In this document: one piece after another, positions 1 through 64,000 of the stretch
Position numbering within the stretch: position 1 is the first letter of the stretch
Layout of the letters: every line of letters starts with the position of its first letter
Source of the DNA: Chloroflexota bacterium
GTDB lineage: Bacteria; Chloroflexota; Anaerolineae; CG2-30-64-16
Direction: 5' to 3'
Assembly (NCBI GenBank): GCA_026389845.1
Contig: JAPLHB010000102.1
Location: 1-64,000, forward strand
Length of the DNA: 64,000 nucleotides
Notes under the pieces: generated by a model
Database searches by the model: none
What the model was told of the DNA's origin: nothing
Seen by the model: the letters and a program-made list of their open reading frames with translations, nothing else
Position numbers and translations under genes: made by a program

Positions 1-38
1 AGGCCTGCGACGACGGGGAACAGTTTCTTGGTGCTCAT
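1..38 (-). CDS. Partial N-terminus (MSTKKLFPVVAG...) of a probable sugar ABC transporter substrate-binding protein
   Basis: ATG at 36-38 on the minus strand with AGGAGA upstream; signal-peptide-like start; lies just downstream of the permease gene in an ABC operon. Confidence 0.6.
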   Translation of the reverse strand, partial: MSTKKLFPVVAG

Positions 39-130
39 TGCATTCTCCTCATGAAAGTTCTTGTCCAAATCCCGTTGGAAGGACTGGCGAAATGACATAC
101 CATACCGTTGCTTGGGGATCATTGCATAGG

Positions 131-1114
131 CTACCTCCGTCGGCGGCGATCCATGTACACAGCCATGACAAGAATCGTGCCGGTGACCACCGTTTGCCAC
201 TCTTGTGGGACCGAAAGGATGCGCAGCCCATTGGCCAGCGTGCTGATGATGAATGCGCCGATGATCGTGCCCAGGATGGTCCCCTCGCCGCCGCTCAACG
301 ATGTACCGCCGATCACGGCAGCAGCAATCGCATCCAATTCATACCCTGAACCCAGGGCTGGCTGCGCGGAGTTGAGACGAGATGCCATCAGCACACCGCC
401 CATACCGGCAAAGGCTCCGCAGAGGGTGTAGACGGCCATCTTCCAACGATCCGCATTGACGCCGGACAACCGGGTGGCTTCTTCGTTACTGCCCAGCGCA
501 AAGGTATAGCGGCCCAAGACCGTCTTGGTCAGGATCAAACTGGCGACGATGGCGGCGCCGAACAGAATCACCACCGCATTGGGGATGTCGAAGCCGGGGA
601 AGATCGCCCCCAGGATCGAGCCCATGGCGATCGTGCGAAATGCGGGCGCATCGTTGAAATAAATCGGCTTCAAGGTCGAGATGACCAGGGAGAGTCCCTT
701 GGTGGCATACAACATGCCCAGCGTGGCAACAAAAGGCGGGACCTTCATCTTAGCGATCATGACACCGTTGATGAGACCGCACAGCGCGCCGGCCAGCACG
801 CCGCCCAGCACGCCGATGGGAATCGGCAGCTTCCACTCGATGATGAACACGGCGCTCATGACCGCCGAAAACGTCATGACCGTGCCGACGGACAGGTCAA
901 TGCCCGCGGTGATGATGACAAAGGTGACGCCCAAGGCCAGCACGCCATTGACGGCGGTGGCCAGCAGAATCCCCGTAACGTTGCTGAACGAGAAGAAGTT
1001 GGGCGACGCCAACGAGAACACGACGAACAGGGCGATCAAGCCGCCGAACGCCATCACCCGCTGCATGGCATCAGAGCGGAACAACGATTTTCTCTGGGCG
1101 ATTTTGGTGTCCAT
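131..1114 (-). CDS. rbsC-like: Ribose-type sugar ABC transporter permease
   Basis: 327 aa, multi-TM, GVTFVIITAGIDLSVGTVM and GTSLSGGEGTILGTIIGAFI motifs. Confidence 0.9.
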   Translation of the reverse strand: MDTKIAQRKSLFRSDAMQRVMAFGGLIALFVVFSLASPNFFSFSNVTGILLATAVNGVLALGVTFVIITAGIDLSVGTVMTFSAVMSAVFIIEWKLPIPIGVLGGVLAGALCGLINGVMIAKMKVPPFVATLGMLYATKGLSLVISTLKPIYFNDAPAFRTIAMGSILGAIFPGFDIPNAVVILFGAAIVASLILTKTVLGRYTFALGSNEEATRLSGVNADRWKMAVYTLCGAFAGMGGVLMASRLNSAQPALGSGYELDAIAAAVIGGTSLSGGEGTILGTIIGAFIISTLANGLRILSVPQEWQTVVTGTILVMAVYMDRRRRR

Positions 1115-1116
1115 GT

Positions 1117-2670
1117 TCAGGCGTCCCCGACTTCTGTGATGGTTGAGGTGGCTTCATTCGTGCGAATGATGCCCCCGCGCTGGGTGGCGAATTGCATAAT
1201 CTTCTCTTGCGTAGCCTCGGCGCTGGTCAACTCGCCCGTGACCCGGCCTTCACACATGACGATGATGCGGTGGCTCATGCGCAGGATCTCCGGCAGCTCC
1301 GAGGAGATCATGATGATGGACTTACCCTGCTGCGCCAGATCGTTGAGCAGCCGGTAAATCTCGCTCTTGGCGCCGACGTCAATCCCGCGCGTGGGTTCAT
1401 CGAAGATCAGAACATCCGTGTTGGCGGTCAGCCACTTGCCGATGACCAGCTTCTGCTGGTTGCCGCCCGAAAGGTTCCTGACCTGCTGCTGCAAGCCAGG
1501 CGTCCGGATGGAGAGGGCCTCGACGTAATGCGCCGCGGCCGTGCGGGTCTTGGCGCTATTGACCCAGCCGAGCGCCCCCAGGAACTTCTTGAACGATGCG
1601 AGCACGATGTTAGTTTCGACGTCTAACCCGAGCGCCAGGCCATAGCGTTTGCGATCCTCAGACAGATACGCGATGCCGTGTTGAACAGCGTCGCTGGGGC
1701 TGTTGATCTGAACCTTCTTGCCCCGAACGTACACTTCGCCCGAGTCCACCGGGTCCGCGCCGAACACCGCCCGCGCGACCTCCGTGCGCCCGGCGCCCAT
1801 CAGTCCGGCAAAGCCCAGGATTTCACCGCGCTTCAGGCTGAAGCTGGCGTCCTTGATCACGTTGCCGCGGTTGAGGTTCTTGACCTCCAGCACTACTTCC
1901 TGGCTGGGGTTCTCCGGCACCTCGGGCGTCGCCTCGAAGATCGTCCGGCCGACCATCATGCTGATGATCCGGTCAATCGTAACGTCCTGGGTTTGCACCG
2001 TATCAATGTAGCGGCCGTCGCGCATGACCGTGACACGATCGGAAATCTGCTTCAGCTCTTCCAGGCGATGGGAGATGTGCACGACCCCCACGCCTTTTTC
2101 GCGGAGTTGGCGGATAATGCGAAATAGCTCATCTATTTCCGCCTCGGTCAACGCCGCGGTCGGCTCGTCCATGATCAGCACGTCGGAATTGAAGGAGAGC
2201 GACTTGGCGATCTCAACCATCTGCTGCTTGGCGACAGTCAAATCCGCGACCTTGGTGCGCGGATCGAGCTTCAGATGCATCGTGTCGAACAACTGCTGCG
2301 TTTGAGCGTTGATGGCCTTTTCGTCCAGGACGAAGCGAACGCCCTGGCGCGGCTCGCGGCCGATGAAGACGTTTTGCGCCACGGTGAGATGGGGCATCAG
2401 GTTGAGTTCCTGATGGATCATGCTGATGCCGAGATGCTGGGCGGCCCGGGGAGTGGGAATCTCGACTTCCTTGCCCTTATAAAGAATACGGCCGGCGTCT
2501 TTTGTATACACACCAGCGAGGACTTTCATCAGCGTGGACTTGCCGGCGCCATTTTCACCGACCAGGGCGTGCACCTCGCCCGCGCGCAACTCGAACCGGC
2601 ATTGGCTGAGCGCGTGAACGCCGGGAAAAGTCTTTTCGATTCCTTCCATCGAGACAAGAATGTCACCCAT
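1117..2670 (-). CDS. rbsA-like: Sugar ABC transporter ATP-binding protein (two ABC domains)
   Basis: Two nucleotide-binding domains ([24 protein letters not shown]); start [10 protein letters not shown] preferred over the upstream Met. Confidence 0.92.
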
Positions 2671-2776
2671 GATGAGCCCCTGGGCAGTCAAAGATAGCAG
2701 GTTTCTTGAGGAGAGGTCTCACAAAACATCCGCCGCCGTGATCCTTGGGAACGGAACCGAACGGAAATCCAACCAC

Positions 2777-2792
2777 ATGTTACGCATAACCT
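2777..2792. promoter_or_regulatory. Candidate LacI-type operator ATGTTA-CGCA-TAACCT
   Basis: Imperfect inverted repeat upstream of the ABC operon; resembles 5689-5710. Confidence 0.35.
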
Positions 2793-2833
2793 ACCACAAA
2801 GATGCCGGCTTGTCAAACTCAGAATGCAAGCAA

Positions 2834-2860
2834 GTAGGGCGAATTGGCAATTTGCCCTAC
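2834..2860. repeat. Palindromic repeat GTAGGGCGAATTGGCAATTTGCCCTAC
   Basis: Same 27-mer family at 3486-3512 and 26488-26514; 1 nt from the stop codon at 2862-2864. Confidence 0.9.
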
Positions 2861-2861
2861 T

Positions 2862-3713
2862 TCAGAATCCCCGCAGCTCGCTGCTAGCCCGTTTGGGCAA
2901 CCCGGCCTTGGGCATCCGCTTCAGGATGACGTATTCCAACCCACGCTCCCGGCAAAACGCCCGTTTTTCCGGCTTGTCGCCGTCTTCGTTGACCGCGTAA
3001 ATGTCGGGCTTAAGCCGCTCGACCTCCGGCTCGGCGTCCATCCAGCCGTGGCCGGTGGAGAGCAAAGCCTGCTTGACGTAGCGACACGCCTGCACCACGT
3101 AGCGCCGCTCGTCCTGGGGGAGCATGGGGTGCCCCTCGCCCTTCAGCAGTCGGACGTTTTCGTCGTGTCCGAGGACAACGTACAAGTCCCCCAGCGCGGA
3201 AGCCTCCTCGAAAAAGCGGACGTGGCCGGAGTGGAACCAGTCGTAGCAGCCGGTGACGACGACTCGTTTGCGAGACGAAGGACGAACGACCGACGACGAA
3301 TTTGGAGGCGCGCCATCTGGTTCGGTAGGCAAGGTAGGGAAACCAAGCAAGTCATCGGCGGTCAGGACACGATATTCCAGGCCGTGCGCTGTGCAGAAGG
3401 CGCGTTTGGCCGCGGTGTCGCTCACCTCGTCCACCACCCAGACGTCCGGGCGCAGGTCCTCGACCGGAGGGAGCGCGTCTGGGCTGTAGAGCAAATTGGC
3501 AATTTGCCCTACGCTCGTGACGTACCGGATGGCCCGGAGCAGGTAGAGCCGCTCCGCCTGGGGAAACTTTGGCAGGTTCCCGGTCATGGCCTGCACGATC
3601 GCGTCGTCCCACAGCAGCACATGAAGGTCGCCGAGTTTCGCGGCTTCCTCCAGAAACCGGATGTGACGCGAGCGCAAATCGTCAAAACTGCCCATGACGA
3701 CAACGGTTGTCAT
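2862..3713 (-). CDS. Tandem two-domain cytidylyltransferase-like nucleotidyltransferase
   Basis: Second domain VVVTGCYDWFHSGHVRFFEEA has HxGH; first domain VVVMGSFDDLRSRHIRFLEEA is the same fold signature with altered HxGH. Confidence 0.75.
   Translation of the reverse strand: MTTVVVMGSFDDLRSRHIRFLEEAAKLGDLHVLLWDDAIVQAMTGNLPKFPQAERLYLLRAIRYVTSVGQIANLLYSPDALPPVEDLRPDVWVVDEVSDTAAKRAFCTAHGLEYRVLTADDLLGFPTLPTEPDGAPPNSSSVVRPSSRKRVVVTGCYDWFHSGHVRFFEEASALGDLYVVLGHDENVRLLKGEGHPMLPQDERRYVVQACRYVKQALLSTGHGWMDAEPEVERLKPDIYAVNEDGDKPEKRAFCRERGLEYVILKRMPKAGLPKRASSELRGF
3486..3512. repeat. Palindromic repeat inserted in frame (encodes VGQIANLLY)
   Basis: GTAGAGCAAATTGGCAATTTGCCCTAC within the 2862-3713 CDS. 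Confidence 0.85.
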
Positions 3714-3735
3714 GTCAATCCCTTCCCCTCACGGC

Positions 3736-3824
3736 GGACTTGGAACCACAAAGGCACAAAGACACCAAGTTTCGTGATGTGTTCTTCTTCGTGTCCTCGT
3801 GTCTTCGTGGTGAGTGCCCTTGCT
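3736..3824. repeat. Inverted repeat with ~8-bp units (ACCACAAAGGCACAAAGACACC ... CGTGTCCTCGTGTCTTCGTGGT)
   Basis: Arms read directly; intergenic between 2862-3713 and 3828-4610. Confidence 0.8.
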
Positions 3825-3827
3825 CGA

Positions 3828-4610
3828 TCAGGGGTTAACTCTGACCTGCACGCGAAAGGCCCCCGGCACCGGCTCCTCGGAGACGACGTAGAGGTAACCG
3901 CCGCCGCAACCGGAATACATGGCCCCGGCATACCGGGCCTGGTAATAACCCAGAAGCGCCCCCAGGTCAACGGCAATCGTCGGATGCCGAACGGTTTGGG
4001 GCAGGATCGCCTCCCAACACGCCATGCACGCGTTCATCGCCGCGCCCAGGCCGCGGGCATCTTTGGCAAGGATGGCGTCATAGCAGTCTTTCCCTGTCTG
4101 CCCCAGCCGCCGGACCCATCCGGGATCGAGGTTTTTGATCTCAAGGGGGCTATAGCCGTCGGGACGTTGCGCCACCGGAACCATCTGGACGACCGCTTCG
4201 AGCCAACGGGCGATGGCAGGATCGTTGTTGGACTCGACGTGCCAGGGGAAGTAACCGCCCTCGTGGCTGAAGTCGTAGTCCAGCCGGTTGACGCCGCCGT
4301 AGATCAGGCCGATCATGTCTTGCGAGCCGGACGGCTCCGCCAACCCGCGATTTTCCTCGGCGTACAGCTCCCGCACCAATTCGGCCGGATCGCGGTCGGG
4401 CAGCGTGCCACCCCACAGCCGCTCGGCGACCTTGCGCGTGCTGGTGCCCATGCCGCAGCGATCCATAAAGCGGCAAGTCGGCTCGATGGCGACCACCACC
4501 ATCGAGCCGGGCGGCGTTGGGTTGTGCCGCGAGACGAACGGCTGATCAATCCAGCCGCCGGCAAACGCCATGCGGTAGGGCAGTCTGCCGATCACATCGG
4601 TGATGTCCAT
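3828..4610 (-). CDS. GHMP kinase-like sugar kinase
   Basis: RLPYRMAFAGGWIDQPF, GSQDMIGLIYGGVNRLDY, GAMYSGCGGGYLYV motifs. Confidence 0.65.
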   Translation of the reverse strand: MDITDVIGRLPYRMAFAGGWIDQPFVSRHNPTPPGSMVVVAIEPTCRFMDRCGMGTSTRKVAERLWGGTLPDRDPAELVRELYAEENRGLAEPSGSQDMIGLIYGGVNRLDYDFSHEGGYFPWHVESNNDPAIARWLEAVVQMVPVAQRPDGYSPLEIKNLDPGWVRRLGQTGKDCYDAILAKDARGLGAAMNACMACWEAILPQTVRHPTIAVDLGALLGYYQARYAGAMYSGCGGGYLYVVSEEPVPGAFRVQVRVNP

Positions 4611-4612
4611 GA

Positions 4613-5656
4613 CTACGATACCGTGTGCTTGCCGGCCTTCCGGGTCATGTACTGCTGCTCGATCCAGGCATAGGTCTTGGTCAGACCATCGCGGAATGGC
4701 GTGCTCGGCTCCCAGCCCAGCACCGACTTGATGAAGGTGTTGTCGCTATTGCGGCCGGCTACCCCGCGCGGCGCGTCGAGCTGGTACTTGCGCGTCAGCT
4801 TGACGCCGCCGATCTCCTCGGCGAGAGAAACCAGTTGGTTAACGCCAATCAGCTCACTGGACCCCAGGTTGATCGGTGTGGCGATCAGTTCCTTGCAGTG
4901 CATGATCATGTCAATGCCCACCACGCAGTCGTCAATGTACATAAAGCTGCGGGTCTGCGTGCCGTCGCCCCAGATCTGGATCTCGTGGCTGCCGGTATCT
5001 TTGGCGGTGATCACTTTGCGGCAAATGGCCGCAGGAGCCTTCTCGCGGCCGCCGTCCCAGGTGCCGTTGGGGCCGTAGACGTTGTGGAAACGCGCGATGT
5101 GCGTCTCCAGCCCGCGCTCCGCCCAGTACTCCTGGCAGAAAATCTCTGATACCAACTTTTCCCAGCCGTAGCCGCGTTCGGCCATCGCCGGGTACGCGTC
5201 CGATTCCTTCAACGCCCGGACGTTGGGGTCCTGCTGGAGGGTGATGTTGTAGGCACAGGCGGACGAAGAGAAGAAGAAGCGCCTGGCGCCGGCCCGGTAC
5301 GCGGCTTCGATCATGTGAGTGTTGATCAAGACACTGCGCAGGCATTCGACGCGGAATCGCTCGATGAAGCCCATGCCGCCCATGTCGGCCGCCAGGTTGT
5401 AGACTTCGGTCGCGCCTTCGCAGGCCCGCACGCAGTTGTCGTACTCGCTCAGGTCCATGCACAGGCTTTCGACACCCGGCACGCGCTGGTACCATTCGGG
5501 CAGCGGTTTTTTATCAATGGCCCGGATGCGGGTGAAGCCCTGATCGTGGAAATAACGGGCCAGCGAGCCGCCGATAAAGCCGCCCGCGCCGCCGATAACG
5601 ATGAGATCATCACGCCTGAGAGTCGGACAGGTCGCAGCCGTCAACGGTGTGTTCAT
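4613..5656 (-). CDS. NAD-dependent epimerase/dehydratase, GDP-mannose 3,5-epimerase-like
   Basis: GGAGGFIGGSLARYF, NLAADMGGMGFIER, SSSACAYN; start MNTPLTAATC after GGAGAAACCC. Confidence 0.85.
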   Translation of the reverse strand: MNTPLTAATCPTLRRDDLIVIGGAGGFIGGSLARYFHDQGFTRIRAIDKKPLPEWYQRVPGVESLCMDLSEYDNCVRACEGATEVYNLAADMGGMGFIERFRVECLRSVLINTHMIEAAYRAGARRFFFSSSACAYNITLQQDPNVRALKESDAYPAMAERGYGWEKLVSEIFCQEYWAERGLETHIARFHNVYGPNGTWDGGREKAPAAICRKVITAKDTGSHEIQIWGDGTQTRSFMYIDDCVVGIDMIMHCKELIATPINLGSSELIGVNQLVSLAEEIGGVKLTRKYQLDAPRGVAGRNSDNTFIKSVLGWEPSTPFRDGLTKTYAWIEQQYMTRKAGKHTVS

Positions 5657-5688
5657 TGGGTTTCTCCGTGTGGTAGTCAAGTGATGAA

Positions 5689-5710
5689 TGATATGTTATC
5701 GGTAACATAT
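5689..5710. promoter_or_regulatory. Candidate LacI/GntR-type operator GATATGTTA-TCGG-TAACATATC
   Basis: Perfect 9-bp arms with 4-nt centre, about 30 bp upstream of the epimerase start. Confidence 0.6.
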
Positions 5711-5761
5711 CACAAGAGGGACGTGCTGTCAAATCTCCACGAGAGGCTGCGATACGGAACA

Positions 5762-5846
5762 TGAAAACGGGCCGCTGATCAACACGGATGGACGCGGATT
5801 TTTTCTTCATCCGCGTTTGTCTGCGTTCATCCGCGGCCTGTTTTCA
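5762..5846. repeat. Stop-anchored inverted repeat (TGAAAACGGGCCGC ... GCGGCCTGTTTTCA)
   Basis: Arms read directly; one end is the TGA stop (5844-5846) of the FGGY kinase. Confidence 0.85.
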
Positions 5847-7346
5847 AACCAGTTTGCCGAAAACCGGCTCCAGCGCCCGATACGTCTCTGCGAACAGGGG
5901 ATACAACTCCGCATAGCGCGCCTGGGCCGCGGGATCGGGACGCTCGGCGGCGTGAACCTGGACGAATTGCTGTGCCACGCCGAAGTCGCGATACAGTCCC
6001 ACGCCCACCCCGCCCGCGATTGCCGCGCCCAACGAGGTCGCCTCGGCCAGGAGCGCCGGCAGGAGGATCGGCAGTCCGAAGACGTCGGCCAGGATTTGCC
6101 GCCAGAGCGCGCCCTGCGCCCCGCCGCCGATCAGCCGCATGGCCGTGATCCCCGCGGCCTGGGCCTGGAGCGCATCCAGGATCAGCCGCAGGTTGAACGC
6201 GACGCCTTCGAGCACCGCGCGAGCCATCTCAGGGCGGCCGTGCGCCATGGTCAGGCCGACGAATGCGCCGCGGGCCTGCGGGTTCCAGTAAGGGCTGCGC
6301 TCGCCGAGGAGGTAGGGCAGGAACAGGAGGCCGTCGGCGCCGGGCGGGACCGCGGCGGCCGCGGCGCTCAACTCGTCGTAGAGGCGCGCGTCGCCATCGC
6401 CGCGCAGCAGCCGCTCCAGCCAGTCGAACGCGCCGCCTGCGCTCTGCATGGAGCCGAGGGGGAAGGTGAGGCGCGGGTCGAGGTGCGCCAGGTTGAAGGT
6501 GCGCATCTGTGGGTCGTAGAGCGGACGATCGGCGGTGACGGCCATCCACGATGAGGAGCCGATGTAGGTGTACGCGTCGCCGGGGCGCACCGATCCTGCG
6601 CCCACGGTCGCGCACGCGCCGTCGCCCCCGCCGATCACCACCGGCGTCCCCGCCAGCAGACCCGTCAACGCGGCTGCCTGGGGGGTCACGCGACCGATCA
6701 CGGTCGTTGACGGGTAGATCGGCGGCAGTTTGGCTATGTCCAGCCCGGCCGCCTCGGCCAGATCCGCGGCCCAGACGCGGCGCTCCAGGTCGAAGAGGTT
6801 AGTGTTGGACGCGTCGGAGTAATCTGTTGCGAAAACGCCAGAAAGCAGGAACGCGGCGTAGTCCTTCGCCTGCAAGAAGAGGTGCGTGCGGCGGTAAATC
6901 TCCGGCTGATGCCGCTGAATCCAGAGAATCTTGGCCGCCGAGCAGGAGGGCGTGGCGCGGTTGCCGGTCACCTGGTAGACCCGCGCCATGCCGTAGCGTT
7001 CCGCCAGGAACGTCGCCTCGACCGTTGCACGCTGATCGGCCCAGAGGATGGCGGAGCGCAGGGCCGCGCCTTCAGCGTCTACCGCCAGCGCGCCGTTCAT
7101 CATCCCACTGAAACTGACGACCGCGATATCGCCCGGCGGAATGGCCGCCTGCTCCAACAGCCGCCGCGTGCCGTCGTAGACCGCGCGGCACCAGTCGGCC
7201 GGGTCCTGCTCGGCCCATTGCGCGTGCGGATAGGCCGTGGTGTACGGCTCGAAGACCGCGGCGACGGCCGCGCCGGTCGCCGCGTCGAACAGCGTGGCTT
7301 TATTACCGGTGGTGCCCAGGTCGTGGGCCAGGATGCCGTTCAGCAC
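5844..7346 (-). CDS. FGGY-family carbohydrate kinase (xylulokinase-like)
   Basis: LAHDLGTTGNKATLFD, SSSWMAVTADRP, LIGGGAQGALWRQILADVF. Confidence 0.9.
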   Translation of the reverse strand: MLNGILAHDLGTTGNKATLFDAATGAAVAAVFEPYTTAYPHAQWAEQDPADWCRAVYDGTRRLLEQAAIPPGDIAVVSFSGMMNGALAVDAEGAALRSAILWADQRATVEATFLAERYGMARVYQVTGNRATPSCSAAKILWIQRHQPEIYRRTHLFLQAKDYAAFLLSGVFATDYSDASNTNLFDLERRVWAADLAEAAGLDIAKLPPIYPSTTVIGRVTPQAAALTGLLAGTPVVIGGGDGACATVGAGSVRPGDAYTYIGSSSWMAVTADRPLYDPQMRTFNLAHLDPRLTFPLGSMQSAGGAFDWLERLLRGDGDARLYDELSAAAAAVPPGADGLLFLPYLLGERSPYWNPQARGAFVGLTMAHGRPEMARAVLEGVAFNLRLILDALQAQAAGITAMRLIGGGAQGALWRQILADVFGLPILLPALLAEATSLGAAIAGGVGVGLYRDFGVAQQFVQVHAAERPDPAAQARYAELYPLFAETYRALEPVFGKLV

Positions 7347-7364
7347 TTGCAGAACCCAGCCTTC

Positions 7365-8165
7365 CTAACGCATCTCCTGCCCGCCGGTCACGTTGATCGC
7401 CTGCCCAGTCATATAGCTGGCCTGATCCGAGGCGAGGAAGACGACCACGTTGCAGACGTCGTCGTAGGTGCAGCCGCGCTTCACCGGCACCAGGTCAATA
7501 TATTTCTGCAACACTTCCTCCTCGGTAATGCCCAGGTTGCGCGCATACTGCTTCAGGAGGGAGTGTGGGCCGAGCCTCCAGAGCGGCGAGTCGAGCAGGT
7601 TGCCGGGGCAGATCGCGTTCGCGCGCACGCCGTATTCCGCCAGTTCGAGCGCGATGCTCTGCGTCAGGCCGATGCCGCCGAACTTGCTGGCCGCGTACGC
7701 CGAGTTCTTGTAGCTGCCCTTCTTGCCCGATTTCGAGTTGATCTGGATGATCGCGCCGCGGCGCTGCGCCTTCATCACCCTGGCTGCGTGCTTGGCGACC
7801 AGGAAGTAGCCGAACAGGTTGACATTCATCACCGCGCGCCACTTCTCGGCCGCAAACTCGGTGATCTCCTCGGCGATCAGGATGCCCGCGTTGGACACCA
7901 GGACGTCCAGGCGGCCAAATTCGGCCGCGACGCGGGCGACCATCGCGCTCACCTGCGCCTCGTCGGTCACGTCACACGTGATCGCGATTGCCCGCTGGCC
8001 GGTCTCGGCTGCGACCAGCGCGGCTGTCTCCTGGGCGATTTCCTGTTTGATGTCGGCTACCGCTACGTGGCAGCCCTCCTGCGCCAGCCGCAGACAAATC
8101 GCCTGCCCCAACCCCTGTCCGCCGCCGGTCACGAGGGCGATGCGGTCTTCGAGTGTTTTCGTCAT
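7365..8165 (-). CDS. SDR-family oxidoreductase (sorbitol-6-phosphate dehydrogenase-like)
   Basis: LVTGGGQGLGQAI, NSKSGKKGSYKNSAYAASKFG, TGQAINVTGGQEM. Confidence 0.88.
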   Translation of the reverse strand: MTKTLEDRIALVTGGGQGLGQAICLRLAQEGCHVAVADIKQEIAQETAALVAAETGQRAIAITCDVTDEAQVSAMVARVAAEFGRLDVLVSNAGILIAEEITEFAAEKWRAVMNVNLFGYFLVAKHAARVMKAQRRGAIIQINSKSGKKGSYKNSAYAASKFGGIGLTQSIALELAEYGVRANAICPGNLLDSPLWRLGPHSLLKQYARNLGITEEEVLQKYIDLVPVKRGCTYDDVCNVVVFLASDQASYMTGQAINVTGGQEMR

Positions 8166-8177
8166 AGGTTTCTCCAC

Positions 8178-8331
8178 CAGCCGTGGTGCGTGTTACGTGT
8201 TTCGTGTTTCGTGGTGCGTAGTGCGTGTTATGTGCTTCGTGGTCTATTGACGCCCGTAAATCCAAGTCTCGAACACGCACCACGCACCACGCACCACGCA
8301 CCACGCACCACGCACCACGCACCACGCACTA
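8178..8331 (-). repeat. 7-bp-unit hairpin (TAGTGCG-TGGTGCG x7 ... ACGCACC-ACGAAAC-ACGAAAC-ACGTAAC-ACGCACC)
   Basis: 22 consecutive 7-nt units counted from the TAG stop (8329-8331) of the ADH gene; right arm in the same register. Confidence 0.9.
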
Positions 8332-10122
8332 TTCCAACATCACCCGAAGCAGCTCATCCTCCGCCTCATTGGTCCACTCGCGGCCGTCCTTCAACTTGGC
8401 GTAGACCGTCGGCAGGACCTCCTTGAGATCGGGCAGGGCCGTGAGGGGCAGAGGCTTGATGTGCGGGTAGATGACGATCTTGCCTGGGTAGATCTGATCC
8501 TTGACCGCCTTCAGCCCGTCGGCCGCGGCGTCCAACGAGCCGATGGCTGCGACCGAGCGGTTGGGCGACAGCGTGCCCGTCTCGGCCTGGAAGAGCATAA
8601 AGCGCAGGTCGTCAATGCTCGACGCCGAATGGCCGATGACGCGCGTCTGCCTGAGGTAGGCGTCGCCGAGATCGAGCGGAGCAATGGTGCCGCGGGCCAC
8701 GCCCGCAAAGACATTCATCACCCCAGCCTCGGTCAGCCAGGTCGCGCCATCCGCGATGAGTGCCGGCACCGGCGCCAAGACGACCACGTCATCGAAGCCA
8801 CCTCCCTCCCCCTGCCGCAGCGGGGGGAGGCTGGGAGGGGGGCGGAAGCGGATCATGCCGGCTTCGTAGACCGCCTTGTTCATGGGGTTCAGGCAGATAA
8901 ACTCGATCCCCTTGGCCGCGGCCTCGGCCGCGTACGACTCGACCAGGTCGTTGAGACGCAGATCGCTCACGTCGGTGCAGACGATGGTCGCGGGACAGTC
9001 GGCCACCTGGATGGCGCGCTGGACGTGCATCCGGCCCATTGGCCCGGCCGCGCCGATGAACCACGCCCGGCCACCCGGCTTGAGGGCCGAGCGCACCGGC
9101 AGGGCGCAATATGCGGCCGCGATGTCCGGGCCGCGCCCGCCGACGTAGACCCAGCGGTTGTAGTGCACGCGGCCCACGTCCACGTTCACCTTGCGCGGCA
9201 TCGGCCGATCGGCGATGATCGCGAAGACGCCGAAGTCGGCCAGGTGCGGGCTGGCGGCCTCGACCAGGTCGGGGTCAGCGCCGAGCAGGATGATGTCATC
9301 CACGGGCACGGAGACCTCCGAGGTCTGCGAGACCTCGGAGGTCTGGATTCCCAGCGCGGTCGCGCGCGTCCGAAGCCACCCGCCAAAGGCCGGCGGCACG
9401 TTGGTCAGCAGCAGGCGCGCCGGGTGACCGCGCTCGTCGAAACCGGCGGAGAGGGTGTACCCCTGCCCCCCCTCCCCCCCCGACGTCGGGGGGAGTGCCG
9501 GCCCCCCAGCATTGGGGGGTAGGGGGGCGCCAATCACCCACGTCGTCCCGCCCGGCTTGAGACCCGTGCGATAGGTCAACCCGTAGGCCGCGGTGACGCA
9601 GGCCCACGGCTCGGTGAGCGCGCTCTCCGCATAGCCGGTGCCGGACTGCACGGGGATCAGGTAGTTGCCGTGGTCGCCGTTCAGCACGCGCTGATCAGCC
9701 ACGCCGTACTTCGACTGCCCACCCTGGATCATGTACCCATAGGCGTAATTGACGCCATCTTTGTAGATCTCGGCCTGGACGATGAAACGGTCGCCGATCT
9801 TGTACTGGTCGTGTAGGTGCTCGCCCACGCCCACGACCGTGATCGAGACCTCGTGGCCCAGCACCACCGGCTCTCGCTGGATGTCGCGGAAGATGCGCGG
9901 GTGATTCTGGCCCAGGTTGATCACCTTGATGTCAGAAAAGCACAGCCCGCACGCATCGTGGCGAACGAGCAACTCGTCGGGACCATAAGCGGGTATCGGC
10001 GCTGCGATGGGCCGGCCATCCACGCCCAGGTTGTCGAATCCCGCGCCATAGAGCGGCCACAGGCGATTCGGCCCGACCACTGGCGATTCGGCGCGTCGGT
10101 AGTTCTCCAATTTGTCTGACAT
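8329..10122 (-). CDS. Zn-dependent alcohol/sugar dehydrogenase-like protein (597 aa) carrying several repeat-encoded insertions
   Basis: HDACGLCFSDIKVINLGQNHPR, VVLGHEVSITVVGVG; repeat-derived segments PPPSLPPLRQGEGGG, QTSEVSQTSEVS, APLPPNAGGPALPPTSGGEGGQG. Confidence 0.75.
   Translation of the reverse strand: MSDKLENYRRAESPVVGPNRLWPLYGAGFDNLGVDGRPIAAPIPAYGPDELLVRHDACGLCFSDIKVINLGQNHPRIFRDIQREPVVLGHEVSITVVGVGEHLHDQYKIGDRFIVQAEIYKDGVNYAYGYMIQGGQSKYGVADQRVLNGDHGNYLIPVQSGTGYAESALTEPWACVTAAYGLTYRTGLKPGGTTWVIGAPLPPNAGGPALPPTSGGEGGQGYTLSAGFDERGHPARLLLTNVPPAFGGWLRTRATALGIQTSEVSQTSEVSVPVDDIILLGADPDLVEAASPHLADFGVFAIIADRPMPRKVNVDVGRVHYNRWVYVGGRGPDIAAAYCALPVRSALKPGGRAWFIGAAGPMGRMHVQRAIQVADCPATIVCTDVSDLRLNDLVESYAAEAAAKGIEFICLNPMNKAVYEAGMIRFRPPPSLPPLRQGEGGGFDDVVVLAPVPALIADGATWLTEAGVMNVFAGVARGTIAPLDLGDAYLRQTRVIGHSASSIDDLRFMLFQAETGTLSPNRSVAAIGSLDAAADGLKAVKDQIYPGKIVIYPHIKPLPLTALPDLKEVLPTVYAKLKDGREWTNEAEDELLRVMLE
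8799..8844. repeat. C/G-rich palindromic repeat in CDS (PPPSLPPLRQGEGGG)
   Basis: cctccctccccctgccgcagcggggggaggctgggaggggggcgg. Confidence 0.75.
9311..9345. repeat. Double GACCTCNGAGGTC palindrome in CDS (QTSEVSQTSEVS)
   Basis: gagacctccgaggtctgcgagacctcggaggtctg. Confidence 0.8.
9458..9532. repeat. C/G-tract palindromic repeat in CDS (APLPPNAGG...LPPTSGGEGGQG)
   Basis: Two nested inverted repeats with poly-C/poly-G arms; related copies at 27804-27871 and 53000-53068. Confidence 0.85.
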
Positions 10123-10140
10123 ATCTTGACTCCTGTTTTA

Positions 10141-10245
10141 TGGCTGGGGGATCAGGGGACTAGGGATTAGGGACTAGGAACCAAGTGACTGGGTGATCTC
10201 GCCAATCACCCAGTCCCCAGTCCCTAGCCCCTAGTCACCCAATCA
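10141..10245 (-). repeat. 7-bp-unit hairpin, 15 units from the TGA stop of the aldolase gene
   Basis: TGATTGG GTGACTA GGGGCTA GGGACTG GGGACTG ... AGTCCCT AATCCCT AGTCCCC TGATCCC. Confidence 0.9.
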
Positions 10246-11001
10246 CAGCTTCAACTGTTGCCGCCGATACAACTCATCCGGGCGGGTGTGGATGCGATCT
10301 ACGTCGGCCTGGGCCATGAAGCGCGGCCCGCCGGCAGCGATGGCGCCGAGCAGGATGCGGGCGGTCTTGACCATCATCAGCGTGATGTTTTCCACCTGCT
10401 GGGCGCTGCGACCCAGGGCAATCAACCCGTGGTTCTGCATCAGGATCACACGCGGGGGCTGGCCGTACTTGTCGGCGTAAACAGCAAGCTGCTGTTGGAT
10501 GGTGCGCGCCAGCGGCACACCGGGGTCCACGTAGGGAACCAACAGCGGCGCCGGGCCGCAGACGACGATCTCATCAGGGAAGAGCCGGCCCGCGAACGCG
10601 GCCTCAAACCCCACGGAGCAGGTCAACGAGTTGACCGCGACGGGGTGCGTGTGGCCGATGAAGTTCACGCCTTCCAGGTTGAGGCAGATGGCGTGCAGCA
10701 ACGTCTCCACCGAGGGATGCGCGGTCGCCGCCGGGTTCACCTTGGCGGCCGAGAGACCGGCTTTGACCTCGGCGTCACTCAGCGCGGGCCGATCGAGCAG
10801 ATCGTGCACCCGATCAAAGGCGACGCGGACAAAGCCCGTGGCCGTGATCGTACGCAGCTCGTAGCCGCTGGCCTTCACCCAGAAGGTCTCCGCGTCGGCG
10901 CGGGTCGAGGTGTTACCCTCACCCAGGATAGCGCAGTCCATGACCGGATCGCCCAGGCGATTGGAAAGGGCAACGAGTTGGTTGATGATTTCGTCGGACA
11001 T
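10243..11001 (-). CDS. Class II aldolase/adducin family protein
   Basis: LGEGNTSTRADAETFWVKASG, GHTHPVAVNSL, NHGLIALG; MSDEIINQL start preferred, since the upstream extension is repeat sequence. Confidence 0.88.
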   Translation of the reverse strand: MSDEIINQLVALSNRLGDPVMDCAILGEGNTSTRADAETFWVKASGYELRTITATGFVRVAFDRVHDLLDRPALSDAEVKAGLSAAKVNPAATAHPSVETLLHAICLNLEGVNFIGHTHPVAVNSLTCSVGFEAAFAGRLFPDEIVVCGPAPLLVPYVDPGVPLARTIQQQLAVYADKYGQPPRVILMQNHGLIALGRSAQQVENITLMMVKTARILLGAIAAGGPRFMAQADVDRIHTRPDELYRRQQLKL

Positions 11002-11024
11002 AGGTTCTCCCTTGCAGGTTGCTG

Positions 11025-11182
11025 TCACTCTGAGCGGGTTAACAGCGAGCAGTTCGCCGCGGCATGACACCAGCGAAGAGTCTTCGTGTGCAACAAAAAC
11101 TTGTCCTGAGCGCAGCGAACGGATGCTTCGCTGGAATCACGCCACAACGTGTCACACGGGACCAACCCGCTCAGCATGACAG
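11025..11182. repeat. Long imperfect inverted repeat of the CTGAGCGGGTT / AACCCGCTCAG family
   Basis: Arms CACTCTGAGCGGGTTAA and ACCAACCCGCTCAGCATGACA; internal CAGCGAAGA / TTCGCTGGA; shared with 16160, 32788 and 49903. Confidence 0.85.
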
Positions 11183-11197
11183 CGCGGCGGCATTACG

Positions 11198-12022
11198 TCA
11201 GAACAGGCACTGTTGCACGTTGAACGCGGCGCAGATGGCGCGCATCTCGTCGCGGGTCAGCCCCTCAGCGCGTTCGCCGTTCGCCAGGTTCATGTATTCG
11301 TAGCGGCCGGCCGCCTCGGCGTACTCGACCCGGTCGGCAGCGCGCTTGACGGACTGATCGGAGCGGGCCATCAGACCATGCTTCGACCAGATCACGACGC
11401 GATAGGTGCGCAGCGCGGCGACGGTCGCGGCCATCAACTCCGGCGAGCCGGGCAACAGGAACGGCAGAATCCCCACCCCCTCCGGCAGGTTGATGATGGT
11501 CTCCGGCTGCCAGCGCAACAGGTGTTGGTTCAGATACTGCACGTCGCGATAGCGCGCCACGTGGCTGAGGTAGGTCAGATGCGGCGGCTGAGCGTGGATG
11601 ATGGCATGGAAATTGGTGCCGGTGAGCCGGACCTGGTCGCGATGGACGGCCAGGTGCGAGTTGAACTCGCTGGTGAGCCGGGCAAACAGACGGCGGGGCG
11701 AGGTGTACAGGCGACCGGTTTCGCCGCCCTCGTCCACGACGACCGCGCCCAGGTTCGCCGCCGGATCCTGAATGATCTCGCGGAGGCGGCGGCCCGAGCC
11801 GGTGACCAGGAATGTGCGGCCGGCCAACTCGGGCGCAGCCTCCGGCAGTTGGAGCGTCTCGACCACGGGGAAGGCCCGGCGGGGATCCACCGGCCAGCCG
11901 ATGTAGATGGAAATGTTGCCCGCGGCTCCCTCAGTCGCATCAATCTCCGACAACCGGTGCCCCGCCTCGCCGATGAGCGTCATCAATTCGCCAAGCTCAG
12001 GATAAGGTGTTTCGATTGCCAT
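11198..12022 (-). CDS. Class II aldolase (rhamnulose-1-phosphate aldolase-like)
   Basis: ATEGAAGNISIYI, NFHAIIHAQPPHLTYLSH, SKHGLMAR. Confidence 0.82.
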   Translation of the reverse strand: MAIETPYPELGELMTLIGEAGHRLSEIDATEGAAGNISIYIGWPVDPRRAFPVVETLQLPEAAPELAGRTFLVTGSGRRLREIIQDPAANLGAVVVDEGGETGRLYTSPRRLFARLTSEFNSHLAVHRDQVRLTGTNFHAIIHAQPPHLTYLSHVARYRDVQYLNQHLLRWQPETIINLPEGVGILPFLLPGSPELMAATVAALRTYRVVIWSKHGLMARSDQSVKRAADRVEYAEAAGRYEYMNLANGERAEGLTRDEMRAICAAFNVQQCLF

Positions 12023-12056
12023 GGGATTACTCCTTTAACACGGATCGGAGAGTTTG

Positions 12057-14003
12057 TCAAGCCTTGAACCGCGCGTCCAGCCTGGGCAGGTCAACATGGC
12101 TGACCGCCAGGCGCACCGCGCTGTTGAGCGACGGATCGCCGGAGAGGCGGAGCGACGGCTCCAGGCCCAGCGCAGGGATCAGCACGATGCTGTTGCGCTC
12201 GCGATGCTCCACCACGATGCCCTCCCCCTGCCATTTGGGGTGCTGAAGCAGGTAGACCAGCGTCCAGTGCTGATCGGAGAAACGTTCGGCCTGGCGGAGG
12301 CTGCCGATGACCGCCTCGGTCGCGCCGACGCGCTCCAGGATTTGCTCCGCGTTCAGCACCGGCTCGCCGCGCAGATAGGCGCGGAGTTGCTGGTGCGCCA
12401 CCAGATCGAGGTAGCGACGCATGGGACTGGTGGACTGGGTGTAGGCGTCCAGCCCCAGGCCACTGTGGGGGGACGGCGTGCTGCGATACTGACTCCGCTT
12501 GAGCGTCCGGCGGAAGGCGTAGGCCGCGGCCAGACTGGAGCCATCGGGCCGCTCGTCGGAATCGGAAGGGTCTTGCGTAGAGAACGGCATCGGGATGTCG
12601 CGCTCGATAGCATAGCGCGCCGTCGCCTCGCCGGCCAGGATCATGGCGTTTTCCACCAGCACTCGGCTCAGCAGCGGGGGCACGCGGATGATGGAGACAC
12701 ACCTCACCTCCGCCCCCTGCGCTGAGGATGGTTGCTCGTTCTGCTGGACTAGAGGCTTCAGCCGGTTTCTCGCATCGTCCACCTGACCGGCTAAAGCCTC
12801 GAATCCAGTCGGCCCACTTCTCAAGGGAGGGTCCACCCTCACATCCACCTCCGGCAACTCAAGGGTGAACGCCCCGGCCGCTTCGCGCCTGTCTCGGCAG
12901 GTCAGCGCCAGGCGGTAGAGCGATGCGAACGGCTCCTCATTCAGCCGGGCGGCCGCGGCCTCGTAGGTCAGCCGGGTCACGCGCACCCAACTCGGCGCGA
13001 TCTCGATACCGGCGATCTCGCCTGCGTCGGTTACGTCAATGCCGAAAGAAAGGGCCGGTGAGATTTCGGACAGTCCCAAGGCCAGCAGCGGCGTCGCCGC
13101 GGGCGGGAGCATATTGATCGTGCCTTCGGGCAGGTAGAGGCTGGCCCCGCGGGCGCGCGCTTCCAGGTCAATCGGGCTGTCCGGCGGCACGATGGTTGCG
13201 GGGTCGGCGACGTGAACCCAGAGGCGACCGCCGTCCAGGCTGACCGCATCGTCCGGCGTCTCGGTGGCGGCGTCGTCAATCGCAAAGGCGGGCAGGTGCG
13301 TCAGGTCGCGCCGCGGCTCATCGGGCAGGGGCGGCAGCGGCAAATCCGGCTGGCTGGTCGTCACGCCGAGCCGCGTGGGATAGGGGTTGACGTCCGGCGT
13401 CCAGACACCCAGATCGAGCAAGGTCTGGTGGGCCACCTCCGACGCCTCCTCGCGGCCCAGCTCGCGCAGGACGCGGCTCCGCGCCGTGCGCCCCAACGCC
13501 AGCGCCTCGACATCCCGCACGTACCGCTCATCCTCCGTCACCACGCGGCCTGCGCGGACGCGGGCCAGGAAAGCGCTCCACGCCTGCTTCTCGGCGACGT
13601 CGGCGGCACGGGCGGCCTGCGTGTGCGCGACCTCCTCTGGCGTGGCCGCGATGATCTCGTCTGGCCCCGCGCCGCGGAAATAGAGGCCATCCGCGACGAG
13701 CTGCCAGGCGGCCCAGGCCGTCGGCGGGGTGAACGCGGCGTAGATCAGCTCGGCCAGCTCCGGCAGGGTCGTGGTAGCGCCAGCCAGCATCTCCCACGCG
13801 GTCGCGATGTCGCCGGATTGGGGGCGCAGCTCGGCCAGGCTCTTAAGTGGGCCAGGATGGAGCAAGATCACGTCCTTGGGCCGCACCTTCTGGGTTTCGC
13901 CGCCTTCCAAATCAAGCTCCAGCTTGTCGGCAGCGACCTTCACCCGCGCGGGGTGGCCGCGATAGAGGACGAGAGCGTTGACGGGAGGGAGTCGTTCGGT
14001 CAT
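12057..14003 (-). CDS. RNase II/R (RNB-domain) family exoribonuclease
   Basis: AFAIDDAATETPDDAVSLDGGRLWVHVADP; TSPMRRYLDLVAHQQL. Confidence 0.9.
   Translation of the reverse strand: MTERLPPVNALVLYRGHPARVKVAADKLELDLEGGETQKVRPKDVILLHPGPLKSLAELRPQSGDIATAWEMLAGATTTLPELAELIYAAFTPPTAWAAWQLVADGLYFRGAGPDEIIAATPEEVAHTQAARAADVAEKQAWSAFLARVRAGRVVTEDERYVRDVEALALGRTARSRVLRELGREEASEVAHQTLLDLGVWTPDVNPYPTRLGVTTSQPDLPLPPLPDEPRRDLTHLPAFAIDDAATETPDDAVSLDGGRLWVHVADPATIVPPDSPIDLEARARGASLYLPEGTINMLPPAATPLLALGLSEISPALSFGIDVTDAGEIAGIEIAPSWVRVTRLTYEAAAARLNEEPFASLYRLALTCRDRREAAGAFTLELPEVDVRVDPPLRSGPTGFEALAGQVDDARNRLKPLVQQNEQPSSAQGAEVRCVSIIRVPPLLSRVLVENAMILAGEATARYAIERDIPMPFSTQDPSDSDERPDGSSLAAAYAFRRTLKRSQYRSTPSPHSGLGLDAYTQSTSPMRRYLDLVAHQQLRAYLRGEPVLNAEQILERVGATEAVIGSLRQAERFSDQHWTLVYLLQHPKWQGEGIVVEHRERNSIVLIPALGLEPSLRLSGDPSLNSAVRLAVSHVDLPRLDARFKA
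12744..12808. repeat. Palindromic repeat in CDS (CTGGACTAGAGGCTTCAGCCGG ... CCGGCTAAAGCCTCGAATCCAG)
   Basis: About 22-bp imperfect arms inside the RNB gene, encoding STGFEALAGQVDDARNRLKPLVQQ. Confidence 0.8.
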
Positions 14004-14767
14004 CAGCGTATGTGCCCGTAGTAGACGCGCGTGTCGTACTCGAAGACGACCGTGCCGCCGACCTGGTGCGCGTCGAAAATGCTGCGCAGGTCGGCCAACA
14101 TCGGCTCGTAGCTGGGATGGCCCGGCTCCGGCGCATAGGACGCGGAGAGGAGCCGGCCTCGTAGCCCCGCGAAGTCGAAACGCTGCTGGTTATCGAATCG
14201 CGCCTGCCGGTACTCGCCGCCGAAAAAGGCCGCAAGGTCGGCGGGGCCGACGTTGTCGTAATTGACCGCGGCGTAATCGGAACCATACGCGGCGATCAGC
14301 CGCTCATAGGCCTCTGCCAACGGTGAAGTGGTCCACCGCCGCTCATTCCAGATCAGCGCGGCCCAGCCGCCTGGCCCGATGCGGGCAAACTCGACCCGCG
14401 CCTTGACCCGGTCGAACCAATGGAAGGCCTGGGCCGCGGTCACGAGGTCGGCGCAGGCGTCGGGCAGGGTCGTCGCTTCCGCGGCGCCGTCCACGCTGGC
14501 GAAGTTCGGGTACGCGGCCAGCAACCGCTCACCGGCCTCGCGCATCTCACGGTTCGGCTCGACGCCATAGACGTGGTTGCCGTGCTCCAGGAAAAGCCGA
14601 GTCAGCAGCCCGGTACCGGAGCCGATGTCGGCCACTACGGCTGCCGGAGTCAGGCCGCACTCAGCGCGGAGCAGGTCGAGCACGACCGGCGGATAGCCCG
14701 GGCGATACTTGACGTAGTTCTCGACGCGCGTCGAGAAGCGTTCGGTCGGCCTGAGTGTGGCAGGCAT
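14003..14767 (-). CDS. Class I SAM-dependent methyltransferase
   Basis: VVADIGSGTGLLTRLFLEHG, AQAFHWFD. Confidence 0.88.
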   Translation of the reverse strand: MPATLRPTERFSTRVENYVKYRPGYPPVVLDLLRAECGLTPAAVVADIGSGTGLLTRLFLEHGNHVYGVEPNREMREAGERLLAAYPNFASVDGAAEATTLPDACADLVTAAQAFHWFDRVKARVEFARIGPGGWAALIWNERRWTTSPLAEAYERLIAAYGSDYAAVNYDNVGPADLAAFFGGEYRQARFDNQQRFDFAGLRGRLLSASYAPEPGHPSYEPMLADLRSIFDAHQVGGTVVFEYDTRVYYGHIR

Positions 14768-14827
14768 AGAATCCGTGCAATCCGTGTGCATCCGTGTCCT
14801 GCAATTTGGTTGCGGCAGAAGGCCGCG

Positions 14828-16111
14828 CTACGCCATCTCGCGCACCTTCGGAAAACGCACAGCGATGAAGAGGCCATAAGCCAGCGAGATCGCCGCGCCG
14901 AGGCCGACTGCCAGTGACGCGCCGAAACGATCAGCCATCAGCCCGGCCTGTAACCCGCCCAGGCGCATCGCTGATTGGAAGCTCAGCGTGTACAAGCTCA
15001 TCACCCGGCCGCGCACTGCGTCGGGGGTGATGAGCTGGAGCAGCGTGTTCGCGAGCGAATTCTGCCAGACGAAGCTGATGCCCACCAGGACGAGCACTGC
15101 CGAAGAGAGCAGGAACGACCTCGATGCGGCAAAGGCCAGCAACAGGAACGGAAACGCCAGGTTGCCGGCGGTCAGCCATCGCCCCCGCCGAGCGCCATCC
15201 GGCAGCGAGGCGACCAACAGCGCGCCCGTCACTGCGCCGATGCCCACCATGGTCAACAAGATGCCGAGCGGCAGCGCCTGGGGCGACTGGCAGTGCATCA
15301 GCGGTTGCGCGCCGCCGCACAGGAAGGTCACGACGGGCTGCGCGCTCTCCCCCAGCACCCGGTCGGCGAAGACAGGCATCAGTGTGCTGTAGGGCATGGA
15401 GAGGAACGCACTGACCGCGACCAGGCTCATCAGCACCAGGATGGCCTGCTGCCCGGCGACGAAGCGCGCGCCCTCGGCCATGTGGCCGGTCAGGCTACTG
15501 GTTCGTCGCGCACCGTCAGGCTTCGGCAGATTGCGCATCAGCAGCAGGCTGAGGATGACGGCCACAAAGCTGAGGCCGTTGAGTGCAAAGGCCATCCCTT
15601 CGCCGGTGGTTGCTACGGCCAAACCCGCCAGCGCCGGGCCGAGTGCCCGCGCGCCGTTGAAGATGGCCGAGTTCAGCGCGATGGCGTTGGTCAGGTCTTC
15701 CTTGCCCTCCACCATCTCGACGGTGAATGCCTGGCGGGTCGGCATATCTACCGCCTGCGCCGCGGCCAGCAGCAGCGCCAGGACGTAGACGTGCCAAACT
15801 TGCACCGTGGCCGTCAAGGTGAGCGCGGCCAACAGGAACGCCTGGATCATCATGATGATCTGGGTGATCAGGATGACCCGCTGCTTCGGCAGGCGATCGG
15901 CAATGGAGCCGCCCCAGAGCGCCAGCGGCAAGAGCGGGATCAGCCCGATGAAGCTGACCGTGCCCAGCGCGGCCGCTGAGCCGGTGAGCCGGTAGACGAG
16001 CACCTGTTGCGCCATCGTCTGCATCCAGGTGCCGATGAGCGAGAAGCCCTGGCCGAAAAACCAGAGGCGATAGTTGCGATGGCGCAACGAGCGAAAGGTG
16101 TTGGACGGCAT
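14828..16111 (-). CDS. MFS transporter
   Basis: 427 aa, about 12 TM, FRSLRHRNYRLWFFGQGFSLIGTWMQ. Confidence 0.9.
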   Translation of the reverse strand: MPSNTFRSLRHRNYRLWFFGQGFSLIGTWMQTMAQQVLVYRLTGSAAALGTVSFIGLIPLLPLALWGGSIADRLPKQRVILITQIIMMIQAFLLAALTLTATVQVWHVYVLALLLAAAQAVDMPTRQAFTVEMVEGKEDLTNAIALNSAIFNGARALGPALAGLAVATTGEGMAFALNGLSFVAVILSLLLMRNLPKPDGARRTSSLTGHMAEGARFVAGQQAILVLMSLVAVSAFLSMPYSTLMPVFADRVLGESAQPVVTFLCGGAQPLMHCQSPQALPLGILLTMVGIGAVTGALLVASLPDGARRGRWLTAGNLAFPFLLLAFAASRSFLLSSAVLVLVGISFVWQNSLANTLLQLITPDAVRGRVMSLYTLSFQSAMRLGGLQAGLMADRFGASLAVGLGAAISLAYGLFIAVRFPKVREMA

Positions 16112-16159
16112 TATTCTATACTGCCCACGGGCATAAACTGCGTTTTTCGCAGTACTGCA

Positions 16160-16351
16160 ACATTGGCTGTGTCACCCCTTCGCTGCTCTCAGGGCAAGCT
16201 CTGAGCGGGTTGGTCCCGTGAAGTGCGTTGCGGCGAAAATCCAGCGAAGGGTCTCGTGCGAGATGAGAACCCGTCCTGAATGCAGTGAAGGATTCTTCGC
16301 TGGATGCTCGCCGTCGCGAAAAGTCAGGGGCCAACCCGCTCAGAATGACAG
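16160..16351. repeat. CTGAGCGGGTT-family long inverted repeat
   Basis: CTGAGCGGGTTGGTCCCGTGAAGTGCGTTGCGGCGA ... CCAACCCGCTCAGAATGACA. Confidence 0.85.
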
Positions 16352-16365
16352 ATGCCAGCCATTCT

Positions 16366-17259
16366 TCACGCCAGCGCTGCCGGGCGCAGCGCGCGGACGA
16401 CCTCCAGCGACGCGAGCGCCTCGGGCACGCCAAGCTCGAAAATGAGCGGCCCGGCGAAGCCCGCAGCCGAGAGCCGGTCGAGCAGGCGCCCCACGTCCAG
16501 ATCGCCCGTACCCAGCGGGCTGTGATCTTTGCCGTAGCCGAGCTTTCCGTCGCGGCCGAACCAGGGGGCATCGTGCAGGTGGATTTCGGCCAGCCGCGGC
16601 AACATCCGCTCCAACGTCGCGAACAACTCGATCTCGCCTGCAAAGCCAGCCAGCACGTGCCCGGTGTCCAGGCAGAGCGAAAGGTCGAACTGCTCGGCCA
16701 GCGCCAGCGTCAGATCGAACGGAAACTCGATGGTCTCGATCGCCAGTCGCCGGCTCGGCAGACCCGTCTCGGCCAGGATAGCCCGAATGCTCTCGGCTGC
16801 CTGTGCCTGGAAGAGCTGCATCAGCAGCCCACGTGCGGATTCGGGCAGGCGCATCCGGTAGAACTCGGCAGCCAGATTACCGGTGGCATGCAGCACGTAG
16901 ACCTCCGGTACCAGCGGTCGCGTGGCCCGGATCACCTGCGTCACCGCCTCCACCGACCCGCGACGGACCGGCTGAAGCGGCGTGGAGGGTTCCACCGACC
17001 AGAGCGGCAGATGCACGGTGAAGGTCAGCCCCAACTCGGCCTTCAAGCCGGCCAGACGTTCCATCGTCGCGGGCGTGTAGGCGCCAGGGAAAAAGAGTGT
17101 CAGGTCGCCGCCCAACTCGATCGTTTGGAAGCCCGCCTCAGCCAGCGGACGCACCAGGCCGACGTGATCGAAGCCCGCGAGATAAGCCATCGCGTTCTGC
17201 GACGCAACACCCGACGGAACGAGCGCGTTCATCTGCATTGCCATGATGCCGAAACGCAT
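16366..17259 (-). CDS. Sugar phosphate isomerase/epimerase (xylose isomerase-like TIM barrel)
   Basis: GDLTLFFPGAY, CLDTGHVLAG, EIHLHDAPW, GTGDLDVGRLLDRL. Confidence 0.85.
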   Translation of the reverse strand: MRFGIMAMQMNALVPSGVASQNAMAYLAGFDHVGLVRPLAEAGFQTIELGGDLTLFFPGAYTPATMERLAGLKAELGLTFTVHLPLWSVEPSTPLQPVRRGSVEAVTQVIRATRPLVPEVYVLHATGNLAAEFYRMRLPESARGLLMQLFQAQAAESIRAILAETGLPSRRLAIETIEFPFDLTLALAEQFDLSLCLDTGHVLAGFAGEIELFATLERMLPRLAEIHLHDAPWFGRDGKLGYGKDHSPLGTGDLDVGRLLDRLSAAGFAGPLIFELGVPEALASLEVVRALRPAALA

Positions 17260-17343
17260 GAGCGCCTCCTGGGAGAGATTCAAGATGGGGTATTGTAGCA
17301 CGATGGGCGGGAAGGGGGAAGTTTCAGAGATAGTCTCCGGGCG

Positions 17344-18561
17344 TCAACGGCTCCCGCGTTTCTTCTCCAGCAGGGGGGTGCTGAGCAGCTCGCGCAGCAA
17401 TGGTATCTGGGCCAGCAGGCGATGTTCGGCCCGCAGTGTCCCGGTGTGCGCGGCCTGCCAGGCCAGCTCAGCCACGCGATAGGCGGCGTTGGGATGGCCC
17501 AACCGCCGCGCGTTGGCGGCCCGTTCGGCCAGCAAGGCCCCATCGCGGTCGAGCCAGTGAAACGCGCAGGTCAACGCCGCGAGCGCGTCTCCGGCCATCT
17601 CCCCCGCGCCGCCTTCCACAACCAGCGCCGCGTTGCCCGTCTCCTGACCCGGTATCGCCTCGATCAGCAGCAACGGCAGCCCGGCCGCCAACGCCTCGCT
17701 GACGATCAGCCCGCCGGCCTTGCACACGATGAAGTCGGCGGCGCGGATCATGTCGGCCATCTGCTCCGTGAAGCCGTAGACGTGTGCGGGAAGGTGCCAC
17801 TCGACGCCGCTCCACGCCGCAGCTAGCGCCGCATTGCCCCCGGCCACCAGCGCCAACTCCAACGGCATGCCCGCATGGTTGAACGCGCGCGCCACCGGCT
17901 CCAGTCGTGTGACCCGCTTGCTGCCGACGAATAGGGCCACGTAACGATCGCTCCGCCAGCCCAGCCGGGCGCGCAGCGCGGTTTTGTCCACCGGTTGGGC
18001 AAGCGCCGGGTTGACCGGCAGCCCGGTGACTTCCACGCGTTCGGGGGGCAGGCCGCTCTCAACCGCCCTCGTCCGGACAATCTCCGTGGGGACCAGGCAC
18101 CAGTCCACCTCGTCGCTGAACCATATCCCGTGCACCGTCGCCAAGTCAGTGACGACCGTCAGAATGGGCACGTAGCGGCGGTCGAGCGCGAAGATAGCCG
18201 CCAGGGGAGCCTGATAAAGCGGGTAAGTCGTGACGATCGCGTCCGGCCGACTGATCTGGAGAGTGTCGCGCAGGGCCGCGTAGAGCAAGGCGATGAGAGC
18301 CTGCTCGACCACGCCGACAGGGAAAGTGCCGTCGCTGGCCTTGTAGCCGAACTGGTACAACTCCGGCACTTCCTGGATCACCCGGTCGTAGTCGCTCTGA
18401 GCGCGACGTAACGCGGCCGGCGCGCGCCGGCCCTCCAGCGGATTGACCACCGTAACCCGGCACGCGTCGCCGTAGCGTTCGGTCAGCGCCGCGGCGATCG
18501 CGTTGGCCGCGGCGCGGTGTCCGAAACCGGCGTCGGCAGTCAGAATCAGGATCTTCTTCAT
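17344..18561 (-). CDS. Glycosyltransferase, MGDG synthase/UgtP-like
   Basis: ILTADAGFGHRAAANAIAAAL, VCKAGGLIVSEALAAGLPLLLIEAIPGQETGNA. Confidence 0.85.
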   Translation of the reverse strand: MKKILILTADAGFGHRAAANAIAAALTERYGDACRVTVVNPLEGRRAPAALRRAQSDYDRVIQEVPELYQFGYKASDGTFPVGVVEQALIALLYAALRDTLQISRPDAIVTTYPLYQAPLAAIFALDRRYVPILTVVTDLATVHGIWFSDEVDWCLVPTEIVRTRAVESGLPPERVEVTGLPVNPALAQPVDKTALRARLGWRSDRYVALFVGSKRVTRLEPVARAFNHAGMPLELALVAGGNAALAAAWSGVEWHLPAHVYGFTEQMADMIRAADFIVCKAGGLIVSEALAAGLPLLLIEAIPGQETGNAALVVEGGAGEMAGDALAALTCAFHWLDRDGALLAERAANARRLGHPNAAYRVAELAWQAAHTGTLRAEHRLLAQIPLLRELLSTPLLEKKRGSR

Positions 18562-19682
18562 TCAAGATTCTTCTCGTAGATCCGGTGCGTCTTGTAGATG
18601 TGACCGCCCATGGTCTGCGCATCGGCCAGGGTGAGGACGCTCTCCTCCATCTGCACCAAGTCAGCGTGATCGAAGCGGCCTTGCTGGATGGTCTTCTCCA
18701 TCTCGGCGTACAGGATCGCGTTGACCCCCAGGCCGCGATAGGGAGCCAGGATGCCGGCGCCGTTCATGTCGCACCACTTCGTGCGACCGAACTCCCGCAG
18801 GATCCAGAACCAGCCAAACGGCCACAACTGGCCCTTAGCTCGTACGATCCCTTCGGAGATGTTGGGGTAGCCGAACAGGAAGCCGGCGATCGTGTCCCCC
18901 TTCATCACCAGCTTGATCAGCTTGGGGTCGGCGATCATCAGCAGCCGCTCGCCGATCACCTTCGCTTCCTTCGCCGTAATCGGGTTGAACTCCCAGTTGT
19001 GCTCGAAGGTGTCGTTATAGGTCTGGACGATGGCAGGGATCCAGCCGCGCAACTCCTTCTTTGTGGCGAAGGTGCGGATGGTGAAGCCGCGGTGCGCCAT
19101 CATCTTCGCGGCGATGGTGCGTACCCGCTCCGGCAATTGCCCGCTTCCGGGCAGGTAGCACGAGAAGAAATCGCGCTGCCGGCGGTAACCGGCGCCTTCG
19201 ATGAGCGCGCCGTAGTAGGCGTAATTGTAGGGGATGCCGATGGCTGGGCGGTGCTCGAAGCCATCCACCAGCACACCGATGCCGTCCCCTTGTAGAAAGC
19301 CCTTCGCACCGACGACCTCGGTCAGCCCACGGCCCCTGGCCCAATCTTCGATGGTCCGAAAGAGCGTCTGCGCTGCTTCGGAGTCGTTCTCGGCGTCGAA
19401 CAGGTTGAAAAACGCCCGGTGCTTGCCCCAATGTTCGTTGTAGTGGCGGTTATCCAGCACCGCGATGCGCCCCACGACGCGGCCATCGCGTTCGGCCAGA
19501 AAAAACTCGGCCTCGGAGTGCTCGTAGAAGGGGTATTTACGCCGGTTGAGCTGGAGCTTCAGGTCATCCACCAGCGGCGGCACCCACTGCGGGCAGTCGC
19601 GATAGAGGCGGAACTGGAGATCCACGAAGCGATTGACATCGCGGCGGGAGTCGGTGTTGAGTTTGATGATGTTGAGTGGCAT
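18558..19682 (-). CDS. GNAT-like N-acyltransferase family protein
   Basis: AEFFLAERDGRVVGRIAVLDNRHYNEHW; overlaps the next gene by 4 nt. Confidence 0.65.
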   Translation of the reverse strand: MPLNIIKLNTDSRRDVNRFVDLQFRLYRDCPQWVPPLVDDLKLQLNRRKYPFYEHSEAEFFLAERDGRVVGRIAVLDNRHYNEHWGKHRAFFNLFDAENDSEAAQTLFRTIEDWARGRGLTEVVGAKGFLQGDGIGVLVDGFEHRPAIGIPYNYAYYGALIEGAGYRRQRDFFSCYLPGSGQLPERVRTIAAKMMAHRGFTIRTFATKKELRGWIPAIVQTYNDTFEHNWEFNPITAKEAKVIGERLLMIADPKLIKLVMKGDTIAGFLFGYPNISEGIVRAKGQLWPFGWFWILREFGRTKWCDMNGAGILAPYRGLGVNAILYAEMEKTIQQGRFDHADLVQMEESVLTLADAQTMGGHIYKTHRIYEKNLE

Positions 19683-19707
19683 TGTATCGGCTTTCTGTGT
19701 AATGATT

Positions 19708-19812
19708 TGACCGACGACAGCGGACGGACGACCGACATAGTGTCAGGCGACTCGCGACGGTCGTCCGTCACCCGTCCTCCGTCGTACGTCATTCGTCGTC
19801 CGTCGTCCGTCA
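19708..19812 (-). repeat. 7-bp-unit hairpin, 15 units from the TGA stop of degV
   Basis: TGACGGA CGACGGA CGACGAA TGACGTA CGACGGA GGACGGG TGACGGA CGACCGT ... TCGGTCG TCCGTCC GCTGTCG TCGGTCA. Confidence 0.92.
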
Positions 19813-20652
19813 CGTCGGTGTGAAGAACCCGAAGGCCAGTGCGCCCGGTCCGGCATGGGTGACAACGGCCGGCACGAGATTCATGACCGGCACGTCGGTC
19901 ACGCCCAGGGCCACGCCCAGCTCGGCGGCCAGCGCCGCGGCCGCGTCGGGGACAGCCGAGTGCATGACGGTCAGGTGTGCAGCGGTCCCGCGTGCCGCCT
20001 CGGCCAGGATGATTTCCTTGACCCGCGCCAGCGCGCGCTTCTTGGTACGCTCCTTCTCGAACGGCTCGACGCGGCCACCGGTAAAGGTGAGGATCGGCTT
20101 GATCTGCAAGATGCTGCCGACCAGCGCCGATGCGCCGCCAATACGACCGCCGCGGCGCAGGTATTCCAGCGTGTCCACCAGGAAGTAGATGCGCGCCCGC
20201 GGGATCAGCCCATTGACGAACGCCTCCACCTCGTCCGCGCTCGCGCCGGCCTTCGCCAACCGGTCGGCCTCCACGACCATCGTTGCCAGCGGCCCGGCGA
20301 CGGTGCGGGTGTCAATGATGCGGATGTCGGCGCCGGGAAACGACTCCCTGGCGATCTCGGCCGAGCGGACCGTGCCGCTCACGTCGGTGGAAGGGTGGAT
20401 GCAGACGATGCTCTCGCCGCCCTTCGTCAGCTCCGCGAAGGCGGCGATGAAGTCGCCTGGGTAGGGCGCGGCGGTCTTCGGCAGCTCCTTGCCGGTGCGC
20501 AACCGCGCCATGAACGCTGCGTGATCCATGTCCACGCCCTCGCGGAACGACTCCTCGCCGAAGTTGATGATCTGCGGGATCATGGGGATGCCGAGCTGCC
20601 GGATCGTCTCCGGCGCCAGGCCACAGGTGGTGTCCGCCACAATACGGGTCAT
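19810..20652 (-). CDS. DegV-family fatty-acid-binding protein
   Basis: TRIVADTTCGLAPE, VCIHPSTDVSGTVRSAE, DTRTVAGPLATMV, YLRRGGRIGGASALVGSILQIKPIL. Confidence 0.92.
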   Translation of the reverse strand: MTRIVADTTCGLAPETIRQLGIPMIPQIINFGEESFREGVDMDHAAFMARLRTGKELPKTAAPYPGDFIAAFAELTKGGESIVCIHPSTDVSGTVRSAEIARESFPGADIRIIDTRTVAGPLATMVVEADRLAKAGASADEVEAFVNGLIPRARIYFLVDTLEYLRRGGRIGGASALVGSILQIKPILTFTGGRVEPFEKERTKKRALARVKEIILAEAARGTAAHLTVMHSAVPDAAAALAAELGVALGVTDVPVMNLVPAVVTHAGPGALAFGFFTPT

Positions 20653-20831
20653 GAGGGCCTCCTTTTGCGTTGTGAGTAGACAAGGGAACAAGGAAAGAAT
20701 AGACAAGGCCGTGAGAGGAATGCGCACGGCGATTGGAATGATTATACCGGACTTTCGAGAATTCAACAAAGGGGATGCGCGCGCCTTGCCAGCAACGGCC
20801 ACTTGTGCTAAAGTTAAGCCGTAGAGGGAAG

Positions 20832-21584
20832 ATGCTCTCAGCCATCCAGAAGGCCGTTGATCTGCTTCGACACTCGGCTGCGACCGTGGCCTTGACGGGC
20901 GCGGGCATCAGCACCCCTTCCGGCATCCCCGATTTCCGCAGTGCCAAGATCGGGCTGTGGAGCCAGGTAGACCCCTTCGAGGTGGCATCCATCTGGGGTT
21001 TCTATGCCCACCCCGAGGCATTCTACGACTGGATCAGGCCGGTGTTGAAAAAGCTGGTGATGGCCCGACCCAACGCCGCGCATCAGGCCTTGGCGGCGAT
21101 GGAACAGCACGGCCTACTCGAAATGGTCCTCACGCAGAACGTAGATTCGCTGCACCAGGCGGCCGGCAACCGACAAGTGCAGGAGTTGCACGGCCACACC
21201 CGCACGGCCACCTGTCTCGCCTGCAACCACCGCACCCCAACCGCTCCCTTCTGGCCGCTTGTCCTCGATGGCGGCATCCCCCCGCCCTGTCCCGAATGCG
21301 GCGGGCTGCTCAAGCCGGACGTGATCCTGTATGGTGAGCCACTGCCCTACGGAGCCATCGTCGCTGCGCAGCAGGCGGCCCTGCACTGCGACGTGATGCT
21401 GGTGATCGGCACGTCGCTGGAGGTGATGCCGGCCGCCGATCTCCCGTGGCTCACCCGACGCCGCGGCGGCCGCGTTATCCTCGTCAACCTCACCGCCACC
21501 TACCTGGACGACCAGGCCGACGTGGTGATCCAGGCCGACGTGGTGCAGACGTTGCGGGAGCTGTGGAAGGCGCTGGTGAAATAG
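20832..21584 (+). CDS. Sir2-family NAD-dependent protein deacetylase
   Basis: VALTGAGISTPSGIPDFRS, TQNVDSLHQAAG, ELHGHTRTATCLAC, CPECGGLLKPDVILYGE. Confidence 0.95.
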   Translation: MLSAIQKAVDLLRHSAATVALTGAGISTPSGIPDFRSAKIGLWSQVDPFEVASIWGFYAHPEAFYDWIRPVLKKLVMARPNAAHQALAAMEQHGLLEMVLTQNVDSLHQAAGNRQVQELHGHTRTATCLACNHRTPTAPFWPLVLDGGIPPPCPECGGLLKPDVILYGEPLPYGAIVAAQQAALHCDVMLVIGTSLEVMPAADLPWLTRRRGGRVILVNLTATYLDDQADVVIQADVVQTLRELWKALVK

Positions 21585-21587
21585 CCA

Positions 21588-22457
21588 TCACCGTGTCGTC
21601 GCCAGCGTGGCCGCGTGCGTACCCAGGGCAACGCCGGCCCGGCAGGCGGCCACGATGTCTCCGCCAGCCAGCCAGCGGGCCAGGAAGGCGGCGTTGAACG
21701 CATCGCCGGCCCCGGTCGCGTTGACAATGCGGGTCGCGGGCGCAGGGATAGACCAGCGCGCCCCGCCCTGCGCGGCCAGACACCCATCACGATCCAGCTT
21801 GACCGTCACCACGTCCGCGTGCGCCAGCAGCGCGGTGGCCGCGGCCTCGGGCGTATCGGCGCCGGAAAGCACCTGCGCTTCGGCCCGGTTGGGCAGCAAG
21901 ATCGTCACGCGGCCGATGAGCGACCAGAAGTCGTCCGCGCCCAACGCCAGCAGCGGCGCGTGGGAGCTGGGGTCGAGGCTGATCGGGACGCCATGGTCGC
22001 GGGCGAAGCGCATCGCTTGCAGCGCGCCGCGGCGGCTCTCGGCGTCCAACAACACGTAGCCGACGACGTGCAGCAAGCTGGCCCCCGTGATCAGCGCCTC
22101 CGGCACATCGTCCTCGGCCCAGGACGCGTTCGCGCCCCGGTCGGGCACCATCGTCCGCTCGCCGCCCGGCTCGACCAACACCTGGATGACGCCGGTGCCG
22201 CGCCCCCGATCCACCATCAGGGCAGGCGTGACCCCTGCGGCGCTCAGGTCTTCTTGCAGCCAGCGCCCGAACAGATCATCGCCGACCCGACCGACGAAAG
22301 TTACGGGCTGCCCCAGCCGCGCCAACCAAACGGCGACGTTCGCGCCCGATCCCCCGGGCATCACGCGCACCTCGGCCGGCGCGTCGCTGCCGCGGGCCAG
22401 CGGCGTACGCAGCTTACTGACGATGTCTACAGCAATGTCGCCCAGGACGACGATCAT
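21588..22457 (-). CDS. PfkB-family carbohydrate kinase
   Basis: VMPGGSGANVAVWLARLG; NATGAGDAFNAAFLARWL. Confidence 0.92.
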   Translation of the reverse strand: MIVVLGDIAVDIVSKLRTPLARGSDAPAEVRVMPGGSGANVAVWLARLGQPVTFVGRVGDDLFGRWLQEDLSAAGVTPALMVDRGRGTGVIQVLVEPGGERTMVPDRGANASWAEDDVPEALITGASLLHVVGYVLLDAESRRGALQAMRFARDHGVPISLDPSSHAPLLALGADDFWSLIGRVTILLPNRAEAQVLSGADTPEAAATALLAHADVVTVKLDRDGCLAAQGGARWSIPAPATRIVNATGAGDAFNAAFLARWLAGGDIVAACRAGVALGTHAATLATTR

Positions 22458-22591
22458 GGTAGCTTCCCCCTGCACTCCATGTTATCGTACTCCCTGCCTG
22501 CCGTCAAACGGACTGCGGGCTGTTCTTTTGTGTTTCGCAGCGATAAGCGTACAATGAACCCATAACACACTGAGTCCAGGGAGGCCGACCG

Positions 22592-24637
22592 ATGCGATCA
22601 CCACTTCTTGGCGTGGACTATTACCCCGAACACTGGCCGGAGGAACGCTGGCCGGTGGATGCGGCCATGATGCGCGAGGCGGGCCTGTCCGTCGTCCGGT
22701 TGGCGGAGTTTGCCTGGGCGCGCCTGGAAACCGCCGAGGGCCAATATCAGTGGGAGTGGCTCGACCGCGCTGTAGCCCTTTTGGCTGCGGAAGGTCTGCA
22801 AATCGTGCTCGGCACACCGACGCCCACACCGCCCGCCTGGCTAATCCAGGCGCACCCCGACATTCTGCCGGTGGACGCCGAGGGCCGGCGGCGCAATTTC
22901 GGCTCGCGCCGCCACTACTGCTCTAACGCGCCGGCCTATCACAAGGCCACGCGCCAGATCGTCACTGCGATGGCGCAGCACTACTGCGACAACCCGGCCG
23001 TAGTCGGCTGGCAGATTGACAACGAGTTCGGCTGCCACGACACGGCGCGCTGCTACTGCGACCATTGCGCGGCAGCCTTTCGCGAGTGGCTCCGGCGCAA
23101 GTACGGCACGCTGGACGCGCTCAACGAGGCCTGGGGGGCGGTCTTCTGGAGCCAAACCTACGATGATTGGGCGCAGATCGCGCCGCCGATGCTCACCGTG
23201 ACCCAGGCAAACCCCAGCCACGTGCTCGACTGGTATCGCTTTTCGTCCGATTCGGTGGCCGCCTATCAGCAGCTTCAGATTGACATCCTGCGGCAGCACT
23301 GCCCCGGCCAGTTCATCACGACGAACTTCATGGGCACCTTCCCCGATCTCGATTCCTATCGGATGGCCGCGCCGCTGGACTTCATTTCCTGGGACAGCTA
23401 TCCCACCGGCTACGCCGAAAGCAGCGGGCCGGCGCTTTATATGGCCGATGATCCCCGGCCCGCGGTGGCATATGACGTGGGCGACCCCTACGTGACCGGC
23501 TTCTGCCACGACTTGATGCGCGGGCTGAAGGCCGGCGCGCCGTTCTGGGTGATGGAGCAGCAGGCGGGGCACATCAATTGGGCCAGTGTGAATCCAGCGA
23601 TCCGGCCCGGCACGGTGCGCCTGTGGACCTGGCACGACCTGGCCGCCGGCGCGGATGCGGTGGTCTACTTCCGCTGGCGCGCCTGCCGCTACGCGCAGGA
23701 GCAATATCACAGCGGTCTCCTGCGCCACGACGCCGCGCCCGACCTGGGCTACCGCGAGCTGCTGGGCATGAAAGATGAACAGCCGGTGATGCGCAGCGTG
23801 GAGGGCGCTCGTGTCTGGGCCGAAGTTGCCCTCCTGGCCGACTACTCCGACCTGTGGGCGTTCGATCTGCAGCCGCACAATTGCGCCGTCACCTATTGGC
23901 GCCACCTCTTCGCCTATCACGCCGCGCTGACCCGCGCCGGCGTGCCCGTAGACGTCGTCGCGAAGGATGCCGACCTGTCGCGCTACCGGCTGGTCATCGC
24001 GCCAGGCCTGCACCTGGCTGATGACGCGCTGGCCGGGCGGCTGACCGCGTATGTGCAGGCCGGCGGCTGGCTCGTCCTGGGCGCTCGCTCCGGCTTCAAG
24101 ACCCCGACCAACCTGGTGACTGACCGGCCTCTGCCTGGCCCGTTCCGCAATCTGACGGGCGCGACTGTGGAGGCCTGGCACTCGCTGCCCCCCGGCATCG
24201 CCTACGGCCTGACCGACCCCGGCCGGCCTGATCTGAAAGCCACGGTCTGGGCCGAGGGCCTGTCCCTTGATGGGGCGCGGGCCGTACTGACCTACAGCGA
24301 TGGGCTGCTGGCCGGCCTGGCGGCAGTCACACAGCACGCCGTGGGACGCGGCCACGCGGTCTATACTGGCCTGTGGCCCACCACGGCGACGCTGGAGTCG
24401 TTGTTGCGCTGGTTATTGCCGAATGCGGGGGTGGAGCCGGCTGCGCTGGCGCCGGCAGGGGTGCTGGTGTATCGCCGCGGCGATTTCATCTTCCTGCTCA
24501 ACTTCACTGATGCGAACGCGTCCGCCTGGCTAAACGTCCGCGACGCCGCCGACGCCTTCACCGGCCTGGTGGTCGGCCGCGAAGTGACCGTGCCGCCGCG
24601 CGACGTGCGTGTCTTGCGGCTGCTTGCCGCCAGGTAG
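22592..24637 (+). CDS. Beta-galactosidase, GH42 family
   Basis: [44 protein letters not shown]. Confidence 0.93.
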
Positions 24638-24655
24638 CTATTCTTGACGAACAGC

Positions 24656-25462
24656 ATGTCGCCAATTCACCCCAACCCATCGCGTCTCTACGACGCCTAC
24701 ATCTTCGACCTTGACGGTACGGTCTATCTGGGGGACGCGCTGCTGCCGACGGCCGGTGAGACGATCGCGACGCTGCGTCACTTGGGCCGGCGGACGGTCT
24801 TCCTGTCCAACAACCCGACTCACACGCGGGAGGAGTATGCCGCCAAGCTGACCCGCCTGGGACTGCCGACGCCGCCGGCCGACATCGTCAACTCCTCGCT
24901 GGTGATGGTGGATTTTCTGCGCCGGCGGCTGCCCGGCGGCCGGCTGTTCGTCGTGGGCGAGGCGCCGCTCTGCGCCGAGCTGGCCGCGGCCGGCTTCGCG
25001 CTGACGGACGACGCGGACCGCGTGGACGCGGTGATCGCCAGCTTCGACCGCACCTTCGTCTACCGCAAGCTCCAGATAGCGTTCGACGCCATCCGGGCCG
25101 GCGCACACTTCTTCGCTACCAACGCCGATCGCTACTGTCCCGTTCCGGGCGGAGGCGAGCCGGATGCGGCTGCGACGATCGCGGCCATCGAGGCGTGCAC
25201 CGACACAAAAGTCGAGGCGGTGGTCGGCAAGCCATCGCGCTACATGATCGAGGCGATCCTGGGCCTTGTGCGTCTGCCCGCGGAGCGGTGCGTGATGACC
25301 GGCGACCGGCTGGAGACCGACGTGACGATGGGCCTTAACGCCGGCATGGCCGCGGCCCTCGCGCTGACCGGCGCGACGGATGAGGCGGCGTTGGCGAAGT
25401 CATCCGTCCAGCCGACCTACGTGCTCCATCGGTTGGGCGATCTCCTGCCGGCTGAGTGGTAG
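24656..25462 (+). CDS. HAD-superfamily hydrolase (NagD-like)
   Basis: YIFDLDGTVYLGD, FLSNNPTHTREEYAAKL, VVGKPSRYMIEAIL, MTGDRLETDVTMGLNAGM. Confidence 0.92.
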   Translation: MSPIHPNPSRLYDAYIFDLDGTVYLGDALLPTAGETIATLRHLGRRTVFLSNNPTHTREEYAAKLTRLGLPTPPADIVNSSLVMVDFLRRRLPGGRLFVVGEAPLCAELAAAGFALTDDADRVDAVIASFDRTFVYRKLQIAFDAIRAGAHFFATNADRYCPVPGGGEPDAAATIAAIEACTDTKVEAVVGKPSRYMIEAILGLVRLPAERCVMTGDRLETDVTMGLNAGMAAALALTGATDEAALAKSSVQPTYVLHRLGDLLPAEW

Positions 25463-25606
25463 CAAATTCGGGTTCTTTGGGAATTCCCGTGGTGACCTCG
25501 ACGGAGTCCCCAACTTGTTGGGGGTGTCCAGCGGCTCACCCCAACAAGTTGGGGACCCCAGTATGCCAATCACGGGAAATCCCAAAGAGCCCAAATTCGG
25601 TTGCGA
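25463..25606. repeat. Nested double inverted repeat directly after the HAD stop codon
   Basis: Outer arms CAAATTCGGGTTCTTTGGGAATTCCCGTG / CACGGGAAATCCCAAAGAGCCCAAATTCG; inner AGTCCCCAACTTGTTGGGG / CCCCAACAAGTTGGGGAC. Confidence 0.9.
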
Positions 25607-25689
25607 CACGCTTCGCGGGGTGCGCTCCGCCATGATGAGGGGTGAATTTGGGGGAATACTCCCCTGCTCCCCCGCTCCCCCTCACCGTG

Positions 25690-26823
25690 TCACCCCTTCA
25701 CCGCATCACCCCGGCGTCGTCTATCCCGCTCGCGCCGCCGCTCCGAGATCGAAACCGCGGGGCCGCCGCGGAAGACGTTGATCACCTCGGCCATGATGCA
25801 AACCGCGATCTCGCCCGGCGTGTGCGCACCGATGGCGATGCCGATAGGCGCGTAGACGCGGTCGAATTTTGCCGGGTCAATGTGCATCTCGTCTTCCAGC
25901 AACTCGAAAACCGCGTCCACCCGGCGCTGCGAGCCGATCATGCCGATGTAGGCCACGGGCCGGTCGAGCACGTCCAGCAGGCATTCGACATCATGGCTAT
26001 GGCCGCGCGTCACCAGCACCACGTAGCTGTCGGCATCCAGCGACAGGCCAGCCACGGTCTCGCGCAGCGGCGCGGCGATGACCTTCTGAGCCGTGGGGAA
26101 GCGAGCCTGGTTGGCGAAACTGGGCCGGTCGTCGAGCACGGTAACGGAGAAATCGCACAAAGTCGCGATCTGCGCCAGCGGCACCGCGATGTGGCCCGCG
26201 CCGACGATGAGCAGCTCGGGCGCGCGGCGTTGAACTTCGACGAAAACCGAGAAGCTGGAAGCTGGAAGCTGGAAGCTGGAAGCTGGGTAGCGCAGGAGCT
26301 TGTGTTGGCGGCTGCGGAGGACGGCCTGAGCGTCGGCGATGACCTGTGCTTCCATGTCGTCCAGGCCCAGGCTGCCGAGCGGCGGGCGGTCGAGCCAAAC
26401 GACGGCCTCCTGACCCACGCTCGGCCCGCCGACGACCGTCGCCAGCGCCACCGGCTCGCGTGCCAGGATGGATTGCCGGAGCACGTTGTAGGGCAAATTG
26501 GCAATTTGCCCTACAGGCGCCCGTTCCACAAACACATCCATGATCCCGCCACACACACCGAGCGCCTGCATCGAGACGTCCTCGGTCAGGTCCACGCGCA
26601 CGGTAGCCGGCAGACCGGTCTGGATCACGTCCAGCGCGGTGCGGATCACGTCCGCCTCGCCGCAGCCGCCGCCCACCGTGCCCACGTGCTGGCCCAGCGG
26701 GTGGATGATCATCTTGGCGCCGACTTCGCGCGGCACCGAACCCTTTATGTCAATGATCGTCGCGACCGCGACCGTCTCGTCCGCGGCGACGAAGTCTGCC
26801 AGTTTGGTGTAGATGGTTTCCAT
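25690..26823 (-). CDS. XdhC/CoxI-family molybdoenzyme maturation protein
   Basis: VATIIDIKGSVPREVGAKMIIH, GTVGGGCGEADV, LLIVGAGHIAVPLAQIA; contains two in-frame repeat insertions. Confidence 0.88.
   Translation of the reverse strand: METIYTKLADFVAADETVAVATIIDIKGSVPREVGAKMIIHPLGQHVGTVGGGCGEADVIRTALDVIQTGLPATVRVDLTEDVSMQALGVCGGIMDVFVERAPVGQIANLPYNVLRQSILAREPVALATVVGGPSVGQEAVVWLDRPPLGSLGLDDMEAQVIADAQAVLRSRQHKLLRYPASSFQLPASSFSVFVEVQRRAPELLIVGAGHIAVPLAQIATLCDFSVTVLDDRPSFANQARFPTAQKVIAAPLRETVAGLSLDADSYVVLVTRGHSHDVECLLDVLDRPVAYIGMIGSQRRVDAVFELLEDEMHIDPAKFDRVYAPIGIAIGAHTPGEIAVCIMAEVINVFRGGPAVSISERRRERDRRRRGDAVKG
26250..26287. repeat. 7-bp tandem repeat (GGAAGCT)5 within CDS (encodes ASSFQLPASSFQLPASSF)
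   Basis: gaagctggaagctggaagctggaagctggaagctggg. Confidence 0.95.
26488..26514. repeat. Palindromic repeat inserted in frame (VGQIANLPY)
   Basis: GTAGGGCAAATTGGCAATTTGCCCTAC: 12-bp perfect arms, 3-nt centre. Confidence 0.95.
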
Positions 26824-26831
26824 AAGGGTAT

Positions 26832-26880
26832 CCGTGTTGCGTGTTGCGTGTTGCGTGTTGCGTGTTGCGTGTTGCGTCTA
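26832..26880 (-). repeat. 7-bp tandem array TAGACGC-(AACACGC)5-AACACGG starting at the proS stop
   Basis: Read directly; fills the proS-xdhC spacer. Confidence 0.95.
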
Positions 26881-28728
26881 TTCAGCTTCAAGTGATTTCT
26901 GGATGGGTCGGTTGGCGATTTCGGCTTCCAGGGCTGCAATTTCCTGCTTGATGCGTTCGATGACCTGATCCAGCGGCACGATCGTCTTCTCCGCCCGGTC
27001 GCGGCGCTTCAACTCGACACCGCCCGCCTGCAGCGAGCGTTTGCCGATCGTGAGCCGCAGCGGCAGGCCTATCAGGTCAGCGTCCATGAACTTGACGCCC
27101 GCGCTTTCGCTCCGGTCGTCGTGCAGCACTTCGATGCCCGCGGCCCACAGATCGGCGTAGAGCTTTTCGGCCTCTACCTCGGCGCCCGGCAGGCTGACCA
27201 GGTGGACGTGATACGGCGCAACCGTGACCGGCCAGATCAGTCCGTTCGCGTCGTTGTGCTCCTCGGCGATGCATGCCAGCAGCCGGCCCGCGCCGATGCC
27301 GTAGGAACCCATCACCACCGGCCGCGGCTTCCCCTCGCGGTCGAGGTAGGTCGCGCCCAATGCATCCGTGTAGCGCGTACCGAGTTGGAAGATGTTGCCG
27401 ACCTCGACCCCGCGCGCCGTGCGCAGAGCCATGCTGCACTGCGGGCACGGATCGCCGTCCCGTGCGGCCGCGATGTCGCAGACGATGTCCGCCTGATAGT
27501 CACGGCCGTAGTTCACGTTCAGCAGATGATAGCCATCCTCGTTTGCCCCCGCCACCAGGTTGGGCGACGCGGGGATCAGGTCGTCAACTACGATCACCAG
27601 TTCAGCCCGGTCATACTCGGGCCGGTCTCCGACCGTGCCGCCCCCCAACCCCACCGGCGACGCATACCCCGGCGTCGCGCCCACAGCCAGGATTTCCACC
27701 TCTGTGGCCGGCCGCAGCGCGGCCGCGCCGACCGCGTTCGCCAGCTTGGTCTCGTTGACCTCCATGTCTCCACGGATGACGGCGAAGATGAAACGTTCGT
27801 CAGCCGCCCCCCCTGCCCCCCCACTTTGGGGGGCGCTGACTCCCCCAGGATTGGGGGGCAGGGGGGCGCTTCCCGCCGCCATCATAAACACAGCCTTCGC
27901 GGTCCGGCTTTCCGGCACGCCGAGCAGCTTCGCCAGATCCGCGATGGTGCTGGTGTGGGGCGTGGCGATCTTCTCAACCGGCCGCGGGGCTTCCGGCGCC
28001 GGCTCCGGCTTGCGGAACGCCGCTACCTGCCGGTTGGCCGTGTAGCCGCAGCCGTCGCACAGGATCAGCGTGTCCTCGCCGATGGGGGCCAGGTACATAT
28101 ACTCGTGCGCCAGCTTGCCGCCCATCATACCCGTGTCGGACTTGACCGCGATGGTCGGCAGCCCGCAGCGGCCGAAGATGCGGAAATACGCGGCATAGTG
28201 CGCCCGGTATTGGGCGGCCAGCCCGTCGAAGTCCGCGTCGAGGCTGTAGGAATCCAGCATGGTGAACTCGCGCACCCGGATCAGTCCGGCGCGCGGGCGG
28301 GGATCATCCCGCCACTTGGTCTGGATGTGGTAGATCAGGCTGGGCAATTGCCGCCAGGAGCGGATTTCGCGCCGCGCCAGGTCGGCTACAACCTCCTCGT
28401 GCGTCATCGCCAGCACCATGTCGTGGTCACTCTTGTCCTTGAACCGGCCCATTTCCGACCCGATCTGATACCAGCGGCCGGTCTCCTGCCACAGATCGGC
28501 CGGCTGGACCACCGGCATGGTGATCTCCTGCCCGCCGATGGCGTTGATCTCCTGGCGCATGATGTTCTCGATTTTGGTCAGGCTGCGCCGGGCCAATGGC
28601 AGATAGCTGAAAATCCCCGCGCCGAGCTGCCGGATAAAGCCGGCGCGCAGGAGCAGCTTGTGACTGACAACCTCCGCGTCGCCCGGCGCGTCGCGAAGCG
28701 TTTGGCTGAAAAGACGGGACATGCGCAT
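26878..28728 (-). CDS. proS: Prolyl-tRNA synthetase
   Basis: MRMSRLFSQTLRDAPGDAEVVSHKLLLRAGFIRQLGAGIFSYLPL; PRAGLIRVREFTMLDSYS; editing (INS) domain carries a repeat-encoded insertion. Confidence 0.96.
   Translation of the reverse strand: MRMSRLFSQTLRDAPGDAEVVSHKLLLRAGFIRQLGAGIFSYLPLARRSLTKIENIMRQEINAIGGQEITMPVVQPADLWQETGRWYQIGSEMGRFKDKSDHDMVLAMTHEEVVADLARREIRSWRQLPSLIYHIQTKWRDDPRPRAGLIRVREFTMLDSYSLDADFDGLAAQYRAHYAAYFRIFGRCGLPTIAVKSDTGMMGGKLAHEYMYLAPIGEDTLILCDGCGYTANRQVAAFRKPEPAPEAPRPVEKIATPHTSTIADLAKLLGVPESRTAKAVFMMAAGSAPLPPNPGGVSAPQSGGAGGAADERFIFAVIRGDMEVNETKLANAVGAAALRPATEVEILAVGATPGYASPVGLGGGTVGDRPEYDRAELVIVVDDLIPASPNLVAGANEDGYHLLNVNYGRDYQADIVCDIAAARDGDPCPQCSMALRTARGVEVGNIFQLGTRYTDALGATYLDREGKPRPVVMGSYGIGAGRLLACIAEEHNDANGLIWPVTVAPYHVHLVSLPGAEVEAEKLYADLWAAGIEVLHDDRSESAGVKFMDADLIGLPLRLTIGKRSLQAGGVELKRRDRAEKTIVPLDQVIERIKQEIAALEAEIANRPIQKSLEAE
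27804..27871. repeat. C/G-tract palindromic repeat in the proS editing domain (APLPPNPGGVSAPQSGGAGGAA)
   Basis: gccccccctgcccccccactttggggggcgctgactcccccaggattggggggcaggggggcgct. Confidence 0.9.
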
Positions 28729-28742
28729 GAGTGGTCTCCTTG

Positions 28743-28815
28743 AAACTGGATGCTAGAAGCTAGATGCTGGCGGCGGCTCACTCCCAGTTTCCAGCTTCCA
28801 GTTTCCAGTCGTATA
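28743..28815. repeat. 7-bp-unit hairpin overlapping the 3' end of the MocA gene
   Basis: Minus strand: GACTGGA AACTGGA AGCTGGA AACTGGG AGTGAGC CGCCGCC AGCATCT AGCTTCT AGCATCC AGTTTCA. Confidence 0.88.
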
Positions 28816-29427
28816 GTCTTCCGGTGTATCTAAATCCGCCAACACCGTCGGCGTGTCCACGACCAGGTAATCGGTGATGGCGCGGTGGGCGGTCAGGACC
28901 TCGCGCAGGATGCCGCCGGTGGTCAGAATGTCCGGCCAGATGGCGCTCGGCAGGATGATCGGGTGGCCGGCGCACATCTGATAGCTGGGGCGGATGATGC
29001 GCTGCCAGCCCGTCGCCGCGCCCGCGGTCAGCACGGCCTGCACGGTGGCGACCTCCATCTGCGGCTGGTCGCCCAGGCAGAGGAGCGCGGCAGAATCGTA
29101 GGGGCGCGGCTTGCCCGCGCCCTGCTTGCCCGCAAGGGACGCCCCTACGAAGCCATCCGCCACCGCCCGCAACCCCGCCTGGATCGAGCTGAGCATCTCG
29201 CCCGTAGCATAGCCCGGATTGAACACGACCCGCACCGGCGTGCCCGCCAACGCGGCGGCGACCTCGTCCGCCCGATTCCCCGTGACGATGACAATCTCGG
29301 CCACACCGACCGCCCTCAGCGTCGCAACCACCTGGCCGATGACGGTGGTCGCGCCCCACGGTAGGGTCAGCTTGAAGCGGCCCATGCGGCGGGAGAGACC
29401 GGCGGCGAGCACGATGGCGGGAATCAT
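28753..29427 (-). CDS. Molybdenum cofactor cytidylyltransferase-like (MocA/MobA)
   Basis: IPAIVLAAGLSRRMGRFKLTLPWG; LLCLGDQPQM; GHPIILPSAIW. Confidence 0.88.
   Translation of the reverse strand: MIPAIVLAAGLSRRMGRFKLTLPWGATTVIGQVVATLRAVGVAEIVIVTGNRADEVAAALAGTPVRVVFNPGYATGEMLSSIQAGLRAVADGFVGASLAGKQGAGKPRPYDSAALLCLGDQPQMEVATVQAVLTAGAATGWQRIIRPSYQMCAGHPIILPSAIWPDILTTGGILREVLTAHRAITDYLVVDTPTVLADLDTPEDYTTGNWKLETGSEPPPASSF
29098..29148. repeat. Palindromic repeat inserted in frame (GASLAGKQGAGKPRPYD)
   Basis: GTAGGGGCGCGGCTTGCCCGC...CTTGCCCGCAAGGGACGCCCCTAC; ends match 52593-52652. Confidence 0.8.
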
Positions 29428-29572
29428 GGCGTACCTGACGATTATGGACGAACGACCGACGACGACAGACCGCCGACCGCCACGGGAGTATACCATAACT
29501 TCGGGCAAACTGCCGTCTTCGGGGATAACCGGCTTTTGTGCTATAATCTGCTCCTGTCAAGGAGCGCATCGT

Positions 29573-32500
29573 ATGATAGTTCTACACGGTTCGTGGATCA
29601 TCGAACCCTCTCGGTTCTACTTCTGGGCCGAACGGTCGGAGCCTGGGCCGAAACGCAAGGGGAAGAAGCCGCCTCTGCCGCCGCACCCCTTCGCCGCGCC
29701 CGCGGAGGAGCTGACGCCCGCGCTCAAGGCGCTGTTCGGTGAGGCGTTTCGCCCCGAGGCGCTGGCGACGGTCGAGGCGTGGCTGCCATCGGCGGTCGAG
29801 CAGCCGCTGCCCTCGCCCGAACTGCTGCACCTTAACCCCGACCTGACCCCAGACGCGGACGCCGCGACCCTGGCGCGCTTCGGCGTGCCCGCGTGGGCCG
29901 TGGTGCCGCTGGATGCGCTCGATGCGCTGTTGGCGCTGCCGGAGCCGGCCGAGGCGATCCGCGCGGGCGCGGCCCTGGGCGCGGACGTCCGCTTCTGGAG
30001 CGCGGCGGCCAAGCTGACCGTGGCGATGCTGGCGGGCCAGCGTTATGTGCCCGGCATGGCCCCCGTGTCCGACACCCGCTACCGCGCGGTCTGGCAGGCC
30101 GTGACCGACGAGCCGCCGGAGGCCAGCCAGGTGTCGGCCCTGGTCGCGGCCATGCCGCCGGTCTGCCGGGCGCTGCGCGTGGAGACCGGCCGCAAGGCGG
30201 GACGCGCGGGCGGCGCTGCTGCCGAAGTCGGCCCGGAAACGTTGCCCGGCCCGCGGACGCTGCTGGGGAGCTTCGTTGGAACCATCATTGACCGCGCCGT
30301 GCGTGCGTGGACGGGCAAGCCGCGGCGGGCGATCAGCGCGGCCATTCCTTCGTCGGCGGGTGAGGCGTGGCTCGGCGCGCTCTACGCCGAAGACCCGACC
30401 TTCGGCGGCACAAAAAGCGCCCTGGTCGAGCTGTATGATGCCTGGCGCACCTGGCTGGAAGGGCTGCACGCCGCGGGTGGCCTGGGCTTCCGCATCTGCT
30501 TCCGGTTGGAGTCGCCTGAAACGGCCGTCGCGGCCACGCAGCGCGCCTGGGGCATCCGCTATTTTCTCCAGGCCACCGACGATCTCAGCCTGCTCGTCCC
30601 CGCGGAAGAGGTGTGGCAGGCGCCGGGCGCCAGCCTGAGCTACCTCAACCGGCGCTTCGAGCAGCCGCAGGAGCGGATGTTGGCCGGGCTGGGATTGGCA
30701 GCGCGGCTCTGTCCGCCGGTGGAGGCCAGCCTGCGCCTCAAACAGCCCGAGGTCGCCCGGCTGACCACCGACGAGGCGTATCATTTTCTGCGCGAGGTCG
30801 CGCCGCTGCTGGAGACCAGCGGCTTCGGTGTGCTCGTGCCGCCCTGGTGGGGCAAGCGCGGCGCAGCGAGCTTCACCAGCCGGCTCAAGCTGAAGCCCAA
30901 ACGCAAGCAGGCCAGCACCGCGGGCGCCGCGCCCGGCAAGCTCACCTTCGACACGCTGGTCGCGTTCGACTGGGAGCTGGCGATGGGCGGGCAGCCGATC
31001 AGCCCGGAGGAATTCGAGCGGCTGGCGGACCTCAAAACCCCGCTGGTGCAGGTGCGCGGCGAGTGGGTCGTGATGGACCCGGACGCCATCGAGAAGGGCA
31101 TCCGTTTCTGGGAGGATCGGCGCAACCACGGCGACGCGACGCTGCTCGAGGCGCTCCGCATGGCCCTCGACGCGGAAAACGCCGAAGGGCTGCCCGTGGA
31201 AGGCGTGGAGGCCGAAGATTGGATGCAGGAGCTTCTGTCCGAATTGGCCGCAGGCGAGAAGATGCCGGAACTGCCCGCGCCGCCCGGCTTTACGGGCCAA
31301 CTCCGCCCCTACCAGGGTCGCGGCGTCTCCTGGCTTTGGTTCCTTCGCCGCTTCGGCCTGGGCGCGTGTCTCGCGGACGACATGGGATTAGGCAAGACGG
31401 CCGAGACCATCGCCTGGCTGCTCCATGCCCGCGAGCAAGGCGGCGCTATCGGCCCCGCGTTGGTGATCTGCCCCACCTCGGTCATGGGCAACTGGCAGCG
31501 CGAGGTGGGGCGATTCGCGCCGGCGCTGCGGACGATGATCCATCATGGCGCGGACCGGCTGACGGACGAGGCGTTTCAGGCGGCCGCGAGCCAGAACGAC
31601 ATCGTCATCAGCAGCTACGGCTTGGTGCGACGGGACGCGGAGACGCTCGGCAAGGTACCCTGGTCCGCGGTGATCGCGGATGAGGCGCAGAATATCAAAA
31701 ATCCCGAGACCAAGCAGGCGCAGGCGGTACGCAAGCTGCCCGCCGACACCCGCGTCGCGCTCACCGGCACGCCGGTCGAAAACCGCCTCACCGACCTCTG
31801 GTCCATCATGCAGTTCCTCAACCCCGGCTACCTCGGCTCGCAGGCCGCGTTCCGGAAATCCTTTGTCCTGCCGGTCGAGCGGTACGGCGACGCGGACGCC
31901 TCGGCCCGGCTGAAAAAGCTCGTGCAGCCGTTCGTGCTGCGCCGCCTCAAAACCGATCCGACCATCATCCAGGATTTGCCCGAAAAGAACGAGATGAAGG
32001 TCTATTGCCCGCTGACCGCAGAGCAGGCGACCCTCTACGAGGCGGTGGTGAAGGATGCGCTGCAAAAGATGGAATCCATGGAGGAGGGAATCGAGCGCCG
32101 CGGGATCGTGCTCGCCATGCTGATGAAACTCAAGCAGGTCTGCAACCACCCCGCGCACTTCCTGAAAGATGGCAGCGCGCTCGGTGGGCGCTCGGGCAAG
32201 CTGGAGCGGCTGACCGAAATGCTGGACGAGGTGGTGAGCGTCGGCGACCGGGCGCTGGTCTTCACCCAGTTCTTCGAGATGGGCGATCTGCTGCGTCAGC
32301 ACCTTGGGGAAAATCTGGGCGGCGGGGTGCAATTCCTCCACGGCGGCACGCCGCAGAAGCACCGCGAGCGGATGATCGCCGCGTTCCAGGAAGAGGCCGA
32401 TGGGCCGCAGATCTTCCTTCTGTCGCTCAAGGCCGGCGGCACCGGCCTGAACCTGACCCGCGCCAACCACGTCTTCCACTTCGACCGCTGGTGGAATCCG

Positions 32501-32734
32501 GCCGTGGAGAACCAGGCCACCGACCGCGCGTTCCGCATCGGCCAACGCCGCGACGTGCAGGTGCACAAGTTCGTCTGCTCCGGCACGCTGGAAGAGCGGA
32601 TTGACGACCTGATCGAGAGCAAGAAGGCGCTGGCCGAGAACGTCCTGGGCGCAGGCGAGCAGTGGCTCACCGAAATGTCCACCGACCAGTTGCGCGATCT
32701 GCTGGTGCTGCGACGGGACGCGGTGGCTGAGTGA
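29573..32734 (+). CDS. SNF2-family DEAD/DEAH helicase
   Basis: DDMGLGKTAETIAWLL, IADEAQNIKN, FHFDRWWNPAVENQATDRAFRIGQ; TATAAT at 29542-29547 and AAGGAG upstream. Confidence 0.93.
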   Translation: MIVLHGSWIIEPSRFYFWAERSEPGPKRKGKKPPLPPHPFAAPAEELTPALKALFGEAFRPEALATVEAWLPSAVEQPLPSPELLHLNPDLTPDADAATLARFGVPAWAVVPLDALDALLALPEPAEAIRAGAALGADVRFWSAAAKLTVAMLAGQRYVPGMAPVSDTRYRAVWQAVTDEPPEASQVSALVAAMPPVCRALRVETGRKAGRAGGAAAEVGPETLPGPRTLLGSFVGTIIDRAVRAWTGKPRRAISAAIPSSAGEAWLGALYAEDPTFGGTKSALVELYDAWRTWLEGLHAAGGLGFRICFRLESPETAVAATQRAWGIRYFLQATDDLSLLVPAEEVWQAPGASLSYLNRRFEQPQERMLAGLGLAARLCPPVEASLRLKQPEVARLTTDEAYHFLREVAPLLETSGFGVLVPPWWGKRGAASFTSRLKLKPKRKQASTAGAAPGKLTFDTLVAFDWELAMGGQPISPEEFERLADLKTPLVQVRGEWVVMDPDAIEKGIRFWEDRRNHGDATLLEALRMALDAENAEGLPVEGVEAEDWMQELLSELAAGEKMPELPAPPGFTGQLRPYQGRGVSWLWFLRRFGLGACLADDMGLGKTAETIAWLLHAREQGGAIGPALVICPTSVMGNWQREVGRFAPALRTMIHHGADRLTDEAFQAAASQNDIVISSYGLVRRDAETLGKVPWSAVIADEAQNIKNPETKQAQAVRKLPADTRVALTGTPVENRLTDLWSIMQFLNPGYLGSQAAFRKSFVLPVERYGDADASARLKKLVQPFVLRRLKTDPTIIQDLPEKNEMKVYCPLTAEQATLYEAVVKDALQKMESMEEGIERRGIVLAMLMKLKQVCNHPAHFLKDGSALGGRSGKLERLTEMLDEVVSVGDRALVFTQFFEMGDLLRQHLGENLGGGVQFLHGGTPQKHRERMIAAFQEEADGPQIFLLSLKAGGTGLNLTRANHVFHFDRWWNPAVENQATDRAFRIGQRRDVQVHKFVCSGTLEERIDDLIESKKALAENVLGAGEQWLTEMSTDQLRDLLVLRRDAVAE

Positions 32735-32763
32735 GAGAGTGCGATAGTGAGATAGTGGGCTGG
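32732..32763 (+). repeat. Stop-anchored 8-bp units TGAGAGAG TGCGATAG TGAGATAG TGGGCTGG
   Basis: Begins with the SNF2 TGA stop. Confidence 0.75.
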
Positions 32764-32787
32764 GATGATCCTCTTGCGGTTGTCCTG

Positions 32788-32970
32788 TCACCCTGAGCGG
32801 GTCGGTCCCGTGAAGTGCGTTACGGCGAGAATCAAGCGAAGAGCCTGCACTGAGCGCAGTCGAAGAGGTCTCGTTGCGAGGTGAGAACCTGTCCTGAATG
32901 CAGTGAAGGATTCTTCGCTGGACGCTCGCCGTCGCGAGAGATTAGGGACAAACCCGCTCAGAATGACAGA
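32788..32970. repeat. CTGAGCGGGTT-family long inverted repeat
   Basis: CTGAGCGGGTCGGTCCCGTGAAGTGCGTTACGGCGAGAATC ... ACAAACCCGCTCAGAATGACA. Confidence 0.85.
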
Positions 32971-33000
32971 CGCCCGATGGTGGATTGGGGAGAGTTGACC

Positions 33001-33918
33001 ATGTCGAAACGAAGCTACGACTACGACTACTGGGATGACTTCAAACCCAGCCGGCCCCTGCCGGCCGACGGTATCAAGGCCAAGAGTCAGCGCGGGCAGT
33101 TCGCCAGCTCGTGGTGGGCCACGCGTTGGATTCAGGCGCTCGAACGGCTGATGGATTCGGGGCGGCTCACGCGCGGGCGGAGCTATGCACGGGGCGGGCA
33201 GGTGCTTAATCTGGACATCGGCGCGGGAAGCGTCAAGGCGCGGGTGCAAGGCTCGCGGCCCGCGCCCTACCGGGTCAGCATCATTGTGACGCCGCTCGGC
33301 GCCGCGGAGTGGGAGCGCGCGACCGCCGCGATGGCCGAGCAGGCGATCTTTGCGGCCAAACTCCTCAACGGCGAGATGCCGGAGAACATCGAAGAGGCGT
33401 TCGCCACGGCCAAAGTGCACCTCTTCCCGACCACGGGCAGCGAGCTTGTCACGTCCTGCTCCTGTCCCGACTCAGCCAACCCCTGCAAGCACATCGCCGC
33501 GGTCTACTACCTGCTGGGCGAGCAGTTCGATGCCGACCCGTTCCTGCTCTTCCAACTACGCGGTCGCAGCAAAGAGCAGATCATCGCGGCCCTGCGCGTG
33601 CGCCGCTCCGCGACCGCGGTGGCGGAAGCAAAAGCCGAGTACGTGGCCGATGCAACGCCGGACGCCGGCCCCCCGTTGGCCGAGCAGTTGGCCGCGTTCT
33701 GGCAGGCCGGGCGGGAGCTGGCAGGCGTCCACGTGAGGGTGGCCGCGCCGGTGGTGCAAACCTCGCTGCTCAAGCGGCTCGGCGCGCCGCCGGTGGACAC
33801 AGGCCGCCGCGGGGGCGCGGGTGCCGCCGCGACGGATCGGCTGGCGGAGACCTACGGAGCCATTACGACCGCGGCGCTGGAGAGGGCGTATCGCGAGGAG
33901 CAGAAAGAAGCAAACTGA
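33001..33918 (+). CDS. SWIM zinc-finger protein, partner of the SNF2 helicase
   Basis: SSWWATRWIQALERLMDSGRLTRGRSYARGGQV; CSCPDSANPCKHIAAVYYLLGE. Confidence 0.9.
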   Translation: MSKRSYDYDYWDDFKPSRPLPADGIKAKSQRGQFASSWWATRWIQALERLMDSGRLTRGRSYARGGQVLNLDIGAGSVKARVQGSRPAPYRVSIIVTPLGAAEWERATAAMAEQAIFAAKLLNGEMPENIEEAFATAKVHLFPTTGSELVTSCSCPDSANPCKHIAAVYYLLGEQFDADPFLLFQLRGRSKEQIIAALRVRRSATAVAEAKAEYVADATPDAGPPLAEQLAAFWQAGRELAGVHVRVAAPVVQTSLLKRLGAPPVDTGRRGGAGAAATDRLAETYGAITTAALERAYREEQKEAN

Positions 33919-33954
33919 TCGGGGACCGCTTATGCGGAAAATGGGAGGAGCCGT

Positions 33955-34761
33955 ATGCCGTCATCTCAACCGGATTTCACAGAGTCGCACGAGAAGCTGC
34001 CCGTCCTCTTTGTCGGGCACGGCAGCCCCATGAACGCGATCGAGGACAACACGTTCAGCCGGGCGTGGGCGGAAGTGGGCAAAGCGCTGCCGCGGCCGCA
34101 AGCCATCCTGTGCGTGTCGGCCCACTGGGAGACCGTGGGCACGCAGGTCACAGCCATGGCGCAGCCCCGGACCATCCACGATTTCGGCGGCTTTCCGCCG
34201 GAGCTTTACGCACAGCAATATCCCGCTCCAGGTTCCCCGGAGCTTGCGCGGCTGGTGCAGGAAACAGTCGGGCCGATCCCGGTGGGTCTCGATGCAAGCT
34301 GGGGGCTGGATCACGGCGCCTGGTCGGTCTTGCTCCGCATGTTTCCGCGGGCCGATATCCCCGTGGTGCAGTTGAGCCTGGATCGCACCCAGCCGCCAGC
34401 CTATCACTACGCGCTCGGCCAGGCGCTCGCGCCGCTCCGGCAGCGCGGGGTCTTGATCGTGGGCAGCGGAAACATGGTCCACAACCTGCGGGCGGTCTGC
34501 TTCGAGGATGAAGACGGCGCGTATGACTGGGCGACGGAGTTCGACGAGACAATGCACCGGCTGATCGTGGCCGGCGACCACGCGGCGATCGTCAACTACG
34601 ATCGCCTGGGCAAGAGCGCCAGCCTCTCCATCCCTACCAACGAGCACTTCCTGCCCTTGCTCTACGTGCTCGGCGCGCTGGAAGAAGGTGAGACGATGCG
34701 CTTTTTCAACGACAAAATCACGTATTGCTCGCTGTCAATGCGGTCGGTTTGGGTTGGGTGA
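33955..34761 (+). CDS. Extradiol ring-opening dioxygenase family (DODA/YgiD-like)
   Basis: PVLFVGHGSPMNAIEDN, SAHWETVGTQVTAM, GLDHGAWSVLLRMFP, GSGNMVHNLR. Confidence 0.92.
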   Translation: MPSSQPDFTESHEKLPVLFVGHGSPMNAIEDNTFSRAWAEVGKALPRPQAILCVSAHWETVGTQVTAMAQPRTIHDFGGFPPELYAQQYPAPGSPELARLVQETVGPIPVGLDASWGLDHGAWSVLLRMFPRADIPVVQLSLDRTQPPAYHYALGQALAPLRQRGVLIVGSGNMVHNLRAVCFEDEDGAYDWATEFDETMHRLIVAGDHAAIVNYDRLGKSASLSIPTNEHFLPLLYVLGALEEGETMRFFNDKITYCSLSMRSVWVG

Positions 34762-34767
34762 GAGCAG

Positions 34768-35334
34768 ATGCGTATTTGGACGATCCAGCCGGTCGAAGTG
34801 CTGGCCCGCCTCGAAGCAGAGCAGGTGTTGTACGCCGACCCTGCACACATCTGGCCGGAGTTTCGCGGTGCCTACGACTGGCTGGCCGGCCAGATGCAGC
34901 GCCGCATCCCCGGCTACGGCGGCGGCTATCCCTGGTGGGGCTGGTACAATCCCAAGCCCGACCTGCGTGGGTCGGGCCATTTGCCGCGCGGGACTCGTGG
35001 TGTGCGGCTGGAACTCGAACTTGATCCAGCCCAATTGTTGCTCTCCGACTTCGACGCGTGGCATATCGTCCTGAACCAGGGCTACCTGGCGCTCACCGAG
35101 GCCGAGGATGAGGCGTGGGATGCTCGATTCCGCGCGGCCGTTCCAGATTCCCGCGCCTGGCCCCCATCGGAGCCGTGGCACTCGGAGATTCTCGCCAGTT
35201 GGGAGCGCATCTTCGACCTGGAGGCGCTGGCGGCCTCGGAGTATTGGGGCGCTGGAGCGCGTTACGTTCAGACGACGTTCGAGACATTGCGACTGGCCGA
35301 CGTGCGAGAGCGGATTTTCTTTGTGGCGCGATAG
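34768..35334 (+). CDS. DUF3841-like protein
   Basis: MRIWTIQPVEVLARLEAEQVLYADP, PWWGWY, LELELDPAQLLLSDFDAWH. Confidence 0.7.
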   Translation: MRIWTIQPVEVLARLEAEQVLYADPAHIWPEFRGAYDWLAGQMQRRIPGYGGGYPWWGWYNPKPDLRGSGHLPRGTRGVRLELELDPAQLLLSDFDAWHIVLNQGYLALTEAEDEAWDARFRAAVPDSRAWPPSEPWHSEILASWERIFDLEALAASEYWGAGARYVQTTFETLRLADVRERIFFVAR

Positions 35335-35355
35335 ATTCGGGGTCTGTCTGTCTGT

Positions 35356-35592
35356 CTGGATGAAGATCGGCGCCGCGGGCGCGGCCAAGTCGGCTCGATC
35401 CTGCTCGTCTTTGCCCCGCCACACGAGCCGCGGGTCGAGGGACGGGGCGCGCGGGTAGAGAACGGTGCGCGGCGTGCGTTCGTCGTCGGCCACGAAGTCG
35501 CGCAGTTCCTCGGTAAGGATGTTGGCGCGTTTGTCCGCGTGTTTGAGGGATTCGATGGAGATGACTGGCTTGCTCGCGTTCTTTCCGGCCAT
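35356..35592 (-). pseudogene. Truncated N-terminus of a type III restriction-modification methyltransferase (Mod)
   Basis: KHADKRANILTEELRDFVADDERTPRTVLYPRAPSLDPRLVWRGKDEQDRADLAAPAAPIFIQ resembles the Mod N-terminus; homology stops at a (GTCT)4 microsatellite; GGAGGA RBS retained. Confidence 0.75.
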
Positions 35593-35615
35593 GGGCTATC
35601 CTCCGGTTGCCCCAA

Positions 35616-37256
35616 CTATGGAAGGTTCGGCTCCAAGCGTTCTTTGAGTTCTGCGAGCACTCCTTGTCCCCGCATCTCAATAAACCTGGGATAGTCATCC
35701 GTCCAGACGCCGAATTCATCCAGATCATCAATCAGATGTGTTCGCATGGTCTGAGCCAGCTTGTGATTGCTCGCATGGAACTCTCGCATGTAAACGCTTG
35801 GCGCCCTGGCACCGATCTTCCGCTTGTTCAAGTAGTCATCCACGAGCGTAATGTTCAACACCGAGTTCGCCTGCCAGTCAGGAAATCCGAGCTTGGTCGT
35901 CAGATAGCTCTTGGGAAAGAAGTGGTGGTAGTTCTTGCTGTTCGCAACCTTCAACCAGGAATTGTCTATCTTCAACACACTGTTCGACTTGAACGACTTT
36001 GGCTCATGGAAAGCGTACAGACATAGGATTGCTTTGCAGAATGCGTCACCTGTGCTGAACCATCGCCAGCGCAGATCATCCATGGTCAACCTAACTTCCT
36101 CGCCCTGATAGCTGGGGGGCTTGCCAGCAAGTATGGCGTCCATCCGCGAGATATCCTGTGCAAGTTTACTTTCCACTGCCGAACTGAAGCGACTCGACAG
36201 TGATGCCCACCAGAAGTACTGAACGAGGAGCTTGTCTTGAATATCTGAGGGTTGGTCTCCGCCGGTCTTGATGAAGAAGTACGTAAACGGAACCAAGAGG
36301 GCGTGGTAGGGAAGCAGCAGCGATACTGGGATGCGCAAGTGCGTACGAAGATAGTCTGCTGCGGCGAAAATGCCATCCTTGACGACCGGCCACGCCGCAA
36401 TGAAGCTTGACTTTTTGAGCTTCAGGATGTCTTTGGCGCGCACCTGCCCACAAAGATAGGCCGCGACACACTGAAGCACTGTTGAAGCGGGCACAGTGTC
36501 GTAGCCTGCGTCCTCCAGATCTTTGCCATTGCCGTTGTTATTGATGAGATACTCGTATTCATGGGCCAGATCAAAACGATCCAATTCGTAGGTTTTCGCT
36601 ACCATGATCTCAAAGAGCGTCAACTCTGTGCCCCCGGTGTTGATACGCGTGAAGACCTCGCAAGCAACATCAATTGGGTAGTCTTCGATCACGATAGTGG
36701 AGAAATCGTAGCCGGTAAGTCTCTGCCTATACAGATCAATAGTTTCCAGATACGTCCCATAGTCTTTGGCAAGTCCGGCCAATGATCCGTTGAGTAGCTC
36801 ATAGACCGAAATGTACGGCGTTTTTTCGGGAGGCTCTGGCATAACGACGTTTTCATCCGAGTTGGGGTCAAGGGAGAGGTTGATGGAAACCCTCCGGTAA
36901 TCTATCTGCTGGCCGTCCTTCTCCGATATAGCCCCCTTGCGAACGGCATAAAGTGACGTGATTCTTTGCTGCCCGTCCAAAACATAGAGCGCTGCGTCAC
37001 CGGACGGGATGTCTGGCAGAGCAACGTTGCCAATGTTTCGCACGTGGCGCAGTTCCTCGCGGGTCTTCCAGAAGATGAATGTGCCGATGGGGAAGCCCTT
37101 GATGATGCTGTCAATCAACTTCGCGGTCTGTGCCGTCGTCCAGACGAAGTCTCGCTGAAAAACGGGGATCTTCATCTGGCCGCTATCAATGTTGGTGAAG
37201 AGGTGCTCGTATTTCTTGGACTGGTTCTGAGGTTGCGATGCTTTGGTCTCAGCCAT
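35616..37256 (-). CDS. DUF262 (ParB-like) + C-terminal HNH/DUF1524-like protein (GmrSD-related)
   Basis: IPVFQRDFVWTTAQTAKLIDSIIKGFPIGTFIFWKT, YVLDGQQRITSLYAV, YHHFFPKSYL. Confidence 0.85.
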   Translation of the reverse strand: MAETKASQPQNQSKKYEHLFTNIDSGQMKIPVFQRDFVWTTAQTAKLIDSIIKGFPIGTFIFWKTREELRHVRNIGNVALPDIPSGDAALYVLDGQQRITSLYAVRKGAISEKDGQQIDYRRVSINLSLDPNSDENVVMPEPPEKTPYISVYELLNGSLAGLAKDYGTYLETIDLYRQRLTGYDFSTIVIEDYPIDVACEVFTRINTGGTELTLFEIMVAKTYELDRFDLAHEYEYLINNNGNGKDLEDAGYDTVPASTVLQCVAAYLCGQVRAKDILKLKKSSFIAAWPVVKDGIFAAADYLRTHLRIPVSLLLPYHALLVPFTYFFIKTGGDQPSDIQDKLLVQYFWWASLSSRFSSAVESKLAQDISRMDAILAGKPPSYQGEEVRLTMDDLRWRWFSTGDAFCKAILCLYAFHEPKSFKSNSVLKIDNSWLKVANSKNYHHFFPKSYLTTKLGFPDWQANSVLNITLVDDYLNKRKIGARAPSVYMREFHASNHKLAQTMRTHLIDDLDEFGVWTDDYPRFIEMRGQGVLAELKERLEPNLP

Positions 37257-37415
37257 GGTGTCCTCCGTGAATTGGATTTTCTAGGTTACCTCGCGATTGG
37301 CTAACGGAACAACGGCCGCACACCGTTCACCTACTTTTCACGCAGGTTTGCCCGGGTCCCGCCTTTGTAAATGAGCGAAACTACCGTCTGATCGAAGCAA
37401 ATGGCTGGATTCCGG

Positions 37416-37816
37416 TCACAGAAGATTGAGGAACCCAGCCTGCTCGAAATCCCTATCTGTAGTTAACACCTGCGTCAGACGCGCTCCTGCATCACGACGA
37501 AGGAAATGCAATCGGTCAGACCCCATTCCTTGTCGAGGCGCGCACCGTAGAGCGCCACAGCGCGGTCAAACAGAGCCGCATCTACCGGCACAACCTCGAT
37601 GTTGGGATCGGCGCACAAGTCCTGGATTGTCGCATGGCCCAGGGCGCGCCAGCGAACGCGGCTCAACCCATTGCCGATCTCGGTCAAGACAGCTTCGGTG
37701 GTCAAGAAGGGGGGCTGCACCGATCGCGAAACCGCGGCTGCGCGATTGTGGTGCTCGTCAGCCATGTTGACCAGCGCCAGAATGTAGCCGGTGTCAATAA
37801 AAACGGGTGGCTTCAT
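37416..37816 (-). pseudogene. VapC-like PIN toxin with a C-terminal frameshift
   Basis: Intact frame ends MQERV* at 37475; the alternate frame continues LTQVLTTDRDFEQAGFLNLL*. Confidence 0.75.
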
Positions 37817-38064
37817 TGCTTCTCGACGCCGTACAGGTAGTGATCGTGTTGCTCTGCCAAATCGCTCACGCCCAGATCGGTCGCACGGTCCAGAATCCGC
37901 TGGAAGGCCAGCGTGGATGGCTTGGATCGGGGGCGCGGTTCTGCAGCCGAGGTAGCCAGGCGGCTCAGGAGATCAATGAGGTCCGTGCGTTCCTCCTTCG
38001 CCAGGGTTTCCAGCCGGACGTAAAGTGGCCTAGGTAGTTCAATCGTCACAGTATTCACAGTCAT
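37813..38064 (-). CDS. VapB-like antitoxin
   Basis: 83 aa, TVTIELPRPLYVRLETLAKEERTDLIDLL; 4-nt overlap with the PIN gene. Confidence 0.7.
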   Translation of the reverse strand: MTVNTVTIELPRPLYVRLETLAKEERTDLIDLLSRLATSAAEPRPRSKPSTLAFQRILDRATDLGVSDLAEQHDHYLYGVEKQ

Positions 38065-38122
38065 CGGCCTGTCTCCTCTTGTTTGTCGGTAGCGCCATTA
38101 TAGAACGAAATTGACGAATCCG

Positions 38123-39571
38123 TCAGGACTTGGTTTTCACCCACCGCAAGCTCACCGTGCTCAGCACGAACAACACCCCATAGCACGCGAAGATCGCGGC
38201 GTACCCCAACCCCGGCGTCACGCGATTGAGCGTATCGGCCAGCGGCCCGCCGATGCCGGAGCCGATCATGCCCGCACCCGCGCCGGCCAGGTTGGAGATG
38301 CCCAGGTAGCGCCCCGCTTCCGCGCTCGGCACGAGCCGTGTGCCCAGCGCCCAGTTGGTGGTCATAAAAAGGCCGGTCGCCAGCCCCAACGTGATGCCCG
38401 CGACGTAGATCAGTGAGAGATTCGGAACCCAGATAGCGCCGAGCAGCAGGAACGCGGCCACGGCCGCCACCAGTCCGCTGATTCCCACCAGTCGCTTGTG
38501 ACCCATGCGATCCGCCAGCCAGCCGCCGGGCAGCGCGGTCAGCAGGGTGCAGACGCCCACGACCATCATCAGGCTGCCGGTCAGGTCGGCCGCAGCCTCG
38601 CGGGTCATCTTGAAGGCGTACATCAGAAAATAGGGCGCGAAGCCCTGGATGGAGGTGGCTGCGGCCAGGAAAAGCAGCCGGTTGACCACCCACCAGGTGA
38701 ACGGCGCGTGTTCCCTGGCGTCCTGGCGGCCGAGGGTGCCGATCGCGCCCGCCCACACGCCGACCACGACCGCGACCACCATCGCGATCAGCCCGCCCAC
38801 GCCCAGGCCGATTGCGCGCGCCGTGACCGCGCCGGCCGCAGGCCAGGCGATCAGCCCCGCCAGTCCGCCGATCACGCCGCCGCCGAGCAATCCGGCCGCG
38901 GCGCCCACACCGATCCCCGCCAGGACGCCCAGGACGCGCAGCATAGGCGGTCCCAGCGGCGTGTTGGGCTTCTCCCGCAGCGGCTCCTCCTTCACCAGGA
39001 GCATCGTCAGCAGCATGGTGACGAGCAGCCCCGCGCCGGTGGCGAAGATGGCCCAGCCGACCTGTTTGGCCGCGACCAGCTTGGCGACGGTGAACGCGAC
39101 CAGGATCAGCGGGAGCAGCTCGAAAATCGCCTTGACGCCCGACGACCGGCCGCGCTGGTCCTCGGGCACTAGGTCGGGGATCAGCCCCTGCAGCGGGCCG
39201 TGCGAGACGTTGGCGGAGAACTGTTGCAGCAGGATCGCAATCAGCAGCGCCCAGTAGCCACCCGCCAGACCGATGGCGGCCAGGAAGAGCAAATCAAAAA
39301 GCGTGCCGGCGAAGATAAACGGTCGCCGCCGGCCGAAGCGGGACATGCTCCGGTCACTGAGCAGCCCCATTGCGGGCTGCACCAGCATGGCGATGACCAG
39401 CCCGGCGGTGCGCATCGCGCCCAGGGCGGTGTTCATCACGTCCCCACTCACGAACCCTGCCACCAGGTAAGGCATGAAGATCGAGCCGATGGCCGTGTTG
39501 CGGATGTTCAACCCGAGCCAGAAGAGGTTGATAGAGAGGTGGTCATACCAACGGAGAGGTTTCATGGGCAT
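38123..39571 (-). CDS. MFS transporter (GPH/sugar-type)
   Basis: 482 aa multi-TM; MGLLSDRSMSRFGRRRPFI. Confidence 0.88.
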   Translation of the reverse strand: MPMKPLRWYDHLSINLFWLGLNIRNTAIGSIFMPYLVAGFVSGDVMNTALGAMRTAGLVIAMLVQPAMGLLSDRSMSRFGRRRPFIFAGTLFDLLFLAAIGLAGGYWALLIAILLQQFSANVSHGPLQGLIPDLVPEDQRGRSSGVKAIFELLPLILVAFTVAKLVAAKQVGWAIFATGAGLLVTMLLTMLLVKEEPLREKPNTPLGPPMLRVLGVLAGIGVGAAAGLLGGGVIGGLAGLIAWPAAGAVTARAIGLGVGGLIAMVVAVVVGVWAGAIGTLGRQDAREHAPFTWWVVNRLLFLAAATSIQGFAPYFLMYAFKMTREAAADLTGSLMMVVGVCTLLTALPGGWLADRMGHKRLVGISGLVAAVAAFLLLGAIWVPNLSLIYVAGITLGLATGLFMTTNWALGTRLVPSAEAGRYLGISNLAGAGAGMIGSGIGGPLADTLNRVTPGLGYAAIFACYGVLFVLSTVSLRWVKTKS

Positions 39572-39709
39572 GCTCCCGAAAGCAGAATGTCGAGATCATC
39601 TGAGGGCACAGTATACCACGGCTTGGGTTTTTTCAGACAGCGAGTTCCGATGAAACTCAGATATCCGCGCGTTCTTGCGTCTCCGCGGGCTTGCTGGTAA
39701 ACTTGCCCC

Positions 39710-40654
39710 GTGTACATCATCAATACATTGGTTCCGCTGCTGGCGCTGATGTTGCTGGGCGCCGCGCTGCGCCGCACCGCCTTTGTCCCGCCTGGCTTCT
39801 TTCAAGAGACCAACCGGCTGCTCTATTGGATCGCGCTGCCGTGCCTGCTGTTCTATCAGACCGCGGAGGCCACGATCGAGGGCGACGCGGCGCTGCGGGT
39901 CTTCCTGGTGCTGCTGGCGGGCATGATCTTTGGCCTCGTCCTGGGCTACATCGTGGCCTGGGCCTTGCGCGTCCCGGCCGCCGCGTTGGGCGCATTCGTC
40001 CAAGGGACTTTTCGGGGCAACCTGGCCTTCGTCGGCCTGCCCGTCGTGCTCTTCGCCCTGGCCGCGCCGGACGGGAAGACCGCACCCGGCCTGACAGCGC
40101 TGGCTGTGCTGGCGATCGCGTTTCTCGTCCCGATCTACAACGCGACCGCCGTAGCTGTGCTGCTGGGGGCGCAACGCAGCCAACCACATCTCACGCGGCG
40201 GCGGATACGCGAGTTGATTGTCGGCATCGCCTCCAACCCGCTGGTGTTGTCATCCCTGGCCGGGCTGGTTTTCGCTGTGACCGCCTGGAAATTACCCCCC
40301 GTGCTGCGCCAGACCTGCGCCACCCTCGGCCAGATGACCACGCCCCTGGCGCTGCTGGGGATCGGCGCAGCCTTGACGCCGCGGTCGGTGCGCACCGGGC
40401 TGAAATACAGCGGCGCGGCCGCGTTGATCAAGGTCGCGGCCGCGCCGTTAGCCGGTTGGCTGCTGGCCCCTCACCTGGGCCTGGCGCCGGCGGAGTTGCG
40501 GATAGCGATGCTCTACCTGTGCTGCCCTACGGCTGTGGCCTCTTACGTCATGGCCCGGCAACTCGGCTCCGACGATGAACTGGCGGGCAACATCATCGTG
40601 GTGTCCACGCTCCTCTCGATACCGGCACTGGCGGTCGCGCTGTTGATTACGTGA
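39710..40654 (+). CDS. AEC-family (auxin efflux carrier-like) transporter
   Basis: IINTLVPLLALMLLGAALRRTAFVPPGFFQETNRLLYWIALPCLLF. Confidence 0.88.
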   Translation: MYIINTLVPLLALMLLGAALRRTAFVPPGFFQETNRLLYWIALPCLLFYQTAEATIEGDAALRVFLVLLAGMIFGLVLGYIVAWALRVPAAALGAFVQGTFRGNLAFVGLPVVLFALAAPDGKTAPGLTALAVLAIAFLVPIYNATAVAVLLGAQRSQPHLTRRRIRELIVGIASNPLVLSSLAGLVFAVTAWKLPPVLRQTCATLGQMTTPLALLGIGAALTPRSVRTGLKYSGAAALIKVAAAPLAGWLLAPHLGLAPAELRIAMLYLCCPTAVASYVMARQLGSDDELAGNIIVVSTLLSIPALAVALLIT

Positions 40655-40729
40655 TGGAGGAAATGGCCCATCTTGGGAGCATTGCCTACTGTTTCGCGCG
40701 ACCGAATATAGATAATTAACACATAGTAA

Positions 40730-40743
40730 TTTGACTAAATTCC
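40730..40743. promoter_or_regulatory. Suf operon promoter region with candidate operator AATTT-GACT-AAATT over the -35 TTGACT
   Basis: Palindrome overlaps TTGACT at 40733-40738 upstream of the regulator. Confidence 0.4.
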
Positions 40744-40798
40744 CATTGCGTGATACCATATTGCCGTTCAGAGCGTTGTATCGTTCGAGGTGAGTTCC

Positions 40799-41440
40799 AT
40801 GATCCCGTCCCAATTGACCGACAGCCCCGCCGATGCGGTGTTGAGCATCTTGCAGCGCCAGGGCGAGGCCACGATCAAAGACCTGGAGACCGGCCTGGGC
40901 GTCACGGCCACGGCTGTCCGCCAGCAGATCGCCGGCCTGCTCGCCGATGGCTACATCACGCAAGAGCTTGAACGCGCCGGACGCGGCCGGCCCAAGCACG
41001 TCTACTCGCTGACGCCGAAGGGCCGGGCGCGCTTCCCCCACCACTACGATGAGTTCACCAACTCGCTGTTGCGCGAAATCCTGGTCAGTGAAGGCCCGCA
41101 GAAGGTGACGGAGCTATTGGGGCGGATGAGCCACCGGCTGGCCGAGCAGTACGAGCGCCAGCTTGCCGGCCTCCCGTCGGCCGAGCGCGCGGCCAAGCTG
41201 ACCGAGCTGCTCAACGCCAAAGGCATCCTGACCGAAGTGACCTTTGCGCCAGACGGGATCGTCTTTCACGAATACACCTGCCCCTACTACGAATTGGCGA
41301 GAGAAAATCGCGCCATCTGCGATATGGAAGAAGGTATGATCGCCCACGCCGTCCAACAGCCGGTCGAGTTGGTGTCGTGCACGTTGGATGGGCATCACGG
41401 GTGTCAGTTTCGCATCGAGAGTCAGATCGTAACAGGGTAA
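40799..41440 (+). CDS. sufR: SufR-like iron-sulfur transcriptional regulator
   Basis: Winged-helix N-terminus; C-terminal Cys set [17 protein letters not shown]...CTLDGHHGC. Confidence 0.85.
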
Positions 41441-41471
41441 GACGAAAAACGCATCCAAGGAGATAAGTTTC

Positions 41472-42290
41472 ATGCTCGCCGAATTAGTCATCAAAGACCT
41501 TTATGCCTCCGTGGACAACAAACCGATCCTGCAGGGCGTCAACCTGACGATCCGCCAGGGCGAAGTACATGCGCTGATGGGGCCGAACGGCTCCGGCAAG
41601 AGCACGCTGGCCTACACCATCGCCGGTCACCCGCACTACCAGGTGACGGGCGGCGATATCCTGCTGAACGGGCAGAGCATCCTTGGGCTGGCGCCGGACC
41701 AGCGCGCCAAAGCCGGCCTTTTCCTGGCTTTTCAGTATCCGACGGCAATCCCCGGCGTCAGCATGGCGAATTTCCTGCGCCAGGCGGTCAGCGCAGTGCG
41801 CGGCTATACCGACCGGGCCAAGCAGGCCGTAACCGAGGGTGGCAACGCCAAGGTGATCGGCTCGGAGCTGATGCCGATGCGTGATTTCCGCAAAGAGCTG
41901 ATACAGAAGATGGACAAGCTGCACATTGACCAGGCGTTCGCCCGGCGCTATCTGAACGATGGCTTCTCCGGCGGCGAAAAAAAGCGCGCCGAGATCCTGC
42001 AAATGGCGATGCTCGAACCCAAGATCGCGGTGCTGGACGAGACCGATTCGGGCCTGGACATTGATGCGCTGCGCGTGGTGGCCGAGGGCGTCAACGGCCT
42101 GATCGGCCCCAACCTGGGCACGCTGCTGATTACGCACTACCAACGGCTGCTGGACTACATCAAGCCCCAATTCGTACACGTCTTCTACAATGGCCGCATT
42201 GTCCTCTCCGGCGGGCCAGAGATGGCGCTGGAGCTTGAGGCGAAGGGGTACGATTGGGTGCGCGAGCAGTTTGGGGAAGCGATCTCGTAG
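41472..42290 (+). CDS. sufC: Fe-S cluster assembly ATPase
   Basis: [63 protein letters not shown]. Confidence 0.96.
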
Positions 42291-42385
42291 TGCGTGGTGC
42301 ATATTCCGTTTTCGCCAGGACGACTGCTCGCCGCTGAGTGCAACGGAACACGTAACACGTAACACGCAACACTCGGAGCACACTT
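42288..42385 (+). repeat. Stop-anchored 7-bp-unit hairpin, 14 units filling the sufC-sufB spacer
   Basis: TAGTGCG TGGTGCA TATTCCG ... CGGAACA CGTAACA CGTAACA CGCAACA CTCGGAG CACACTT then ATG. Confidence 0.85.
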
Positions 42386-44908
42386 ATGCCTGCAACCGAC
42401 ACCGATCGCCAGGCGCTCGACAGCGTCAAGAGCGATTACAAATATGGGTGGAGCCAGCCCGAAAGCTATGCGTTCAAGTCGCGCAAGGGGCTGGATCACG
42501 ACATCGTCGAGCAGATCAGCCAGATGAAGCACGAGCCGGATTGGATGCGCCAGCTCCGGCACGAGGCGCTCGACATCTTCTTGTCCAAGCCGATCCCGAC
42601 CTGGGGCGCCGACCTGAGCGCGATTGACTACCAGGACATCTACTACTACATCAAGCCCGTCGAAGCCCAGGGCAAAAGCTGGGACGACGTGCCGGCCGAC
42701 ATCAAAGAGACCTTCGATAAGTTGGGGATCCCCGAGGCCGAGCGCAAGTTCCTGGCCGGAGCGGGCGCACAATATGAATCTGAAGCCGTGTACCATTCTC
42801 TCAAACAGGAGTGGGAGAAGCAGGGCGTCATCTTCGTAGACAGCGACAGCGGCCTGCGCGAGCACCCGGAGATCTACAAGGAGTATTTCGGCACCGTCGT
42901 GCCCTCCACCGACAATGTCTTTGCCGCGCTGAACACCGCGTGCTGGTCGGGTGGGTCGTTCGTCTACGTGCCGAAAGGAGTGCATCTCGACATCCCCCTC
43001 CAGGCCTACTTCCGCATCAATGCGCAGAGCATGGGGCAGTTCGAGCGCACGCTGATCATCGTGGATGAGGGCGCCAGTGTACATTATGTGGAGGGGTGCT
43101 TTCTCGCCGGGGCGCGCGTCCGCACGCGCGGTGGCGAGAAGGCGATCGAACAGATACAAGTGGGCGACGAGGTGCTGACACACCGCGGCCGCTACCGCAA
43201 GGTCTATCACACGATGCAGCGCCCCTATCAAGGTTCCGTCTATCGCGTGCGCTATTTCGGCGATAGTGCGCAAGAACTCCAAGTCACCGAAGAGCATCCG
43301 CTGCTGGTAGCTCGCCGCGAACAGGCGCACGAGCGAAACCGGCAGTTTGCGCCTGAATGGCTAACTGCGGCCGAGGTCAAGCCCAGCGACTATCTCGCCA
43401 TCCCCGTGCCTCGCGGCGAAGCCTCCAGCGACGACGCGCACCGGACGATTGTGCCGGTAGGACGTGGACGCCACGCGCCAGTCCAGCGCGAAGTCACTCT
43501 GCCGCTGGAACCAGATTTCTATCGTCTCCTGGGTTACTATTATGCCGAGGGGCACGTGGACAACGAGCACTATCTCACCTTCTCGTTCAACGTGGCAGAG
43601 ACAGAGTATCTCGAAGATGTAAAGGAACTGTTTGGGCGCTACTTCGGCCTGACACCCACAGAGAACAAGCCGCGCCAGAACGGGCAGACACTTGTTTTCG
43701 CTTCAACCCAAGTTGCGCGTGCCTTTGCCAATGAATTCGGCTCAACGGTGTACGACAAACACGTGCCGGAGTGGGTGCGGAACGCCTCGACCGAACACCT
43801 GGCTCAATTGGTGCGTGGAATGTGGTGTGGCGACGGCAGTTATGATCCCAAGAAGAACATGTTCCGGTTCAACACGGTATCGCGCGATTTCGCGTACACA
43901 TTTCGCGATGCGCTGCTTCGGCTTGGGATTGCCGCATCGGTGAACCTCCAGCCGCGCGAGGAGCCACGCAAAGACATCTACGCAGTGGTGATTTCATCGC
44001 CGTGGAACGCCAAATTCGGCGCTATTGTCGGTTGCCCGGCACCGAACGGCAGCCAAAGCGGCTCGCCATTCTACCTCGACGAGCAGTATCTCTACGTCCC
44101 CATTCGCGCCATTGAGATCGAAAATCGCGCGACTACCGTCTACAATTTCTCGGTCGAGGAGGATGAGTCATACGTTGGCGAGGGAGTCGTCTCGCACAAC
44201 TGCACCGCACCTACCTATTCCAACGACTCGCTGCACTCCGGCGTCATCGAAATCATCGTGCGCAAAGGCGCGCGCTGCCGCTACACCACCATCCAGAACT
44301 GGTCCACCAACGTCTACAACCTAGTGACGCAACGATCGCTGGTCTACGAAGGCGGAACGATGGAGTGGGTTGATGCCAACATGGGATCCAAGATCACCAT
44401 GAAATACCCCAGTATCTATATGCTGGGCGACGGCGCACACGGGCAAATCCTCTCGATGGCGTTCGCTGGCCCCGGCCAACACCTGGACACCGGCGGCAAG
44501 CTGGTGCATGCTGCGCCGAACACATCCAGCCAACTCATCTCCAAATCCATCAGCAAGGGCGGCGGCCGCGCGAGCTACCGCGGCCTGCTGAAGGTCAGCA
44601 AGGGCGCACACGGAGCCAAGTCGAACGTGGTCTGCGACGCCCTGCTGTTGGACGAGCGCAGTCGCTCCGACACCTATCCGTACATCGAGATTGACGAGGA
44701 CGATATCACCGTCGGCCACGAGGCATCGGTCAGCAAGATCGGCGAAGAGCAACTTTTCTATCTCCAGAGCCGCGGCTTGGCGGAAAATGAAGCCAGCGCC
44801 ATGATCGTCGCCGGCTTCATCGAGCCGATGGTCAAGGAGCTGCCGATGGAGTATGCGGTGGAGTTGAATCGGCTGATCCAGTTGCAAATGGAAGGGTCGG
44901 TTGGGTAA
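42386..44908 (+). CDS. sufB: Fe-S cluster assembly protein SufB, intein-containing precursor
   Basis: Extein VHYVEG / CTAPTYSNDSLHSGVIEI; 840 aa with an internal intein. Confidence 0.95.
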   Translation: MPATDTDRQALDSVKSDYKYGWSQPESYAFKSRKGLDHDIVEQISQMKHEPDWMRQLRHEALDIFLSKPIPTWGADLSAIDYQDIYYYIKPVEAQGKSWDDVPADIKETFDKLGIPEAERKFLAGAGAQYESEAVYHSLKQEWEKQGVIFVDSDSGLREHPEIYKEYFGTVVPSTDNVFAALNTACWSGGSFVYVPKGVHLDIPLQAYFRINAQSMGQFERTLIIVDEGASVHYVEGCFLAGARVRTRGGEKAIEQIQVGDEVLTHRGRYRKVYHTMQRPYQGSVYRVRYFGDSAQELQVTEEHPLLVARREQAHERNRQFAPEWLTAAEVKPSDYLAIPVPRGEASSDDAHRTIVPVGRGRHAPVQREVTLPLEPDFYRLLGYYYAEGHVDNEHYLTFSFNVAETEYLEDVKELFGRYFGLTPTENKPRQNGQTLVFASTQVARAFANEFGSTVYDKHVPEWVRNASTEHLAQLVRGMWCGDGSYDPKKNMFRFNTVSRDFAYTFRDALLRLGIAASVNLQPREEPRKDIYAVVISSPWNAKFGAIVGCPAPNGSQSGSPFYLDEQYLYVPIRAIEIENRATTVYNFSVEEDESYVGEGVVSHNCTAPTYSNDSLHSGVIEIIVRKGARCRYTTIQNWSTNVYNLVTQRSLVYEGGTMEWVDANMGSKITMKYPSIYMLGDGAHGQILSMAFAGPGQHLDTGGKLVHAAPNTSSQLISKSISKGGGRASYRGLLKVSKGAHGAKSNVVCDALLLDERSRSDTYPYIEIDEDDITVGHEASVSKIGEEQLFYLQSRGLAENEASAMIVAGFIEPMVKELPMEYAVELNRLIQLQMEGSVG
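43097..44200 (+). mobile_element. SufB intein (368 aa) with LAGLIDADG-type homing endonuclease
   Basis: N-terminus CFLAGARVRTRGGEKAIEQIQVGDEVLTH; endonuclease motifs LLGYYYAEGH and LVRGMWCGDGSY; C-terminus GVVSHN before Cys. Confidence 0.93.
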
Positions 44909-44919
44909 GGGTAACGACT

Positions 44920-46290
44920 ATGATGACACAAACACTTAGCACAAGCACCGTTTCACCCGTCGAAGCCCTCTCTCAGGTCAGGGGCGAGCCGACCTGGATG
45001 CTCGATTTGCGGTTGAAGGCGTGGCGGTTTTACGAAGAAATGCCCTGGCCCACGGGCAATGAAGAGACGTGGCGCCGAACGAAGCTGACCGGCTTCAAAC
45101 TGGAGGATTACGTACCTTTCGCCGGAGGAACTGAAGTAGAGCCTGTGCGCAGCCTCCTTTCAGGATCAGGCGGTCAACCCGCTAAAGCCTCTACTCCAGA
45201 CCGTTTCGCGATCCTGCCGGCCGAGGTCGAGAAGAGCCTATCCGAGATCGAAAGCGTCGGTGATCTGGCAATCGTGGACGGGTTGACGGTTCGATACAGC
45301 CTGGACCCGGCCCTGGCAGCCCGCGGCGTGATCTTCACCGACCTGGACACCGCCTGCCGCACCTACCCGGAGTTGGTGCAGAAGCATTTCAACAGCGCCG
45401 TCGCCACCGACGAAAACAAGTTCAGCGCGCTGCACTATGCGCTCTGGAACAGCGGCACGTTTGTTTATGTGCCCCGCAATGTGACCGTTGACAAGCCGCT
45501 CCAGGCCGTCATCGGCCAGAGCGCGGGCAAGCTGGCGGGGATGCACCACACGCTGGTCGTCACCGAAGAAGGCGCGGCGGTCACGCTGGTGGAGGACTTC
45601 GTGGGCGCGGACGGCGGCATGACCAACAGCGTCGTCGAGTTGTTGCCCGGCGTCAACAGCCAGGTGCACTATCTGCACCTGCAAAACCTGGCCGACACCG
45701 CGTGGAACTTCAGCACGCAGCGGATGCTGCTCACCCGCGATAGCCTGCTGCGCTACTTCATCGGCTCGTGGGGCAGCCGGTTGAGCAAGAACTGGATCAA
45801 CATGGAGCTAAACGGGCCAGGCAGTCACGGCGAGTTGCTGGGGCTTTACTTCCCCGGCGGCCGGCAGCATCTCGACCACCACACGAACCAGTTGCACAAA
45901 TCGCCGCACGCCACCAGCGACCTGCTCTTCAAGGGCGCGCTCAAGGATCGGGCGCGGTCGGTCTACCAGGGCTACGTCAAGGTCTACCCGCAGGCGCAGA
46001 AGACCAACGCCTACCAGGCCAACCGCAACCTGATGTTGAGCAAAACGGCCCGCGCCGACAGCATCCCCGGTCTGGAGATCGAAGCCGACGACGTCCGCTG
46101 CACCCACGGCGCCACCGCGGGCCAGATTCCCGAAGAGTACATCTTCTATCTGATGGCCCGCGGCATTGACCGCGGCAACGCCGAGCGCATGATCGTCCAG
46201 GGCTTCTTGGAGGAAGTGATTGACCGGATCCCGGTGGAAGGAGTGCGGAGCAAGTTGGAGACGGAGATCGCGCGGAAGTTGGGGTTGTAG
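44920..46290 (+). CDS. sufD: Fe-S cluster assembly protein SufD
   Basis: WRRTKLTGFKLEDY, NSGTFVYVPRNVTVDKPLQAVIGQ, DDVRCTHGATAGQI. Confidence 0.94.
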   Translation: MMTQTLSTSTVSPVEALSQVRGEPTWMLDLRLKAWRFYEEMPWPTGNEETWRRTKLTGFKLEDYVPFAGGTEVEPVRSLLSGSGGQPAKASTPDRFAILPAEVEKSLSEIESVGDLAIVDGLTVRYSLDPALAARGVIFTDLDTACRTYPELVQKHFNSAVATDENKFSALHYALWNSGTFVYVPRNVTVDKPLQAVIGQSAGKLAGMHHTLVVTEEGAAVTLVEDFVGADGGMTNSVVELLPGVNSQVHYLHLQNLADTAWNFSTQRMLLTRDSLLRYFIGSWGSRLSKNWINMELNGPGSHGELLGLYFPGGRQHLDHHTNQLHKSPHATSDLLFKGALKDRARSVYQGYVKVYPQAQKTNAYQANRNLMLSKTARADSIPGLEIEADDVRCTHGATAGQIPEEYIFYLMARGIDRGNAERMIVQGFLEEVIDRIPVEGVRSKLETEIARKLGL

Positions 46291-46366
46291 GGATTAGGGA
46301 TTAGGGATTAGGGATTAGGGATTAGGGACTAGGAGCCAGTTACCTAGTCCCTAGTCCCTAGTCCCC
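46288..46366 (+). repeat. Stop-anchored 7-bp array/hairpin: (TAGGGAT)5-TAGGGAC-TAGGAGC-CAGTTAC-(CTAGTCC)3
   Basis: Starts at the sufD TAG stop; all units in register. Confidence 0.96.
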
Positions 46367-46421
46367 CCTCTTTGCATACCCACCCCATTCGCGCTATACT
46401 TCCCGCCGCGAAAGGCCATCC

Positions 46422-46802
46422 ATGGATCGCCAATCTCAAATAGACTTCATCCTGGATCACTACGAAAACCCGCGGCACTACGGCGCGTTAGCAGATGCCT
46501 CGGCGACCGCCCAGGGCGTCAACCCAGGCTGCGGCGACGTGGTGACGATCTACCTGAAGGCCGACGGCGGCGGCCGGATCGCGGCGATCTCGTTTGAAGG
46601 TGAAGGCTGCACCATCAGCCAGGCGGGCGCGTCCATCGTGACCGAGATGTTCACCGGCAAGACGTTAGCTGACGTGGAAAACACGTCGGCTGAGGCAATC
46701 CTGGACTTGCTAGGGCGAGAGATCGCGGCTACACGGCTCAAATGCGCGACGTTGGGGTTGAATACAACGAAAGAGGCAGTGAGACGGCTGCGGAACGGTT
46801 GA
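46422..46802 (+). CDS. sufU: SufU-like Fe-S scaffold, first copy
   Basis: HYENPRHYGAL, NPGCGDVVTIYL, GCTISQAGASIV, KCATLGL. Confidence 0.9.
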   Translation: MDRQSQIDFILDHYENPRHYGALADASATAQGVNPGCGDVVTIYLKADGGGRIAAISFEGEGCTISQAGASIVTEMFTGKTLADVENTSAEAILDLLGREIAATRLKCATLGLNTTKEAVRRLRNG

Positions 46803-46854
46803 TCGTTGGGCTATGGCTGGCATTGGATCAAGTCAGCAAGCAGGGAGGCACATT

Positions 46855-47172
46855 ATGACCTGGGCCGTTGTTAGAGGTCAATACAAAGGCGGCATGATCA
46901 AACCGTTAGAAAAGATGCTTGGGCGAGATGGGGCAGAAGTTTTGATTCTTTTCCCGGAGTACCCTGCTCGGGTTGAAGCCCCCGGCGCGTGGGAACAGAT
47001 CGAGCAAGCCATCGCCAGGGAAATGCCCGACCTCGCTACCATGTCGGCCGAAGCACGGCAGACCGAGTTCGATCGGCTATCGGAGAAAGCCGCTGAGAAC
47101 ATGCCGTATCGAACGCTAGAAGAGTTCGAGCAGGCCATGCGAGGCGACGACTATGGTCTTGTTAGATACTAA
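46855..47172 (+). CDS. Putative antitoxin upstream of a PIN toxin
   Basis: 105 aa; overlaps the PIN ORF by 20 nt. Confidence 0.55.
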   Translation: MTWAVVRGQYKGGMIKPLEKMLGRDGAEVLILFPEYPARVEAPGAWEQIEQAIAREMPDLATMSAEARQTEFDRLSEKAAENMPYRTLEEFEQAMRGDDYGLVRY

Positions 47173-47608
47173 CATCTTCGTCATTGACCGCTTCTTCCCG
47201 CGAGACGAGAATTATGCGACAAACCGGGCTTTCCTCATCCGGTCGCGGAAGATAGACTGCGGTTTTTCGATCTTCTCCCTGTTCGAATTGTGCGGGATAG
47301 CCTCGTTCAACCTGTCACCAGTAGAACTCAGACGCTGGAGCTATGACTTCCGTAGAATTTATGGGGTCAAAGTTCTGGAGCCGCTGGGGTTATCCAAGAC
47401 ATCCGCCGCGGAGTGGTTCGCGCATTTCAGCCGAAGTATGTTCAACCTGTTCGAGCGCAAAATGTCTTGGGGCGACGCCGTCCTTCTCCAGACGGCGGAA
47501 GACTACGACGCAGAAACTATCCTGACCTGGAACAAGAAACACTTCGAGGGGCGGACCGCCATCAAAATACTCACTCCCGCTGAATACTTGAGCGAGCATG
47601 GGACTTGA
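47153..47608 (+). CDS. PIN-domain ribonuclease toxin (VapC-like)
   Basis: MVLLDTNIFVIDRF...SWGDAVLLQTAEDYDAETILTWNKKHFEG. Confidence 0.85.
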   Translation: MVLLDTNIFVIDRFFPRDENYATNRAFLIRSRKIDCGFSIFSLFELCGIASFNLSPVELRRWSYDFRRIYGVKVLEPLGLSKTSAAEWFAHFSRSMFNLFERKMSWGDAVLLQTAEDYDAETILTWNKKHFEGRTAIKILTPAEYLSEHGT

Positions 47609-47739
47609 TGGAGATCGAAGCGGCCCGCCAGACGTTGCTACCGTTTATCGGCGGAATATCGGCGCAATAACGTCGGACATCTGCGCCAGGGTTTCGCAAT
47701 CCGCAATCTGAAATCTACAATCTGCCATGAGGTGCGGTC

Positions 47740-49002
47740 ATGCCCACAGCAACCATGACCCCAATACCCAATACCCAATACCTGGACGTTACCGCCATTC
47801 GCGCCGACTTCCCGATCTTGCGCCGCCGCATCCACGACGTACCGCTGGTCTACCTGGACAACGCGGCCACCTCGCAGAAGCCGCAGAGCGTCATTGATGC
47901 GCAGACGCGGTACTACGAGGAGACCAACGCCAACGTCCACCGCGGGGTACACACACTCAGCGAGGAAGCGACGGCCCAATACGAGGGCGCGCGGGCGAAG
48001 GTGTCCAACTTCATCGGCGCGTGCTGCCCCAAGGAAGTGATCTGGACGCGCAACGCCACCGAGGCACTCAACCTGGTGGCGTATAGCTGGGGTCGCGCCA
48101 ACCTCAAGCGGGGCGACCGCGTCCTGCTCACCGAGATGGAGCATCACTCGAACCTGGTGCCGTGGCAGATTCTCTCGGCCGAGCTGAGCTTCGAGATCGC
48201 GTACGTGCGCGTGGCCGACGACGGCACGCTCATTCTGGACGATCTGCCCAAGCTGCTGACCTCACGCACCAAGCTCTTCTCTTTTACGGCCATGTCGAAC
48301 GTGGTCGGCACGGTCAATCCGGTGAAGGAGTTGACCGCCGCCGCGCACAAGGTGGGCGCAAAAGTGCTGGTGGACGGCGCGCAGAGCGTCCCGCACATGC
48401 CGGTGAACGTGCAGGAGCTGGACATTGACTTCATGGCGTTCTCCGGCCACAAGATGCTCGGCCCGACCGGCATCGGCGCGCTGTGGGGACGCCGCGAGCT
48501 GCTCAACGCGATGCCGCCGTTCATGGGCGGCGGCGACATGATCCGCGAGGTGCACCTGAGCGGGTTCAAGCCGAGCGAGTTACCGTGGAAGTTCGAGGCG
48601 GGCACCCCGGCCATCGCGCAGGCCATCGGCCTCGGCGCGGCCGTGGACTACCTGTCAAACGTCGGCATGGAGGCGATCCACCAGGCCGAGCGTGAGCTGA
48701 CCGCCTATGCCATGCAGCGCCTGCCCGAAGTCAAAGGGCTGCGCATCCTGGGGCCGGCGGCTGAAAAGCGCGGAGGGCTGGTCGCCTTCACGCTGGAGGC
48801 CGCGCACCCACACGACATCGCCGCGGTGCTGGACGGCTTCGGCATCGCCATCCGTGCGGGCCATCACTGCGCCCAGCCGCTCCACGAACGCTACCGCATC
48901 CCTGCCAGCGCCCGTGCCAGTTTCTACCTGTATAACACGAAGGAAGAAGTGGATTTGCTGGTAAAAGGGCTACACAAAGTGGTGGAGATGTTCACGTTTT
49001 AA
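47740..49002 (+). CDS. sufS: Cysteine desulfurase SufS
   Basis: YLDNAATSQKP, EMEHHSNLVPWQ, FSGHKMLGPTGIGALWG, RAGHHCAQPL. Confidence 0.95.
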   Translation: MPTATMTPIPNTQYLDVTAIRADFPILRRRIHDVPLVYLDNAATSQKPQSVIDAQTRYYEETNANVHRGVHTLSEEATAQYEGARAKVSNFIGACCPKEVIWTRNATEALNLVAYSWGRANLKRGDRVLLTEMEHHSNLVPWQILSAELSFEIAYVRVADDGTLILDDLPKLLTSRTKLFSFTAMSNVVGTVNPVKELTAAAHKVGAKVLVDGAQSVPHMPVNVQELDIDFMAFSGHKMLGPTGIGALWGRRELLNAMPPFMGGGDMIREVHLSGFKPSELPWKFEAGTPAIAQAIGLGAAVDYLSNVGMEAIHQAERELTAYAMQRLPEVKGLRILGPAAEKRGGLVAFTLEAAHPHDIAAVLDGFGIAIRAGHHCAQPLHERYRIPASARASFYLYNTKEEVDLLVKGLHKVVEMFTF

Positions 49003-49062
49003 GAAACCAGGGGTTGAAACCGCCTGTCTGAAACCGAGAAGCGGCCTCAGCCGCTGCGGGTA

Positions 49063-49083
49063 GGCCCTGCGGGGCCTTTTCAT
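49063..49083 (+). terminator. Possible intrinsic terminator/attenuator hairpin (GGCCCTGCGGGGCCTTTT)
   Basis: Short GC stem plus T4, 60 bp after sufS; could be part of a repeat. Confidence 0.4.
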
Positions 49084-49131
49084 CTTGAGCCGGTCGGATT
49101 CCATCCACCGGGCTCCCGCGCGAGACAGATC

Positions 49132-49506
49132 ATGGACCTATACGCCGAAGAAATCCTCGATCACTACAAACATCCGCGCCACTTCGGGCATCTCGATGAC
49201 CCGAGCCTGGTCTATCACGACCGCAACCCGCTGTGCGGCGACGAGATCACGCTGGAGTTGAAGATCGAGGACAACAAGATCGCCGACGTGGCCTTCACCG
49301 GTCATGGCTGCGCGGTCAGCCGCGCGGCCGCCTCGATGATGTCCGAAGAGATCATCGGCAAGTCGCTGGACGAGCTGCGGGGCTGGGACAAGGAAAATAT
49401 CACCGACCTGCTCGGCATCGAAGTCGGCCCCGTGCGGATCAAGTGCGCCCTCCTGCCGCTAAAGGCGCTGAAGGCGGCGGTGTGGGGGTTGGCCGACGAC
49501 GAATGA
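49132..49506 (+). CDS. sufU: SufU-like Fe-S scaffold, second copy
   Basis: HYKHPRHFGHL, NPLCGDEITLEL, GCAVSRAAASMM, KCALLPL. Confidence 0.92.
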   Translation: MDLYAEEILDHYKHPRHFGHLDDPSLVYHDRNPLCGDEITLELKIEDNKIADVAFTGHGCAVSRAAASMMSEEIIGKSLDELRGWDKENITDLLGIEVGPVRIKCALLPLKALKAAVWGLADDE

Positions 49507-49566
49507 CCAACGACGAAGGACGAACGACAAATGCGCTCGTCTTGGGTCTTTCGTCCTTCGTCCCAG
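49504..49566 (+). repeat. Stop-anchored 7-bp-unit hairpin, 9 units
   Basis: TGACCAA CGACGAA GGACGAA CGACAAA TGCGCTC GTCTTGG GTCTTTC GTCCTTC GTCCCAG. Confidence 0.93.
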
Positions 49567-49574
49567 GAGAAAAA

Positions 49575-49883
49575 ATGTCTGAGTTCATAAAAGTCGCCTG
49601 CGTCACCGACATCCCCCCCGGCGCAAGGAAGATCGTCGAGGTGGACGGCGTCGAGGTGGTGCTGGTCAACCTGGATGGGAAGTTTTACGCCATCGAAGAC
49701 GTCTGCACCCATGACGGCGGGCCGCTGGGCGAGGGAAAGCTGGATGGGCACGCGCTGATCTGTCCGCGACACGGCGCGCAATTCGACGTGCGCACCGGCG
49801 CGGCGCTCAAGATGCCCGCGGTAGACCCCGCGCCGACCTACGAGGTTAAGGTCGAGGGCGAGGATATCCTGATCGCGGCCTGA
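49575..49883 (+). CDS. Rieske-type [2Fe-2S] ferredoxin subunit
   Basis: CTHDGGPLGEG...CPRHGAQFDV (CxH...CxxH). Confidence 0.93.
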   Translation: MSEFIKVACVTDIPPGARKIVEVDGVEVVLVNLDGKFYAIEDVCTHDGGPLGEGKLDGHALICPRHGAQFDVRTGAALKMPAVDPAPTYEVKVEGEDILIAA

Positions 49884-49902
49884 AGCAGCAGCTCCACATA
49901 AG

Positions 49903-49979
49903 GTCATTCTGAGCGGGTTGACCCCTGAACCTCCGCGACGGCGAGAATCCAGCGAAGAATCCGTCACGGCGTACTGAAA
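49903..49979. repeat. Partial CTGAGCGGGTT-family repeat
   Basis: GGTCATTCTGAGCGGGTTGACCCC...GCGACGGCGAGAATCCAGCGAAGAATC. Confidence 0.75.
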
Positions 49980-49992
49980 AGTGAGAAGAGAA

Positions 49993-50400
49993 ATGTCGCT
50001 ATTGAACCGGCTCATGGGAAAAGAAGACGAAATCAAAACGAAGCCCGCCGCGCCCGCGCCGGACGTCGAGCGCCAGGAGCGTCAGACGCCGGCGCCAAGC
50101 GTCGAGGGCGTGTTCGAAGCGATCCGCAAGAACGTGTTCGACCCGGAAATCGGGCTGAATATCGTAGATTTGGGCTTGGTCTACGACGTTAAAGTCACAG
50201 ACGACAAGGTCGTGGACGTGGATATGACGCTCACCAGCCCCGGCTGCCCGGTTGGCCCGCAGATCATCCGCGGGGTGCAGACCTACGTCCACAACACCTA
50301 CCCCGATCTGGACGCGATCAACGTCCACATCGTCTGGACACCCATGTGGGGGCCGGAACGGATGACGCAGGAAGCGAAGGACCAGTTGGGGTTCTTTTGA
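49993..50400 (+). CDS. sufT: DUF59/MIP18-family protein (SufT-like)
   Basis: VFDPEIGLNIVDLGLVYDVKV, SPGCPVGPQI. Confidence 0.9.
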   Translation: MSLLNRLMGKEDEIKTKPAAPAPDVERQERQTPAPSVEGVFEAIRKNVFDPEIGLNIVDLGLVYDVKVTDDKVVDVDMTLTSPGCPVGPQIIRGVQTYVHNTYPDLDAINVHIVWTPMWGPERMTQEAKDQLGFF

Positions 50401-50467
50401 TAGGGATCAGGGAGCAGGAATCAGGGGTCAGACTGATTCCTGCCTCCTGACTCCTGACTCCTGCGTT
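50398..50467 (+). repeat. Stop-anchored 7-bp-unit hairpin, 10 units
   Basis: TGATAGG GATCAGG GAGCAGG AATCAGG GGTCAGA CTGATTC CTGCCTC CTGACTC CTGACTC CTGCGTT. Confidence 0.95.
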
Positions 50468-50476
50468 GGAGGTCCC

Positions 50477-51286
50477 ATGAGCCAACTCAACCTCTTCGGC
50501 GATGATACTCCTGCCCCGTCGAGTCTCCACCTCGGCGCCCAGGGCTTCACCTACCCCTCGTGGGTCGGCCCGTTCTACCCACCCGGCACGCCGTCGAGCG
50601 CGTTCCTGGAGCGGTATGCAGCGCAGTTCGGCACCGTCGAGTTGGACACCACCTTCTACGCCATTCCGCGCGCCAGCACAGTCGCGGGCTGGCGCGAGCG
50701 CACCCCCGAGGGCTTCCAATTCGCGGCCAAGTTCCCCAAGAGCGTCACCCACGAGAAGCTGCTGGCAAACTGCGCCGACGAGACGGCCGCATTCCTGGAC
50801 GCCATAACGCAGCTTGACCGCAGGCTCGGCCCGTTGCTGTTGCAGATGCCGCCGTCGTGGAGCGCCGCGGGCCTGGACGCGCTGACCGCGTACCTGGCCC
50901 ACCTCCCCACCGGCTTCCGCTACGTCCTCGAAGTTCGCCATCAGTCATGGCTGCGCCCCGACACACTTCCGAAGCTATTGACTCTCTTGCAGCGGCAAGG
51001 CGTGGCGCTCTGCCTGGTGCAGCACGCGTGGATGCCCGCGCTCGACGAGACCACCGCGCCCTTCGTCTACATCCGCTGGCTGGGCCGCCGCGAAGACATC
51101 CCCGACGACGACTTCTCCCACGTCCGCATCAACCGCGACGCGCAGCTCGACCGCTGGGCCGAGCAGATCAAAGGCTACCTCAAGGCCGGGCTGACCGTCT
51201 ACGGGTACTTCAACAACCACTACCAGGGGCATTCACCCGCGTCGGTGCGGGCGATGCAGGCGCGGCTCGCGGATGCGAGTGTCTGA
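50477..51286 (+). CDS. DUF72-domain protein
   Basis: LGAQGFTYPSWVGPFYPPGTP, VELDTTFYAIP, FAAKFPKSVTHE, GYFNNHYQGHSPASV. Confidence 0.92.
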   Translation: MSQLNLFGDDTPAPSSLHLGAQGFTYPSWVGPFYPPGTPSSAFLERYAAQFGTVELDTTFYAIPRASTVAGWRERTPEGFQFAAKFPKSVTHEKLLANCADETAAFLDAITQLDRRLGPLLLQMPPSWSAAGLDALTAYLAHLPTGFRYVLEVRHQSWLRPDTLPKLLTLLQRQGVALCLVQHAWMPALDETTAPFVYIRWLGRREDIPDDDFSHVRINRDAQLDRWAEQIKGYLKAGLTVYGYFNNHYQGHSPASVRAMQARLADASV

Positions 51287-51493
51287 CCTGTTGGCAACGT
51301 GCCCTCTCCCGCCATCATCAATTCCTCCATCGCGACATACACCATTCCCTGAGCGCCATGCTGCCGTGTCACCGAACACGAAGCAGAGTGATGCCGCGAA
51401 AGATTGCTCGCCGCTCAATTCCGTGCTAGAATTGCCCTTGCATATGGGGAATAGAGCACATCGCAAACCCACATCACAAAGGAGTGACCCTCC

Positions 51494-54400
51494 ATGTCCG
51501 ACAACTACTGGGACACCTTCCTCCGCGCCGACATCGGTCTGGTGGACCCCGACACCGATGCGATCATCGGCCACGAGGAGGAGCGCCAGGCCCGCAAGCT
51601 GATCATGATTCCTTCCGAGTCCATGGCTCCGCTGGCGGTGCGCCAGGCGCTCGGCTCGGTCTTCAATAACGTGTATGCGGAAGGCTATCCCCCGCTCCGC
51701 ATGACCCGCGAGGACGAGGAGACGATCCTCGACTTCGATCACGAATTGGCCTACTACCGCCGCTATGGCGACCGGCGCTTCTACAAAGGCGTAGACTACG
51801 TCCATTTCGTCGAGACGCTGGCGCAACGCCGCTGCGCGGACACCTTCGCCAACGAGCGCGTGAATTCCGGCGATATTTATGTCAACGTCCAGCCCCTCTC
51901 CGGCGCGGCGGCCAACTTGGCGGTCTACGACACCGTGGTGCAGGCCGGCGACACCGTCATGGGCATGGATCTCTACCAGGGCGGCCACCTGACCCACGGC
52001 TCCGAGTTCAACTTCTCGGGCAAGCGCTACCACGTCATACCCTACGGCGTCAGTAAGACCACGGGCAGGCTGGACTACGACGAGATTCGCGACCTGGCGC
52101 GGCAATACCGGCCCAAGATGCTGATCGCAGGCTTCACGTCGTACACCTGGGCGCCCGACTGGCAGGCGTTCGCGGCCATCGCCCACGAGGTCGGCGCGCT
52201 GCTGCTGGCTGACATCAGCCACCCGGCCGGCATGGTGGCCGCGGGCGCGTTCCCCAGCCCGGTCGGCATCGCAGACGTGATCACCTTCACCACGCACAAG
52301 ACCCTCTGCGGGCCGCGCGGCGCGGTCATCGTGACCAGCGACGAGGAGCTGGCCCGCCGGGTTGACCTGGCCGTTTTCCCCGGCGAGCAGGGCGGCCCGC
52401 ACCCACAGAAGTTCGCCGCAATGTGCGTGATGTTCAAGATCGCCCAGAGCGCGGCGTTCCGGCAGATGATGTTCGGGATCAAGGAAAACGCCGCGGCGTT
52501 GGCCGATGGACTGGTGAAACGCGGCCTGGGACTGGCCTACGGCGGCACCGACAGCCATTTCTGCATGTTGGACCTCAACAGCGTCACCCCCGGTAGGGGC
52601 GATCCCTTGCGGTCGCCCGTGGCAGGGGCGACCGCAAGGGAATCGCCCCTACGCGGCGAACCGGCGGTGCGCATCCTCGACATGGTGGGCATCGTCGCCA
52701 ACAAAAACACCATTCCCGGCGACACGCAGACCGGCCTGGCGATGGGCATCCGCCTGGGCGCGCCCTGGCTCACCCAGCGCGGATTCGGCCCGGCCGAGAT
52801 GGATCAGGTAGCCGGGCTGATCAACAAGACCGTCACCGCCATCCAGCCGTTCAGCTACATCGGCCTATCGGGCGAACTGCCGCGCGGCAAGATAGACCTG
52901 GACACCTTCGAGGAGATCAAGGCAGGCGTGGCCGCGTTGGCCGCGCAGGGCGCGGCGGAGACGGAGGATCAGGGGACGGGGTATCCGCACTATTACGCGC
53001 TCCGCCCCCCGGCCCCCAATCCTGGGGGAGCGACCACCACCCCCCACAGTTGGGGGGAAGGGGGGGCCTTCAAGGCCGCACACGAGAGCGCTATCTTGCT
53101 CGCCCCGCCGGGCGGCCTGGTGCTCGTCACCGGCGAGCGCGCGGAGCCGGCGCTGGCGCAGATCGTCACCTGCGACGTGGCTGGTCTGGCGCCGGGTCGG
53201 ATGCAGAGCGGCTTCATCCTGGATCGGGACGGCGTGCTGCTCGACGACGTGTTCGTGATGCGTCTGCCGCCGGACGAAGGCGGCCGCGACCGCTTCTTCC
53301 TCCGCACCCACACGGAAAATCACGCCCGCGTGATCGCCTGGCTGCGCGGCCTGGGTGACGGCTACACGCTTTTCGACCCCGCAGACCTGTTGGCGAAGGT
53401 TGAAGGCCCGATCATCGTAGAAGACATCTCCCAGCCCCAAACCTCGGAGGTCTTCGTGCCCCTGGTCGTCCATGGCCCGGCCGGCCTCGATATCGTTCAG
53501 GCGGCTCGGCTGTCGGGCGTCTACGTCTTCGCGGGCAGCCACGGCCACGCCGAGCTGGTCGTGCCCGCAGCCCAGGCGCAGATCGTCAGTGAACGGCTGA
53601 TCGCGGCCGGCGCGACGCCAGCCGGCGAGGAGACCTTCCGGGCGCTACGCGCCGACTCCGGTCTGCCCGACTACAGCCAGTTCCGCGGCTTTGGTCTCGG
53701 TTCGGGCCGGCCGACGGGCCTCGATCTCTATCGCAGCGCGGCGCCCTCCCGCTTCGAGCTGCGCAAGCCCTACTTCGTCGGCCAGCAGGTCCTGGCAGAG
53801 GTGCGCAGTTCCTCTCAGTTCCCTCAGTTCCCTGAGTTTCAGTGGATCGAACCCAAGAACGCGCTCCTCAAGCGCACGCCGCTCTACGAATGGCACAAGG
53901 CGCACACCCGGCACGTCATCCCCTTTGCGGGGTGGGAGATGCCCGTCTGGTACACGGGCGTGCTGGACGAGCACAACGCCGTGCGCCGGGCGGCCGGGCT
54001 GTTCGACGTGGCGCACATGGGTGTCTTCGAGGTGAGCGGGCCGCACGCCATCGAGTTCCTCGACCTGGTCTGCACCAACTATCCGCGCTGGTACGCGCCC
54101 GGCGAGAGCTTCTACAGCTATCTGCTCGACCCCGACGGGGTGGTGATTGACGATCTGCTGGTCTACCGCCGCGGTCGCGACCTGTTCCAGATCGTGGTCA
54201 ACGCGTCGAACGCGGACAAGGACTGGGCCTGGCTCAACGCGGTGAACCGCGGCGAAGTGCTGCTCGATCGCGCCCGGTCTGACCTGCGGGTGCTGCGTCC
54301 GGCCACGATTCGCAACCTGAAAGACCCCGCGGCCGGCCCCGACATGCGGGTTGACCTGGCGCTGCAAGGCCCCGCATCGCTGCCCATCCTGCAAAGCCTG

Positions 54401-55159
54401 ACCGACGATGTCCGCCTGCGGGATCGCCTGGGTCGCGTGCGCAAGACGGGGTTGATCGAGTGCGAGCTGGCGGGGTTCGATCTCATCATTGCGCGCACGG
54501 GCTACACGGGCGAGGATATCGGGTATGAGATCTTCGTGCATCCGGATCGGGCTGTAGCGTTCTGGGAGAAGCTGTTGGAGGCGGGGAAGCCGTTCGGGAT
54601 CCAGCCGACCGGGCTAGCCGCGCGCGATAGCACCCGCACCGAGGCAGGGCTGCCGCTCTACGGCCACGAGTTGGCCGGGCCGTTCGACATCGCGCCGACG
54701 GGCGCGGGGTTCTCCGGCTACGTCAAGCTGCACAAGCCCTACTTCATCGGCCGGACCGCGCACATGGCCCGCGAGGTGACGCGCACCCAGCAGATCGTGC
54801 GCTTCCGCATGAACGAGCGCGGCGTCCGCATGCCCAAGACCGGTGACCCAGTCATCAGCAAGAAGGGCCAGGCGATCGGCTACGTGACGAGCGCCGCGGT
54901 GGACGTGGATGGGATCATCCTGGGCCTGGCCTACGTGGGCAGCCGCTACGCCAAACCAGGCGACGAAATAGGGATCTACGCGCTGCCGCCGAAGCCGCTG
55001 GTGGAGAAGCCCAACAAGGCCGATCTGGCCCCGGGCGACAAGGTCAGCCTGCCCGACGCCGCCACGCTGCTATCGCGCTTCCCCACCCCCGCAGAGCGGG
55101 CCCACTGGCGCGGGCGGCCGGTCACGGGCGCGGCGGCCGCGCCCCAGGTCAGCGAGTAA
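51494..55159 (+). CDS. Fused serine hydroxymethyltransferase - degenerate GcvT-like middle domain - aminomethyltransferase (1221 aa)
   Basis: SHMT motifs NVYAEGYP, FTTHKTLCGPRGA; C-terminal GcvT WHKAHTRHVIPFAGWEMPVWY, GYTGEDIGYEIFV, EAGLPLYGHEL. Confidence 0.92.
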   Translation: MSDNYWDTFLRADIGLVDPDTDAIIGHEEERQARKLIMIPSESMAPLAVRQALGSVFNNVYAEGYPPLRMTREDEETILDFDHELAYYRRYGDRRFYKGVDYVHFVETLAQRRCADTFANERVNSGDIYVNVQPLSGAAANLAVYDTVVQAGDTVMGMDLYQGGHLTHGSEFNFSGKRYHVIPYGVSKTTGRLDYDEIRDLARQYRPKMLIAGFTSYTWAPDWQAFAAIAHEVGALLLADISHPAGMVAAGAFPSPVGIADVITFTTHKTLCGPRGAVIVTSDEELARRVDLAVFPGEQGGPHPQKFAAMCVMFKIAQSAAFRQMMFGIKENAAALADGLVKRGLGLAYGGTDSHFCMLDLNSVTPGRGDPLRSPVAGATARESPLRGEPAVRILDMVGIVANKNTIPGDTQTGLAMGIRLGAPWLTQRGFGPAEMDQVAGLINKTVTAIQPFSYIGLSGELPRGKIDLDTFEEIKAGVAALAAQGAAETEDQGTGYPHYYALRPPAPNPGGATTTPHSWGEGGAFKAAHESAILLAPPGGLVLVTGERAEPALAQIVTCDVAGLAPGRMQSGFILDRDGVLLDDVFVMRLPPDEGGRDRFFLRTHTENHARVIAWLRGLGDGYTLFDPADLLAKVEGPIIVEDISQPQTSEVFVPLVVHGPAGLDIVQAARLSGVYVFAGSHGHAELVVPAAQAQIVSERLIAAGATPAGEETFRALRADSGLPDYSQFRGFGLGSGRPTGLDLYRSAAPSRFELRKPYFVGQQVLAEVRSSSQFPQFPEFQWIEPKNALLKRTPLYEWHKAHTRHVIPFAGWEMPVWYTGVLDEHNAVRRAAGLFDVAHMGVFEVSGPHAIEFLDLVCTNYPRWYAPGESFYSYLLDPDGVVIDDLLVYRRGRDLFQIVVNASNADKDWAWLNAVNRGEVLLDRARSDLRVLRPATIRNLKDPAAGPDMRVDLALQGPASLPILQSLTDDVRLRDRLGRVRKTGLIECELAGFDLIIARTGYTGEDIGYEIFVHPDRAVAFWEKLLEAGKPFGIQPTGLAARDSTRTEAGLPLYGHELAGPFDIAPTGAGFSGYVKLHKPYFIGRTAHMAREVTRTQQIVRFRMNERGVRMPKTGDPVISKKGQAIGYVTSAAVDVDGIILGLAYVGSRYAKPGDEIGIYALPPKPLVEKPNKADLAPGDKVSLPDAATLLSRFPTPAERAHWRGRPVTGAAAAPQVSE
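52593..52652. repeat. 60-bp palindromic repeat inserted in frame (GRGDPLRSPVAGATARESPLR)
   Basis: GTAGGGGCGATCCCTTGCGGTCGCCC GTGGCA GGGGCGACCGCAAGGGAATCGCCCCTAC. Confidence 0.95.
53000..53068. repeat. C/G-tract palindromic repeat in the SHMT-GcvT linker (PPAPNPGGATTTPHSWGEGG)
   Basis: cgccccccggcccccaatcctgggggagcgaccaccaccccccacagttggggggaaggggggg. Confidence 0.88.
53805..53842. repeat. 9-bp tandem repeat (CAGTTCCCT) in linker (SQFPQFPEFQ)
   Basis: Same unit as the array at 59200-59280. Confidence 0.9.
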
Positions 55160-55169
55160 GCGAATCGCG

Positions 55170-55203
55170 TGACGTACGACGCACCTCGGAGGTGCGTCGT
55201 ACG
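55170..55203. repeat. Intergenic palindrome ACGTACGACGCACCTCGGAGGTGCGTCGTACGT
   Basis: About 16-bp arms; 10 nt after the SHMT-GcvT stop. Confidence 0.92.
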
Positions 55204-55282
55204 TGATCTCTGCCACGGCCAAGAATCGCCAAGAAGCAGAACGCCAACCAACAAGGGCCTCCACTAAGCTCCCCGTGCAAAC

Positions 55283-55326
55283 TTGACTTCCCAGCACGAT
55301 CGTGATAATATGTCGCCATACGACAT
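55283..55326 (+). promoter_or_regulatory. PadR promoter and candidate operator: TTGACT-N17-TAATAT followed by ATGTCG-CCATA-CGACAT
   Basis: -35 at 55283-55288, -10 at 55306-55311, inverted repeat 55310-55326. Confidence 0.6.
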
Positions 55327-55359
55327 GTTGTGAAACTACTTATCAATCGAGTCCGTCCG

Positions 55360-55713
55360 ATGAAGCATTCACCAAGCGAACCGGAGTTCCCGCTCACCGA
55401 AACCACATTCACGATCCTGCTAAGCCTCGCGCCCCGGCCTAAGCACGGGTACGCCATCATGAAAGACGTGGAGGAGTTGAGCGATGGCCGCGTCATGCTG
55501 ACTACGGGTACCTTGTACGGCGCGCTCAAGCGATTGCTGGAGCAAGGCTGGATCACGCGAGTCGCCCAGGACGATGAGGCGGAAACGGGCCGGCCGCGCA
55601 AGACCTACGCGCTGACCGACCTGGGGCACCGGATGCTGAACGCCGAGATCGGCCGCATGAAGACGCTGGTCGCGGTCGCCGGCCTGCGCACCGTCCAAGG
55701 AGGCGCGTTGTGA
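55360..55713 (+). CDS. PadR-family transcriptional regulator
   Basis: FTILLSLAPRPKHGYAIMKDVEELSDGRVMLTTGTLYGALKRLLEQGWI. Confidence 0.93.
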   Translation: MKHSPSEPEFPLTETTFTILLSLAPRPKHGYAIMKDVEELSDGRVMLTTGTLYGALKRLLEQGWITRVAQDDEAETGRPRKTYALTDLGHRMLNAEIGRMKTLVAVAGLRTVQGGAL

Positions 55714-56591
55714 GCATCGTACAGCTCGGCGCCGACCTCTACGGCTCACTGATCCGGCTCTACCCGCGGCCCTTCCGCCAGGAGTTCGAGGAGGAGATGC
55801 GGCTCGTATTCTCGATGGCGCTGGTCACCATAGCCCGCGAGGGACCTGGCCGCGTGGCGCCGTTGGTGCTGTGCGAGCTCCGCGACCTGTTGCTCGGCGC
55901 GGCCCAACAGCATCTTCTCGGACGACGAGACGGCCGGCATAGTGCTGAGGGCAGTCACCGCTTCGCGACGTGGGGCGCCTGGGGGTTCGGCAGCGCCTTC
56001 GCGCTCGGCAGCCTGGTGCGATGGATCGCCGCGACATGGTCGCGCGGACAGCCGAACACACATGTCGCTCCCCTCCTGGTCGTGGCCGCGTGGTATCTGT
56101 TTGCCGGAGCCATCGGCGGCGCGATCTTCGGGATGGCCTTTCGATCACGAGATAAGGTCCTGGCCTCGGCCGCAGTGGGCGCGCTGAGCTTCGGTCTCAG
56201 TGTGATTGTGCTGGGCGGCCTGCCGCGGGTCGGCGCCCTGTCCGTGATGATGCCCTGGATCGCCGCTCCCGCGATCGTCGGCGGGCTGGCAGGCACGCTC
56301 GCCGCGCCCACTGGCCGAAGGCGGCAGTCGGCCCTGGGCCTGACGTTGGCCGGGACCTGGACGTGCGGGGTCGGCGTCCTGGGTGGGTTCGCTGTAACCG
56401 TGCTCGTGTGGGGGGCAGCCCAGGCCGTTTGGTCCTACCATGCCGCGTCACTGCTCGACGGCCGAGGGCTGAGCGTGATCGCGTCCGGGCTGCCACACCT
56501 GGTCAACGTTGTGACAGGGCTTCTCAGTGGCGCGCTGCTGGGAAGGGCGATGGAGCGGAAGCTCCGAACAAGCGAGGCGGTCTTTCAGTGA
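55710..56591 (+). CDS. Multi-TM membrane protein with permease-prefix-like N-terminus
   Basis: LYPRPFRQEFEEEMRLVFSMAL; hydrophobic helices; 4-nt overlap with padR. Confidence 0.75.
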   Translation: MSIVQLGADLYGSLIRLYPRPFRQEFEEEMRLVFSMALVTIAREGPGRVAPLVLCELRDLLLGAAQQHLLGRRDGRHSAEGSHRFATWGAWGFGSAFALGSLVRWIAATWSRGQPNTHVAPLLVVAAWYLFAGAIGGAIFGMAFRSRDKVLASAAVGALSFGLSVIVLGGLPRVGALSVMMPWIAAPAIVGGLAGTLAAPTGRRRQSALGLTLAGTWTCGVGVLGGFAVTVLVWGAAQAVWSYHAASLLDGRGLSVIASGLPHLVNVVTGLLSGALLGRAMERKLRTSEAVFQ

Positions 56592-56610
56592 TGTAGCCAA
56601 GAGCAACACC

Positions 56611-58620
56611 ATGGATCAGACCATTGCTGTCGCACCCGCGACAGCAGCAGACTCCATCACGACGCCCGGGCAACCGGAACAGTACACGTTTAGCCGCGTG
56701 CTGACAATCTGGCTCGCGGCGACCTTGCCCATGGCCGTCCTGGCGTGGGGGCTCGCGCCGCTTCTCGTCGGCCGCGTCCCCCTCCCGTCGGCCCTCACCT
56801 TCTCACTCCTGATGATGGTCGGCCTGGCGTGGCAAGCCGCGCTGGGCCTGTGGATCGTCCGCCGGGAGGAGGGCGGCCTGAGTTGGGCTGCGTTCCGCCG
56901 GCGGACGTGGCTGGTCGCGCCGCGCCACCCGCGTACAGACCAGGTGCGACGCCGGTCGTTCGCCTGGGTCTTGCCGGGCTGGCTCATCGGCTTCCTGGTT
57001 TTGACCTTCGGCGTATTCCTCGGCAACACCTTCCTCCGGGACGCGGTCCTCATACGGCTGCTCTCCTGGACGTGGCTCCCGCCCTTCCCATCGCCGGGCT
57101 ACGCGCAGGTCACGGAGCTGGTCAGCCCCGAGTTCGCCGGTCGCTGGTGGCTGCTCGTCCTGGTCGCGGTCGCGTGGGTCCTCTCCCTGGCGGAAGAACT
57201 GATCTTCCGGGGCGTCCTGTTGCCGAAGATGGCCGGCGCCTTTGGCCGGTGGGACTGGGTCGCCAACGCCGGGCTGTACGGCCTCTACCACGTCCACAAG
57301 CCGTGGATGATCCCCTTTCGGTTCCTCTACGGGCTGGTGCTGGCCGGGCCGACTAGGCGCTTCCGCAGCAGTTGGATAGCGGTCGGCATCCGCGGGATAG
57401 AAGGAATTGGGCTGCTGGCGCTCGCGCTGGTGGGGATCATGCTGCCATCCCTGACGACCACGCCGATCCCCGATCTGGCGCAGCCACACGTGACGGCCAG
57501 CCCTCAGCCGCTCGGCTGGTACCGGGGGCCGCTCACCGCGCTCCCCAGGCACACGCCCGGCGCGACGGGGCCTTTCGAGCTAGACCTGCGGGGGTACGAT
57601 CTCTCCGCATTGGATCTCAGGGACGCAACCGATGATCTGCTCTACGTCACCTTCGACAGCCGCACCCTCTGGCCGCCGGCCGAAAGGATGCCCACCGGTT
57701 TTGATCTGGAGCAAATCCTGGCGCTGGGCAGGAACCCTGGGCTGGGCCTGCGCAGTCTTCACGACCGCGGGATCACCGGCCGCGGGGTCGGCATCGCTAT
57801 CGTGGATCAGGCGCTCCTGGTCGAGCACCAGGAATATGCGGGGCAGTTGCGCTGGTACGAGCAGACGAACGACCTGACCATCGAGCCGGCCTCGATGCAC
57901 GGCCCCGCGGTGGCTTCCATCGCGGTCGGCAAGACGGTGGGGGTCGCGCCCGAAGCCGACCTGTATTTCATCGCTGCGACTTTCGATCTCCGCTCCTTGC
58001 CGGCACGCTGTCACAGCGACGCGCAGGCGGTGCGCCGCATCCTGCAGATTAACAGCCAACTGCCGGAGAATCGCAAAATCAGGGTCATTTCCATTTCGAG
58101 CGGCTGGCTGCCCGAGTGGCCTGGATACGCCGACATCGCGGCCGCCCTGGCGGAGGCGAAGGCGGCCGGGCTGCTGGTGATCTGCTCCAGTTGCAACCAG
58201 GCGGATGGCATGTACTTCCACGGCCTGGGCCGGCCGCCGACGGCTGACCCGGATCGGTTCGAGGCGTACGAACCAGGGCTGTTCTGGGCCGGCGACTTCG
58301 CCGAGAATGGCCTGTCGTCCGACCGACTGCTGGTCACCATGGACTCACGCACCCTGGCCAGCCCAACCGGCAAGGACGAGTACGTCTTCTACCGGGAAGG
58401 GGGCTGGAGTTGGGCCATCCCATACATCGCGGGGGCCTACGCGCTCGCCGCGCAGGTGGATCCAACCATCACCCCCGACCGCTTCTGGGCGCTGGCCCTC
58501 CAGACGGGCCGGACGATCGAGATCGGCGGTGGGGCGCAGAAACAGAGCCTCGGCAAGATCCTCGATCCGGTCGCGCTGATTGCAGCACTACAGAACCCAT
58601 CCGCCGCTCCGAGTCGCTGA
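56611..58620 (+). CDS. Membrane CPBP/CAAX-protease-like domain fused to a C-terminal subtilisin-like (S8) serine protease domain
   Basis: N-terminus AEELIFRGVLLPKM and YHVHKP; C-terminus IAIVDQ (Asp), HGPAVASI (His), SSCNQADG (Asn), GWSWAIPYIAGAYAL (Ser). Confidence 0.75.
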   Translation: MDQTIAVAPATAADSITTPGQPEQYTFSRVLTIWLAATLPMAVLAWGLAPLLVGRVPLPSALTFSLLMMVGLAWQAALGLWIVRREEGGLSWAAFRRRTWLVAPRHPRTDQVRRRSFAWVLPGWLIGFLVLTFGVFLGNTFLRDAVLIRLLSWTWLPPFPSPGYAQVTELVSPEFAGRWWLLVLVAVAWVLSLAEELIFRGVLLPKMAGAFGRWDWVANAGLYGLYHVHKPWMIPFRFLYGLVLAGPTRRFRSSWIAVGIRGIEGIGLLALALVGIMLPSLTTTPIPDLAQPHVTASPQPLGWYRGPLTALPRHTPGATGPFELDLRGYDLSALDLRDATDDLLYVTFDSRTLWPPAERMPTGFDLEQILALGRNPGLGLRSLHDRGITGRGVGIAIVDQALLVEHQEYAGQLRWYEQTNDLTIEPASMHGPAVASIAVGKTVGVAPEADLYFIAATFDLRSLPARCHSDAQAVRRILQINSQLPENRKIRVISISSGWLPEWPGYADIAAALAEAKAAGLLVICSSCNQADGMYFHGLGRPPTADPDRFEAYEPGLFWAGDFAENGLSSDRLLVTMDSRTLASPTGKDEYVFYREGGWSWAIPYIAGAYALAAQVDPTITPDRFWALALQTGRTIEIGGGAQKQSLGKILDPVALIAALQNPSAAPSR

Positions 58621-58765
58621 CGACGGGCGGAAATCGCTGGGTTGAGCAGGGGCCTTCCGCGGACGCAGATTTCTTTTCACGACATCTGCGTTCGCTGCCT
58701 CTCGTTGGATTGAGACGAAGCTTCACTGGACATTTTTTCACCAAGACATAAGGAGCAAACTACAT

Positions 58766-59107
58766 GGCAAATCGGTCTGTCGGGAGCTGCTGGAGGAGCA
58801 CGCCGATGTAATCCTCACCGACCCCTACGCCCTGGAAAACGCCGCAGAGGACCTGGGCGAGCAGGCCGCGCACGTGAGCTTCGAGTTAGACCCCTATGCC
58901 GCGGCCGCGGGCAGCCACGCGATCGCGGTCGTCACCAAATGGCGGCAGTTCGCGGAGCTTGACTACGAGACAATCTACCGCTCGATGGTCAAGCCGGCGT
59001 TCATCTTCGACGGCCGGAACCTCCTCGACCGGCGCAAGCTGTTTGGGATGGGGTTCAACGTCTATGCAATCGGCAAGCCGCCGCTGACGCACTTCGGGGC
59101 CGCTTGA
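58766..59107 (+). pseudogene. C-terminal remnant of a UDP-glucose 6-dehydrogenase
   Basis: VCRELLEEHADVILTDPYALENA...AIAVVTKWRQFAELDYETIYRSMVKPAFIFDGRNLLDRRKLFGMGFNVYAIGKP with no N-terminal NAD domain upstream. Confidence 0.82.
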
Positions 59108-59151
59108 AAATAACATAGCAGCCACTCCCTCCGCACATCCAGGCCAAACCT

Positions 59152-59200
59152 GCGCTAAAACACGGAGCCTCCCGCAAGTCTACAACCCGCGGGAGGCTCC
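59152..59200 (-). terminator. Candidate intrinsic terminator of the gcv operon
   Basis: 12-bp stem GGAGCCTCCCGC/GCGGGAGGCTCC followed on the minus strand by GTGTTTTAG. Confidence 0.5.
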
Positions 59201-59282
59201 CTCAGTTCCCCCAAGTTCCCTCAGTTCCCCCAAGTTCCCTCAGTTCCCTCAGTTCCCTCAGTTCCCCCAAGTTCCCTCAGTC
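59200..59282. repeat. 9-bp tandem repeat array (CTCAGTTCC / CCAAGTTCC)
   Basis: About nine units after the gcvPB stop. Confidence 0.93.
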
Positions 59283-59287
59283 TTCTC

Positions 59288-60805
59288 TCACCCACACCCC
59301 GGCGCGTAACACAGCACCAGGTCCTTCGCCGCCTTCACCTCGTCCAACCGCTTGACCGGGGCGTGGTGCGGTGCGGATTTGAGCAGCTCCGGCTGCGAGC
59401 GCGCTTCCTCGGCGATCTGGAGCATGGCGTCGGCGAACGCGTCGAGGGTTTCCTTGCTCTCGGTCTCGGTCGGCTCGATCATCAGCGCCTCGGACACGAT
59501 CAGCGGGAAGTAGACCGTCGGCGGGTGCATGCCGAAGTCCATCAGCCGCTTGGCGATGTCCATTGTGATGATGCCTGGCGCGCCTTCTAGCTTGCCCTGC
59601 GCCACGAACTCGTGCATGCAGGTGCGGTCGCCGTGCGGGATCGGGTAGGTGCAGCGCAGTCGCGCCTGGAGATAGTTGGCGTTGAGCACCGCGTTCTCGC
59701 TCACTTGCCGCAGCCCCTCCGCGCCGTGCATGAGAATGTAGGTGTAGGCTCGCACCAACACGCCGAAGTTGCCGTAAAACGCCTTGACGCGACCGATGGA
59801 ATGGGGCGGCATATACCACCGGAAAGCCCCCCCTTCTGACTCCTGACTCCTGGCTTCTGACTCCTGTCCCCTGTCCCCTGTCTCCTCTCCCCCGTCCCCC
59901 GAACGCACCACGATCGGCCCAGGCAGGTAATCCGCCAGGTGCTCCGCCACGCCCACCGCGCCGGAGCCGGGGCCGCCGCCGCCGTGCGGGGTCGAGAAGG
60001 TCTTGTGCAGGTTGTAGTGCATCACGTCGAAGCCGAGTGCGCCCGGCTTGGCGATGCCCAGGATCGCGTTGAAGTTCGCGCCGTCGCCGTAGACCAGCCC
60101 GCCCGCCTCATGCACCAGCCGGATCACCTCGACCACGTGCTCGTCGAACAGACCGAGGGTGTTCGGGTTGGTCATCATCAGGCCGACCAGCTTGGGGCCG
60201 TGCTGCGCGATGAGCGCCTTCAGCTTCTCCAAATCCACGTTGCCGCGGCCGTCCGAGGGGACCTCGATCACCTTCAGACCCGACATGGACGTGGTGGCGG
60301 GATTGGTGCCGTGCGCCGAGTCGGGGACGAGGATCACGTCGCGCTGTGTCTCGCCCCGGTCGTACAGGTACTTGCGCATGATCAGCACGCCGGTCAGCTC
60401 GCCGTGCGCGCCGGCCGCGGGCTGGAGCGTGACCGCGGCAAAGCCAGCGATCTCGGCCAGCAACGCCTGTAAATCGTAGATCAGCGCCATCGCGCCCTGG
60501 GCCGACGCTTCCGGTTGGAGCGGATGCAGCGTGGTGAAGCCAATCAGCCGCGCGGCGACTTCGTTGACTTTCGGATTGTATTTCATCGTGCAGGAGCCGA
60601 GCGGGTAGAAGCCGGTGTCAATGCCGTGGTTCAACTGCGACAGGTGGGTATAGTGCCGCACCAGGTCAATCTCGGCAACCTCGGGCAACGGCAGGGTCTC
60701 GCGGACGCAGCCTTCGGGCAGCGGCGCTTCGGGCACGTCGCATGCGGGCAGGCTCACCGCCCGGCGGCCCGCCTGGCAGATATCGTAGATGAATGGCTCA
60801 GGCAT
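59288..60805 (-). CDS. gcvPB: Glycine dehydrogenase (decarboxylating) subunit 2
   Basis: LGSCTMKYNPKVNE, LQPAAGAHGELTG, PDSAHGTNPAT, NLHKTFSTPHGGGGPGSG. Confidence 0.95.
   Translation of the reverse strand: MPEPFIYDICQAGRRAVSLPACDVPEAPLPEGCVRETLPLPEVAEIDLVRHYTHLSQLNHGIDTGFYPLGSCTMKYNPKVNEVAARLIGFTTLHPLQPEASAQGAMALIYDLQALLAEIAGFAAVTLQPAAGAHGELTGVLIMRKYLYDRGETQRDVILVPDSAHGTNPATTSMSGLKVIEVPSDGRGNVDLEKLKALIAQHGPKLVGLMMTNPNTLGLFDEHVVEVIRLVHEAGGLVYGDGANFNAILGIAKPGALGFDVMHYNLHKTFSTPHGGGGPGSGAVGVAEHLADYLPGPIVVRSGDGGEETGDRGQESEARSQESEGGAFRWYMPPHSIGRVKAFYGNFGVLVRAYTYILMHGAEGLRQVSENAVLNANYLQARLRCTYPIPHGDRTCMHEFVAQGKLEGAPGIITMDIAKRLMDFGMHPPTVYFPLIVSEALMIEPTETESKETLDAFADAMLQIAEEARSQPELLKSAPHHAPVKRLDEVKAAKDLVLCYAPGCG
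59836..59905. repeat. 7-bp-unit array within gcvPB (encodes SGDGGEETGDRGQESEARSQESEGG)
   Basis: Minus strand: GGGGACG GGGGAGA GGAGACA GGGGACA GGGGACA GGAGTCA GAAGCCA GGAGTCA GGAGTCA GAAGGGG. Confidence 0.9.
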
Positions 60806-62189
60806 CGGCGGCCTCCTCGTCCATCGCAGCAATTTCCTCCAGCGCCTCGGCCAACACCTCGATCTCGGCCCGGCTGTTCATCTCGGTGACGCACAACAGC
60901 ATGTGATCCTGCAGCGCGGGGTAATCCGTCCCCAGGTCGTAGCCGCCGGCGATGCCGTACTCGTCCAGCAGCATCCGGTTGATTGCGGTCACCGGCTTGG
61001 GACAGCGGACGATGAACTCTTTGAAGAACGGCCCGTCGCTGACCACCTCATAGCCCGGCAGCTTGCCGATCAGGCCGGCGGCGAAGTGCGCCTTGTGGTA
61101 GCTCAGCTCGGCTACGGCGCGTAGGCCATACTTGCCCATCGCAGCCATGTAGAACGCGGCTGCCAGCGCGTTGAGCGCCTGGTTGGAGCAGATGTTGCTC
61201 GACGCCTTTTCGCGGCGGATGTGCTGCTCGCGGGTGCTCAGGGTCAGCACGAAGCCGCGCTTCCCGTCGGTGTCCACCGTCTGGCCCACGATACGTCCGG
61301 CCGATTTTCGCACGTCCTCCTTCTTCATGGCGAAGAAGCCCAGGTACGGCCCGCCGAAGTTGAGCGCGTTGCCCATCGGCTGGCCCTCGCCCAAAACGAC
61401 ATCCGCGCCGTATTGCCCTGGCGGGGTGAAGAGGCCCAGGCTGATCGGGTCGGCGACGACGACGAAGAGCGCACCTGCGGCGTGAACCTTGTCGGCCAGC
61501 GCCAGCATTTCGGCCGGAATGTAGAGCCGGCCCAGGAAGTCGGGATTCTGGACGATGACGCAGGCGGTTTCGCGGTCAACCAGCGCGGCCAACGCATCCA
61601 ACAACCCGCTCGCGCCGGTCTCTGACCGCGCGGCGTCCCCCACAACTTGGATGCCCATGCCCTGGGTGTAGGTGCGCACCACCTCGCGATACTGCGGGTG
61701 CAGCGTGGGGCTGAGCACGACCTTACACCGCTTGCCCCGGCTCACCTGGAGCGCCATGATCACCGCTTCGGCGGTCGCGGTCGCGGCGTCGTAATGACCG
61801 ACGTTGGCGACCTCCATGCCGGTGAGCGCGCAAATCATGGACTGGTACTCGAAGTGCGCCTGGAGCGTGCCCTGGCTGATCTCGGCCTGGTAGGGCGTGT
61901 ACGCAGTGAAGAATTCGGAGCGGTGCAGGAGGAAGTCCACGACGCTCGGCACGAAATGATTGTACGCGCCCGCGCCCAGGAAACAACTCAGATGGTGCAG
62001 GTCGTCGTTCTCATCGGCCAGCGAGTTGAGTTCCTGCAAGACCTCCATCTCGGAAAGCGCCGGCGGCAGATCGAGCACCGGGAAGCGATACTTCTCCGGC
62101 ACATCGCGAAATAGCTCGGCCACCGACTTTACGCCGACCGTCGTCAGCATCGCCGCGCGGTCGGCGTCGGTGTTAGGAATGTAGTTCAT
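60798..62189 (-). CDS. gcvPA: Glycine dehydrogenase (decarboxylating) subunit 1
   Basis: YIPNTDADRAAMLTTVGV, FLGAGAYNHFVPSVVDFLLHRSEFFTAYTPYQAEISQGTLQ. Confidence 0.95.
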   Translation of the reverse strand: MNYIPNTDADRAAMLTTVGVKSVAELFRDVPEKYRFPVLDLPPALSEMEVLQELNSLADENDDLHHLSCFLGAGAYNHFVPSVVDFLLHRSEFFTAYTPYQAEISQGTLQAHFEYQSMICALTGMEVANVGHYDAATATAEAVIMALQVSRGKRCKVVLSPTLHPQYREVVRTYTQGMGIQVVGDAARSETGASGLLDALAALVDRETACVIVQNPDFLGRLYIPAEMLALADKVHAAGALFVVVADPISLGLFTPPGQYGADVVLGEGQPMGNALNFGGPYLGFFAMKKEDVRKSAGRIVGQTVDTDGKRGFVLTLSTREQHIRREKASSNICSNQALNALAAAFYMAAMGKYGLRAVAELSYHKAHFAAGLIGKLPGYEVVSDGPFFKEFIVRCPKPVTAINRMLLDEYGIAGGYDLGTDYPALQDHMLLCVTEMNSRAEIEVLAEALEEIAAMDEEAADA

Positions 62190-62195
62190 GCCTTG

Positions 62196-62272
62196 CTCCA
62201 TTTCGGATTGCAGATTGCAGATTGCAGATTGTCGCTCTCAATCCGCAATCCGCAATCATCAATCATCAATCA
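62196..62272 (-). repeat. Stop-anchored 7-bp-unit hairpin, 11 units, gcvH-gcvPA spacer
   Basis: TGATTGA TGATTGA TGATTGC GGATTGC GGATTGA GAGCGAC AATCTGC AATCTGC AATCTGC AATCCGA. Confidence 0.95.
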
Positions 62273-62677
62273 ATGTCCGCCCTTCTCTTCTTCCTCGGCC
62301 ACGTACTTTTCGTACGCCGCCACGTCCATCAGGTTATCCAGCTCGCCCAGGTCGGTCGGCGCGACCTTGATCAGCCAGGCTTTGCCGAAGGGGTCTTCGT
62401 TCACCCATTCGGGGTTGCTTTCCAGCGCGCTGTTGATCTCGACAACCTCGCCGCTGATCGGCGCGTACGCATCCTCGGCCGCCTTCACCGATTCGACGGT
62501 GCCCAGGCTCTCGCCCGCGGTGACGGTGTCGCCCACCTCGGGCAACTCGACGTAGACAATGTCGGACAGGAGGTGCTGGGCGTAATCGGAAATACCGATC
62601 ACGGCGAGCTTGCCCTCGATGCGCGCCCACTCGTGAGACTTGGCGTACCTGGCCTTGGGATCGAATTTGTAGCTCAT
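62270..62677 (-). CDS. gcvH: Glycine cleavage system H protein
   Basis: ESLGTVESVKAAEDAYAPISGEVVEINSAL. Confidence 0.96.
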   Translation of the reverse strand: MSYKFDPKARYAKSHEWARIEGKLAVIGISDYAQHLLSDIVYVELPEVGDTVTAGESLGTVESVKAAEDAYAPISGEVVEINSALESNPEWVNEDPFGKAWLIKVAPTDLGELDNLMDVAAYEKYVAEEEEKGGH

Positions 62678-62724
62678 GGGTTCCTCCGGTGGTTGGTAAG
62701 TTGGGAAGCTGATTCACCATAACA

Positions 62725-62757
62725 CAACGGGAGCGCGGACCATGGCCCGGCTCCCGT
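62725..62757 (-). promoter_or_regulatory. Possible riboswitch expression-platform hairpin
   Basis: Minus strand CGGGAGC ... GCTCCCGTTGTGTT between aptamer 2 and gcvH. Confidence 0.5.
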
Positions 62758-62942
62758 CTCTGTCCTGGGACCTGAGAGATTGCCGCCTGGCCCAGCGAAG
62801 GGAAGGTGCGGCTTGCCCCGTCGGTGTCCCGCTGCCCGTGGCGGCGGAAACTCTCCAGAGTGCTGTCCCAGCGCGATGTGGTTGCCTGAGAGATGAAGCC
62901 CCTTCGGCGATCCCAGGGATCTGGGATGCTCTCTCGCACTGT
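62758..62942 (-). ncRNA. Tandem glycine riboswitch upstream of gcvH-gcvPA-gcvPB
   Basis: Two aptamers: GCGAGAGAGC...CGCCGAAGGGGC...ATCTCTCAGGCAAC...GGGACAGC and CTCTGGAGAG...CACCGACGGGGCAAG...CTTCGC...GGCAATCTCTCAGGTCCCAGGACAGAGA. Confidence 0.95.
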
Positions 62943-63037
62943 TCAATCAGCGGATATGCGGTTGACTACGTGACGGAGTGTAACATAGGGCGGCGAGGCT
63001 GTCAATGACGGGGCGCAGGTTTTTGCGCGCTCGGACG

Positions 63038-63066
63038 TTGTCAGAGAGCCGGCAGAGTGGTATAAT
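63038..63066 (+). promoter_or_regulatory. Sigma70-like promoter TTGTCA-N17-TATAAT
   Basis: Good spacing, upstream of the 63120 ORF. Confidence 0.6.
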
Positions 63067-63119
63067 CTCGCTCAATGAAAAAAGCCGGGACGTGAAAGGC
63101 TCGCTTGGGATCGGACAGC

Positions 63120-64000
63120 ATGAAAGCCTTGAAAGTGCACGTCAACGAGGAGTTGACGCTGGATGCCGGGTGGTGCGAGGAAGTACAACAGGATGATGGT
63201 ACGATCCGACGCCAAATCCATCCACCCCGAACGACGATGTTCGAGCAACTTCTCGACTATCTGAAGTCGCTGCCTCCATCGGTAGACCCCCCAGGCATCC
63301 GGCTAGGCCAGGAAGCTGTGGTGGCTACGGCATTGTGCTTGCGCTAGGACACTTACCTGGCAGTGCTGGCAGATCGCGATAAACCCCTTTGGCAGGCCGC
63401 GGGGCAAGTGGGCGTCAGCAGGATTGCAGATACTGAAATGGCGCGCATCAACGTCGAGTCGTCAGCCGCGCTGGCGCAGTGGATTGACCTCATGCGTGCT
63501 GACTACGAAGGCTATCTGGCGCTGATGTGGACAGCCACCCGGTATCTGCCTATGCCGCGCCAGGGTGTGCGCAGAGATCGTGCCTCGCCGCTGCTCGCTT
63601 TGGCCTATCCAGCAGGAGCAGCGCAGGTAGTGTCGCTGGCAGGACCCGATCAGTGCATGCGTGCTCGCGCCGAGGCTGAGGCGCACCCAACACGCATCCT
63701 GGCTAACGCAATCATCAACTCCTGCTGGCGCAATGGTCCGATTGAGAACATCCACGCCGGCCGATCATCAACGTATCCGCTCCTCCGACGACGGATCACG
63801 CTGTCGGAGGAGCACGACCTGCTACACACAACTTCCAGCCGTTTGGCCCAGGCAATCCTCGCGGTCTATGCGCTCATTGACGAGTCCGATGAACGCAGTT
63901 GGCCCGAACGCGTTCTGCCTTTCAACCTGGCGTCTGGCCTACTTGTGACGCCTTCCGGTTGGTCGCTACATGAGCGGTCGCGCCCAGCCTGGCTGCCCTA
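63120..64000 (+). pseudogene. Hypothetical protein with one in-frame TAG (63345-63347), open to the window edge
   Basis: MKALKVHVNEELTLDAGW...VVATALCLR*DTYLAVLADRDKPLWQAAGQVGVSRIADTEMARINVESS...NSCWRNGPIENIHAGR... same frame both sides. Confidence 0.65.

Follow-up and report, generated by a model that had tools for sequence, protein, structure and literature searches.

The window, the 64,000-nucleotide stretch of DNA from an uncultured Anaerolineae bacterium (Chloroflexota) that was analysed as a whole, carries a gene in which a CPBP-type membrane domain and a subtilisin-like (S8) domain share one open reading frame. As the initial annotation recorded, padR and a gene for a multi-transmembrane (multi-TM) protein precede it. 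The locus comprises:

55283 to 55311, plus strand: promoter-like site TTGACT-17-TAATAT, its second hexamer preceded by TG; a consensus match only
55310 to 55326, no strand: palindrome ATGTCG-N5-CGACAT, which overlaps the -10 of the promoter-like site and is a candidate PadR operator
55360 to 55713, plus strand: padR, PadR-family regulator (PF03551, E = 2.6e-19); ATG start, GTG at 55330 possible
55710 to 56591, plus strand: gene 2, multi-TM protein; GTG start and an N-terminal segment of the LYPRPFRQEFEEEM type
56611 to 58620, plus strand: CPBP-S8 fusion gene, 669 aa plus stop, a single uninterrupted ORF from 56611 to 58617

Gene 2 matches no family in Pfam or NCBIfam. Of the 4-nt overlaps described earlier, the one between padR and gene 2 is there (55710 to 55713); the second is absent because 19 intergenic bases separate the stop of gene 2 (56591) from the ATG of the fusion (56611). 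A GTG start at 56527 would give the fusion gene a longer overlap with gene 2, and is unlikely because unfused relatives align to the ATG at 56611.

Upstream of padR lies a 1221-aa ORF (51494 to 55159, plus strand) whose single chain unites serine hydroxymethyltransferase (PF00464) with glycine-cleavage T protein (PF01571). Just 3' of this SHMT-GcvT gene, an inverted repeat (55172 to 55204) has perfectly matched 16-nt arms separated by 1 nt and is a possible terminator without a T run. Beyond the fusion gene, a short plus-strand ORF (58874 to 59107) corresponds to positions 57 to 103 of the 103 of PF03720, the C-terminal UDP-binding domain of UDP-glucose/GDP-mannose dehydrogenase, and resembles a gene remnant; short direct repeats of the 'cagttccctcagttcccccaagttccct' type are found at about 59200 to 59275.

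Is the locus controlled by PadR, as was supposed at the outset? A consensus scan found three promoter-like sites where 0.4 were expected in shuffles, and the palindrome, for which 0.11 matches were expected by chance, is the sole match in the window when one mismatch is allowed. PadR may regulate its own gene through this palindrome, and, given the promoter-like site and the palindrome, control of the locus is plausible in the window, where expression of the fusion may follow PadR. Such control is not conserved with the fusion, however. The link to PadR is weak because padR and a LYPRPFRQEF-type gene 2 occur together without the fusion in two other genomes (G404 and G417), and because other fusions occur without padR, none being seen when the flanks of L088, L089 and L094 were inspected by eye (the L094 locus is close to the end of its contig).

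Both halves of the fusion protein score above the Pfam cut-offs, which bears out the reading of the ORF as a CPBP-type domain joined to a subtilisin-like domain. The Rce1-like/CPBP family PF02517 matches residues 179 to 261 (E = 7.4e-11, 42.6 bits versus a cut-off of 22.4), and Peptidase_S8, PF00082, matches residues 390 to 531 (E = 1.4e-12, 48 bits versus a cut-off of 21.8). The motifs that had been picked out, AEELIFRG, YHVHKP, IVDQ, MHGPAV and GWSWAIPYIAG, are all present. The protein divides as follows:

56611 to 57441, plus strand: CPBP-derived membrane half, residues 1 to 277, with seven helices in the full-length AF2 model
57442 to 57519, plus strand: junction or linker, between residue 277, where TM7 ends, and the start of S8-family homology (about 292 to 304)
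57520 to 58617, plus strand: S8 (subtilase-like) half with a conserved N-terminal extension, from PF00082, AF2 and Foldseek

In the linker the AF2 pLDDT is low at residues 280 to 283, and a lipoprotein relative (L038) can be aligned from residue 292. The architecture is new and its parts are known; we found no earlier report of a CPBP-S8 fusion in the open-access literature, which is weak evidence of absence.

A search for the fusion elsewhere, proposed in the initial annotation, found at least three further full-length fusions in Chloroflexota and one decayed remnant; these counts come from a named-genome scan of at least 80 loci and are lower bounds. The full-length proteins are of 654 aa in Chloroflexota USDE_metabat.60 (G686/L089), 652 aa in Anaerolineae Zod_Metabat.387 (L088) and about 650 aa in Anaerolineae Zod_Metabat.487 (L094), with both domains above the Pfam cut-offs in each; the existence of these three rules out an assembly chimera. 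A named-genome scan with a single protein as the query gave no match. The remnant comes from G403, whose family is also that of the genome analysed here, and consists of residues 1 to 66 joined in frame to about 430 to 527, followed by a frame change and about 619 to 669. It lies downstream of the same SHMT-GcvT gene (L073:2112-5861), at a locus that also retains the end of gene 2, and this shared position indicates a shared ancestral fusion. On the pieces common to the window fusion and the remnant, dN/dS is about 0.27 by NG86 (0.28 in the CPBP piece, 0.26 in the S8 pieces), a value that implies purifying selection on the gene over much of the divergence between the two.

What evolutionary step accounts for the fusion? 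In the CPBP tree the four intact fusions form one clade (support 100/100), to which the unfused L039 and L160 are sister (98/100). The fusions also group in the S8 tree, in 97% of bootstrap trees and with an SH-aLRT of only 43 (support 95/43). A single fusion event in Chloroflexota is the simplest reading of these trees. The CPBP membrane protein would thus have been joined once to a subtilase that is elsewhere secreted or lipid-anchored. In the sampled whole genomes the halves are mostly separate, as unfused CPBP proteins some 270 residues long (L039, L040, L041, L042 twice, and L044) and unfused S8 proteins (L038 and L043). As for unfused CPBP and S8 genes standing side by side, in the manner of a Rosetta stone, the sole case is in Sedimentibacter (L113), which we left uncounted because CPBP genes are common; a second neighbour taken by eye for CPBP, L085, is a methyltransferase by Pfam.

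Does the membrane half still act as a protease? Three positions are relevant:

57193 to 57210, plus strand: CPBP motif 1, E195-E196-x3-R200, conserved
57289 to 57291, plus strand: CPBP motif-2 His227, retained in the window fusion
57391 to 57393, plus strand: Arg261, at the CPBP motif-3 His position by alignment

In CPBP proteases, the motif-1 Glu with a His activates the catalytic water, and the oxyanion hole is assigned to the HxxxN motif, its His included (PMC11980579). The EExxxR of motif 1 is retained in all four fusions. The window fusion and L089 have the motif-2 His, and Tyr takes its place in L088 and L094. At the motif-3 position the four fusions all have Arg, versus His in 24 of 24 unfused relatives; In the window fusion HxxxN has Arg261 for His and Gly for Asn, and the Asn is likewise missing from the nearest unfused relatives. 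The initial annotation was therefore right to find no third CPBP motif at GIRGIEG. The membrane scaffold is retained while the catalytic set is incomplete, and since a key active-site His has been lost, the CPBP half is most likely now an anchor only, which no longer cleaves peptides itself. The motif-1 Glu pair, and the motif-2 His where it is kept, mean that residual or altered activity may persist in the fusions.

These residues also bear on the proposal of a two-step protease, in which the S8 half would cut a membrane substrate outside and the CPBP half would then cut it within the membrane. The proposal draws on the membership of both halves in protease families, on the universal EExxxR and on the motif-2 His of two fusions, yet it has to accommodate the loss of that His in the other two and, in all four, of a His that published work assigns to the CPBP oxyanion hole; we regard it as quite improbable.

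In the full-length AF2 model the helices of this half span residues 27-52, 60-87, 117-150, 180-207, 212-229, 231-245 and 254-277. Modelled alone, the half is poor (pLDDT 47), and searching the PDB sequences with the CPBP profile gave no match.

The S8 half presents a different picture, as its catalytic residues are near-invariant among 81 aligned relatives:

57805 to 57807, plus strand: catalytic Asp399, in 80 of 81 relatives, ending strand 394-399
57898 to 57900, plus strand: catalytic His430, in 80 of 81, at the N-terminus of helix 430-439
58195 to 58197, plus strand: Asn529, the oxyanion Asn of the initial annotation, Asn in 4 of 81
58348 to 58350, plus strand: Arg580 within MDSRT, a hallmark of the family, in 79 of 81
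58408 to 58410, plus strand: catalytic Ser600, in 79 of 81, at the N-terminus of helix 599-616

The D-H-S residues proposed for this half stand up, and follow in the S8 order; H406 and N481 are, with R580, further near-invariant residues. The oxyanion Asn read from SSCNQ is not confirmed: Asn529 does lie in the aligned column, but with Asn there in so few relatives it looks like a local coincidence rather than a family feature. Structure prediction, which had been suggested, also favours a subtilase. The full-length AF2 model, built with 38 sequences, has a mean pLDDT of 81.9, with most S8 blocks above 90, and its S8 half takes a subtilisin fold that matches PDB subtilisins with a Foldseek probability of 1.00 and, among the best 50 rows, a target TM-score of up to 0.71 (1ndu). 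In secondary structure D399, H430 and S600 of this model resemble their counterparts in subtilases, the Asp at a strand end and the His and Ser at helix N-termini. NCBIfam S8 models gave no match to this half.

Conservation and modelled fold together suggest that the S8 half is the active protease of the fusion. One might think, from the lost CPBP histidines, the lack of a conserved oxyanion Asn in the S8 family and the broken orthologue in G403, that the protein is a pseudo-enzyme in both halves, serving in binding or as a scaffold, or simply decaying. A near-invariant triad, kept across many phyla, would be unexpected in a non-catalytic domain, and the dN/dS given above also argues against this explanation, which we hold to be very unlikely. 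Because the S8 family does not have the usual oxyanion Asn, proteolysis by this half may nevertheless be weak or out of the ordinary.

On which side of the membrane would the protease lie? The loop at 88-116 has eight K/R and one D/E, that at 246-253 has three K/R, and by the AF2 helices both are on the same side. Seven helices, with the positively charged loops inside, lead to a predicted topology with the N-terminus inside and the C-terminal S8 domain outside. This placement agrees with the signals of the unfused S8 relatives. Most have one hydrophobic N-terminal segment and many a lipobox-like Cys (LSAC in L038), and they are thus exported, so that the domain works outside the cell. The exported subfamily is spread over Chloroflexota, Planctomycetota, Bacillota, Verrucomicrobiota and others, and we found no named family for S8 proteins of this kind, with an intact triad and no usual oxyanion Asn.

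The reading that we favour, and consider reasonably likely, is of a subtilase tethered to the membrane on its extracytoplasmic side by an anchor that derives from CPBP and is probably inactive. The CPBP half would keep the S8 half facing outwards, where the latter probably cleaves envelope or membrane-protein substrates close to the membrane. A membrane-tethered subtilisin was among the earlier suggestions, and the intact triad, the modelled fold, the predicted outside C-terminus and the lipoprotein and secreted relatives all speak for it; the further suggestion of bacteriocin or signal-peptide processing is unsupported.

The genes beside the S8 relatives raise the question of signalling. Among 48 neighbours of S8 genes, mostly on the same strand and within 250 nt, sigma-70 proteins account for six and BlaR1-type M56 for five; these counts are leads rather than enrichment statistics, because a few neighbours were added once clusters had been noticed. 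BlaI adjoins BlaR1 in the Clostridium neighbourhoods, and in four of these (L096, L101, L103 and L110) the S8 gene lies about 100 to 110 nt downstream of the BlaI/BlaR1-like pair, a near-constant spacing. At L072:1804-4476 an ECF sigma gene has a 4-nt overlap with the gene for a one-TM protein that has a zinc-finger-like N-terminus, a PPC domain and a C-terminal S8 domain. Pfam confirms the sigma factor, PPC and S8, and finds no anti-sigma domain in the S8 protein, which nonetheless resembles an anti-sigma factor that carries a protease domain on the outside. In an Aminicenantes genome (L104:3096-5279) the same S8 subfamily is fused to an N-terminus that is multi-TM and to a region weakly similar to PDZ/Tricorn-C1.

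Could the fusion then be a signalling protein, in which the S8 half serves chiefly for sensing, or cleaves a membrane regulator as a site-1-like protease that is itself regulated? The ECF sigma and BlaI/BlaR1 neighbours are what such a role would draw on, as is the fusion L088, whose gene is downstream of a histidine kinase gene. The contexts are diverse, however, most S8 genes are without such neighbours, and no sigma or kinase gene adjoins the fusion in the window, so that we find a signalling role improbable. What the fusion does highlight is a widespread exported S8 subfamily, sometimes beside ECF sigma or BlaI/BlaR1 genes.

How does the tethered subtilase compare with known systems? With S8 subtilases at large (PF00082; B. 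lentus subtilisin, TKS 9ues/3afg) it shares the D-H-S order and, in the model, the subtilisin fold. Its subfamily differs from them in having no conserved oxyanion Asn, in the hallmarks IIDQ, MHGxAV, MDSRT and GGxSWxxPY, and in a conserved N-terminal extension of about 90 residues. The unfused lipoproteins and secreted proteins (L075/L038, Clostridium L096, Tissierella L111 and others) are related over the whole S8 half, at up to about 60% identity, and have a signal peptide or lipid as the anchor where the fusion has the CPBP body. Mycosin MycP1 and the site-1 protease S1P are both among the Foldseek matches to the S8 model. They are subtilases held to the membrane on its non-cytoplasmic side, each by a single TM helix, unlike the protease-derived multi-TM domain of the fusion.

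On the membrane side, the fusion resembles CPBP/Rce1-like proteins (PF02517) in its Pfam score, EExxxR, the motif-2 His of the window protein and its multi-TM half, and every fusion departs from them in the Arg at motif 3 and in the C-terminal subtilase half. Two unrelated protease families have here been joined in a fusion that recurs, has been under selection and has one half apparently disarmed, which makes it a natural experiment on what a CPBP body can do without catalysis. The iRhoms, pseudoproteases of the rhomboid superfamily, are described as intramembrane protease scaffolds in which catalysis was lost and new domains were acquired (PMC6451368); they are eukaryotic and of an unrelated fold, and the likeness is one of analogy only. 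By that analogy the CPBP body might be an iRhom-like scaffold, whose old active-site groove would bind TM substrates and present their outer juxtamembrane segments to the subtilase. We consider this doubtful, if conceivable; were it true, bacteria would have in this fusion a site-1-type membrane protease made of a single chain, and Arg261 would be the mark of the catalysis that was lost.
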